Shown here one piece after another: positions 1-64,000 of a DNA stretch of 64,000 nt. Under the pieces are notes generated by a model, which had not been told where the DNA came from, did no database searches, and worked only from the letters and a program-made list of their open reading frames with translations. The stretch lies in assembly GCA_033439265.1 (NCBI GenBank), contig JAVTVX010000005.1, forward strand, positions 3,792,001-3,856,000, given 5' to 3'. The translations under genes and the position numbers were made by a program. The stretch's first letter is position 1; every line of letters starts with the position of its first letter. Source of the stretch: Dillenia suffruticosa (Eukaryota; Streptophyta; Magnoliopsida; Dilleniales; Dilleniaceae).

Positions 1-1423
1 AGCCGATACCGTGAGGTAGTAGTTGTGTGGAGTTACACAAACTATTCCTTAAGGTATTTTAGCTCAAACTATATTGACTTACGATATTAGGATGAATTAA
101 ATAACTTTGCATCGAATCTAGCATTAGGATTTAGCATAAACGACAAAGGTCTTATGACACGTATAATTAATAATTTTCTATTATTGTACTAAATTCAGTA
201 TCATACTAATGCTTCCAACCAATGCAGCAATAGCCAGTTAACTATCATATGAAACTTTTGCAATCTTATCGATCTTATTCAGCTTGTGCTTAGGAAGGTT
301 GAGTAATTTTATCGTCCAACATATATCATTTTCGTCAAAGTTTTTTATTTTTAAATGAACTTTATATCTTGCACCAGCAATATTCTTAATTAGAGCAAAC
401 TATTCTTAATAATCTAAGAGAATTATAAGAATTCACACAATTTTAAACAATTGATAAGCATTAACCCAATATGTCTGAAGAATCATTACCTATCTTCACA
501 CAAAACTAAAATGCATTTGTGAAGTTAAATTTATTTTTTTAAAATTAAAATATTAAAATGAGAATTCAAATTAATATCATGTATTATACAAAAAGAAGAA
601 GAAAAATAAAATGCCCTTATTTTCCAAATTCTTGTATTTATAAAAATTAAAACTATTATTCTAATTATTTATTCATTTATTTCAACGATACAAAGGACAA
701 CAAATGTTTTTCATGGATTTTAGGAAATCCCTGTCCGATGTCGATCCCCTAAAACCTTTTACCATTCAAAAGGCGGCGCGTTCATGTCACTGTTAACTTT
801 ATGGAAAAGTGCGTGTTACCAACGATCCAAAAGGAGCGTACTATCTTATGCCACGTGTACTTCCATGCACGTCCTTTTTTATTTAATTTTTTTCTTCTTT
901 TACTTCAAAAATAAATAACGTAAACTTAATTTACAAATTAACTCTTTCTATATTTATTTTTTATTTCCGATAATCAAATTTAAATTTTTAATTAAAAAAA
1001 TTAATGGACCATAGCGGCAATTCTGCAAATATGGCAACCAAATTTTTTTTTTTTGGATTTTGAAAATTATTTTTTTTTTTTAATTTTGTTGTCCATATTT
1101 GCAAAATCTAAAACAAGGGTAGGATGGATTAATTCGCACGTGGCATTTAACCTACTATAGAAAAATAAACCCACTAGTTTAATGAGTCACAAGTATTGGC
1201 TAAGGTGGTATGTGTACAACTACGTATTATCTTTTTAATTTTAAATTATATTTTTAAGATACTAAAAGTAATTATACAGACAGATTGAGGTTTGGTGCGG
1301 TGAAAAATATGAATCTACAAATTAAACAAGTAAATATGTTTTTTAATGAGTTGACCCTATTAGAGTTAATTATTTTATAATTTATAATAATTTAATTTTC
1401 TTTTAGATATGACAATTAATAAT

Positions 1424-1454
<31 letters not shown>

Positions 1455-3360
1455 CATATTAGTGATTTGCACCAATTGCAAGACTTTAACTTTGTAACAG
1501 GGGGGGTTAATCCACGAGAGATTCTTGGCTTAATTAGCCATGATATATATTTTCTCTAAAAATATAAAGTTTAAATTTCTTCTACATTTGATTATGCATC
1601 AAGGATATGAGTTGGCTCTCCAAATCCTAATTTGGATTTAAATTGTTTACATTATCTTTTTGTCAAATCAAAAGCAAATCCACCCATATATACCCTTTTT
1701 CTTACTACCATCTTTAGAATATTGTCTACCTTTGCTTACAAGGGAGACCAATGTATCTTTTTTTGTGGGGTTGGGGGGGAGGGGGCTCAATCTTTTGAGA
1801 TTCAATGTATAGAAAAGGAAGTCAAATATGTATTCATACGTACGAAAAGTGTACGTATTTCCTTTCTATGTATAGAGAAGTATACGTATTCTGCCTATGA
1901 GAAAAATGGTTTGTATTTCCTTAATTTTTTCACAAAAAAAGAAACCCACCAAATGTATTTGCGTTTGATGCACTCCCCCCCCCCCCTTTAGCTAAATTAT
2001 AATTCATCACAATCAAGGAAGAGATCTCCATTTGAAAATTTTAACTTGAGCTTGCTTAGTTGTGAATAAATTATACCAGGAAAAAATCTTTCATACCAAT
2101 CCCTTCTTCAAAATGTGAAATCCAATATTCATTAAATCTATAGAGGGAAGGGAGAGGCAAGTTTTTGTGTGGCCATGTTTTAAATATATTGAATTTTCAA
2201 TTACCAAAAACAAAAATAAAATAAAATAAAATAAAATTTAAAACTTTCTTTAAATTATTTCCTAAGAAAGGAGATGTTTTCAGAGAAATGGACTTTCCAT
2301 GAGCCTTCCTTCACAAACCCATCAAGAAATCTTGTGGTGTGGATCAAATTTTTCTCATTGAGAAAAAATCAAAATCTTTTTTGAGAAAAAAGCTGGCCAA
2401 TGAGATCTTTATTTCAAATGTGTTGGGTCGTTCTCTTAACGTAACAAGATTTTGTTCCACATATGTTTTCTTCAAATCAATCATGAATATTGCTTCATTA
2501 AACCTTTTAAGATTTGGGAATTTACATTCCATAATCAAGACCTACATTTTTCTTCTAATCTCAATCCGAGCATATCTTGTATTGTGTCTTTTGGGGTTTG
2601 GAAAGTTGGCCATTTACAAATTTTACCTCAAGGGATTTTCTTCTTCAAATTTCCATTTCCTTTTTACTCAATTTTGATTTTTTTTTTAATATGTATTAAG
2701 ATAGCAATGATGGATCATCCATCCATGTTTGCAAAGTTGGGGGACCAATGTTGCCTATTGTGGGAACCCTACTACTTCTGTCATGTGAATTCAAATTTTT
2801 TCAAGGGGAGAGGTCAAGTGTGACATTTATAGAAATGGGTTTCCTACAATGTTTCTTCAATCACAAAATTAGGAGTTTCTTTTGTGTCTCATGAAATAAT
2901 TTGGGCTGCATAAAACTATAATTACTAGTGATGGATCATTCTTATATGAGGAGAGAGAAAAATCCATTTTCAAGTGGGTACAAGGGTAAAGAGAGAAGAT
3001 ACGAAAGATCACGACCATTAATTACAAAATTGATTCACCATTTTAAATTTTTGCTCTAGGATAATATCAATATTTAGATTAATCAAAATCTAATCATTTT
3101 AGATTTCACTAATAAGTGCACTGAACAAAATCAATCTATTCTCCGTTAACAATTATTAGCACCTTTAAGTTAGACAAGACAAGAGCTATAAATATATATA
3201 TATATATATTTAATATCGTTTGCTAATAAAAGGTTTAATTTAATGTAGAACAAAGCACATGTCGATGAAGCCCATGTAGATTCGATGTATTTTTTTTATG
3301 GTCAACAATGCCACGCAAAATTTCTTGAACCCCCCAAACTTTGTGTGACCAACCAAAGAG
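1..3360. other. AT-rich intergenic DNA, no gene recognised
   Basis: No open frame here looks like a real protein; the longest are low-complexity translations of AT-rich DNA. Visible items are an (AT)n tract near 1424-1454, several poly-T/poly-A runs and isolated G-box cores (near 851 and 1139). It may be the flank of a gene to the left of the window, but nothing shows which one. Confidence 0.6.
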
Positions 3361-3381
3361 CTCCTCGATGCGATTCGAGTG

Positions 3382-3384
<3 letters not shown>

Positions 3385-3425
<41 letters not shown>
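3385..3425. repeat. (CT)n microsatellite
   Basis: About twenty uninterrupted CT units. It is one of many (CT)n/(GA)n tracts in this window. Tracts of this kind are common in plant promoters and 5' UTRs. Confidence 0.95.
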
Positions 3426-3427
<2 letters not shown>

Positions 3428-3767
3428 TCTTTTATTTGTTTTTTTGTGTTTATTTTAGTTCTTGTGAATTGCAATTGATTAGGTGTTGAAAGGCCAGAGG
3501 GGAAAATAAAGAACAAATACATGCGCCGTCCTATAACAAAAGAACCCAGAAGAGTTTTGAGCCAATAACAAATAGCCACGTCAGAAAATGGACCCCACTG
3601 TTTTGGCTGAACCTGGGTCATCGAATTTTTCTAGATTTCAGGCTACGAAAGACGCGATGGTTGTGTCGGACTAGAGAGGAGAGAGAGAAGAGAGAGATCC
3701 TGCCTGATGCGGTTTATTATTATTATTATTATGTTATGTGGGGGGACTGCTGGTTGTTGCGGTCCCC

Positions 3768-4014
3768 CACGTGGCATGATGACTTGGCAAATATGCTCTT
3801 CCGACGTGTACAGAGCATGGACCATAGGTCTGGGCGGCCGTGGGCTAATGCGACGTCGTCATGGGGGACGTCCTGCTTTGACACGTGCGAGATGGTGTTA
3901 TTATTGTTGATGTTTTGTTCGTAGATGCAGAGGTTGATTGAGGATAATCATGGAAATAAATGATATTTACACTGTAGAGATTTTTCACAGAGAGAGAGAG
4001 AGAGGGGAAGGAGG

Positions 4015-4058
<44 letters not shown>

Positions 4059-4258
4059 AGGGTGCATGTAGTGGTGTGGTGAGACTGAGAGATGTTAAAG
4101 CGCGTAGGCATGAGAGAGTGAGAGAGAGTGAGAGAGAGAGAGAGAGAGGGCACTGGTTATGGGCAGACAAGAGGGTAATACATAAGTTTCTGGGGAGCAG
4201 ATATGGCTCTGCATGGAATGATTAGAAAGTAGTCTGGAGAGAGAGAGAGTATAAAATA
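3768..4258 (+). promoter_or_regulatory. Promoter-like block: ACGT-core cluster, GA repeats, TATA box
   Basis: Five ACGT-core sites lie within about 120 bp: CACGTGGC at 3768, GACGTGTA at 3803, GACGTC at 3852 and 3867, and CACGTG at 3882. These are the known core of G-box, ABRE and C-box sites bound by plant bZIP and bHLH factors. They are followed by long (GA)n tracts (about 3988-4148) and then TATAAAATAG near 4250. This order of elements resembles a plus-strand plant promoter with transcription starting near 4280. No convincing reading frame follows before the convergent TRM5 gene, so the transcript is unknown. A GGGGGAC/GTCCCCC inverted pair (about 3741-3768) sits at the left edge. The function is inferred from motifs only. 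Confidence 0.45.
3988..4148. repeat. Interrupted (GA)n tract
   Basis: Three runs of GA units separated by short unique stretches. The Arg-Glu and Ser-Leu open frames across this stretch come only from the repeat. GA tracts upstream of a TATA box may serve as GAGA-binding (BPC-type) sites, but that is inference. Confidence 0.9.
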
Positions 4259-4289
4259 GCAGCAAATAAGGGCTGCGGCTACTGCACGC

Positions 4290-6586
4290 AGGCTGGTTTC
4301 AGCCTTTGTTTTTCTTTTGCTTTTTTCCAGTTTGGGGGACCATCTCCCACGTATTTATTCTTTTTCATTTTTTCTTAAATCCCATTGATATATCTTAATA
4401 AATAAATATATTCCAAATTCTCCTTCTTGTCAATTGATATCTAATTTATTAATCCCACGTCTCATTTATGCAAAATACGACGATTTTTTCCTAATTACGC
4501 TCATAAGAAATTGTGCTTTAAGAGGTTGATCAAGAGATCCAAATTAAAATAAAAATGCTTATTCATAATTAATTTGTGAGACTTTATTATAATTTTTGAG
4601 ATTTTAAACAACAGTCTATCATATATATTTTATACAAGTTCATTTTTACTAATTATCTCTTGTTGAAATTTAAAATATTATAAAAATTAAAAAAAAAAAA
4701 GGTTCTCTACCAATATTCTATGCACCATGTTCAAGGGAATCATTTGATTGCACAATAATGATTCCTATTATTATTCCACATTTGAGGGTTTGGGACACTT
4801 TTTCCATCAAGTGTAATGGGAGAAAGTGTGACCACCAAAATCCTTTCACTCATGATTAAAAGGGTTGTGAATATATGGGTTTTAAGGAACACTTTTCCCC
4901 CTCATCTTTGTCTCATCTGTGTACTCTCATGTTGCCTATTCTTTTTTATCGAGAGAAAAAGGAAAATTAATGTAAACAACTCTCTCTCTCTCCCTTTTTT
5001 TTCTTCGATTTCTCTATTCCCCAGATCAAACTCAAAATAATAAAATAATTGATCATTCAACCTAAAAAAATTCGATCTCTCTATCTCTTTGTCTCTTTCT
5101 CTCGTAATATCAATGTTTCTGTTCGATGCCAATACAGCTCGGCTTGTTTTCCCCAAAACCCACTTCCAATTCTAGATTATAGAGCTAGGTAGGATGAAAA
5201 AGGGTCTTAACATCTGCCCAAAACAATAAGAAGGACCGTGTCTTTTGTGGGATCTGGGGTGATGGGGTAGTGTTCAAAAAAATTCGAGTGGATGAGAGAG
5301 TAAGCTCTTAGGGATTGCTATAAGGACACTTTGGAGGTTTGGGTAACTGTTAGTCCTCTCTTTATGCGACTTGTGTAATGCCATTTCCATTTTTGGCTTA
5401 TCTGCAAAAGATCCCCCTCCCCCACTTTGTTTGCCTCCAAATCCTCTTTTTCTTTTGAGAGAAAGAGAGAGAGAGTGTCATAATTTAGATATGAATCTGT
5501 AACTGAGATATGCTGGTACATAATTACGGCTTTGCCCTTCATTGAAGGGTTTTCACCATTGTGGACCACTCTCTGCAGTACCAGTTTTGGAGGCACGCAT
5601 CTCTCATCAAATAGATAATCTGACAAAATTCTCGCTAGACTTTGATGAACGGACATGATTGATGCAGTACAAAGATTTTTTTCAATCTAGACCGTCGAAG
5701 GGTCTTGGTTTAATGCAAATAAAGTCGCTTTCATCCGTTAGTTGTAGGTGTACCATGAGAGAGTACAGTAACAAAAAAGGCTCAGATTAAAGCCTGTGAG
5801 ATGTCTCTGTGGTGCGTATAATACGCCCCCCCCCCCCGGCCCTCTCTCTCACGCACATGGATTCCTATGATCTATGCCTATAAGGTGGTTGTGGTGGTGA
5901 TGAAAGGAGGGGTTTTGCTAGAACAACCGATTGGCATGTGGGACTGGCAGTCACATGTCCTACCTGTATAAGGAGGTATATTTGGTACTAAATGATGAAT
6001 TTTATTTATTTTTTTGTTGATGAAGAATCCAAGAATGGACCCTACTAGCAATGTCCAGAAACGAGCTTCATGTGAAAGACAGAGCCATACCCAAAATTCT
6101 GAGTTACTTCAAATTGTATGCTTAGGTGTCTGAAGCCAACAATGATATCATGCCTTCTCCCACAAAACTTTCTCAAACCATACAGAAAACTAGGCTTCGA
6201 CCCCTAGGCTTTTTCCAGACTATCCAACTTGACTGGCCATTAAAAGAAACCTCTTGTCAGCAACCAAACACAATCGGCTATACTCCAACCGAATCAAAGT
6301 CACACCCTTCTTACACGAGCAAGGGATGCATATAAATTCATAGAAATGCAATCGTTTCCTCTAATCAGCTTTCTTTCTTTTTTTTTTTTTTTTTTTTTTT
6401 TGTTAGGCGGTGATATTGTTATCAGGTAGGCTCATGGCAAATGGTTCTACCATCACAAGATCTCAAAACCAGGGTTGTCCTCATCCCTATTTTCTAATTG
6501 GTAAGATATATTTCAGTATCAATGTATTTCAACATTTTATTTCAGAATCCTATATATATACAAAATGTTTATAATTCAAAATATAT

Positions 6587-6630
<44 letters not shown>

Positions 6631-6997
6631 TAATTTAAATTTAAAATATTCAAAATTTAAAACATGTCAAAATGGTTAGGTGAAACATTTTATCAAGTAT
6701 TCGGATTGTTTGGACTGATATTTGACAGGGAAATCTAAAATAGGCTTAGATACATATTCCAATTTCCAACTATTATTGTCATAGTAAAACGAAATTACTT
6801 ACTTTGCCCAGAACACTTCTATGTACAGAGTTATGTCAGTGAACTTTCCGGTTGCTGGAAATTCCCTATGCTATAGAATGGAAGAATCATCAAATAAATA
6901 TTAAGTGAACAAGGGACAATTTCTACTAATTCAGAAATATGATCACGATTTGAAAATTCATATCTTGTGGCATAATCTCCAGGTGAAGCCCACAAGC
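4290..6997. other. Intergenic DNA with no recognised gene
   Basis: No reading frame longer than about 110 codons, and none with recognisable protein similarity. It holds a C-rich run near 5826-5838, a T-run near 6380-6401 and an (AT)n tract at about 6588-6629. The right end probably includes the 3' UTR of the minus-strand TRM5 gene, whose stop codon is at 6998-7000. If the promoter-like block near 4 kb is active, its transcript would cross this stretch. Confidence 0.5.
6588..6629. repeat. (AT)n microsatellite
   Basis: About twenty AT units downstream of the TRM5 stop codon, in intergenic DNA. Confidence 0.95.
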
Positions 6998-9900
6998 TCA
7001 GACATCTTCCAAAGGTTTTGCAAATGCTACGGACTTCGGAAGGACAAATGATGCACACAACATCCATTTTCCTGGAGCAACCTGGCGAACCCTGTGCATT
7101 TCTATATCAACAGCTACTTCTGACAAGGCAATTCTAATGCGCTGCATCAAAATTGCAAGAGTATGTGAACACCAGCTACATTTCATGTAGTCAGCTTAGT
7201 AATAAAATTATGATTCATGCAAAATCATAGAAACAGACCTTGTCAAATTCATACTCAGGATCCTCTGCTTTTGAGAATCCATAGACATGGATCTTTGGAA
7301 AGGTGATATCTTTGTCCCTGGTTCTATTCCTGAATATTCCCCTGAATGCATCTATGATCAAGGAGTGAGATGAAGATCAGTTGAAGGTACTTGGGACATC
7401 CAACCTCAAGAAGCTCAAACTTAATGATTATATTCCAAGATTTCCATCACAAATTACTTAAAGCCATCCCCGTAGAGACTTTATCCAATTTCTAGTGCCA
7501 AATCAAATGGCCACACAATTTCAACTGCTTGACCAATAAATTATGATGAAAACACTTCATTGTTCTCATATGAGATCTGAACTATTTTTTCTCTCTTTTT
7601 TTTTTTTTGGAAAGCCACTGAACTATTTGTCCAGCATGCACCTTTAGTAAACAGTAAACTATAAGGTTTTATTTCCAATCAATAAACAGTATCAAGAAGC
7701 AAAATTTTCTGCTATTTTTGATGGGGCTTAAAAGTTCATCCCATCATCCAATGAATCTTTATGTTGCCATTGACAGTTCAGAAGCTCTATCTTTTAAAGC
7801 TACAAGTGAAATGCATGAAATTTCATAACAGCAGCTCTTTATACTTTGTACAAGTAGCAATCTATATTTAATGGCATTCACAATAAGCACAAAACATAAA
7901 TAGATTAAAGATGCAAAATACTGGGAAAATCATGTGCATCGTAGAGCGGAGGTTATTAGGGCATGATCAATCTCAGTCACACGAGTACTCTTCTAAGTTC
8001 TAGCTCAAAATTTTTCTTTCCAGAAAATGACATGATTTCTGCAGCAATCCTGCAATCTATGAAGAGGAGGTATGGTTTTTTATTTACTTCTTTTTTCCTC
8101 CCAGCAACTGTAAAGGAGAGAGGATTTGAACCCTTGACCTACTATTCACCAGAGTTCTAAATCCACCTACAATGACCATTTGGGACAAAGCCATTGGTCG
8201 AGACCTGACATTACAACAATTACAAATTTTCAACTTCCCCTGAAGATCATTACACGAAGAATGCTTGCAAAATCATGTCCCTTGCAAATGGAGTTCAAGT
8301 TGAGCAGTCAGTAGCATTTTCCTTTTAAAGCAAGGAGCATCATTACTAACCTCATCTCAAAAAGAAAAAAAAGTTGCAAGTACAAAACATAGAGAAGAAA
8401 AGCAGGGAAAATTAAGGCCTCACAAAAGCTTGGACATGGCATCTTATGCCTTTTGTCAACCACTAATAGTTTCTAAAGTGTAACTTGATTCACCAGCTCA
8501 AGTAGAAGCCGTAGACTAAAACTCTAATCATGGCAACAAGGAACTTGATGTGATTTTATATGCAGAGATAGAAAATGCAATATGATAGGTTAATAATCCC
8601 ATATTCTAAACAACAGCAAAACCACCAAGTAAACAGGTTAAAGGCCTTGCACAGAAACAACATGGACATTATCATGAAAAACAACATACCTAAGAATTCT
8701 GCTGCATCTTTTGGCAAATTCATGACTACTTGTGTTATAGACTTCACTTTTTGGCTAGAAAATATAGCATCAATGAATCGCCTCCCATCCATGTTGAACA
8801 CCTGTCAGCAATTAAAAGTAATGTCCAACGTTGGTCAACTAATATATACCTTGAAATGAAGAAAAGATAAATTTCAACAAAATCAAGTTTGCCATGTCCA
8901 GATGCAATCAATAACCCAAAAAAAGTTTATGGCACAAAACATAAAACAGATCAAAGGTCATTGTTTTTGAGCCGGAAGAAATGGTGAGCCGCCCAACAAG
9001 TTCCCAACTATGTGTCTTGAAGTGCTTAGATGTGTAGCCATACATAATCATCAGACAACAACCCCGACCCCACTCCAGGCACAAACATCCAACCAGAAAA
9101 AGAAAAGTAGAGGAGCCAAAATTGAACTATATTAATGCAAAAATCCAAGGCTTTGCCACCTATTATCAATTAACAACTTGTGCATTTTGATCTGTATAAT
9201 ACTAGAACTGGAGGATGCTTAAGCACTGGATTTAAATCATGGCAACATTTTATGGCCATAAGAGCCAGCAACTATGGAACTCAGATTTTTTGTTACATTC
9301 TTTCTGTTAACTAAAGTTCAATCAAAATGCCCAAGCACAAAAATAAAGAAAGGACTTTGCACAGTTTAATTCAAAAAATACAGCCAGAAATCAAACCTCA
9401 ATTTTCCTCTCAAGTTTGTTAAGGATACAATTCTTTTCCAAATAACTGACCGCATAAGGGTTCAAATCATTGGCATACACATGCTTTACTTTCTTTGCTG
9501 CAGAAATGGCTATCGGACCAACTCCCGAAAAAACATCACCTGTGAAAATGGAACTATGAACAATGAAGCTCCAATATAGTAATAGACACAATGTGAGAGG
9601 ATGAAACCAGGTAACAGAGAGGGAGAGAGAAAAAAAGAAAAAAAAAATCAACTGCTGAACAACTATAGAAGGAAGTATGTAGCCAGACAGACATACAGAC
9701 AACATCATCACGTGTGAAAGAATTGGAAAGCCTCAGCCTCTCAGTAGCAAGCTTTGAACTCCAGTACCTACAGCAAAGGGAGCGGAGGAGAATTTTCAAT
9801 TCCTCATGTCTTATTTCTTCAACAATTTCCTTTAGTTGCTCAAAAATTTACTAGAATGATCAGAAAAATGAATTTTGAGACATATCCTGACCCAAAAAAT

Positions 9901-12900
9901 CCATAAAATTTTAACACCCAACCAAAAGGGTCTGAAGCATACTATATGGAAGAAAATGGATGATAGGACACAAACCTACAAGGTAAACAAGATCTAAGCT
10001 CATAGCAGAAGTTAGTAGATGAAAAACAAATTCAAAAATCAACAACAGCAAGCAGTTCAGGCTATTGTCATTTTGAATAGAGCAGGGAATTTTCAATTAA
10101 TGGTTTAAGTTTATCAAAATCTGCCAACCACCCACATGATACAAATGTGTAACCTCCCTGTCTTCCTTCGATTACCACCAGCAGCCCCCGCATTGCCATT
10201 CCAACAGGAATTGCATGTGTCCAAGGGGACGAATTGAAGGAATTTTTTTCCCCTTTTTTTCACTTGGTGCAAACAACAGCTCGGCTTCGTGATAATTCTT
10301 TCAAAATTACATAGCAATGTTAATAATTTTGAAGTAAACAAGACCCTAAATATATAAACCAGAAGTTAATTGCCACTGGAGCATATGCAAATAGGTTTAA
10401 CTCCAGATGTCATTAAGTGACATGCTCTATGCTAGAACGTTGAACATAATTCCCAGACAACAAGTGAGGAAGGGATTTGATTGGTAACCAACAGCACAAA
10501 ATCAACCATAGCACAGAAGACATGAGATTTTCACAAGTGCACATTTTTGTCTATTCATGCATATATGCACATGGGAATCTGAATACTGGGTTTCAAGTCA
10601 AGGAGAATACACTGTCGCTAGATCAACTTGAAAACGTAATCCATTTTCAATTACTGTAGTGACAAGAGAATGATTTCCTGCCAAAACTTCAAGCTGCATT
10701 GTTCTGTACTCATTATTGATGGGATCGACTTTGTTGACAACTGTTTGTATCTTTGGTTTGTTCTTGTCAAGCACTACCTGAAAAGATTTAAGTAATAAAC
10801 AATCGAGATGTTTGAAAATTATTTATCAAAGATGTAAGTTAAATTTATATAGACGAGCACCTTAGCAATTACATTCTTGTGGGGCAGTTGTTCGTCTCTC
10901 AGGTTAAGGTGTGCAACGTGCCCCACAGTTTCAAAAGCTGAAGGAATTGTCATACCATTTGGTAACAAGGCCTCCAAGATCTGCAACAATTTCAGGTATT
11001 TCCGATGTTAATCTCAAAAGAAATCTCAAGTACTGACCTGGACCAGAAAAGGGGGTGGTAAAAAGTTATAAATATAGATACTGAACCAGCAGGCAGGGCA
11101 CATAGGGGCCTGGATATCATACACCGAGAGAAGTTGTACCGAAAGAACTGAAATGTTTAGAAGAATCTCTGATGAAACTCCATTTGAACATTACATTCAT
11201 AAATACAAATCTCAAAAGAGAACTTCCAAAAAAAGTTACTTTCCAACATGTAATAGTTTTCTGCACTTATCAACAGATGTCATTTCTCTTCAACTTTGTC
11301 TCCAACGCCTAAATGAATTGAAGCATCAGACAAAGACTGAAAACTGATCATCTAGCTGGTCTTTTTAAGACATAGCTAGGTTTATAAACATGAAACAACT
11401 TGGATATCCATGCCCCCTATCAAGGGATGCAATTCTAGATCAAAGTATCAGCCTATGTACCCCATGATTCTATGGGATTGTTGCATTTTATACTCCCTTT
11501 TGTCCATTCCTCGTCTAAGTATGAGCTCTTTCCTGCAGATCCTGCTACATCCTCTTGAACAGTAAAAAATATTCCTAGGGGAAAAGAAGAGCCAGTGCAT
11601 CCAAATTAAAGGAGCTCAGCCGATGGATTTTCTAACAACAGAAACAGGAAAGAGGCAGAGGACCATCTAATACCAGCATAACAGTTCACTTGAAATGGTG
11701 GAAAGAGGCAGACAGGACCATGAAGTGCGAATGAGAAAGTAGAAAATGAATACTTGGAAATGTCCATTACATACCTCATCCATTTGCCAATAACCATAAA
11801 ACAAAGTCAGCTTGCATCTTAGTAGCTCAATGTCCCGTGGTGGAGATTGCCTAGCATTTTCCCTAAATACGGCCTGCAGTAAAAAAATGCCTGAGAATAT
11901 AATACAAACACAAACTCAGAAGCAGGACATGTCTAGAGGCAGGTAAATGTCAATAAAGGTTAGGGATTTAAGAAAAAGAACATTAAATAAAATGGTGGGA
12001 AATGAAAAAAATAAAAAAGGAAAACAATAATAACAAACAAAGGGAAAAAAGTCAAATAACAGAGTTACTTTACAATCTGCAGTGAAAAGTGTTCCGTAAA
12101 CAAAACACTCCCACAGGCCGATACTGCTAATAAGATGAAGACTTCACTGATAATTGGCAACAATAACCTGAACGAAATCAACTTTGAAATAGATGATAAC
12201 ATGGAATTACAAACAAATGGGCAATCATGATAGTTGTTTCTCCATGAATCCCAAGTAACCAAGGAACATCATGCAAATAAGATTGCCTCTCTGGCTTCAA
12301 TTATTTTCAATACTGCAATTTAGGGCAAAAAAAAAACCTTCAATTTCACTACCAGACATTTATAATTGTTGTCATGAGATCCAAGGCCAATATAAAGAGG
12401 TTGAATTGTGTATAATATAATTTCATTCTTTGAGAAAACTCTAGCAATCATTTTGGTTCCAAAATCTTAATTCAACAAAAATTATAAGGTTCGCATTTGA
12501 CAAAATGAGATGCCATATTTGAGTTGATGCAATATTACATTCAACAAAATGAAACACGATCCTTTAAGCAACTTCACACTGATGTTTATGACATTTGTTT
12601 ATAATAGAAAGGAATCAACAAAAAACCTTGTCACACTCGATAATATCCATCGATCCCAAGTCACCATGAACTACAAATGTTCAGGTTTGCCAGTTACACC
12701 ATTAAGCTACACTTAATTAGGTACCTGCCCATAAAAAGTTTTTTGTTGTATTTGTAATTTTAAATTTACGCAATTACCATCCATTTATAATCAACCATAT
12801 AGCAAAATAATAATAATTTTGTCAATGTAACCACAAACTCAGACACAGGGTGTACATTAAAGGCTGCTAGATGTCAACTAAAGATTAGACACTTATGAAA

Positions 12901-14691
12901 AAGAACAGCGTCTAACAATTGGAAATGAAAATCAATGTGTAAAGCAGATAATAACGATAGAAAACAACCATCAAGTAACTAATTTAATTCACTATCTGCA
13001 TTAGAAACTATCGAATAAAGTCTAATAGTTCTGGGGCCTCGACGAATAAAGTCTAATAGTTCTGGGGCCTCATAATGCTACTAAAGTTAACAAATTATAT
13101 TCCTTGTAAAGCTTCGGAAATGGGGTTCATATGATATTACACACAAATGGGCAATCATAAGGCCCTGTTAATCATGACCCAAATTCATGAACCCTATCCT
13201 CCTGGTGTTCAGGTTTGCCAATTATGCCATCTATCTTAAAGTAGAAAAGGTGTGCTCAGTTAGACTGCTTTCACATTGCATTATCATAGTAGTTAGACTA
13301 ACTCATGATAATTCATCGGTCACTGTGTACTATTCTACAAGCATTCAGGATTTCAAGTCACACCATTTAGCTTGAATCAATTAGATCCCCCACCCATAAA
13401 CTGTTTTCATTGGATTTGTTATTGAAGACTTTGAGTCATTACCATCCATTTTCAATTAATCAAATAGAGAAACATTATTATTTTTTTTTCAATTTCATGT
13501 CCAAGACCGATAGTTTGGGAATAGAAGGCTTCATTCGTTAAAGAAAACCTCTGGCAATCACCTTGGTTCCATATCCAACTATACAATCTTTAAATTGATG
13601 CCCATATAATTCTACCCAAAGAACTTAGCAACTGAAAGAGGATTGATGTGTTATGAAAATGTTCCATATATCCCAAGTCACAATGTAGATGTTCGGATTT
13701 GTCAGTCATGCCGTGTAGCTGTAGAGCAAACAGGACGCCCCAACAGATTTAAATTGTTACTGATTGCTTTTGACACATACCTCAATGTAAAAGTTTCAAT
13801 TCCACAACCATTATAACATCTTATCAAAAGAACATTGCAACTCACAGATAATCAAAGTGTTGGAACAGCCACCTTAACAGACTCTGGAAGCTCATCCAGG
13901 CCTTTGTCAGCCAACTGCTCGTCCAAAAGCAACAGCCTCGTTGAACCCCTCCATTTTCTCCCCTTAAATTCATCCCCCAACAAACCCCTCAAGTCATCCT
14001 CCTCGTTCTCCTCATCCTCCGCAACTTCCACAACTGCAAATTCATTCCTGTTCCTCCCAATTCCTCTCCTCTCTCCCTCCTCCTTCTTCTTCCTCTTCTT
14101 CGGCCTTGTCAGCTTCTCCAGATTCCTAAACTTCACATAACCCTTATAATTAAACATCTTCACAAGCTCATCGCGATACAACACTGGACTCAATCTCTCT
14201 CCATCAGTTTCATCTTTACCGTAAATTCTGCGATTCATCACAACAAGCCTCTCTTCTTCATCGCCATTTCTATTTACAGGCACCAAATTTTTGAGGTCAT
14301 CATCAATTTCGTCGCCAGGAACTCTAGCAATGTTCTTAATTCGAGGCCAGTTTAGTAAATGGCCTCTGAGACGATTTTCTAGAGCAAAACATTGCTCTGA
14401 AGGAACCCTGAGTGCTGAAATATAGAAAACTCGAGTGAAGCTGTTTTCGTCTAAAATTGAATCGATTGATTCTTCGCGTCTGTTGTCAGTTAGGGTTAGG
14501 GTTTTGTGGCCTTTGTGGAGAGAAGGACCATAAGAGAAATGGGAATCTAGGGTTGTGAAGAGAGAGAAAGAAATTGAGGGTTTAAGCCTAGAGAGAGAAA
14601 TTGAGGGTTTATTGTGAAGTGAGAGATCAAGGAATTTTGGATTAAATATTGGGAACAGAGTGTGAGTTCGGAAATTGGGTTTTAAGAGCAT
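6998..14691 (-). CDS. TRM5: tRNA (guanine-N1)-methyltransferase, TRM5/Met-10+ family, 9 exons
   Basis: Predicted to transfer a methyl group from SAM to N1 of G37, next to the anticodon. Minus-strand exons: 14691-13873, 11873-11775, 10980-10861, 10777-10611, 9767-9697, 9539-9397, 8801-8690, 7351-7239, 7141-6998. All junctions are GT-AG, every phase agrees, and the sum is 1788 nt (595 aa). Family marks: the [16 protein letters not shown] segment (about residue 328), the SAM-binding loop [12 protein letters not shown] (about 427), [10 protein letters not shown] just after it, and the NLPK motif (about 501). The first in-frame ATG is 14691; the open frame runs further upstream through a GA repeat, but only from a non-ATG codon. 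The Ser- and Phe-rich first 60 residues resemble an organelle-targeting sequence, so a plastid or mitochondrial TRM5 paralogue is likely; an acidic/Lys-rich insert follows at about 210-260. No lesion seen. Confidence 0.93.
11874..13872 (-). repeat. Diverged repeated modules in TRM5 intron 1
   Basis: A module containing GTTCAGGTTTGCCA-type sequence recurs at about 12679, 13207 and 13691. A second shared block (CACAAACTCAGA and the following roughly 150 bp) occurs at about 11909 and 12832. A short, nearly perfect 33-bp tandem repeat lies at about 13011-13070. The 2-kb intron therefore seems to have grown by successive tandem duplication with later divergence. No coding content was recognised in it. 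Confidence 0.65.
14490..14505 (-). promoter_or_regulatory. Telo-box inside TRM5 exon 1
   Basis: On the minus strand this reads AAAACCCTAACCCTAAC, a doubled telo-box (AAACCCTAA). In plants such boxes are enriched near the 5' ends of translation-related genes. Here the box lies inside the coding sequence, about 190 bp after the ATG. A regulatory role is inference. Confidence 0.4.
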
Positions 14692-14709
14692 TTTCCTGTG
14701 TGCTTCTCC

Positions 14710-14711
<2 letters not shown>

Positions 14712-14750
<39 letters not shown>
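14712..14750. repeat. (GA)n microsatellite in the TRM5 5' UTR
   Basis: About twenty GA units directly upstream of the TRM5 ATG (CT repeat on the transcribed strand). It gives a spurious Leu-Ser extension of the open frame, with no ATG in that frame. Confidence 0.95.
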
Positions 14751-14751
<1 letters not shown>

Positions 14752-14791
14752 CAATTGATAGAAGAAGAATCCCAAGCTAGAGTTTTCATGT

Positions 14792-16530
14792 TCTCACCAT
14801 ACCTCGACCCTAAATAATTTAATTATTAATTTTCTCTCTCATTTCTATTTAAAAATAAAAAATATTAGTTCTTTCTCCATAAAATCAATTTATCTTATAT
14901 TTTCTTTCTCTAAATAAATTATCATTATTTTTTCTCTCTTAAAAAAATAAATTTTAATTTTTTTCTCTTAAAAACTAATCCTTATATAATCTTAATAAAA
15001 TCAGATAACAAAATTTCTCTTTCTAAAAAAATTAAATCATTTTACAATTTATATCTTTAAATACATTAGTTTTAAATTTTCCTTTTTAAAACTAAAAATA
15101 TTGATCTTTCTATTTCTAAAAATTATTTTAATTTATATTTTTCTCTTTAAATATATTAGTTAAAAATTTCCTCTTACTAAAAATTACAGATTTAGTTTTC
15201 AAGTTCTAAAATAAAATATATTAATTTAATTTATTATTTTATTTTGGAAGGGATAATATTTTTAATCTTTAAAAATTACCCCTCTTTAGAAATACTTATA
15301 CTTCCTTCACATTGTATCCGAGTTATATTTTGCATGTTAAATATGAGAAATTGGGTAATAGGTTACTTGAATAACCTTTGCACTTTTTTTTTTTTTTATC
15401 TTATAACAAAACAATCATAAAATTATAATTTTAAGAGAGTAAAAGTTATGATTTTTAATTCAATAAATGATAGTAAAAGTTATAATATATAAAAACTTAC
15501 ACACAAAACTTTTTTTTTTCCGGGAGGAAGCTGTCCTCTCCCCATTCCCTCCGTTCGACATGGAGAAGATGAGGATAAGGTAAGCACTCTAATTTGTTTC
15601 CTGATTGTTTATTGAAATAATAATTTATTAATTAAGATTTCAAGTTTAAATTTTATATATAAAATAAAAAAAAAAATTGTGAGAGTTTTGTCTCTTAAGA
15701 AGTCAACTCGACTCGAATCGAATTTAATCAAATCTGACATGATTATCAAATATCTATAATTTATATATATATATATATATATATATAAGATTTCAATGTG
15801 AATAACCTTGGCAAACACTTACATCTATGGTATTTTCTCTAGGGATGAACATGCAAGTAACATTACAACACTTATGGCAAGTGTTTTAATGCTTAGATTA
15901 GAAATTATAAAGTTTTGTAGTTTATGGTATAGATTAGATAAAATACTAGAAAAATCTTGTATACATGTGAAAACCAAATATCTTATCATGCTAAATTAAA
16001 TTAGGTTTGATTATTTTTCTTTAATTTACTTTCTAAATTCAATATTTTTAAACTTTAAAAATTATAAACCGTAAGTTAATGAATAATAACTCTTTGTTTC
16101 TTATTTTTCCTTTTGTTTTTATCTCATTATATTATTAATAATAATTAAAGTTATAATTATAAAAAATATTTCCTTTTTATTTCATAATTATTAAAAATTA
16201 TTTATTATATATTATATCAATATAAATATATTCGTTAGTTAAATCAGCCAGATTAGTTGAATTACATTATAATCGATGGGTTTAGATTTTAATACGGTAT
16301 GTAAAATACTTCATTTAGTATAATACATATACATATACATGTATATATATTTATATAAGCAACAAGATGGAGAAAAAAGAAAAAAGAAAGGCAAATGTAA
16401 GCTGTTATATATATTTTTTTATTACAAAAGAAATACACATGAAAACAAGGAAAGAAACACACTAGGGTTTGAGAGGTACCAACTTTGCACAAACTAACAG
16501 ATGAAATCATTAAGTATACACACTTATTAA
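14792..16530. other. AT-rich intergenic DNA
   Basis: Very AT-rich, with poly-T runs and an (AT)n tract at about 15762-15787. No gene seen. It carries one copy of a dispersed repeat (15631-15760), described separately. Parts are presumably the TRM5 promoter (left) and the 3' flank of the small membrane-protein gene (right). Confidence 0.55.
15631..15760. repeat. Dispersed repeat, copy 1
   Basis: About 120 bp that aligns, at roughly two-thirds identity by eye, with 22236-22365. The shared core resembles AGTTTTG..CTTT..AGA.TCAACTC.ACT.GAATC, followed by TTTAAT and ATGATTA. It is probably a fragment of a short non-autonomous element. No ends or target-site duplication were identified. Confidence 0.4.
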
Positions 16531-17502
16531 CTAAAGAACTTTTACAGAATTTTTTGTATTAGACATGGGAATCTCCTGAGAAATCTCATGGAAGATGACC
16601 CTTTTATTTTTTGGGTTGTCGGTGATCGATATTTTATGCTTGATCGAACAGCTCCGGCCGTTGATCCGTGGAATGAAGACGAGCCATGTGGAAGCGAAAA
16701 CTATTGCACAAATTCTTCCCCATAAGATCAAAACGATTAGGGTCACTATAAACAAACACAGTCCTGCATTAGTTGAATGATAGCATCCTGTCTTCTTCTT
16801 GGTTTGAATTATTTCAATTGGATTATTGCATGAGGAACACATATGAGAGGAATTGTCTCTTAAATGGGTTCCCTGATCTTCGTTCTCCGACTCCAGATGC
16901 TTGGAGATCGCCGACTCCAATTCTGTCTGTATTTTTTCTGATCTCTTCCCTTTTATCGCATTCATCTTATTTCTTGTTTTTCGTAATCGAATCTTCTTTG
17001 CCTGAAAATTTTATAAAATAAAAATTTTACTAAAACAAAAAATACTTCTAGAAAACGTAATCAAATTATTTCTCTTGCTGCTTCGGGTAGGTGCTCCAGG
17101 TATGATTCTAAGGTAGAAAGCATTTTATGAAAATGGGTGGGTAGTTTTGTCTGTTGTTGTTCATGGGAGCTGATGGATAAGCTTATTTTTGAACCAGCAA
17201 ATACAACCATAACAATAAGAAATGGGTATACCAACGAATAGCAATCAAATTAGTGAGATAAAATATCCATCAGAAAAACTAACCAATGATGTTTTGAACA
17301 AAACAGCTTTAACAACACGAGAAAACTTCTTCTTGCATTGCAATTTGAGCTTTTCTGCGTTGGAAACTTTCATGACTTCATCATCTTCTTCCAATGAAGG
17401 TGACTCCTCAATTTTTGGATGATAAGCGTCTGTGTTCTTGATAGAATCGGCACTGGAACATTCAGAACCGGCAGTCTCCAATTTAGCATCACCATCTTTC
17501 AT
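16531..17502 (-). CDS. At5g23160-like single-pass membrane protein, 2 exons
   Basis: Minus-strand exons 17502-17284 (73 codons, ATG start) and 17001-16531, joined at TTG|GTTAGT and TTTTCAG|GCA in phase 0, give 229 aa. The N-terminal half is hydrophilic: an acidic Ser/Glu stretch, then a very basic Lys/Arg patch across the splice junction. A CSSCNN motif precedes a single strongly hydrophobic segment, GLCLFIVTLIVLILWGR (about residues 145-170), followed by a short polar tail. This arrangement, and the GLCLFIVTL..WG segment, recall plant proteins annotated as 'uncharacterized protein At5g23160'. The function is unknown. A one-pass membrane anchor with a cytosolic basic region is the most that can be inferred. 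The frame is intact. Confidence 0.75.
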
Positions 17503-18159
17503 GGCGGAGGCTTGGTTTTAACACTTGTTATTCAAAAGTATCATTCTTTTTTCCCCCCTTTTATTTTGACTTTGTGTTGGTTTGTAGAGCCATTGAAATT
17601 GAATATGAGGTGAAGAATGATGTTAGGATTTCTTCGTGTTTGGGGGAGAAAAGGACTAAATATAACTTATGATAAAAACCAAACGTATAGGCTTAAAAGT
17701 TGGGAATTTTTCTATTAATATATGCATATATGAATTGATGTATATAAGTTGGGTGTGTAACAGTTTAAATATTCAGCTAGAGGGAAAGTAAAAAGACCCA
17801 TTCAAATTCGCCTTCAAAGTGTAATAATTCAGGCCCAAGATTTATGAGATGATGTAAAGGAACATAATAAAAATAACATAACACCATAGTACAATGACTA
17901 AGTTCTTTTAATTCTATCTTGTGCACAACTAATAAATTCTAACTGTTGAATATCTTTGAGATTTCATTCACCAAATATGTAAGTATTTGTACATTAAATT
18001 CAACTCGAGATCGGAAGCAAAAACAATTTATGTTACAAAGTATTTATTCCAATGAATACTCTACCCTATTTCCAAATAAATAGATTTAAATAATAAGATT
18101 ATTGAATTATAACTTAACTGTTATCATTCCTTTTTCTTTAAAAATTTTGAATTCGACTC

Positions 18160-18191
<32 letters not shown>

Positions 18192-19350
18192 CTTTTTCTC
18201 TCTCAAAAGAATGAGTATCAAAAAGTAAAGATAAACATCTAGGAAAGAAAACCACAAAATCGTAATACCATAATGTTATGATTAAGACCCTTTTTAGTTG
18301 ATCTCTTGTGCAGCAATTAATAAGCCATGGCAATTGAAAATTCTCACCATATATCAAATCTAAATTTTGAATGATGAACAAGTGAATCTCACGGGGGTAT
18401 GCATTTTAAAGTGCTTTCCAAAATTAACTCTAGTAAACCGTTTAATATAGTTTTGAGTTTTTTCGATCTATTTCGTGACAAATTTTATTTCTCTACCAAC
18501 ATTTTTACTTTTAATTATATTCTTTCAATTATTTGTTGCCATTGGCTTAATTGCCATGAGAAAAAAATTATCAACCTTTTGTTCGTTTCCTTAGGTTTCA
18601 TGAAACATAATCTAAAGAAGTTAAATTGGACCTTTAAATTATATAATTTTATTTTTGTTAAATTTCATAATAGAACTTCACAGATTAAAATGTAAAAGTG
18701 CTTTGGTTCAAAAAGATATACGAGGGGGAAGTTGATTAATCATAATTTTTTCTTTTCTTTTTTTTTAATTTTTTTTTACAGGAACTAAATAATTATAGGA
18801 AAAGTTGTGTCAAAAAATTAAAAGATGAGTTTAAAAGTAATATTTTTGGATTGGACTCGACAGATTTATCATTACATATAGATGGAGATTCATATCAACG
18901 TCTGATAGTTCAGTTAGTTTGGGAATTGACGTCCCCTTAATCATAGTCGGGAGAAAATCAACGTTAGGAGATCTGCCCCTCAATTGGACTCTGCAGACGA
19001 TCAACCCAAATTAATCGGGACGAAACCCCAAATACTGAATTGGTGGCGTATTCATGATTAAAAAAACAAAGAGAGCCATGCATTCATTAATATAATACAT
19101 GCACCCATGAATGCATGAATAAAAAGCTTGATTAGAGCATCCAAGATATCATATTACTTACTTGATTTTTTTTTTTTTTTTTGCTTTGGAGTTTTGAGTT
19201 TTCTTGATGCACCATTCTTGCACAAGTGGCGTGGAGATTGGTGTAAGAGGAAAGAGGGTTAGGGTTAGGGTTTGATTGTTAGTTATGATCTATATATGCC
19301 ATTACTTGGATTGCACTCAATATTTTTCAGCCAGACGTTTGTTGGTGATT
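17503..19350. other. Intergenic DNA, AT-rich
   Basis: No gene recognised. It holds the probable promoter of the minus-strand membrane-protein gene near its left end, an (AT)n tract at about 18164-18190, and a telo-box-like run at 19256-19273, described separately. Confidence 0.5.
19256..19273. promoter_or_regulatory. Telomere-like repeat (telo-box)
   Basis: GGGTTAGGGTTAGGGTTT is two and a half units of the plant telomere repeat TTTAGGG-type sequence in one short run. Interstitial telo-boxes occur in plant promoters. No gene start is recognisable next to this one, so it may instead be a chance or relic sequence. Confidence 0.4.
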
Positions 19351-19356
19351 GAAATT

Positions 19357-21215
19357 TTAAGGGTAAATTACATTTTTCCTGCCCGAAATCCGTATGGTGA
19401 AAGAAATATTTGTGATTTAAAGAAAAAATGAAAAGTGAATGGAATTTTACCAAATTAACGGTGAAATAACGGAAATAAATTAAATGTCCGTTATATCCCC
19501 TCACACACTCTCTCTCCTCAGTCCTCACACATTCATCACCCCGGGTTAAAAAAAAAACCCTCAGTCTCCCTCCCTCTCCGTCTTCCCCCGTTCATCCAAA
19601 ATACTTATTATTCGTTGAAATAACAAAACTTTTGGGATTTTCATTTTGCCATTCCAACAATCTCAACAGAAACCCATTTGCCATTTTCCTTGGAAGATGA
19701 GTGAAGATGTTCCAAAAAAAAAAAAAAAAAAAATTGGAAAGAGGTCTTTGTTGCTGGCGAAGGAGGAAAGGAGAGGGCAGGGCTCGCGGTCGGCCTCTCT
19801 CTCTCTCTCTCCCTCCCTCCCTCCCTTCAAACGCTTCCTGCGAAACATTCTAAACACACGGTTGCCCCAACATAGCTTCTTGCTTCTATTTGTCAGCTTT
19901 GTTCACTGTTCTTGGATTTTTCTCATCTGGGTTTTCAGTTTTCATGTTTAGTTTTAAGTTTCTGATCCTGAAATATGCTGTGTATCTTGTATCGTTAATG
20001 GGGTTTTCTGTGTTTTCCGTTTGCAACTGTGATTTGTTTATTGTGATGAATGCTGATTTTTCTTCTCATGTTGTACCGTCCCTTCTAGTTCTTGAGGATT
20101 TTCATCTGAATTTTCTTTTCTCATGAGGAAATTTTGAGTTTATGATTCTGAATTCTGTTGCCTATGTTGTAAACTTGTAATGTCAATGGAGTTTCTCTAA
20201 ATTTTTTGTATGCATTTATGCCGATTTTTACCCTTTGTCTTTATTTTTTTTCCTTTGTAAATTTGTATTTGCTTTTGTTACTATGATTTTAACTTCAAAA
20301 ATTTTGAAGTTGGATTCTTGTCGAGGAACTGAGGTTGTTGGAATGGCAAATGGGTTTCTGTTGGTTTTGGCATTTGAAGTTGGATTCTTGTCGAGGGATT
20401 AGGCGCTCGCAGCCGACCGCACGAGCACCCGCGCTCGGCTGCTCTCTCTCTCTCTCTCTCTCTCTCTCTGCGCGTGGTAGGCCGCTCTCTCTCTCTCTTC
20501 TAATATTTAGCCCGATTTCTCAAAGCCAAGTTGAGAAATCAGGGATTTCAAACCCAACCGTGAAACCCCAAATCGGGTTCCTCTTTTAAGGGGTAATTTC
20601 TCAAATAGTTATTTTTTTGTCTGATTCTATTTTAAATATAAATCTCAATTTTTTTTCTGGTTCTTTTAAAGGGTTTTGAAACATCCATGGTGGTTGTGGC
20701 AAGAACTCCTGTTGCAGTCCCAAATTCCAACCGCTATGAAATTCAAAACCACCAATTTGTTTGATTTAACCTCGTAACATTTCGAAAATTATGGTTATCA
20801 TCAAAATTGAAACTTTTAATTTCAGACTATTCCTTATACTCTGTTTCATTTTCATAATGAGAGAGGGCTTGCTGTTGCTGGGGGCGGCCATAGCTGCTGA
20901 GAGGAGAGGAGAGGAGATGAGTGGAGAGAGAAGATTGGAATAATTTTGGTTAAAAAAAAATTAATCTTTTTGCGACAATTCAATGTTTTCGGTTTCAGTG
21001 CGTACATGGCAATTTTCGTTAAATCTGATCATTTCCGTCCATTTTTTATTTTTATTTTTTTAAATCACAGGTTATATAAATGGATATTTTTTCAGAAGTT
21101 TATCCAAATTTTTATAACGCAAAAAAAAAAAAAAATCTGTCTTTTTGGTTGTCCGAAATCAAATTTGAGTCTCCCGACAAAAGCCTGACATTCCAACCAA
21201 CGGACGGATTTGATG
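19357..21215. mobile_element. Possible MULE-like element with degenerate TIRs
   Basis: The left side begins near GGGTAAATTACATTTTT, a type of sequence I associate with the ends of plant Mutator-like elements. A segment with TGTGATTTAAA...AATGGA...TTAACG (about 19409-19460) is matched in inverted orientation by about 21000-21085. Between them lies relatively GC-rich, gene-like DNA with CT runs (19796-19834, 20440-20470). It also has a perfect 22-bp inverted pair (19664-19685 against 20342-20363) and a 30-bp direct repeat (about 20306 and 20376). The ends and target-site duplication are not resolved, so the element call is tentative. Interior open frames match nothing I know. Confidence 0.3.
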
Positions 21216-23407
21216 TCAAAACCAATTCTTGGTTTATAAACTTTACGTAAGTTTGTCTTTTTTTCCCTCTCATCGTTAGATTATGGTGAAAAGGAATGGT
21301 AGTTTATATTTTCTCAGATCTGGGATCTGGTTTGATAAGAGGGTGTGATTTTGCTGCATTATAGAGATTGTGCTGCTGCATGTACCTACGAATTTTCTTT
21401 TCTAGTTACACTTTAAGGTTTTTACATACATTTTGTGTCAGTTTCATTTCTTGTCCATTGTGGGTATTTTCATAGGTGTCGACCGGCTCTGTTTTTCTAC
21501 CTTGGAAATGCCGAAAATGTAGTCGTTAATCACAACGTTGACTCTCTAATTTCATAATCTGAATGAAAATTAAAAGTAACTAAACCATGCCTTATTTTAA
21601 AAATTTTTGCATTTTTTGGATTGATTTTTGGGTGTAAAATTCATTCTATATGAATGTTGTAATTCTCCCTCTTCAAAGGGTTTCATCCTTATTATTGTAT
21701 AAATGTATTTGGGTTGGATTTAATATTAGCACAATATTATAAATAAAATTATTTATAAATTTTTAACTTAATTGTATACCGACCGACTACCTAATGCGAT
21801 GCTACTTCTTTATCAGAATTTGGTGCAGGTCATGACGAAGTTTATCCTTAACTACGAAAATTCAAAAAAATATACTCTTAAAGCTACTGATTGAAGAAAT
21901 GTCCATAAGTCTTGTACTGAAATTTCTATTTCTGGATGTGGCGGTCCTACCATCTGTGTCATAAATGGTTGAACATAGGAAAAAATGAAATGAATTTCTG
22001 GTCCTTTTCATGTCCAAGCTGAATCCATGCCAAGATGTCATCTTAAACACCAAGAATAGTGTACTGTGAGGAAGTTATTGCCGGTGTTTATGTTATTTAA
22101 ATGCAATTCGTTGGATATAAGACCAAAAAGTATTTTTTTGCAAATAACTTGTTAGTCATACCGGCCGGTGGGAGTGAGTATTGTTGCAAAAGGAAGCTCT
22201 TCCGACATTTGAGAATTTTTCCATCCTCCTCTATTTTTAAGTAAAATTTTGAATTCGACTTTTATATATCACAAAAACACACGCAAAAAAAGTTTTACCC
22301 TTTCAAAGATTAACTCAACTTGAATCAGATTTAATTGGATTTAATATGATTACCGAATACTTTAAATGAAATTAAATAAAAATGTTAAACAGTGGTTTTA
22401 ATAGAGGAAATTTGTAAAGTATGACAATTTTATTTCTTTTTAAAGCCTAACTCTTATTTACAAAATTTTTATTTTATATTTATATATTTAATAAATAAAA
22501 TAAGATAAAATATAAATTAAGAATAAGAAGCTTTCCACATGTGGAATATCACTAGTTTAAAGCCCAAAATATTATTTGCATATCTCACCCCTTTTTGCCC
22601 GATGTCTATATTCTTACCCTTATACCCTCGAGGAGGGATCCTGGGGATCCTTCACAAAATCTCAAACTCAATGTGAGTTCAATTTATTTTTTCATTTAAA
22701 ATTTAATATTTTTTAATAAAAATAAAAATGATCAATGGAAATATAGAATATTACAAATAAAAATTAAAATATTCTAAAAGAACATAAATTACTATTTTAT
22801 AAATAAAATTTTATAATAAAAAATTATATTTAATTTAATTTGAGCGAATCTTAACTTTTTTCAAAAAGCACTACAATTATAAATTTTGATTGATTATCGG
22901 ATAATAAAACATATTTAATATTATGTGAATAGTATCTGATTCCAATTAAACAAAAGATTGAGACTGATTAAATATTTATAATTCTTGAATTTGTACTCAA
23001 TAATTTTATTTTCCCATGTAATAAACATCCCTTTTAATGGACTAAGCATTTCATATTAATATTTATTTTTTATATTTTTAATTTTCGTTTTTGAATGGAA
23101 AAGCAAATAATACCGGATGAATTTTTGAAAGACATTATCTAAATTATTCTCCAACATAAAAATTTATATATATATATATATATATATATTTCCGAGCACA
23201 AAATATGAATTAAATTACATTTTACGTCAAATAACTTTACCGTTTCTCATTCCAAACCTAGTCCACAAGGTTCAGTTGAAGTAAGCAAAGAATCAGCGAT
23301 CGTCCTTCGGTTTCGAGGGAGACTTTCATTTGAAACGTGTTCTCCAACAGTCGAGAGAGATAGAGGATCGAGAAATTTAGGGCTTGGAAGATGGCCTTCG
23401 GCCAGTA
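21216..23407. other. Intergenic DNA upstream of UBP14
   Basis: AT-rich, with no recognised gene. It contains the second dispersed-repeat copy (22236-22365), an (AT)n tract at about 23166-23191 and, in the last ~200 bp, the probable UBP14 promoter and 5' UTR. Confidence 0.5.
22236..22365. repeat. Dispersed repeat, copy 2
   Basis: Partner of the copy at 15631-15760, in the same orientation. It includes AAAATTTTGAATTCGACTTT, a start also seen near 18143, which hints at a third, truncated copy there. Confidence 0.4.
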
Positions 23408-23408
23408 A
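23391..23408 (+). promoter_or_regulatory. Five-codon uORF abutting the UBP14 start
   Basis: An ATG at 23391 opens a frame of five codons that ends at TAA 23406-23408. The last A of the stop is the first base of the UBP14 ATG (TAATG overlap). If included in the transcript, it could make ribosomes terminate and reinitiate at the main start. This is an inference from sequence; the transcription start is not known. Confidence 0.4.
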
Positions 23409-23521
23409 TGGTGGACGCCATTGGTCTTCTACGATCGAATCTCTCTCGTGTTCGCATCCCAGAACCAACCAATCGCATTTACAAGCAAGAATGTTGTGTT
23501 TCTTTCGACACTCCGGTACTC

Positions 23522-23556
<35 letters not shown>

Positions 23557-26500
23557 TTGCCAGTATCGAGTGTGTGTTGTGGTTTTTACAGAGATCCGAA
23601 GGAGGGTTGTTCGTGGACATGAATTCTTTTCTTGCGTTTGGGAAGGATCATGTGGGTTGGAATTATGAGAAAACTGGGAATCCAGTTTATCTTCACATTA
23701 AGCAGAATAGGAAGGTTGTTTCTGAAGACGGGCCTTTCAAGAAACCTACTCTTTTGGCTATTGGTAACCTTCTTTTCCCTCTCTTTTAGTAGTCAAGAAT
23801 GCTGTTTTAATGGTGATATTGGACTTGAGTAATTTTAGGTTTAGGTTCTGAATCAGCAAGTTATATTGTTGATTATTGTTTTAAGTTGTAGATTCTAATC
23901 TGTGTGGTTGTATTTGTGGTGGGATGATTAATGATTTTGTTTGATTGAGGGTAGTGCCGATGGAGCAATTGATAGCTCTCTGTGCACCATTTTTTTTTCC
24001 AAAATTAAAATAGGAATACTGATTAAGGAAAAGAGATAGGAATAAAGATTGAAGAGAAAGAGATGGGTTTAAGCCTGTTCTGGGTTCTCTAATAATTGGA
24101 TTGTGCCGGGTTACTTAATCATAACTGTTCTATGTTAGAAAAATGGGATTAGGGTTTGGTTGGAAGAGTCAAGTGAATTGAGATGAGATGAGAGAGTTGA
24201 AATCAGAAATAGAGGAGGGAGGGGCGGAGTTGCATGTTGCATAAATTTCAACGGCTTTATGTAATGCTAATCTTTTTAAAGCTGTTATTCAGAGACTTTT
24301 ATTTATTTATTTATGTTTTTGTATCTTTAGGTTGTAAACATAAAAACCAAAATCAGGCACTACGAAGAGAGAGACGAAGCTATTTGTATTGTAATTAAGA
24401 TTGTAAAAGCCAACGATAGGACAGTGGTCTAGCTGCTGTATCAACTCAACCTCTCCTCAGCTTACCACTGCTTGGCCTCAAGTCTGAACCTTCACTTTGG
24501 AAGTTCATTTTATATGATTTTAATAGAAGCAATACTGCCATCTTCAAGCCTAGAGAGCAAGAAACATACGCCGTACACTTGGGACTTTCTCAGGCTTTTC
24601 AGTAAATTTTTGGTGCATCCACCCTCAAAGCCATTATCTACAGCTTTGTTGAAAAAGCCATAGCTAAAGAAAAATTGTCCTTATTCTTTCTCTTTTAGAG
24701 CGTATCATCCATTGCTTCTTTACTTTTGTACTCGGGAGCTTTTTACTAACAGCAGCAAGGCCAGAGCCACTCTTTTCCAGGGTGTGATATTAGAGAGATT
24801 TCCTAGTGCTGTTCCTACAGTTTTTCTTACTAATGATTGTGAACCACTTGCTACTGCTGCCATGCCAATAATTGTTTACTTTAATGATCAAAAGTTATTA
24901 AAACTAGAAAGACAAAATTTTGCTGCTAGGAGTAGAGTTCAGGTGTCTAGAATTGCATTTTTGTAGTGTTTCTCTAAGCCCGAATTTCCTAAAGATTCTA
25001 ATCTCCGAAGTTCCATTTTTGTATTTCTTATTGGGTAAGACATTGTCCAAATATGACAAAATTAGGAAGATGGAAAATTTTCTAGGTCTACTTTGTGATA
25101 TTGTTGGTCAATCTTTTCTCATATGCCCCTCAACCATCCTTGTGCTGAATGGTTGGCTATTTTGGTAAATCCACTGTATGTCATTGACCAAAAAGTTAGC
25201 AAGCCATTTAGAGAACAGGAATTTCTATCAAGTTTTTGTTTGCTGCTCTATTCATTCCTTTTTCCCCCTCTGGTAATGACACTGAGATTCCCACAGCACA
25301 AATGAACTTTGAGAGCAGAGGACAAAAGCATATGATTTTCATTGGTTACATATTGAATTTAAATTAGGATTTTCTACAACTATTACTAAGCCAGTTGAGT
25401 AGCTGTGTGAGCCTCTGTAAAACTTTCTGCCCCTGAAATATGCATGAATTTTAGTTTTAGTTTTAGCCTTTTTTTTTTGTGAAGGACTTTAAAAGTGGTA
25501 AAATGGTATATATGACATTAGAAACTGTCCTCTTTCATTTGTCTCCCATAATCTTGCTTTTGGAATTGTTTCTCTCTGTCTCTCTGTTTCATGCACATGA
25601 TTGCACACATACACGTATCTGCTTATGGCATGACACTGGTATCTGCAAGCAGTTGTTGGCACTCAAGTCCATCATAATCTGCCTTTCTTTTTATTGTCTG
25701 CTCTGCAGTTAAGAAATAAGCTTCTGCTGTGGTTTGACTCGTAGGTGTTGAGGGGGGTTTTGACAATCATGAGCCTGAGTATGAAGAAATTTACAGCATA
25801 GTCATCTTGCCTGATTTTGCAGCTCTTGGATTTCCATCGGTGGAGTTGCCTGAGAAGGCATGCCATCTTCCTCATTGTTTTTGTTATTCATTTACAAGTC
25901 TTAGAAATTGAAACTCCTTGGTTGCATCATTTGTATAACATGTAAAACTGTAGGTAAGGTTGGCAGTAGATGATATCTTGATGTCTGAAGGTGCTGAACA
26001 TAAAGAGCAGCTTGCGTCATGGACAGCTGATAAGAAGCAAATGAATACATATGCAACAAATTTGCGGCAGATTGACAATGGCGTTGTTGTTCCTCCTTCT
26101 GGTTGGAGATGTGCCAAGTGTAACAAAACTGAGAACTTGTGGCTGAACTTAACTGATGGAATGATCCTTTGTGGAAGGAGTAATTGGGATGGAACTGGCG
26201 GCAACAACCATGCTGTTGAACACTATCAGGAAACCGGTTACCCTCTCTCCGTAAAACTAGGGACAATTACTGCTGATCTTGAAGGGGCAGGTATAGAATT
26301 TTTTTTTTCTTTCATTTCAGGAGTTCTTTCATCCCTTTTTTTTGCCCTTGCCTTGACTTGCAGCAAATGGGGAATTTGGTTCTGCTTTTGTGTGTGTGTG
26401 CACGTGGGAGATCAGAATTCGTATGTGCTTGGTGGTGAATGATACAAAAATTGTCATCACTTGGTTGCCTTGAAACTGGGGAATTGATTGATAATGAACA

Positions 26501-28342
26501 TGGGGTTGATTTAATTCATGTTCTTTTGGTAGCTAGCTAGGACTTGGCGAGGATTTACTGTCTCTTGCTGATTGTTGCTTATTTATAGTTCCCATCAAGT
26601 TTGCCTACGTAATCAAAGAGGAAGGCAACTTGCAATCACATTCAACAAGCTGTGATGGGAATAATGGTGCTTAACTGTTTCATGGCATGGACAAATTAGG
26701 TTTGGGTTCGGGGGGTTGCACTTTGGCTCGGAGAGAAATAATGGAAGCAACATCCGTAGGCACTTTTTTTTTTGGCACGTACAGCTAATTATATGTTGTA
26801 AATTATACCTTACATTGGAAAAGGGACAACACGTAACACATCTTTTTTCTTGATAAAAGAACATTACTAGAAGGAGAGAATAAAAGCATTACAATATGAA
26901 AAAATGCCCTAAATTTTAGGTCTTGACCAGATGGCCCAGTTAGATAGATCATTGATAGGCTTCAAACTTTCTACGCTCTTTCCTTGCCTTCCCTTAGCCA
27001 ACTCTCGCAATTCTTTAGATCCACCTCTTGATTAATCTTCCAAGCTTGCTATTTGACTCTTGAATTATTATTTTTTTTTTTAGCATAAGAATTGATAAAC
27101 TTCATCCAGTAAACCTTGTGAAAGATCTCTTTTGCTCCATGCTGATTTCACTCAACTATCTCTAGCTCGAACATTTTTCTCCCTAGCCATCTCATTTGGT
27201 TATCATGAGTCTCTCCCTCTTTGTCTACAACTATGTTTTTTAATGTATGGTAGAACTATCCTTTTTAAGTGTATCTTATTCTTTGAAATGATCGAGCTAT
27301 TCTATTGCAAATCATTTTCTTCTCGAAACAAATTTCTGTGCATTTTGATGTCTAATTGCTTCCTTTCTTTGTTTCATAAATGCTTGCAAAATCTTTGAAA
27401 TATCCCCAGTTTGTCAGTCTTGTCAGAACACTTGGAGTTTGCACCACTATCATCTGCTAGAGCTTATGATGTTTTGTTTGATCAGATGGACTCTAGGCAA
27501 TGATTGCCTAAAAGTATTTTAAGTTTGCATGGAACTCAATTTTGCCTCCTTTGACTTGCAACTTCTACACAGTTCACAGAGGTTGGCTAGAACCAGGGAC
27601 CTCAGATCATTGATCTGAATAGTACAGTAAGGTCATGGTTTGTCTCCCCTTGACATCCGCAACAAGCTTTTGACAACAAATTACACCACCTGCCCAACAA
27701 AATGGTAGTAAAAAGAAGTGTGATTACTGCTGTACTTCTTTTGAGCCTCTTTTTCTCTTATAAGACTTAGCTCAAGCTGTACTGTAACTTCTTTTTGAAT
27801 AGGACTCACGGTTTTAAATCCGGCCACCTAGTGAATTTGTGATCCTCCTGTCTTGCATTTTCTCTCTTAAATTGTTAGTAGGTCATGGTCTCAATTTCAC
27901 ATCTTCGTCCCGTCTGGATGGATTATGAACATTAATCCACATTTTTCAATGAACTGTCACTTCCATTTCAACTCTTTTCTGAATCTCCTTTGGCATCATT
28001 ATGGTGCTTTGCTGCTGAGGCTGAATTAGTGATATAAATTGGAATATATGATGTTTAGCTTGGGCATCATGTGGGAAGCACCTAGGATGTGCATGTGGTT
28101 TTAATGAATCACCTACGAAGACCCAGAGACGCACCAGTTGAGAGGAACGTGACCTTAAATGTAGGAGATTTAGTGAAGTGTAGGGATAAACCGTTAAAAA
28201 CTTAAATGTAAGTTATTTGTAAAGATATGAGTGTCAAAATTTTAGTTGAAGTGATGACTTTAGATAGAAATAAGTGATGTAGGAGAATCCGAATTGGTTG
28301 AATTATTATTATTGTTATTTTTTGAGTTTCTATGGATAATTT

Positions 28343-28373
<31 letters not shown>

Positions 28374-31300
28374 TTATTATTATTACTATTATTTTTTAGT
28401 TTTATCTTTTCTATTTTGTTTTCAAATTTTAATTTTATGTTATTCTTTTTCTTTTCCCCTCTTTCCTATTTTGATCTCTCAAACAGCCGACTCCAAAATT
28501 TGGGATTAACATTCAGTTTGTTATTATTGTTGTATCTTCCTTATTTCTGCTTTCAAATTTTATTATTATTATTTATTTTTTCTTTCTCCTCTCTTCTATA
28601 TTGTTCTCTCAAACGGTCAATCCCAAAATTTGGGATTAAGGCTCAGTTTGTTATTTTTGTTGGATAGAAAATGAATATATCTTTTAAGGAAGAGAAAATT
28701 TTCAATTTCCTCAAGAAAGTGTTGTTCCTGTCAACCTTGGTTGGCACATATTACTACCTCCCAAAAATCTTATTGGTTTGATTTATAGTATATATAGGTT
28801 CAAGCTCAGTAATTTCTGATTTTTGTATACTAGAAATTGTTAGGTATGAAGAATGTGCTCTTGAAAGCTCTGGTAGACTCTCAGGCTGGGATAGATTGGG
28901 GGAGTTCCTTCTGTACAAATCCTTTTATTAGATCTGTCCCTGCTCAGAATCTTTTGGTTTGAGTAGTTTTCAGACATATACATTGCTGTAGGTGCACCCT
29001 TAAATCAAGGATGGCCCTCCTATTTAAAGCATTCCACTTGAATAATTTGTAACTTGGGTATGTGGTCAACTTTTTAGTTTGTCTCTTGTCTATGATGTGG
29101 ATGGGCTTAACAAAAGAAATTTAGAGGTCTATGACACCAGACTTGAGTTGCTGTCCTTATTTTGGTTCTGAGTAATTGCAATTTTAAATTGGCGAGCATT
29201 TTATTTGGAAATTGCATCAATATCAACATCTTGAATGTATCTATTTTTCAATATGACCTTGAGTCTTACCTGTCTAAATGTTATTTAGTTGGTATAAACC
29301 CCTTATGATTATAAATAATCCATGGCAGCTCAGATGTTTTCTCTTATGCGGAGGACGAGAGTGTTTTGGATCCACTTTTGGCACAGCATTTGGCATTCTT
29401 TGGCATTGATTTTTCATCATTACAGAAGGTCAGTTGTATCATTTGACTCTTTTCTTGACATTGCATCTCTCTATCTCTGGGATTAAATTACACTCTGATA
29501 CAATTTAATGATAGTTTGATGGAGAGCATGAATCACTTCTAAATTGTTGCTCTGAAAAAGAGTTTTTACCTTGATCTTGATAGTGATAATAGAGAGTTTC
29601 CTTTAAGTAGCTTTATATGTAACTTGACACATGATTTACTTACAAAACTATTATTATTGCTTACAAATATCCTGTCAAAAAGATAATTGCTATTAAATAG
29701 CAACTCTCATCTGATATACATATGAATATGGCTTTTATGATTGTTAACTAAGTGGATATATATTGATATACTGCAACAATTCATTAAGCATCCTGATTAT
29801 GTTTATTCACCACAGCGGTAAGTGCTATAGTCTTTGCTTGATGCTACCTCTGTGTCTCAATATCTCCAGCATGATCTATAATGACAGAAATTGTTTGTGT
29901 TGTGCATTGGAAAGTCAGTTAAATGCTTAGGCTATTGTTTGTATGTACATGACACCATCATGTGAGGCTTGCTTTCTGCTTACATAAAATTTGAAAATCC
30001 TTATGCTATAATGCTTTGATATTTATCGGTGAAGCTTTAGATTTTGCTTGGATTATTTGGGTGTTATTAAGATTGCTGTTTCCTTATTTCCAGACAGAAA
30101 CGACAACTGCAGAAAGAGAACTTGATCAGAACACAAATTTTGATAAATGCTTAGGCTATTGTTTGTATGTACATGATACCATCATGTAAGGCTTGCTTTC
30201 TACTTAGATAAAATTTGAAAATGCTTATGCTATAGTGCTTTGATATTTACCAGTGAAGCTTTAGATTTTACTTGGATTATTTTGGTGTTATTGTAAGATT
30301 GCTCTTTCCTTATTTCCAGACAGAAATGACAACTGCAGAAAGAGAACTTGATCGGAACACAAATTTTGATTGGAACCGGATCCAGGAAAGTGGACAGGAA
30401 GTCGAACCATTGTTTGGACCTGGATATACAGGACTTGTCAATCTTGGAAACAGGTAACTTAGGCCCTTCTATTGGCTGACTAATTGTTGTAATTTTCCTT
30501 GTTTGCTCATTTCATATTGTTGCAGTTGCTACTTGGCATCAGCGATGCAACTCGTGTTTTCTACACATTCTTTCTGTTCAAGGTCAGCGAATACTTTCTA
30601 AAAATTTGATTGAACTGCCCAGTTTCAATATTCAATATGATATGGATGTCCCTTTTCCTTCCCCCCCCCTTACCACTCATGGTTCAGTTTTTTTTTCTGG
30701 TGTGACTATTCAGAATTACAAGAACCAGAGAAAATGGCATTTGAATGTTCTCCTGCCGATCCAACTGTGGACCTAAATATGCAGTTGTGAGTCCTTGGTG
30801 CTTATTGTACTTTATCCATATCATTTTTTATGACCAAGACTGCTAAATGCTGCTAAATTGTTTCAATATCTATTTCCATGTGACGTATATTCTGTGAATA
30901 CATAATCCTTATTATGAACTTTCTTAGCAAAAAGGCGTTGGGGATTATGAGGCAATATGCCTATCCTGATTTGCATCCACACCTTTTAGCAGACAAATTC
31001 TTTTCTTTTATATGAAAAATATTGCATATCATATTATGTCCTGTGTCAACATGGTATATAAGTGATCAAACATGTAATCCTGATTCTCCTGCACTTACAT
31101 CCTGTATATCACCTAATGTCCTAGTTGTATGACATATTCTCTTTCTACTACTCTATGAACATGCTGTAATTTTGGCTGTTTGCTCAACTTTTTTGTCCTT
31201 TTATTCATTTTTTAGAAATATTTTTTCATATAGCTGAAGGAATACCAATTTGACTGTGTAATGTTTTTTTCCTATCCTTTTTTTCTTTTTAATTTGCTCT

Positions 31301-34300
31301 CGTTGCCTTATTCCTTGTTATTATTGAAGGAGCTAGAAACCCACCAGTAAGCTTCCATGTATATTCTTATTTCTTGTCTCTGTATATTTTAGCATCACTT
31401 TCAACGGCTATATGGGACAACTTGGGTTCTTCCATTAATGCACTGTTTTGTTATCAGATTTTTTAACTATTCCTGATATTTACGCTTTGATTTGTCTGTT
31501 GTTGGATTGGTAGGACAAAACTTGCCCATGGTTTGTTGTCTGGAAGATACTCTGTCCCAGCACTTGATGTAAGTGAGCCAAAGAGTTTTTAATATTACTT
31601 CTTTATATCAGTGAGGGTGAAACTTTCAGGTTCTTTTTTTCCTGCAGAATGATGATCTTGCAACTACTGCAAACTCAATTTCAAATGCAGTAAGCTTTCT
31701 GTCCTGACATGTTCTCGCTTGCAGTGCATTCCCCGTGACATGATTTGTGTTCATCTAATTCCTATGAATGCCCTTCCTATTTTCATACTAATAATACTAT
31801 ATATTTGACCATGGCCTTCTTATTATACCCAAAGAATTAGTTTTAGAAAGATAACAATATCAGACATTCAAACAATGTCAAACTTCCATTGTCTTGCATT
31901 TCTCATCAGTTAACAATGTTACTGAATATTGTGTGGGACATTTCCCTGGACAGAAACAAAATTTGAATTCATTGTGAGGGTCCTATTTATAAATGACCCA
32001 TGAATGGCGTAACTTCCAACTTCAACATCGTGATCACGATTTTATTTCTATTTTTGGGTTTATTCATCTCCGGCTCTCTGTTCTAAATAGTTCAACTAAT
32101 CTTTACCTGTCTTTGAGAGGTTGTTCTTTATTTATTATCTTGTAATGTCTTGAATGTTTTGGAATATATCTCCACATTACAGGTAGTTTATTATTATTTT
32201 TGTGTTGAGTGATTTGTAATGTAAGTTTCCATCACTTCTGTAGCTTCTATGGTCATGAGATCTAGTTATTTGACTTCCCTACCACTATTCATCTATTGTG
32301 CTACTGTTCTTTGATCTTCTCTTCCAATCCCCCAACACCCCTCCCAACAAAAAAAAGAACAAATAAGACATAAAACTACACACACACACACACACACACA
32401 CACGTATGTATGCTAACAAAGTACACAACTTGCAGAGGCAAGAAGGTATCTGCCCTCGTATGTTCAAAGCAGTTATCGCAGCCAGCCACCCGGAGTTCTC
32501 TTCTATGAGACAGCAGGTATTCTTTCTTTTCTTTTTTTTTTTCTTCTTCTTTTTTTTAATCTTGTCTATTATAAATAACCAAACTACTTTGTGACGGGGT
32601 AATCTTTATGAGTGGGTGAACTGGAGAAGTTGATTTGTTTTCGATGCATAAAATTAATTTAGCAACTTTACATGCAGTTGTTGGGTGAGGGGATACAATT
32701 GATAGTTAGAGGTTTTAAAAGAGTGTCCATAATGCTAATTACAAGAAATGTAGTTGAAGCGGAAAATATACAAAATAAAATGGGATGAGGAGATTGTGAA
32801 AAGCTGCATAGAAAAAGATAATGGTGCGTGATAGAGGGAATGGGGGTTAGTTTTAGCTTGGGAAGATGAAGAACTACCTTAGAATGGCAATACTTTAAGA
32901 TAATTAGGACTGCATTTCAGGGCACATGTTTTTATTTTATTGAAACTATTTTTTTTTCCTATTCTGGTTTGTCCAAAGAATTGTTATCCAACGCTTTATT
33001 TTATGAAACAAATAGTTAGCGTTTTTTCTTATTTCTTATCTCCTTTTATTTATATGGTAAAATTCTACTTCTCTACCTTGGGGGTAGGCAGCTTTGGTTT
33101 TATTGCGTTGGAGAAATACCTATCTTAGTCATGTCTTTTCTTAGTGAAGCTATGTACAGGCATCCTTGTCTATGTTGCTTCGCCACTTTAACGGTTTATT
33201 CTTGTCATCCCCTCATCATCACCAACAAGCTTACCATCATCACCACTCCACCATCACTCATGTTTTTGCTGTCCTAGTCCCCCCTAGTTCCTATTGTTTC
33301 TTGGACATTATAACGAACTTAGGAGGTTTGGGCTTGCTGCTATTCTTGCTATTGTTGCATGGAAGTAATAAATGCTATTTCTTTAATAATGAGTACTAGT
33401 TTATTTCTTATTGACTCTTTTACAAAATGGCTGATACAAACTCATGTCTAGGATGCCTTAGAGTTCTTCCTACATTTTCTTGACCAAGTTGAACGATGTA
33501 ACACCGGAAACCCTGACTTGGATCCATCAAGAAGTTTCAAGTTTGGTATTGGGGAGTGGCTGCAATGTTCTTCTGGGAAAGTTGCATACAATAAAAGAGT
33601 TGATTACATTCTTTCTCTAAATATTCCGCTGCATCAAGCTACCAATAAAGGTAATTTTTTAAGCAGACCAAAACCACAAATACCATTCAAACTTTTGTCC
33701 CACATTCAAATAACCCCAGAAGTTCCAATTATCCCCGGAACTTTTAAAGAAGGTTTCAATATGCCTTGAAAACTGATCGTGTTTAGCATTCTCTCCATTT
33801 TTTCATCTTCTTCTGTAGGTCACGCTTTGCCTACGAGTACTTTCACATTTCTGTGAAAACTTTGAGTTTTCAGTTTTGTACACCATGGTATGCATTCTAC
33901 ACAAAATTTGATATCCTCCCTCATTTTTGCGATGAATTTGAATCCAGCCTTCAGATTGTCAACAAGGTTCCACTTTGAAGGAATTTTTGCAGTTCTTCTA
34001 TGGCTTGTTGACAGTTCTTCACTTTCTATGCCTCCTTTCTCCATCTTGATTAACTTATTTGGTTATTCATGAGAATTAAATTGTAGTCTTCAGTTCTCCT
34101 AATTGTTCTCCAAATGAGAGGATTCAAGAGAAGTCTATTTCCAACTGAGAATGAGTAAACAAGGTGAAAGAAAAAAATCAGATGGCCCATGGAAAACAAT
34201 AATGAAAATTGAAGGCTTCACTCATTTCCGTTGAAAATATGACTAATTTAATTAGGATTTCACGAAGAAAGGAGGTGTAGAAGGTGAACAGATGTTAAAG

Positions 34301-35213
34301 AGTCACAAACCGTGAAAATTCCTCTCACCCAGAGCTTTATTTGCCAATTTAAAGTACAGATTCGAAGTGCTTGCAAAAAGTTGAGGGGGAAGGTCAATTT
34401 TCATGTAGAATTGATGCCAGGGTGTAGAGAAATTGAAAATCACATTTTGAGAAGCAATTTGGAAAAACTCACCAGAAAATCACATTTCACCAGAGAAATG
34501 AAGGGAATCTTAATGCCATCTGGGACATATATGAACCTATTTCAAAAGTTTCATTTGTAAGGGGAGGGCAATTGACTGCAATTAAAGTTTATGTGGATGT
34601 TTGAATGTAAGCCAAAAGTTCCAGAAGTAGGGTTGTGGTTTTGGCCTTATAAAATTATTAATTTTATGCATTTCCAACTTCTACTAACATTATTGGATTT
34701 GAATTTCAGAACAACTGCAAGCTTTTGAAAAACTAAAGAGAGAAAAAAGTCTAGAAGGAATTCAAGTGTGAGTTCAATATTTGTGGTTTTATCTTTTTTA
34801 GGTTCTTTCTCTGTTCTTTTATGTATTGTTTCATACATGTAGCATTTATTAAATTTTTAACAGGTCCACTGAGGGGTCATTCGCCCAAGAGTGCCTATAG
34901 AAGCCTGCTTGGCAGGCTTTTCAGCCCCTGAGGAGGTGCATGATTTTTACAGCTCTGCCTTGAAGGCAAAAACAACAGCAATCAAGTATGTTTCTTGTTC
35001 TGTCGGAAGGTCTTTTTCAATTTTTTTTGGAGTGCTTAAGTTCTAGACGTTGACTCATTCTAGAGGAAAATGAATGAAATTTGAGACCTCTTTATGGCAT
35101 AGATAAGACATCTAAAAGTAAGTCCACAGTGAAATGTCATTTGTGGCAGAAGGTATGTATTTAACATAAAATTTTTGTAGAAAAAAGAAGAGGACCCTAT
35201 GTGACATGAACTT

Positions 35214-35263
<50 letters not shown>

Positions 35264-37965
35264 CTTTGCAACTTAGGAGAAAGAACAGATATAGATAAGC
35301 AAGGCTGACATAAAATATGTGGCTGAAGGATATCAGAAGATTCGGAATTGGTTTTATCGCTTGTCCTCCTTTAATGTGGGGATAGGTCAATAGTTTCTTT
35401 TTGGAGTTTTGTTGCGCATTCCACTTTATCAAAGTGCATTTTTCGAACTACTTTTGCCATCCTGAGGGGTCTGGGTGTGACGGTCATGGATGGAGTTTTA
35501 TGGTTGCAGGGAACATTAAATTTCTGCAGTTCATATTTGATCGGTTGCTTATAAGCATTTTTAAATTTTATGGTTTGCTTGAAGGTAGGGGAATTTTCCA
35601 GGGCACTATATTTTTAGGGGTCTTGGAAGTGGAACTATTTCTGGGGTCTTTTGAGGTAAATGATTTTGTTAGATACTTTGATGTGGGCTGGTTGTTGAAA
35701 GGAGGAACACGTCCCCTAAGCTATACGGAAGACTATGGCTACCTCAAAACTTGCCTCTTTGGGGTTGGATTTTAGTTTTAGGCAACCCTCTGTAAGACAC
35801 TTTAGGGTTGGATTTTTCACTTACGTTTTATGATGTTTGCTTACATTTTTTTTCCTTGCAGAACTGCTGGCTTGACATCTTTTCCTGATTATCTGGTGCT
35901 GCACATGCGCAAATTTGTAATGGGGGAAGGATGGGTGCCTAAGAAGCTTGGTAGGTTTTCTAAGTGGATGTTTTGTTCTCACACTAGTCATTTCTAGTTT
36001 TGTATGACAAGGTACCACAGTGAATACTTCTGACCTCTCTATCTCTCTCTCTCTCCTTTTTTTTTATAATTTCTTTCTCCTTTGCCAACTCAGCTGTCTA
36101 TATAGATGTTCCCGATATGATAGATATTAGTCACCTGCGTAGCAAAGGAATTCAGCCTGGGGAAGAGCTATTACCTGAGACAGGTAGATACACTCTGGTG
36201 TTTTTATCTCAGTTTTAATTGAAAAATCTGCTAACATGTCCTGATACACACAATCTTGCTAATGTTATGTATTTTGTGTAAGCTCTTTGTGATCTAATAT
36301 TTGCCCGTCGAAGGAATTACGTCATAGATGGACCTCCCACCACATGAATTTGGAAGTCCTCTGAGGATTGCTGCCGGTTTACTTTTTAGTCTGAATGCCT
36401 TTCAACGAGCTTCTCAATATAAGCGTTTGGACATTATTGGGAAATATTCAATAATCTGAGATTAAATCGTACAAGTTGAAATTGTAGTTTTTCTAGACAA
36501 ATGCTGGGTTTCTGGTGCCATTAAAATCTTTCTTGACCAAGTTGAATAATTTTGCTTTGGCTGGATTCCAAGGATTGATTTCGGAATAATCTTTCTTGAC
36601 CAGCTGGAGATGAGATGGAGCCAAAGCAGTTTATAGCTGATGATGGAATTGTTGCCCAACTTGTTTCAATGGGCTTCAGTAAACTTCACTGTGAGAAAGC
36701 TGCTATTAACACCTTGAATGCTGGAGTAGAAGAGGCAATGGATTGGTTGCTCTCTCACATGGATGATCCAGGTACAACCTTTCCCTGTCAGTCGGAAAAG
36801 TCAATTTTAGGCATGTTCTGCTTGGGAGACTTAATTTTGGATTTGTTTTGCTTGAGAGTCATTTTATTTTAGTTTGATTTAGTTTTATTGGAAGGAAAAA
36901 TAATTATTATCTGCTTACTCTCTAGATCTAGATGCTCCTATATCCCATGGGGCACAAACATCATCTATTGACCAATCAAAAGTTGATACTCTAGTATCCT
37001 TTGGCTTTCAAGTAGACATCGCTAGGAAAGCATTAACAGCATCGGTAGTTATTTCTCCATCCCATATGTTTGATAGAATGCTCTATCCTGCAACCTTTTT
37101 TTTTTTTAACTACATATCTATTTGACAGGGTGGTGATGTCGAGAAAGCTACTGACTGGATTTTTAGCTAACCCCAGTGCCTCTGGCACATCAGACATGGA
37201 TGCTTTGGCCAGCACTGCATCAACCATTGATGATGCACTTCCTGATGGAGGAGGAAGTTAGTTTTCTATTCCTTGATTCTTGTTAAGCATACAAATGGTT
37301 CTGTCAATGCATGCTCATCAATTATCCGGCTTGCTTTTGTCCAATTCTATCTATGAGGAGATAAATAAAAAGTGTTAGTCGTAAACTTGGTATAGTTCAG
37401 ACAGTTGTCTGATTCCAGTAAGTTGGCAAATTTAAGGTACTTGATAGAATACATGTTTCCCATCATATAAATGTAAATTGGCCAACTTTTACAAGGGTAG
37501 AAGTTGTTAAAAGACCATATTCTAAATTAGGTATGGTGGTGAGGTGTTCAGAATTCTGATAGAAATTGGGTTTGAGTTCTAAGCTTGGGATGAGGCAGAT
37601 CTTTGCCTGATTGCCCTGAGGATTTATACCATTTTGTTTGGCACATGTGAGGGCATTGGTGGAGATGTTACTCTCCTCAAACCCCCCTGAATATACCAAG
37701 GACGTGTGAATACATGACCCTATGGGCACTTGCTGTGTATTTACCTGTTGTTTTTATGTCTTCAATACATCTGCTTGAATTGCTCTTATTCCTTTATGCA
37801 GGATACAGACTCATTGGGTTTGTCAGCCACATTGGAACTTCTACACAGTGTGGCCACTATGTTGCTCATATCCACAAAGAAGGGCAATGGGTGATTTTCA
37901 ATGACGACAAAGTTGGAGCTTCTGTTGACCCCCCGAAGGACATGGGATATATGTATTTTTTTTAG
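23408..37965 (+). CDS. UBP14: UBP14-type ubiquitin carboxyl-terminal hydrolase, 20 exons, two frameshifts
   Basis: Plant counterpart of USP5/isopeptidase T, which disassembles free polyubiquitin chains. Exons: 23408-23515, 23592-23763, 25745-25857, 25954-26290, 29334-29428, 30320-30453, 30526-30582, 30688 (or 30714)-30786, 31514-31568, 31648-31689, 32436-32516, 33452-33650, 34710-34767, 34864-34985, 35862-35950, 36094-36183, 36604-36771, 36926-37044, 37129-37256, 37802-37965; about 810 codons. Features: zinc-finger UBP domain (about residues 180-232, [16 protein letters not shown]), catalytic Cys box NLGNSCY (about 317-323), two UBA domains (exons 17 and 18-19) and the His box CGHYVAH near the end. 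Exon 14 lacks one base relative to the conserved frame, giving TAG at 34898-34900 after about 528 codons. Exon 19 has one extra base near 37168, giving TAA at 37168-37170. All other phases agree if exon 8 starts at 30688. The locus is either a recent pseudogene or contains two sequence errors. Confidence 0.9.
23519..23553. repeat. (CT)n microsatellite in UBP14 intron 1
   Basis: CT run just inside the 76-bp first intron. It may double as part of the polypyrimidine tract for the acceptor at 23591. Confidence 0.9.
23764..25744 (+). other. UBP14 intron 2
   Basis: A 2-kb intron between phase-1 exons. It contains open frames at 24472-24663 and 24712-24966, but they match no protein I recognise and lack start context. 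Nothing else of note was seen. Confidence 0.7.
25858..25953 (+). other. GC-AG intron (UBP14 intron 3)
   Basis: The exon reads CCT GAG AAG and is followed directly by GCATGC; the acceptor is CTGTAG|GTAAGG. Reading phase and the PEK-VRLAVD junction expected for UBP14 both require the break here. No GT lies at or next to the donor position. GC-AG introns are a known minor class (about 1% in plants), typically with an AAG before the GC, as here. Confidence 0.85.
28080..28660 (+). mobile_element. Degraded RTE-type LINE 3' ends in UBP14 intron 4
   Basis: Plus-strand translation of 28110-28290 recalls, with stops and frameshifts, the end of plant RTE-clade LINE ORFs: a basic segment, a 'kdms' segment, EVMTLDRNK and RRIRI. 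The typical terminal motif ADxKxWD* is visible as ADSKIWD-stop at 28486-28509, followed by TTG/TTA-rich tail sequence. A second diverged tail (CAATCCCAAAATTTGGGATTAAGG) lies at 28619-28642, about 135 bp downstream, so either two insertions or a tandem duplication occurred. The element is far too decayed to be active. Confidence 0.45.
28345..28385. repeat. (TTTA)n/(TTA)n microsatellite
   Basis: TTTA units passing into TTA units inside UBP14 intron 4. It lies within the LINE-like region and could derive from its tail. Confidence 0.85.
29921..30370 (+). repeat. 224/226-bp tandem duplication spanning part of UBP14 exon 6
   Basis: Bases 29921-30144 and 30145-30370 are tandem copies, about 92-95% identical by eye. 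Each contains intron sequence, a polypyrimidine tract, an acceptor TTTCCAG and the first 51 bp of exon 6 (encoding [15 protein letters not shown]). The second copy continues into the rest of exon 6 and is used in the gene model. In the first copy the exon start runs into duplicated intron DNA, so splicing to its acceptor (about 30095) would soon reach a stop codon. Confidence 0.9.
32379..32402. repeat. (CA)n microsatellite
   Basis: CA run about 33 bp before the exon 11 acceptor of UBP14. Confidence 0.9.
33666..34646. mobile_element. TIR-flanked non-autonomous element in UBP14 intron 12
   Basis: The left end (33666: GACCAAAACCACAA...AACTTTTG..CACATTCAAA) is matched in inverted orientation by the right end (ending 34646), whose complement reads GGCCAAAACCACAACC...AACTTTTGGCTTACATTCAAA. 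The inverted repeats are about 50-60 bp with small gaps. The 980-bp interior has no transposase-like frame. Long TIRs suggest a MULE- or MITE-type element. A clear target-site duplication was not found. Confidence 0.55.
35216..35261. repeat. (CT)n microsatellite in UBP14 intron 14
   Basis: More than twenty CT units. On the minus strand it generates a false Arg-Glu open frame. Confidence 0.95.
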
Positions 37966-39293
37966 AGGATCAAAAGTTGAAAGGTTTAAGAATTGGTGTT
38001 AGGATTAGTTTTCTTGAAACTCACATTCTCATTTGTGGAATGCCTGTGAACCATATTGCCCTTTGTGGTGTTGTGGTACAACTTTTCCAGTTTGCTGCAG
38101 ATTCTTTTCTAATTTGCAGCTCTGCGGAATGTGGTTGATGACCGTTAGTCCTTTTTAAACATTGCTTTTGTTCCTTAAGAGTAAAAACAGTTATAAAAAA
38201 TAATTTAATTCTTTCCCTGTCATTGAATTTCTTGGTGATAACAATTTGTTACGAGAGGATGGTTCTCTTGAAGCCCACGTATCTCCCCTCCTGGCCACAT
38301 AGTGTGGATGCTCGGTTCATGAGATTTGGCCAAAACGCTTCCGACCATATCAGGATTACTGATGAAATCAATATATAAATATAAATCTGGACAAATGATC
38401 TAATGCATGGTTTATACATCCTTGGAATTCAGGAATCATTCCGGCTGGTGATGGCATTTTCTATTTCTCAGTCTTATCTCTTATTATAATTACTACTGAA
38501 TTTAATTTGATTACAGAGAAAAGACGGAAACGGTGCAGGACAGAGCACCGGTAAGAAACAAGGTTATCCTTTCGCCATTTCATTTAGTGCTCAGTTTAGT
38601 GAATCAAGGCTTTGTGTCTGTCGCGCACTCGAGCAGGGATGAGGTCATTTGATGGCCTCAAGCTTGTGGAAGTATCATTCTAGTTCATTGGGCCTATCTG
38701 AAATTCCTGCACTCTGGTCAGAGGATCATGCCACTGTAGTCACTCTAGCTGTTTCCAAGGCGGGATGTCTGATAATAAAATTTAATCGCACTTTCAGTGG
38801 TTTTTGCCTATCATGAGATGGTCGAGACAGAAAAACACATGGCTATTTGCCGTTTCTATGATGTATGTATATATATATATATATATTTTTTTTCTTTCTG
38901 GGGAAGTTGCCAGTTTTGAGTGTGTTCGATGTACAATGTCCAAGGAAATGGTTTCAGATTGCTTCACTTCTTAATGCCATGGCATGATCTCAACTGATCG
39001 ACCGCAATAGAAAAAGAAAACAATCATAGTAATGGAGAACAGGGGATTTCTTGTAAATTACTTTGAAGCAGATTGAACAATCAAGAGAGCAACAGTATCT
39101 TGGAATTCACAAACTCTTTCATCGGTACGAGGATATACGAGGATAGTATAGAAACTCGGTGATATTACGAGTGTTTCTCAATGGATTCCACATTTCATCT
39201 CAATTCCATTCTGATCACCTTTTCCTCTTGTCACGATTTCATGCCCTTTCTTTTTCTGCCATACAAAATTTAATTCAAACACTTGAGAGAGAG

Positions 39294-39330
<37 letters not shown>

Positions 39331-39485
39331 AACTTCTGTGTTTGGTGTGGTTTTCTTGGTGGTGTTTATTTATGGATGATTGATCATGCAAGTCTGGACC
39401 CAAAAAAAAATTGATCATACAAGTGAGCAAAATGGGGTTTTCTCTGCGTTCGGCTGTGGATTAAGGCAAAGCCCTTGCCATTGTG

Positions 39486-39516
<31 letters not shown>

Positions 39517-40235
39517 TGATGGCAAACTTCAACGTACTGTGTTGAGGCAATTGTCTATGCGGTTCAAATCCAGGCTACGCCCAAGGAGGTAAGAAGCTTG
39601 GCCCACTTTGGCCATCTTTGTCCAAATAAACTCGGCCATTACTACACGTTTAAGGTTCAACCCAATTTTTTCATTATTGCCAAACTTTCAATCTCTCCCT
39701 AAGCCTGATCCGGCCATCTCGGGCTAAACCAAAGTTGATTTTAAGCCCAATTTTTCAGCCATCCGCAAATCTAATTTCATGTAAATATTTGTAATAAGTA
39801 GTCAAATTCTGTACCTGAGCAAGGCCCAACTCGATTGTCCGAATTGGTAGTCCGTTTCACCAGGTTGTCAATGCAATTAGCCATGAGCTAAATCAAAGGT
39901 GGTTTAGCTTAAGATCTCTCCATTCCTTTTACAGATCGAACAGTATCTACTAAATCAAGTCTCAGCCTAGTCAGTTGGGTTTTGTTTTTTAACTTCTCAG
40001 AAGTCAGTGTAGAATAGGCTGGGCCAGAAGGAAGGGAGCCCCACAAACTTTCATGAGTCCAGTGTCATCCAAGATGATCTCAAGCATGTGGCTATGCTAT
40101 GCCATCAAACATCCATCAAACAATGAAAATTTGCCTTATCAACTAATCTTTTAACGCGCTCTCTCTTGACTTTCTATCCTTCACATATACACTCCAGCAG
40201 AGAGTTCTCAACTCTGTTATTATTCTCTCACCTCC
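37966..40235. other. UBP14 3' flank and petC upstream region
   Basis: No further gene recognised. The first part is presumably the UBP14 3' UTR. Two (GA)n tracts (39290-39327 and 39489-39516) lie 0.7-0.95 kb before petC and could be GAGA-type promoter elements. No strong TATA box was picked out just upstream of the petC ATG. Confidence 0.5.
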
Positions 40236-41462
40236 ATGGCTGCCTCCACTCTCTCTCCTGCGACCAACCCTTCTCAGGTAAGCAGGGTCTCCAAACATTT
40301 TCGTGATCAAATTTTGTTCACGTTTGAAGCTCATTGCGAATTTGTGGCAGCTATGCTCAAGCAAGAATGGGATGTTTGGCACATCACAAGCATCAATTTT
40401 GAAGCCAACGAGGATTCAAGTGTTGGGAAAGGAAAAGAGCATGAGAATCACATGTGAAGCAGGTAGTATCCCAGTTGATAGAGTGCCAGACATGGGCAAG
40501 AGGCAGCTCATGAACTTGCTGCTTTTGGGTGCTGTTTCTCTCCCTACTGCTGGCATGTTGGTGCCTTATGCCGCCTTCTTTGTTCCACCTGGGTGAGTCT
40601 ATCCATATCTCAATTCAACTTTCCCTTAACAAAGCTTTACTCAATGAAATTCGGTTTCCTACTTGCTACTGTTAAAATGATAGTTACTGAAAAGGTCCCT
40701 TTGAAAATCGCATAAAGTTTAGCATGATTATGAACAAAGTACACTTGGGACAGATTTATAAGTTACTTCCGTTTTTTAAGGTTCATCATAATGTAGCCAA
40801 GTCGTATGAATATTTTGAGGAAATGAATATGGAAACTGCGGTATTTGAATAGGTCGGGAGGTGCTGGAGGTGGCACCATTGCAAAGGATGCCATTGGAAA
40901 TGATGTCGTTGCTTCTGAATGGCTCAAAAATCACGGACCAGGTGACAGAACCCTCACTCAAGGGCTGAAGGTATGTGAGTCAATTCTAAGAAAATTGCAC
41001 TCGGTATTTAGCTTGTGGATTTTGTTGTGCTAGTCTGAAAGACGAAAGTTCTGATAGTCTCTAACATTGTAATGTGCAGGGAGATCCTACCTACCTAGTT
41101 GTGGAGAGTGACAGAACACTTGCAACATATGGTATCAACGCAGTCTGCACACATCTTGGATGTGTAGTGCCATGGAATGCTGCTGAGAACAAATTCATTT
41201 GCCCCTGCCATGGTTCTCAGTACAACAACCAAGGTCGCGTTGTCAGAGGACCTGCTCCTCTTGTAATCTGTCTCTCCCTCTCTCACTTTGACATTTACAT
41301 TTTATGTCTGGTACTACATTGCTCTGGTAACTTACAAAGGTTGCCGTTGATTTTGTGCAGTCTTTGGCTCTGGCACATGCTGATATTGATGATGGAAAGG
41401 TTCTTTTCGTTCCATGGGTTGAGACTGATTTCAGGACAGGTGAAGCTCCATGGTGGGCTTGA
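40236..41462 (+). CDS. petC: Cytochrome b6f complex Rieske iron-sulfur protein, chloroplast, 5 exons
   Basis: The Rieske subunit passes electrons from plastoquinol to cytochrome f in the thylakoid cytochrome b6f complex. Exons: 40236-40277, 40351-40592, 40853-40970, 41080-41262, 41361-41462; all junctions GT-AG, 687 nt, 228 aa, close to the usual length. Residues 1 to about 50 form a Ser/Lys-rich transit peptide. [20 protein letters not shown] (from about residue 67) is the single membrane anchor, followed by the Gly-rich hinge at the exon 2/3 junction (PPGSGGAGGG). The cluster-binding motifs are CTHLGC (residues 157-162) and CPCHGSQY (175-182): C157, H159, C175 and H178 bind the 2Fe-2S cluster, and C162/C177 form the usual disulfide. 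It ends in GEAPWWA, typical of plant PetC. The ATG at 40236 sits in CCATGGCT, a good plant start context. No lesion seen; convergent with the kinase gene to the right. Confidence 0.97.
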
Positions 41463-42526
41463 AGTTCTCCACATGTTGATTGTGTTCTTTTACAAATTCA
41501 ATTTGAATTGAAAACAGAATTCATTTGTCCAAACAACAAGCTTTCAGCGTTGTACTCATTAGTGCTCCATTTTTCAAGCATTCTAAGGTTTACCCATTTT
41601 CAATTACAGATATTCTTTTTTTTTTTTTTTTTGGCATCACATTCAGTCTATAGCCATCTACCTTCCTTTGTGTTGCAAATCAGTATGCTTGCAAAATACC
41701 AAAAATCTCTAGTTTTTGAGACATGCGATATCCTATTAGAGGTTCAAAATTTTGGTCTTGCGCAACAAGAATGTGAATATTGTGCTCTCTTTTTTTCTTT
41801 TTTTTTTTTTTTTTTTTTTAAATCCTTAAACAGGGTGAGGGTAATCTCAAAGGGAAAACTAGGTAACACCATGCTGCTATTGCCAGTGGCTAATGCTCGT
41901 CCTTGTGAGGTTCTCGCAGTAAACATTTCAACTATTAAAGATTACTCCTTTATCAGAATGCTTAGTTAAACATTGTTACTAGTCACACATCGTCTTTCCC
42001 CAAAAATTGATTAACCCATCCACTAGAGGACATTGACTTTCCTATAATAAGATGGAGACTCTATGCTTCTTCCTCAAAATCATGTTGCCATTTAATCGCA
42101 TCCAGTTATTCCATGCAGACCTCATTTGACAGGACCAGAATAAACTCTAAAGCAATAAGACACAAGAACATTAAGATACTGAAAATTGCCAATCTTATTT
42201 CTTTCATACCTGGCAACTACATCATATCCGGTACTCCCATGCCAAATCAAGGAAATGGTATAGTCAACAAATTAATCAACAAGAGGATCAAAATGTGGCA
42301 AATTCCTGGGAATATTGATAGCAATTACAAGAACCGGGGATACGCAGAAGGAATGCGTATTTAAAACACTCTTATTGCTCAGTGTGATTATTTCCCCTTA
42401 TTTCTCAGCTCACTAAAACATATCCCTTTTGCTTTTGCCACTATTCGGTCAAAATTGTTTAGAAGAAAAATGAAGCAGTACTTTTTACAGGACCACCGTT
42501 TCTTGAATTGTGGTTGAACACATTTC
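41463..42526. other. Intergenic DNA between convergent genes
   Basis: It contains two poly-T runs (about 41608-41632 and 41797-41819), presumably the petC 3' UTR at the left and the 3' UTR of the minus-strand kinase gene at the right. The frame at 42113-42364 resembles nothing known and is probably chance. Confidence 0.6.
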
Positions 42527-45500
42527 TTACGGAGCCATGAGACCTTCAATTGTGTAGAAGAGTGACTCTGCCCAATCAACTTTAAACAGCAATGTTTGCA
42601 ATGTGTGCATGACATCATACTCCGGATCAAGTTTCCGCTGCCATCCCTACAAGAGAAGAGGGAGAGTTAACTTCATAATGGTAACCAGAAAAATATTCAA
42701 TCAGGCATTAAGTTTCTTTAATCTCAGGAAAAAAAATCAGCCTTTCCCAGGTCAAGCCAAATAAATTCAATCTAAACAATGTCGATATTAATCCATATGT
42801 GCACATGAAAACTACTATACCATAAAATTGTAATTCCTAATCAACTCCTTACACCAAAATCTAATGAATTATTGAGACACTCATTACTACTGTTATCCAT
42901 GGCATGGATACTGTTGTTACAAATGTAAGTTGCTGATTTACAGCGAAGGCTTTCTACTAAAGCACAAATTTTTACAACCACCAATATGTGGCATGCAAAA
43001 GTTGATCTTATCGCAGGGGGGAACCTAGATGGTTTTGAACATAATGCTCAAAAGAACGATACTGGTATTACTTTTCATCCGCAAATAGATATATTTCCCA
43101 CATACTGTCAATGTGTCCCAACATAGACAACATTCGTTTTTGAACATGATGATTGGGCCTCACAATGGAGAGTAGCTTTCCTCCTTCCCAAAAAAACCCC
43201 AAACTTGGTATTATTAATATTGACTCCATAACATCTTGATATCAACTCAAGGATCTTTACTAGTGGACTTAGTTAACAATAGTAACATAGATAGCATGAC
43301 ACAAGTAGCATAGATAATATTTGTTATCAGTTTAACTGATGGCTACTAATACAAAATGCTTAAACTTCGAAGTGGTTCATTTTCTTCTCAGTTAAGTAGG
43401 GAATTCTTTTGTGGTACTTAGAATTGGTTAAATCCCTAATTCTAACCAATAGCAAACCTAAAGGTACACTAAGGTGTTAACTCCTAACCGAACTTCAAGA
43501 CCCATCCTTCCCTTTCCTTCCCCTTTACCCCTTAAGATCATATCCTCGTGTACCAAATCTTGTGTCTATACGGAATTCTTCAGATGCAGGAATCCTAGAA
43601 ACGCAAGCATTCTATATTTATGTTCAAGAGGTGCCGTGCAAGTTCAAGCATCATAAGCTAAATTCACAACCCTCTCCCCATTGCTTCCAAGAAATTAAGC
43701 AATGTAAAACACCAATGTCATACATTGCAAAGCCATAATGCAACCTTAAAGAAATTTGCAGCATTACATATTCTAAACAGTAGCACAATGACATCCTAAA
43801 AGCAGACCACTAAATCGATTAAAGCTGCTAATATTTGAACGATGGAAAAAGCAGGTGAGCTTTGAAGTGATTAACAGATCACTAACCCATCGCCATAAAG
43901 CTGTGGAGGTAAAGGATATACAACTGCCGTCCTATAACTCATGACATTATTTCTAGTCTCAACCAACCATCTGCTAAAGCTTCCATGTACAACTTAGCTG
44001 TGAAGATCTTTGATGATAAAACTAATTTAAGGGAAAAAAGATCTGTTTAAATTATTTAGAGGGGAAAAAATCATGCGAGATACATCATGTAAAGAAAGAT
44101 TTCCATACAATATCCAGATGATGTATGCACATAAAGTGTAAATCTATACTCCATTCTAACCATTGAGAAAATCAGAGTAACCATAGATACTGCATATGAA
44201 AAGCCATATTACCTCTAGAACCAAAGTTGTTACCATCACTGTGCAAACATTGCCATCAATGTTGACTTTATGACGCCGAACTTGATCAAGCAGAATCTGC
44301 ATACACTCAGCCGGATGGAAAATATCTCCTTCTGGGGTAGCCCAGAAATTGAAGGTTTCTTCTACTTCCTGCAAAACAGTATGAAAACCTTATTTTATTT
44401 ATTTTGAGCTGATAAGACTGGCACTTATATAGCAGAGCAAGAGGATGAGTATTAGAATATTTTCACAATCCAGTTCCATGTTAAATTGAAATCATGATAT
44501 GGAGAATACCAGCAGTTTTATGCCATATTCCTCCAGAATTGTCAGAATAACAGTAGGTAAACTGATGCCCAGAAAATTTAGTGGTGCATAAGGCAGAAAA
44601 TTCAAGCACCTCAAGCTGACCAGAGTCAGTATAGTCAAACATATAACATAATAACACAAAATATAGTAGAAACCACGTATAGATGCAACACAATAACATA
44701 AAACAAAGATACCCATCAGAAACTGTAAATCTGAGCTGCATACTAATAAGCAGTGACTGCATTGAACACAAAAGAAAGTGCATTTGGCTGCTGAGCTATA
44801 AATAGCAATGGCATGTGACTGGTTCAATAACCTAAGTCCTAATGCACGTGATAAAACTTCAGCTCATGCAATATTTAGCAGAAGAGACTAATGAATCCAT
44901 TTTTGATAAAAATGTTTGATACAGAACAAAGACCAATACTCCGCAAAGGTCAATTGCACCAAACTTGCTAAGAAACTACTAGCATAACAGAAGCTGGCCC
45001 ATTCTTTTGGCCAAAGACTCAAATGCTCAGAATTCCTCATATCATAGTCCATGAGGAAGACTACACAACAGCAGGCCTATATCATCAACATTAGATTAAG
45101 CATCATTGAACCCCACACCCATTTCCATGAAGGAATTTGCATGGCATAAGTTGGTGAAAGAATTTAGATTAACTGTCCAATGAGGCAATAGAATAACCGG
45201 CAACTAAACCATGTGGACTATGCATTACCTTAATGAAAGCCTCCGGATTTGGGCAGTTTTGTCTTTTAGAAAGCTGAAGTGTGCACTGGGCAGCAGTTCG
45301 GCCATCTCGTAGAGCCACAGCCTTAAAGAACTCTAGCAAAGTCAATCTGTCTTTCTGGGAGAGCTCAGCAGTCATGCCCACATCGAGAAAAACAACATGT
45401 GGCCTTGACTTGAAAAGCTGTTTCTGCGAAGCCTTTCCATGGCCTACTCGGACAAGTATATTGCCAGGATGCATGTCAGCGTGAATAAAATTGTCTACCT

Positions 45501-48500
45501 GTAAAATGATGGTTCTTTAGAACAATACACAGTATTTATTTGCAGTAAAAGCTTCAGGGATCCCAGATCAAATAATACTAATACTGATTACTATAAACAG
45601 AAATGATGCAGAACCAAAATATTCAACTGCAACATACTTGATTGGCTGTATACCAACTTTTAGCACAATGATCTAGAAATTTTTCTTCAAGATCTTAGAA
45701 ATCAATCAATTTAATAAAGTTGGTTCTGCTCTTATTCTTATTTCTAAAATAAAGGAAAAGAAGAAGAAGACTGAAATGACGTTTGGTTCGCACTCAAGAA
45801 TCAGAATCAGAATCAAAGAGTTTAGGAATTGGAATCGGAATCGGATTCCGATACCTGGTTCAATTCTGGAATAGATATGATTACCATTGTTGATATTTTG
45901 TTTATATATCTTTCAGAATGAGAATCATATAATAGTTAATTTTATCCTTAATAAAAAATCTATTAAAAAAAACCTTTCAAAAAGTTTATCAGAATGTAAG
46001 AAAAAACAAAAGCTATATATATAATGTGATTTAGAGCTTTCTTTTATTTAATCTTAATAAACATACACTAGTCAAATTTGATAAAATTCATCTTTATAGG
46101 CAGAGAATGTGGGAATTGAAAGATCTACACAGGCCGAAATTGGGAATTCAACTGATGGTTCATGTATAGATTAACGCAAAACAAGTGAATTCCCCCAACA
46201 TAAAATCAAGGAAAACAAAGGGGTTAATCAGAAGTCACACAAGATCCATAAACCCAACAAAGTTGTGCTCAATTTCATTCATATGTGTTGTAAAAACAAA
46301 ACCTTGATAATATCTCCAGGAAGCCCTCAGGTCTTAAAAATACCAAACCCTAATAATTCCCACAAAAACCCTAATACCAAAGCATCATTTGAAATTATCA
46401 GACCTCATCTTCGTGAAGAAGCATGTTGAGAATCCCCTTCTTGCGACTGGTTTTGGGATAGACGAGAGCGCCTTCTGCAAGATAGTTCAAGAAAGGCATG
46501 ATGAAATTTATGCAAGAAGTCATGGGAGTCGAGCAAGGAGGAGTCAGCCTCGTCAGGTAATTCGAGGTAGTCCATGCTTCGAAAAGCTTCGATGAGGGCT
46601 TTCCATTCAATCTTCGGGAATATGTTCCAGAGGAAGTCGGCATATTCCAAAAGGGATTCTAGATTATGAAATTGATGAAGAAGATACACAGATTGTCAAA
46701 GAAACCATCAACGAACACAAAAAACCTCGCCGATTCAAGCTCCAACCACAAACACTAAACAAAACTCCACAACATCAACCAATCCAAAACTCACAGAACA
46801 TAGTAGGCGAAGAAGAAGAAGAAGCAACCAGAGAAAATTTGGGGAAGGGCAAAAAGTGACCGATTATTTTCCTCAAGTTTCATCCATGGGTTTCAACCAA
46901 AACCCATCATTTTACTTGGGCTTCACAAAACCCATGTTTTGATGGTTTCATTCCCAAACCTTTATTCCCATTCTATTAACCCAAACAATTTATATGGTTT
47001 TCAAACTCATTCCCGATTCTCATACCCTTTAACCAAATACCAGCTGATAAGGGCTTGAATAGCACACTTTCTAGATTTGGAAAGTTCACTGGAATATTTA
47101 AAACTTATCCAAAAACATTTAATTATAGCATTCAGAAATTTCATTAGTATGGAACCTGAGTACATCACAAGCTGCTTCAAGCTTTTGCGCACAGGATCAT
47201 GGTTTACTCTGTAAAAAACTTGAATTGACAAAAAATGTCAAGATGTACAAGTTGTTCAGAAAAAATATGAAGTTAGGAGTTCTACAATTGAACTTAAGAC
47301 AGCGGCCACACACACCACACATTTGAGGTTCCCCGCATTGGATCATAAACATCATTATACTGGCAGTTAAAGTATTCACCAATAGCTGCGAATATTGTGG
47401 ATTTAGAAAGTCGGCATGGAAAATTTAAAAAATATTGGAAAACATTTAACCATGGTGTTCAGAAACCCCATGAAGTCAATATAGAATTTGAGTGCATCAC
47501 AAACTGCTTCAAGCTTCTGCGCAGAGGATCATGGTTTAGTCAATATCCTTGAATGAATCTAAAAATGTGAAGGTTTACCTGTTTTTTCGTAGAAGTTCAA
47601 AGATAGAAGTTCTATGTTGAATTTAAGAGCGTAGCCACACAAAACAACCTTTTTTTTGTGGTTTCCCATCCTATTTTGGCATTAAAGTCACCACTAGCTG
47701 CTGGTATTGGGGAATACAAAGTATCTTAACGTTTACCATCTTATCTTGTTTAAATTAAATGTAAATAATGTCGGAATTTTAGGACTAAAAATATGACTAA
47801 GCCTCACCACATAAAAAATTTCTGTTCTTCTACATTTAGACACTAATGACATAACTTATTTAGTAATTTTACACACTGAACTTATGAGATTTGTACTTTC
47901 ACCCTTAATAAACCACCGGTAGTAGATGATACTCCTCCAAGCAGCCAGCAATGAGAACTAATAACTGTGACCATGTGACTCAATACATGGATTTGATTCT
48001 CCATTACTCCCAATGACCAATACTCTCGTTCAACAACACCGAATCATCTATTTCAAATGCTTTATCACAGAGATAGTGTCCAAGATTGAGTGCTGGATTC
48101 TCACATTGTAAATGTTCACCTTAGAATGAAGAGTTTTAGCCCACAGCTTATTGATAAAAATTAGCATCTTCTTGTTTTCAAATTTTTCTAATTCCAAAGA
48201 GGCTCAGGTTTTTGACTTGAACAGACACAACCTGAGGTCCACAGAATTATGATGTCCAATCTATATTCCACTCCAAGGCACACAAATTGCCATTTAAACA
48301 TTTATGATGTTGATACACATCGATTGTAATTTTATTATTATAACGGTCATCCTTGAGGAGTCAACCTTTTGTGGAAACAACAGAAGTTAGGGAGGCAATC
48401 TTTAAAACATCGTTATAACCGGTTAAAAATGAGCAAAAGATTCCTTGTTTGATTCTAAAACTCTATATGCCACTAAAATAGTAAGATAGGGTTACTAAGA

Positions 48501-51500
48501 CATAAGATGATTTTCCTCCACGCACAAAAGCAAAAATCTATAGGACTACTAAGACTTATCTTTCAGGAACAAACAGCTGTTGATGTATCATCCAATATTG
48601 GTTCATCAGATAATAGTACCATCCTCATACCACGAGACAGTTACGCCTAAAGAATCTCATTTAGCTTAGATAAGCCTGATAGTTGAGCCACTCCGGCTTG
48701 ATACTCAAATCTAATTTCTTGAGCTGTCTCCTCGGTTTTCAACAACAAAATATTTTACTAAGGAACCTTGCTTGGCAAGTTGACTCAACAAATTAGAGAG
48801 CTTTACACTGTAGAAAATGTGATTTTAGACCTTCACACCAAAATGTCCATAACAACAGACTAATCTTAACATAAAATTTGCTTATATGATGCCATAACAA
48901 AGAAACAAGGACCTGAAGTATCTCCAGAAATAAGCAATAAAGTTTTGCACATGCAGGGACTTTTGGAAACTTATTCGATGTTTGAGGTGGTTCAATTGAC
49001 TAAGAAAACAGGCTTAACTAGCATCCCTACAACGTGGTCTGGTGTGATCAGAAAGGGCTGCCTGGTCCAAACCCACCTCTTTACCAGTCCCATTATCAAT
49101 GGTTAAACCAGTTATAAAGAAAATGATGACTTGAAAAAGAAAAATTTTGCAATCAGCATGGAATAGTAGTAAGGTGAGAAATACAAGAAGGCATACCAGA
49201 AGCATCTTTAAAAGGGCATGGGTCCCAATATGAGCAAGGGCACTTTTAATTCGACCATGTCCTTCAAGCTCATCAACAAAATGTGTAACACTTTCACCAT
49301 GCTCATATGTTTCCACCAAAACAGCTGGATGCACCAGGGGATACAGAGGTCTTGGAAATGACACATCTCTCCACTGGCGAAAATTGTAAATAAAACGGTT
49401 CAACTGAGCAGCTTCCCTAGCAAGATCAACCTGAGACATCATAAATACAGCAAACTGCTGTATGCTTTCATCCAGTCTCAACCATCTCATGGTAGGCATA
49501 AACCTTGAAATTTTTGCAAAGAAATTTATAATCAAAAAATCCCGTCTAATTGCATCACCAACACCTGGATGTCTAACTTTCACCGCAACTAGAATGGGCT
49601 TTATCTGCTGACCAGGGTAACGGAATTTCAGAGATGCTCGATGAACTTGTGCAATACTTCCAGAAGCTACAGGCTCTTCTTCAAACTTCTCAAAGATTTC
49701 TGGCAACTTTCGCCCAAATGCCTTTTCAATAGATTTTTTTGTATAGGCAAAGCTATGTGCTGGTGCTTTCATGTGAAGTTTCGCAAGCTCATTGCATAAG
49801 TCTCTTGGGAAAAGATCAGGTCTTGTGGCAGCCCATTGACCCCATTTAATAAATGCCGGGCCAGCACTTTCAAGTGTTCTGTGGACAATGCGAAGCCATG
49901 ATTTTCTAAACTCATCACCAAATGAATCTGCAAAAGGAGCCATACATACACTGGGCAAGAACAGGATTGCCAGATAGATTACTCTGAGGATCAATATTAA
50001 GCCCTCTAAGACTGAAAGGATTAAGGAGGTTAAATAAATTTGTCCATCCAGTACATTCATGTAAAGAGAGTTCCTTACTGGTAAGTATTCAGCATCTGCC
50101 CATGTTCTCTGTGAACGAGCTAGCTCTCCAACAAGTAATGCAAGAACACCTGGAGCTACCAAGTGTGATCTGGTCAAAGCCACGCTAACTGCACAAGCGA
50201 TTCTGTTGATTGGTGGTAAAGCAGGTCCACTGTAAGAGCATAGCTGAGAAAGCCGCTTCCATGCAATTTGAGCATGGTACGAAAATCTATCAGTTGCCGA
50301 AAGGCTGTGAAAGTTCTTTGCAGCATTGCTATTCCATATGTCATCCTTCACCCCTTTTACAGCTTTTCCTCTACAAGAGAGTTTATAATGCGAATACAAT
50401 CTGCGTATGGAGTGTGGAACACCATTGGCAAAATATTCACCATTATCATTCATTTCCAAACAGCTTGTCCTCCGGCGCGGAACAAGGGTATGAGTGACCC
50501 TTTGTATTGTTTGAAATGCCAAAAACCTGCACCAACAAAAATGAGTATGTCATTCAATCACAAGGTTCACCCCTTGAATATTCCAAATGATTGTGCGATG
50601 TCCATCAGAAGCCTCTTTAGATAAGTTAAGCCTCCAAAAGAAGTGAACAAAATAAAGAAGACAATATTTCTCATTCGGTAGACTTACACCAAGATAGAGA
50701 TAAATTTTATTGTTCTCCTCCTTTCTTTTACACTATTAGCTTTCTAAATCAGAAACATACAGAGCTAATGTATGTATGATCCAATTAACTGTAGAACCCT
50801 CATCTCAATATGGTTTTCTTGAGATTTACGGCCAAGAATTGCTAGTATATTAGAAAGAGAATGAAAATAAAATAATTAGGAGAATGAGATTTATTGGTTA
50901 CGCCTAGAAAATCTCTATTGAACCAGCATTACCACTCCCCTCAACTAGGGAAAAATCATAATCCTGTAAAGGCACTTCAGAGTACCACAAAATCATAACA
51001 GTAACCTTTGTAAACATTTTGTATCATTACCAAATCTATCACATGTACAATATACACTCAATATTAAACCAAGTGCATTGTCAAGGAACCCAAGGCAACT
51101 GTAGAACTATTAAAATATGCAATCATAAGCAATAAAGATTTAACATGCATCAATAAGAATGTGTTTGCATGAGAAAGATGATATAAGAGCAAAGAAGGGG
51201 TTACCAAAGAATTGAACTAATGAAGGCAACAAAAGTGCCAAAAAAAAGTATTTAGAACCTTGTACACCAGATAAGAGTAAAATGAAATGAAGGTTATTGT
51301 TTATCAAGTAGGTCAACATACAAGTAATGCTCGAGTCGGGTCAATTGCATAAAATCCAAGTCATTTTCCCAAGTTCCAAAGGCCCAAGCACCCATATTCG
51401 GGAATTGCAATTTATAAGTAGCAGGTACGCACCGAGCCAAACAGGGGATGCAAACGCGCTTATTCCTAGAAGTGTTAGTGCACCATTGATGGGTAAAACG

Positions 51501-51981
51501 CGGTATGCGTGTGTAATTTGGCTGTCTCATTATACAAGCACTACAAGGTTTCCTCATTTTGTACACAAACCCACAACTGCTACTTTCTAGATTATTTATT
51601 CTCTTCAAGTTTCAAGTCTTCCCATCAATTCAAATCACAACAATACAGTTATTTTCGGGGCTCCTATGTTGCAAGTCGCAACATCAATTGGTCTCACAGC
51701 AGTTCCATTTCTAAGGATATCAAAAAATTTCAACAACCTTTCACAAAAAATAAACGTTCGTACACTATCACTTACTAACAACAGATTATAGCCGAAAGAA
51801 CGAAAGGCACAAGCATGACGTACTTAAAATAAGATATGCAAACAAAAGAAAAACTCCAAATACAACGGAACCCTAAAGATTTCGCCCCAAAGAAAAGAGG
51901 AAAATAAATTTTTCAGAAAGTTGAGAACATACGAACAAAAGGGGAGCCCTAGAAAAGGGGAAAAAGAAGCGACCTTGACAT
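42527..51981 (-). CDS. ABC1/UbiB (ADCK2-like) atypical kinase, 5 exons
   Basis: A member of the ABC1K/ADCK family of kinase-like ATPases of mitochondria and plastids, linked to quinone and lipid metabolism; the substrate is not known from sequence. Minus-strand exons: 51981-51974 (only 8 coding bases, ATG TCA AG), 50526-49197, 45498-45229, 44368-44213, 42646-42527. All are GT-AG and in phase; 1884 nt, 627 aa, close to the length of human ADCK2. Motifs: the hallmark KWGQ (about residue 230), the nucleotide-loop ASGSIAQVHR (about 290), VAVK with the ATP-binding Lys (about 316), DLAREA, the catalytic loop HADMHPGN, and LDVGMT in place of the usual LDFG. A hydrophobic stretch (about residues 165-200) precedes the kinase-like core. 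Choosing ATG 51981 gives MSRFLAFQTIQ; exon 2 has no in-frame ATG near its start. The second intron (3.7 kb) hosts a TRM112 pseudogene. Confidence 0.9.
45778..47041. mobile_element. TIR-flanked segment carrying a captured TRM112 fragment
   Basis: The left end reads GACGTTTGGTTCGCACTC..., followed by AGAATCAGAATC-type repeats. The right end, complemented, reads GGTATTTGGTTAAAGGG... with GAGAATCGGGAATGAG. Terminal TTTGGTT followed by GAATC-rich sequence is typical of several plant DNA-transposon families. Between them (about 1.26 kb) lies DNA resembling the 5' leader, coding part and 3' trailer of a TRM112 gene. No target-site duplication could be fixed, so the boundaries are approximate. It lies inside intron 2 of the ADCK2-like gene. 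Confidence 0.45.
46398..46665 (-). pseudogene. TRM112: TRM112-like methyltransferase-activator pseudogene
   Basis: TRM112 is a small zinc-binding protein that activates several RNA and protein methyltransferases. The minus strand encodes NIFPKIEWKALIEAFRSM, LELPDEADSSLLDSHDF and KFHHAFLEL. After a 2-bp deletion near 46492 the match resumes in another frame with EGALVYP and ends in NMLLHEDEV-stop (TGA 46398-46400), the invariant C-terminus. About four residues (the region between GRK and KGI in the family) are missing, and the N-terminal third, including the start, is absent. The copy is therefore broken in at least three ways. It is on the same strand as the host ADCK2-like gene, inside its second intron. 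Confidence 0.85.
47040..47560. repeat. Diverged ~332-bp tandem duplication in ADCK2-like intron 2
   Basis: The segment ending ...CTTCAAGCTT.TGCGCA.AGGATCATGGTTTA occurs at about 47172-47206 and again at about 47504-47538, offset 332 bp. The homology extends at least 130 bp upstream of this marker in each copy. No coding content was recognised. Confidence 0.7.
47561..49196 (-). other. Remainder of ADCK2-like intron 2
   Basis: Intron DNA with no recognised gene or element. The exon 2 donor CTG|GTATGC is at 49196-49191. Confidence 0.6.
50527..51973 (-). other. ADCK2-like intron 1
   Basis: A 1.45-kb intron between the 8-base first coding exon and the large exon 2 (donor ATGTCAAG|GTCGCT, acceptor TTGGTGCAG|G). 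The small frames inside it, on both strands, have no recognisable similarity. Confidence 0.7.
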
Positions 51982-52820
51982 GGTAGAGATTTCGGTTGTT
52001 GATCAGGTGTCGAATGCGGTAGTGAGGAGAGAGTTTTGCAGGCATATTTCGTCAAGAAGGATAATGAACATCATCGTCGTTTAGTGTTTCATTTTCTCAG
52101 CTTTCAGCTAAAGTCGTTTGTTTTTCGTTGTCATCGGCGACCGATAACCGGAGAGGTTGAAATTAAAACTTGGAAAGGGGAGAAAGAGAGGGGGAGGCCT
52201 GAGAACAAGAGCGGGACAACAAGGAAACTGAGAGAGAGAAATCCGCAAGCGGGTGCTTGGGTTTGGCCTTTGGGGCGGGGGATGGTGTTAGGGTTGTTAG
52301 TCAACTAGGCTGCTTCAGCGACTCGATCGAATCCTGGTTAGCCACGCACTCTTGCCATGCCACGTCTTACTTTAACTTCAGATGGCTCAACCTCCGTGTC
52401 GAAGTTGCACCCACCCGCAGCTACTTAATCATCTTCGCTCAACAAAAATCCCACTTCCAAAAAAAGTCTATAATCAAAAATGTTTAATCTATATGTATAG
52501 TAATATATTCTCTTTCCTTTTATTTTTCTTATTACATGAAAGTAAAAATCGAATGATTTAAACTTAAATTTCAATAATAAGAAAATAAAAAATGTTACCA
52601 TTGTCAAATAAATTTTATTATAATATCGAGAATAATAGAAATATAGATTTTTTTTATATTGTGAAAAGAATAATAGTTTGCTTTTTTAATTTTATTTTTT
52701 AATATTCATATAGACAAATTTAATGCACCGGAGGAAATAAACAAATGGATTGGGGGAATTTAGATTATTAAATGACGGGAATTATATGTATCATCTCTAA
52801 TAATTTATCCTACTTACGAA
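51982..52820. other. ADCK2-like 5' UTR, promoter and flank
   Basis: An upstream ATG on the minus strand (52045) lies 64 bp before the chosen start and in another frame. Its frame passes the main ATG and, once spliced, ends in exon 2, so it would be an overlapping uORF if transcribed. Beyond about 52450 the DNA becomes AT-rich and featureless. Confidence 0.5.
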
Positions 52821-53403
52821 TAGGGTGAATATTCGGTTAAACCGTAACTGAAATGATTAAAATTGAAATATTCGATTTGATTTAATTATATAATTTTTAT
52901 AATCATTGATTAACCAAATAGATTAAAAATCTACAATTTTTTTGATCGAATTAGGTGGTTAATTCAATTTAATTATTTAAATTAATCAAATTATTGAAAT
53001 CTCTAACTATAAAGGTTATGCTATCTTGTGCATCTGTGTTAGAGAAATTCATGATAATTAAAAAAATAAATAAAGTATTCAAAATAAAATAATAACTTTT
53101 GCTTCTAAAATCCATATGATGCTATGTAAGAAAATAACACGAGAGTGACAAATAGAGCATGAAAGTAGTAAAGGGGAAGAAAAAAGGAGTGAAATAAGAG
53201 AATGAGAGGGGGAGGCCAGAGTCTCAAATTTGGGAATAAAAGAGTCTTGAGCTTAACATTGGAAATTTGGAAATACAAAGGTGAAAATTGAATATTTTTT
53301 ATTAATTATACACTCTACATTATATTAGTTTTAATTTTAAGATTTTTTTCTCTTTTAAATTTTAATTATATTATTATAATAATATACATATGAATAGAAT
53401 TTA

Positions 53404-53442
<39 letters not shown>

Positions 53443-53629
53443 TTTAATTAATATAATTTTTTGATTTGATCTAAATAAAATTGATAAAATCGATAACCAT
53501 CCAAATAAACCAAATTAAAATTTAATTTTATCCAAAAATAAACCGAATTCCTAATAAATTATCCAAACCATAAAAAAAGAATTCGAACAAAATGATTTTT
53601 CGGTTTTAACTGGATCGTACTCACCCCTG
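52821..53629. mobile_element. hAT-like non-autonomous element, 809 bp
   Basis: The left terminus TAGGGTGAATATTCGGTTAA is matched by the complemented right terminus CAGGGGTGAGTACGATCCAG, followed by TTAAAACCG. Terminal (T/C)AGGGGTG is a common hAT-type end in plants. The flanks CTTACGAA (left) and CATACAAA (right) match at six of eight positions, as expected for an aged 8-bp target-site duplication. The AT-rich interior has an (AT)n tract (about 53407-53437) and no transposase frame. Confidence 0.65.
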
Positions 53630-54065
53630 CATACAAACTTGATTTAACATATAACACTATATATATATTTGAGAAAATAGGCAAGATCAACAACAAAAAA
53701 AAAAAAAAGAAAGAAAGAAAAAAAGCAAGCCAGGCCCAGTTCGTCTCTTGACAGGGCTTGTCCTATGCTCAAGCCTACTCACAAAGTCTGGGATGCCCAA
53801 ACTTGACCAGGCCCATTAATTTGCTGCAGCATTATCACCTGTTCTCCATTGTCACCCTCTCCGCGTAGAAGAATGAGACTTCTCAATTAGACACACATCA
53901 AGATAATTACTTATTTGTTCACCAGTCCCGGTTTCTCTCTGTCTTCAATGGGGTCATTTACACCGGTGGATAGGGTATTCAAATAGGCCATGCTAGATGA
54001 TGGTTTTGATAGTTTTTTTTTTTCTTTTCTTTTTTTAGTTACTTAGAGATTCGAACTTGACATTA
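53630..54065. other. 3' flank of the MYB gene
   Basis: Unassigned DNA with A-rich runs. The segment around 54050-54110 (GATTCGAACTTGAC..., GTGACCGCTAAACTGTCCCG) vaguely resembles tRNA-like or SINE sequence but does not fold into a tRNA by eye. Confidence 0.45.
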
Positions 54066-55426
54066 TCAAGTTGGGAAAAAGGGGTTGTGACCGCTAAACT
54101 GTCCCGTTGGAGATAGTGTTGATAGTTTAGAACTGATGTAGAAGCTCTGGATATTGTTGCCACTGTTGAATTGAAATGCCTGTTTTCCTGGTAGAGGATT
54201 CAGAACAAGTTCATCAAATTCAGAAGCAGGCATGCCTTCCACAGAAATTTTTGAAATCTCTCCAATGTGTTGCCGATAATTATGCAAAGAATTTTGGTTG
54301 AAGTTGATGGGGTTCTGAGAGAGTTGCTCCATATTGGCTTCAACCGGACAGAAATAAGGAGCACAGTAAGAAGCACTGGCTCTTCTGGTTGAGGCTTCGA
54401 TATCCTGGTTGGAGCTTTGAAGTTGGTGAACATTTAGAACTTGGGAACTGCCTTCTTGGATTCCTTGATAATCCAAGAGGCCGTTGTTGAAGAGCTTTGG
54501 AGCCAACAAGGAGCGAACCTCATGCAGAAGTGAAGCACGTTCGACTTGAGATACACTGGCCAAGGAGGAGAGGGTTGCGGAAAGATCGAGATGATTGAGG
54601 CGCAGACAATGTGTTACAGGATCAGTTCCCATTCCAAAAAGCTTCTTTTTAATCTTGGTGTTCCAGTAGTTCTTAATCTCATTATCAGTTCTTCCTGGTA
54701 GGCTAGCAGCAATTGTAGACCACCTTGAATAAGAGAGAAAAAACAAAATGTTAGAACTAAAAAACAATATAACAAAGATGATGACCATGAGAAATTTGAA
54801 AAAGTCACTAGTGATGAAATTGATGTAAACTTGTCCGGTGCAGAAAACCATGTAGCAGGGACTAGTATTCTTCACATTGGATTGATTTTCTAGCTCTAGA
54901 GAAGATAAAATGCTTCTCAAAGCCCTTAAAAGCATTCTTCACATTAGGTTGATATTCTAGCCCTTTAAAGCTATCAACAGAAAAGATGAAAATCAACGTT
55001 CATGTTTAACTTCAAAACAACGGAAATATGCTCACTTGTTTCCCAATATATTATGTAACTGAATTATGGTTTGTTCTTCTTCGTCTGAAAACCTTCCTCG
55101 CTTGATATCAGGTCTCAAATAGTTCGTCCAACGAAGTCTGCAACTTTTTCCACACCTCTGCAGCCCTTCTCACAACACAACATCCGGCAAAGTGTTGCAG
55201 TTCGGAATAAACAACTAGATATTATAGCTTGTAATTGAAAACAAAAGAAGACATAGACAAAAATATTTTAAGATATCCAAATTTCTGCAGCATATATACC
55301 TGCATTTTTAGGGAGGGTGCGCCAGCGGCCAGGGCCATGTTTCTCAATATAACCTATCAGTTTTTGATCTTCCTCCTGAGTCCAGGGACCTTTCTTCAGC
55401 TTATTTTGTTCACTTTTCCTCTCCAT
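54066..55426 (-). CDS. R2R3-MYB transcription factor, MYB41/102-like (subgroup 11 type)
   Basis: A nuclear DNA-binding protein. Minus-strand exons 55426-55300, 55165-55036 and 54723-54066 have GT-AG junctions, with phases typical of plant R2R3-MYB genes; 915 nt, 304 aa. R2 (about residues 11-62) has its Trp residues in [15 protein letters not shown] and LRWTNY; R3 (about 65-115) shows [30 protein letters not shown]. The linker and following text ([33 protein letters not shown]) resemble the Arabidopsis MYB41/49/74/102 group, which acts in stress and cuticle/suberin responses. The usual N-terminal MGR.PCC motif is replaced by MERKSEQNK. The C-terminal half is Ser/Asn/Gln-rich and not conserved. 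Intron 2 contains a short tandem repeat of a TTCTTCACATT-type block (about 54868 and 54932). Subgroup assignment is by eye. Confidence 0.9.
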
Positions 55427-55688
55427 AATACCCACCAAGGCTTTTTCTTTCCACCCGCCTAAGTTAATTTTTTCTTATACTTGTTGAATATGTACCATAT
55501 GGACTGGGAAAGAGAGAGAGAGGCTTCGGGATGGAAGGAACCTCATCACTGTCTGGTCTGTAGTTAACTGGGAGAGAAACGGCAAATACAAATTAGAGAA
55601 GGCAGTCAGCTTAACCAAGTGAAGAAGTCAACAGGATTTGGTACCGGGCATAGTTCATCACTTGGGAAACATGTCACTCTCAAGGGGG

Positions 55689-55719
<31 letters not shown>
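55689..55719. repeat. (CT)n microsatellite
   Basis: CT run about 260 bp upstream of the MYB start codon (GA on the transcribed strand). Confidence 0.9.
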
Positions 55720-56822
55720 CAATGTCCCTGGACAAACTAATAGCTTCAAGGTCATATATCAACAGGTTCAGATATGCTGCACACCAGAGTATTAGTACAT
55801 CAGGCAAGATAATCAGGCGGAAAAGCAGAATCTAGTCATCACTAATCAAAGCTTTACCTTGCCACTGTCGGTGGTAGACATGATTGTTCATCTATATGTG
55901 ATTTGGCATAGAATAATTACAACTCATTAGTGTTTCAGCTGAACTCAATTGCACAGAATTGCTTCTCAGAAACAAATCTCTAACCTCAAAAGTCAAAACA
56001 CAGACAAATCATTTTTCGGTCCAAGGTCAACCCCCTAGTTTTTCTTCGTCCCTATCCTTTTAGCTGAAAGCAAAACTAGGATGGCCAAATAAATCACTGA
56101 ATAAACATGTTACTTTGACCATAATTAATGGTGCTACTCACATCCATTTTCTCTCAAAGCCAAGCCCTCACATCCGCATCAATTCAAACTTATCGCTTCA
56201 ACATCCTCGGTACAAATAACTCGTACAATAATCCGACGCTTTAATCCACTCAGCCATCTCTCCCGGTTGAAAAAAAACGATCATAAAATACGTTACTTTA
56301 CGCACAAAGTGCAAAGGAAGAGTTAAAAAACTATCTACTTTCTTTATACTTTTCTTTATTTATATTTATACTTTCTTTACTTTATTTATACTTCATATAA
56401 ATATATACAATTTTATATCAGCAATTCTAATCCTATTACAATTCAAATTCCATAAGCACAAAAAGGATTTGAAAGAGATATCTCCAATATAAAATACCTC
56501 TTTAATTTTATTTGAAAGATCTTTTTTGTTCCAATCAATAAATTAAGGAATCATAAAATAGCTAAAATAATAGAGAAAATAATTTATTTGATTAAAAAAA
56601 TGATTGTTATCGAAGCAAAAACAATAAGAATGCATAATTTCTTTAAATTAATAGACAAATCCCAAGAAATAGTGAGCAACTTTGGTTCTTTTACATGAAT
56701 TTTTTTGGAATCTAAAGTACAGTTAGGCAATCCAAGTGCTAGCCAGAGAAACACCTGTTAAAATAAATTTCAGAAAATCTATCAGGTCAATGCCATTATC
56801 TATGACGAATATGACCATTGGG

Positions 56823-56825
<3 letters not shown>

Positions 56826-56866
<41 letters not shown>
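56826..56866. repeat. (GA)n microsatellite
   Basis: About twenty GA units in intergenic DNA; the Arg-Glu frame over it is an artefact. Confidence 0.95.
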
Positions 56867-56871
<5 letters not shown>

Positions 56872-58705
56872 AAGGGAGATTTTGTTTGCCTAACATTGTC
56901 AACCAATAAGGTCTCTAGTAATATATGTGAAAAAATCCGGAAATTGTGGAAGCATTTCATACCTTATTTTGAGGGAAGTACTAGGAATAGACAATTAAAA
57001 AAAAAAAGGAAGTAAGCTTCAAAATGAGTAGGTATGGGAGACTTGAGGAACAACAAAGTCATAGGGACCATTTAATTTACAATGATTTCATAATAAACTA
57101 GCTTTGCGACTACCTTAGAAGAGATTGCCCAACAAACATAAAATAGAGGTCAAAGAGGAATCGAGGATTACCAGATTGGGAGACACATGGAATTTGCATC
57201 TGCAAAATTGTGAGAAATAATAATTGCTCTGCACTTAGACAGCACGTCCAATGAAATGATAAAAATTAATCTATAAAATAGAAGGCAACACAGTGAAACA
57301 ACTGATAAAATAACTCTTGTATTAAGCTTGCCTCTAAATAGAGCACAGACCAATGTTCAGATTATTTATCTTTGAAAATTTCATAATGTTTCGGCAGCCT
57401 CCACCTCCTCGTGCAATTTGACTTCTGTCGAGATTGTTATTTTTCAACAAAAGTTTGCTAGAAATTAAAACCTAATCATCAACATTTCAAATATTATAAC
57501 TGATTCATCTTTCAAGCTCAAACTCCAACTCATTATGCAAATTGCAAGGACCCAAGGCATGATTCCTTCAATCATAAACTCATCATTCAGCTTCCAAGTT
57601 CAACTACTCCCTAAAGAACTCTCCCATAATCATTCAGCTCTAACTTGAGACCACTGCCTATTCTATGCTAGTAGATTAGAAAGACAACTCATAAAGAATT
57701 AAAATGCTAAAATGAACGTCACTGTCACTTGCAAGAGTTCAGGATGCAGAAGACACTATGTTCAATCAACTGTAGACAAGAAATCAGAATTAAGTTCGTT
57801 CCTCATTGTCTATGACATTGAGCTTCTCATGATAGTCAAATCTGCAATAAAAATGTGACATCTTCTCAGGATACAGTACAGAAAACAGTTTAATAGTCTT
57901 TATCACAGTTTATGCCATTTTTTATCCTTGCATCTCTGTTATGGCTCGAGTAAAAAGAGTTCAAGAGTGCCATAAAAATGTGACCGAACCAAGCATTGGC
58001 AAATAACTACCCTGACATGCTTTAAATCATAGTTCTTGAGAGTTCTAAGGTTTTACAAATTTGTTTCCAAACACAAAAGTTCAACCCGTACTTAAAGCAT
58101 CCAACTTTTACTAATGCCGGATCAAGAATGGATAATGCTGAGATGCCTTACCCCCTTTTACTAAGAAAAAACTGCATCCAAGAATCGAGCTGAGCTCAAG
58201 GAAAGATGCAAATTGCCCATAATTTTTTTTCTTAAGTTTATAAATTTGGCACCTAATATTATGCTTGTTTTCTAGTATCAGCCAAATTAGGAGAGCTGCC
58301 CTTCCAAATTTTGTTCCTTTTCTGTACCCTCTTCCCCAACAAAAACTAAAAAAAGGGGGAAATCATGACACTTGATGCAACCCACTAAAAATAAACTTAT
58401 AGACCAATAACTTTTTTTGCCCAGAGGGTCCATTTTTGTCCTTTACGTACAACTACATTAATACCAATTCAACTCACCCTCCTCTCCTTGTGCTCGTGTG
58501 CCCACCCACACACTATGGATTAGGTATGATTGTTGCCTCAAAAGCTTCAAAGCCAATCCCTCTCTATCAAGAGATAGGAACTTTTTGTTTGATATAGTTA
58601 GATCACTCAAGTTAAACTCTGCTCCCTTGGATTGGCAATTGAGAGATAACTTGTCTTTATTTAGCAACATCAAATGCCCAACAAGGTCCTCCCTTTAGAG
58701 CCATC

Positions 58706-59070
58706 TGTTGAGTTATATTGCCTTGTTATGAAAGTCGTGATTGTGTGACTTTTTGACTCTTTGAATTATGGGATTGATATAAAATTGACTTTGATGATTG
58801 ATAACGGGATTGACTTCTTGAATTATGGGAGGATTGACTCCCTGAATTATGGGATTGATATAGGATTGACTTTGGGTAGTTTTATGTTTTTGTTGGATTC
58901 AATTAGATTGTTTCCTATTTTTCATAATCTAGAATAGTTTCATATTTTTGTATGATTTGATTAGATAGTTTCCTAACTCTTGTAAACTAAAATAGTTTAT
59001 TAATTATCATGTACAATTTCATTCAATTAATAAGAAACACAAAGAAATTATTCATTCTTGTTTTGTGTCA
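58706..59070 (+). repeat. 5' LTR of a copia-type retrotransposon
   Basis: Starts TGTTGAGT and ends TGTGTCA, with TG...CA ends as expected for an LTR, immediately followed by the primer-binding site. It contains an internally repeated GAATTATGGGATTGATA motif (three copies between about 58763 and 58865). No matching 3' LTR was found in the window. Confidence 0.7.
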
Positions 59071-59082
59071 TGGTATCATAGC
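59071..59082 (+). other. Primer-binding site (initiator tRNA-Met type)
   Basis: TGGTATCATAGC directly follows the LTR. It differs by one base from the TGGTATCAGAGC typical of plant copia elements, which is complementary to initiator tRNA-Met. Confidence 0.75.
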
Positions 59083-60377
59083 TCTAGGTTTCTTTCTAGG
59101 AAATCAAACAGCAATTTTTTTTGTCTTTGTTTTTTGTTCTATTTTTTAGTCCACAAACAGAGTACATTTCACTGTGTTTGTGCAACCTTCATTGCTGTTC
59201 TCTCGTTTGCTCTTCTTCTTCTTCTCCGAATTCCTCTCTCGTTAAGATTCCCAGTTTTTTACCCGAATACTTCATTCTATGTTTCACCCTTTTTTTCCCT
59301 TGAATCCTTTCAAATCACCATATCTAAGTCAACTGAAAACAACCCTGTGCTTGCCACTGAGAGTTCTACTACAGTCTCAATAGAAGAATTACAAAATATA
59401 CAGGTGCACGATCGAATGGGAAGAACTACCTAAAGTGGTTGTAGTTGGTCCGCATGTTTCTAGTGTGAAGAGGCAAACAGAGCCATTTGTTATGCATAGG
59501 GCCTAAAAAGGGATCCTAAATTCGACACATGGGATGAACAAGATTCCATGGTAATGTCATGGTCATGGAATTCGATATTTTTGGAAATTAGCAATATGTG
59601 TATGTTTCTCCGAATCGCCAAGGAGATTTGGGATGCTATCCAACAAACAAACTCCAAGGTTGATGATGCTGGCCAGACTTATAAAATTAAGACAAAAATT
59701 TCAACAGCCAAACAGGAGACTCGAACTATCATGGAATATTTGAGTTTCCTGCAAGGCTTGTGGCGTGAGATGGACTATTACCAATGTATTCAAATGCGTT
59801 GCGGGGAGGATGCCGCAACACTGAAATGATTCGTGGAGAAGGATCACATTTACTACTTTGTTGCCGGTCTAAATGTCAAATTTGATGTTGTTAGAGTGTA
59901 GATTTTGGGAAAAGAGGACTTGCCCTCCATGAATGAGACAATTTCGATCATCCAAACAGAAGAGGGATGACAGAGTGTTATGCTTGAGATCCACAGAGGA
60001 GATAGTTCAGCCCTTGTGACCGAAGCAATTGGTTTAAAGGAATCTAGCACTCCTGTCAATCAAGCAAATTAGTTCAAGTCCACTAATCCAGATTCCTTAT
60101 TTTGCACATATTGCAAGAAGCACCGCCACACTAAGGAGCAATGCTGAAAACTTCACGATAGGTCCAATCGAAGTCCCAATGACAGAAGCCAAACACATGT
60201 GGTGAGCACTCAATCAAACAATGGAGGGTGTCATCAAGGTACATGTTCTCTGGCATTTTCTGATATCTCTTCTTCCTTTGTGCTACTAATGTCTCAGAAA
60301 AAATTTCTCCAAATATGTGGGTAATAGGTTCTGGGGCCACTGATCACATGACCTCTTCCTCCAACCTATTTTCTTCA

Positions 60378-60502
60378 TATACTCCTTGCTCTAGTCAGGG
60401 AGGGCAGTGTATATATACGCTTCCTTTCCCCTTACCCCCTCACTAAGCCGGAGAGCATTTTGTGTACCGAGTGATCCCATTTTATACTCCTTGCTCTAGT
60501 CA
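60378..60502. mobile_element. Short SINE-like insertion with a 20-bp target-site duplication
   Basis: A perfect 20-bp direct repeat (60378-60397 and 60483-60502) flanks 85 bp of foreign sequence inside the copia protease region. Removing one repeat plus the insert restores a continuous copia reading frame. On the complement the insert contains ATCACTCGGTACACAAAATG, resembling the CACTCGGTGCACAAAG region of the Au family of plant SINEs. A long TSD fits target-primed insertion. The element is only a fragment. Confidence 0.65.
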
Positions 60503-61240
60503 TAAGAAAATAACTATAGCTGATGGGTCCATCACCACTATAGCTGGTCAATGGGACATTTATATAGCTGGTCAATGGGACATTTATATACGATTCTCTT
60601 ATGCTTAAAATATCCTACATGTTCCGAAACTCTTCGCAAATCTTGTTTCCATTCAAAATCTTACCCACATTTCCATATTGTGTAATCTTTTGTCCTTCAT
60701 AGTGTATATTTCAGGAGTAGCGCATGAGGAGGATGATTGGACATATTAGTGAAGAGATGACCATTACTACCTGGAAGATCAAAGTGGAAGAACTATAATT
60801 AAGAATTCTCTATTTGCATCACTTCTTTCTGAGTTTGTCATGTTAAAAAAAATAAAATATGGCTTTATCATTGTCGTTTTAGGTCATCCATCATTTAACG
60901 TCCTTAAGTTGATATTTCCATCATTATTTAAAGAGTCTACTTTTGAGTCATTTCATTGTGATGATTGTGAACTTGCCAAACACAAATGTGCTTCATTTCT
61001 AATAAGCAATACAAAAACTATTCTTTTTCTCTCATTCATAGTGATATTTGAGGACCCTCCAAAGTTCCGAATATTTCTGGTGCAAAGTGATTTGTTTCGT
61101 TTATTGATGATTGTATACAAATAACGTGGATCTATCTTTTGAAAAATAAATCTGATGTCGGCAACGTTTTTCCCAATTTTTACAACATGATCAAAATACA
61201 GTTTGATGTGAGAATTAAGTAGTTTCGTTCCAATAATGGT

Positions 61241-62380
61241 AGAGAGAGAGAGAGGAGAGAAGGGAAAGGAACCTTTTAGGAGATATGATGTTACCCGATA
61301 AAAACAAATTATTGTTTCTGCTGATTGAAGGAAGCTCAGGTTACTTTGAGGGATCCAACTATATTAAACCAAAAGATCCTACTCTTTTTGGGAGAGTGAG
61401 TGAGAGGGATTTGAAGCTTCTAGAACCACATCTCATTCAACAAAGGGTTTACTTTGTGTGTGTGTGCACGAGAGAGAGACAGAGAGACAGAGAGAGAAGG
61501 AAAACAGAGTAGGAATTTTCTACCAAACAGAGAAGGAAAACAAAGGGGGTGATATGTGATAAAACAAATTAGTCAAAATGTTTTTTCTAATTTTAGTGTG
61601 TAGCATGAGATTTTCAGAAATTTTAATTGACCAACCACACCTGTATATTGATAAAAGCGTGTGTTAGACATCAATGTCATGAATCACCGACCTCATTCCT
61701 GAGATAATGAAATGTTCAAATGGATTTCTATTCTATAATTGAGATATTTTACCAAATCTCATATCTTCTTAACAAGATAAAGTTCAAATTTAAGATATAT
61801 CATCCTACAAAATATATTATTCAAGCTTTCATTTCTACAAGGTAACCTCAGCTACAAACTCAAAATTTGTTGCCTCTTGTTCTATTAGAGTAGATAAAAA
61901 CCTAAAACCTTTTGAATTGCACAGCTCTTCTATCACAATGTGAACAGAAATGATGATGGTGTTTATATAAGCTTCCGTGTCAAACGTTGTCTACCAAAAA
62001 TCCCTCCATGTTTGGTGCATGGTGACAACTTTTGACTTTTCAGCTAAAGTTTTTTGTTTAAGATTTCTTACATGCTTAACATAAGTGAGAAAGTTCAAAT
62101 ATTACGGAACTCTACATTTCATCACTTTCCACCAAGATGCACAATTTGCTTATCCAGAAAGCACATGTGCTTGGGTAATGGATGTCATCATCATCAACGA
62201 TTACATGATAGGCATGAAAAATTGGAACATTAAAGAATGAAATAAAGGACAAAAGACCTAAAAAAGAAAACAACCTTTCATATAAGACCCAAATGCCAAA
62301 ACCCAGATCAGGAGAAACAAAAATCACCAAATCAATCAACTTAATCGAGAGAACGACAGACTTAAAAAACCAATTTACAC
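61241..62380. other. Unassigned DNA right of the copia relic
   Basis: No recognised gene. It holds a short GA-rich stretch near 61241-61262 and a TG/GA-rich stretch near 61457-61500. The minus-strand frame at 62112-62423 (103 codons, several hydrophobic stretches) has no similarity I recognise. Confidence 0.45.
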
Positions 62381-62631
62381 AAGATTTGATCAAGACTCGA
62401 GGAACATAAATTAGGGTTTTCAAAACAAACCGAGAGAGAAAGAGAGAGAAAGAGAGAGAGGGACGTACCCTGGTGGATTAATCTGGATTTTAGGAACGGC
62501 AAGGTTCTGACCCTCAGGGACTGCAAACTCCGCTTGACAAATCACCAACGCTTTGTTGATGATTAGGCGTCCCTGATTCAAGATTTGATCAAGACTCTAG
62601 GAACATAAAATCGAGTTTTGAAAACAAACCC

Positions 62632-62663
<32 letters not shown>

Positions 62664-62780
62664 GCGTACCTTGGTGATTGAATTCGGTTTCTAGAAATAC
62701 CGAATTAGGGTCCTGACCTCTCACGGATGCAAACTCCGATCGTCAAATAAGATACCCCACCCCGATGATTAGACCTGCGT
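62381..62780. repeat. ~199-bp tandem duplication with GA tracts
   Basis: AAGATTTGATCAAGACTC starts both copies (62381 and 62580), followed in each by GGAACATAAA, a (GA)n tract, a GTACC motif, TTCTGACC/TCCTGACC and GCAAACTCCG. On the minus strand both copies contain a GTACG splice-donor-like site next to CACCA(A)G, suggesting a duplicated leader exon of an unknown minus-strand transcript. Confidence 0.7.
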
Positions 62781-62920
62781 GATCCAACAACGAGAATGTT
62801 AAATTGGGTTATTAGACCTAGGATTCGAAATCAAATCTCAGAGAAAGAGGGGGGGGTTTTGTCAGGGAACTAGCCGTTAGAGCATTTCCTTATTTCAAGA
62901 GGATGAAAGGAAAAAAGAAG

Positions 62921-62925
62921 AAAAA
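62921..62925 (-). terminator. Pol III T-run after tRNA-Phe
   Basis: Five T residues on the minus strand directly after the discriminator base; further T-rich runs follow at 62911-62918. Confidence 0.8.
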
Positions 62926-62950
62926 TGCGGTGAGCGTGGATCGAACACGC

Positions 62951-62993
<43 letters not shown>

Positions 62994-62998
62994 CCCGC
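62926..62998 (-). tRNA. tRNA-Phe: tRNA-Phe (GAA)
   Basis: The 73-nt minus-strand sequence folds as a standard cloverleaf: acceptor GCGGGGA/TCACCGC (one G-A mismatch at the fifth pair), D arm GCTCAGTTGGGAGAGC, anticodon loop CTGAAGA with GAA (plus-strand 62963-62965), T arm GCGTG-TTCGATC-CACGC and discriminator A. It has no intron. It matches the plant cytosolic tRNA-Phe as I remember it. A run of five T on the transcribed strand (62925-62921) follows at once and is the expected RNA polymerase III terminator. Internal A and B boxes are intact, so it is probably functional. Confidence 0.97.
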
Positions 62999-63137
62999 GT
63001 TGAAGATCGATTTCGTAATCCATTTTTAATACAACAAATTTAGCATATCTTGTGGTACGCTTTTGTTCTTTGGTGATACCTGTGGTACGCTCTTTTGATC
63101 ATCAATGCGACTACAATATATTAGTAAACATTGTGAT

Positions 63138-63967
63138 TAGGACTGGCAATTGGGCACGGCTAACCCAAGCTCGGCCCGAGTTTGGTCAGTTTTGAATGAT
63201 CGAGCTTGATTCATTTTAGAGTCAGATCGAATTTGGATCATTTTTTACACCCATTTTAATTAAAGATGGAATATAAATATAAGTGAATCCGATCCATTTA
63301 AAATTAAATATATATTTTTATATATTTTTTTAACAAGGAGGAGAGAAGTGAATGTATCGATGAATCATGTACTTCTCTCTCGTTTTGTTTTCATTTTCAT
63401 TGGAGACCACACCCACACCCAAACTCTGCGGAGCTCTCCCCCCCCCCTCTCATTGGAGACCACATCCACATCCAAACACTCTGCAGAGCTCTCTCCGTCT
63501 CCCTCTCACTCTCTCTCTCTCTCTCTCGGCTGTGAAATACAGGTGAAGTCAACATGTCGAATAGTCGTAGCGCCACCAATATCAATTACAGCAACCATCA
63601 TCGTCGTAGGCATTCATCGGTGGCCGAAAGTGATGGAACGACAGTGATGAAATTGAACGCCGAGAGGAGTAAATGAAGAGATCAGACACCGAATCCAACA
63701 TCAGCGTCCCTGTTCAACCTTCCCTGGCATTTGATTTCCTCTCTCCTCTCAAAAAAGGGCGGCAGAAGTTAAAGGCTCTTCGCCTCTCTCTCTCTTTCTG
63801 GGTTTTTTGGGCGAAGTACGAAATGGGTACGAGGCTCTTGGATCGAACTCGAGTCTCGATTTTTCGAGTTTTCTAGAGCCGGGCTAGGGGGCTCAGACCT
63901 ATAAAAATTTACTCGGGCGGAGCTTAAGCTTCGCAAATCCCGACTCAAAGCTTGATTGCCACCCCTA
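63138..63967. mobile_element. hAT-like non-autonomous element, 830 bp
   Basis: The left terminus TAGGACTGGCAATTGGGC matches the complemented right terminus TAGGGGTGGCAATCAAGC. The flanks ATTGTGAT and CTTGTAAT agree at six of eight positions, fitting an aged 8-bp target-site duplication. Both subterminal regions hold typical GGCAAT...CGGGC-type sequence. The interior has CT/GA tracts and a 40-codon frame beginning ATGTCGAATAGTCG (63554) that resembles nothing known; it could be host DNA picked up by the element. Confidence 0.65.
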
Positions 63968-64000
63968 CTTGTAATTTTATCTATGAACTTTGTCAATCGG

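Follow-up and report, generated by a model that had tools for sequence, protein, structure and literature searches.

We propose that the window analyzed here, the whole 64,000-nt stretch at C5:3,792,001-3,856,000 in a 37-contig assembly totaling 596,357,000 bases, very probably holds an unprocessed pseudogene of UBP14 that arose by segmental or whole-genome duplication and whose intact copy lies on contig C2. UBP14 is the plant deubiquitinase of the USP5/isopeptidase-T type, which dismantles ubiquitin chains. We favor this reading because the copy on contig C5 carries multiple lesions and an excess of replacements, an intact copy exists on contig C2, the neighboring genes are unbroken, and the two regions are colinear with complementary gene loss. 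The loci concerned are the following.

Window 23408..37965, forward strand: putative UBP14 pseudogene with 20 recognizable exons, from the exon and phase table, the USP5 match and Pfam domains
C2:2,097,066-2,112,476, reverse strand: second UBP14 locus, from a protein search of the plant's own genome and then the fetched region
Window 614-41745 and C2:2095805-2122400: colinear duplicated regions
Window 40236-41462: PetC, the Rieske subunit of cytochrome b6f, five exons, intact

The identity of the gene, already given as UBP14 in a preliminary description of the window, is upheld by its match to USP5, its Pfam domains and its UBP14 homolog on C2. The 20 exons were placed by reading and their phases then checked, which gave a coding length of 2,401 nt up to a TAG at 37963. 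With the pieces read in family-matching frames and an X set at each break, 801 of 808 query positions aligned with human USP5/isopeptidase T (3ihp; E 6e-245), an active enzyme whose architecture the window copy has in common, and Pfam recognized zf-UBP_var, zf-UBP, UCH and two UBA stretches. The same pieces match the UBA domains of Arabidopsis UBP14 (DA3/PER1/TNI/TTN6), 1vek and 1wiv, with identity at 54 of 71 and 48 of 59 residues. A functional enzyme of this type unites zf-UBP_var, zf-UBP, a UCH domain with two UBA inserts, and the Cys and His boxes in a single open frame; in the window copy all of these parts are recognizable by similarity, yet they are spread over different frames, and unlike USP5 it has lost its open frame: carried as a single frame, it is interrupted in three places, at exons 8 and 14 and within exon 19. 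A processed pseudogene or retrocopy would have no introns, whereas 20 exons with splice sites are found here.

When a 339-residue query covering exons 1-7 was searched against the assembly, 12 matches were found at E <= 0.001, six at the window and six on the minus strand of C2 at 2.105-2.112 Mb, and among the matches listed for this query and threshold none fell outside these two contigs. The C2 coding sequence of 2,424 nt in 20 exons encodes 807 residues without an internal stop and has every UBP14 domain, so that the search of the genome for a second locus, raised in the preliminary description, confirmed its suggestion that another copy exists and supplied the intact relative expected of an unprocessed duplicated pseudogene. 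All 11 first-look candidates in the second-copy search were scored. A UCH-family match on contig C27, whose translation we take from its appearance to be UBP27-like, was rejected as a second UBP14, tblastn with the 339-residue query reaching no better than E 0.04. A UCH family scan of the assembly did not pick up the C2 locus, so absence from that scan means little. Relatives in bacterial genome contigs came to three bacterial loci, which were of no use, and viral contigs contained none.

Relative to the C2 copy, the coding frame in the window is broken by independent lesions in exons 8, 14, 19 and 20, and the gene also contains an internal tandem duplication.

29921..30370, forward strand: tandem duplication, units of 224 and 226 nt, spanning the 3' end of intron 5 and 51 nt from the start of exon 6
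30714..30786, forward strand: exon 8, 73 nt long where C2 has 78 nt (losses of 1 nt and 4 nt); the carried frame stops at 30742
34864..34985, forward strand: exon 14, 122 nt long where the intact C2 copy has 123 nt (loss of 1 nt); stop at 34898 in the carried frame
37129..37256, forward strand: exon 19, 128 nt long where C2 has 127 nt (gain of 1 nt); stop TAA at 37168
37963..37965, forward strand: nonsense TAG in exon 20 where C2 has GAG (Glu), five codons short of the normal stop codon

The preliminary description had attributed the truncation to a single lesion in exon 14, which is real but neither the sole nor the first one, given the lesions in exon 8 upstream and in exons 19 and 20. Its account of exon 14 itself stood up well: both splice sites are good (acceptor TTTTTAACAG, donor GTATGT), the frame entering from exon 13 runs for 12 residues to a TAG at 34898, and a different frame encodes a conserved stretch of 20 residues. 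That the exon is one base short, as had been claimed, is supported because the homoeologous intact exon (C2:2100743-2100621) measures 123 nt, a length that rules out two extra G as the lesion. The aligned gap does border the G run at 34873-34876, where the lesion had been placed, but C2 carries substitutions there too, so the loss is not a mere shortening of that run.

Read from the conserved acceptor, exon 8 meets a TGA at 30742 and the product ends after about 348 residues, in which case the product of about 528 residues described earlier is wrong; by arithmetic on the exon table, 528 residues are obtained only if exon 8 starts at 30688, behind a CAG. Normal splicing from this upstream site was rejected, since C2 has GAG in place of the CAG and reads RYYKNQSLKMAF in exon 8 from the downstream acceptor. 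The extra aligned base of exon 19 lies outside any homopolymer, and the resulting TAA at 37168 falls at the end of UBA2, upstream of the exon with the catalytic His. The tandem duplication, which is single-copy in C2 and shows 13 mismatches in 224 aligned columns, doubles the acceptor of exon 6; the two acceptors are equal on a simple matrix (7.6), and an exon starting at the upstream one, at 30094, reads to a TAA at 30187. As read, the window copy cannot make a catalytic domain with its His box.

In-frame detours around the three breaks can be drawn: a start at 30688 for exon 8; a start at 34953 (score 11.2, comparable to genuine junctions here) or skipping for exon 14, at a cost of about 30 and 41 catalytic-domain residues; and a donor after 37067 (10.3) for exon 19, which garbles UBA2. 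The matrix behind these scores, a simple plant splice consensus, is crude, because several good junctions of UBP14 and of its intact neighbors rank below out-of-frame ones. It is very unlikely that a single transcript would bypass all three breaks and yield an active enzyme. Intron 3 (25858-25953) has a GC donor (AAG/GCATGC) that we considered as a further lesion and rejected, as C2 has the same donor and the intron is therefore an old GC-AG intron.

The window and C2 copies align through introns and exons alike, in 13 blocks of 76-88% identity each, including one short block in inverted orientation, so that the introns of the parent copy are retained; exons with their flanks reach 89-94% identity. 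Across 802 compared codons the two copies differ at 67 residues and by 70 non-synonymous differences (Ks 0.196, Ka 0.038, Ka/Ks 0.2). We polarized the 65 differences in USP5-aligned columns, for one gene pair without a control pair for this duplication and with human USP5 as a distant outgroup, and found that USP5 has the C2 residue in 23 of them, the window residue in 7 and a residue seen in neither copy in the other 35. The window copy thus carries the larger share of replacements (one-sided sign test on 23 v 7, p 0.0026), which, within the limits of a distant outgroup and a single gene pair, points to relaxed selection. The UBA regions of Arabidopsis, used as an outgroup instead, are too short to separate the copies (UBA1 1 v 0, UBA2 3 v 3). 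Because the window copy is still highly conserved (67 residue differences in 802 codons; Ka/Ks 0.2), its decay is probably young. Arithmetic on these counts, as distinct from a dated tree, indicates that constraint was probably lost late after duplication, in a fairly recent loss, and the 70 non-synonymous differences split 23:7 suggest, very roughly, that the window copy has been neutral for about the final quarter of the period since the two copies arose.

Frame breaks affect three exons in the 2,401 nt of UBP14 and none in four neighbors totaling 5,073 nt, whose exon models were placed by the same reading: the TRM5-like, ADCK-like and R2R3 MYB genes keep an open, in-phase frame for 4,386 nt (the ADCK-like model being partial, with three exons recognized and no stop reached), and PetC is open over 687 nt. 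By length alone, the probability that all three breaks fall within UBP14 is p 0.033. This distribution bears on the idea, raised in the preliminary description, that the plant's actual C5 gene is unbroken and the lesions are assembly or sequencing errors. Two breaks are indeed single-base indels, one of them beside a G4 run, as is typical of long-read error, but the lesions are too varied in kind to fit it easily (losses of 1 nt and 4 nt, a gain of 1 nt outside a homopolymer, a stop substitution, and a duplication with 13 mismatches), the neighboring coding sequence is unbroken, and the excess of replacements points to relaxation at the protein level. We therefore give error only a slight chance; nor is it needed, since a second copy exists. 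The assembly gives one sequence per locus, and the broken copy might instead be one C5 haplotype of a heterozygous plant whose intact allele is absent from the assembly, the intact C2 gene sheltering a null allele. About six lesions on one haplotype, together with relaxed protein evolution, argue for a long loss as opposed to a young null allele, and leave this proposal with next to no probability.

A further alternative is that the C5 locus is expressed as a shortened, non-catalytic protein with two zinc fingers, perhaps with more added through alternative splicing, in a regulatory role. Exons 1 to 7 form an open stretch of about 338 residues that takes in zf-UBP_var and zf-UBP, and formal splice detours exist; against this, the excess of replacements extends to zf-UBP sites common to C2 and USP5, which are altered at residues 188, 207 and 230, and the doubled exon-6 acceptor places even the shorter transcript in doubt. 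Premature stops in multi-exon transcripts usually set off RNA decay as well. We regard such a protein as highly improbable, and likewise see only a slim prospect that the locus still makes a fragment limited to the zinc fingers, one that would bind the free ends of ubiquitin and modulate the C2 enzyme. Judged from its sequence, the window copy is most likely without function.

From 0.6 to 41.7 kb the window is colinear with C2 in 17 blocks of 73-88% identity each, interrupted by unmatched stretches such as 8.2-23.0 kb. Within 116 kb of C2 (tblastn E <= 1e-3), the matches to PetC and TRM5 were confined to residues 196-228 and 495-595 respectively, toward the end of each protein, and ADCK and MYB gave no match. 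Loss is therefore complementary within the compared regions: C2 keeps UBP14 and has lost most of PetC and TRM5, and C5 keeps those two and has a broken UBP14, which looks like the picture expected of fractionation after duplication. The window copy resembles unprocessed pseudogenes from plant fractionation in its retained introns, colinear homoeologue, several independent lesions and complementary losses, and differs from them in no point of principle; its special feature is that the gene is essential and one intact copy was found.

These observations are consistent with a simple course of events, in which a segmental or whole-genome duplication would have produced two UBP14 genes, the C2 copy would have kept its full reading frame and supplied the essential function, and the C5 copy, freed from selection, would then have gathered at least three frame-breaking exons, a terminal nonsense change and an internal tandem duplication. 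We accordingly expect the C2 copy to be expressed and functional. Passages of PMC3928566 describe Arabidopsis UBP14 as an active enzyme essential to the embryo, with mutants arresting at that stage, whereas the window copy has several broken exons; because the C2 copy is intact, there is no conflict with the embryo arrest of ubp14 mutants. As a complete copy lies on another contig, essential UBP14 is not missing from the plant, and the well-supported duplicate pseudogene of it read here is an ordinary result of gene duplication.

Among titles in the open-licence literature we found no plant UBP14 pseudogene, and no UBP14-like peptides were found in published papers; passages of PMC8281628, PMC12294657, PMC11236618 and PMC8212830 gave no clear answer on UBP14 copy number in other plants. 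The locus offers a clear case of duplicated regions losing genes complementarily, together with a warning that gene models drawn across the window copy would be chimeric, and its significance beyond these two points is limited.

Some features of the window stand apart from the fate of the gene. Intron 1 of UBP14 (23516-23591) is only 76 nt long and nearly half CT repeat, and intron 4 contains a diverged tandem pair of 130 nt with 72% identity at 28394-28653. Retroelement remains with a gag_pre-integrs domain (Pfam E 8e-7) lie at 60753-61121.
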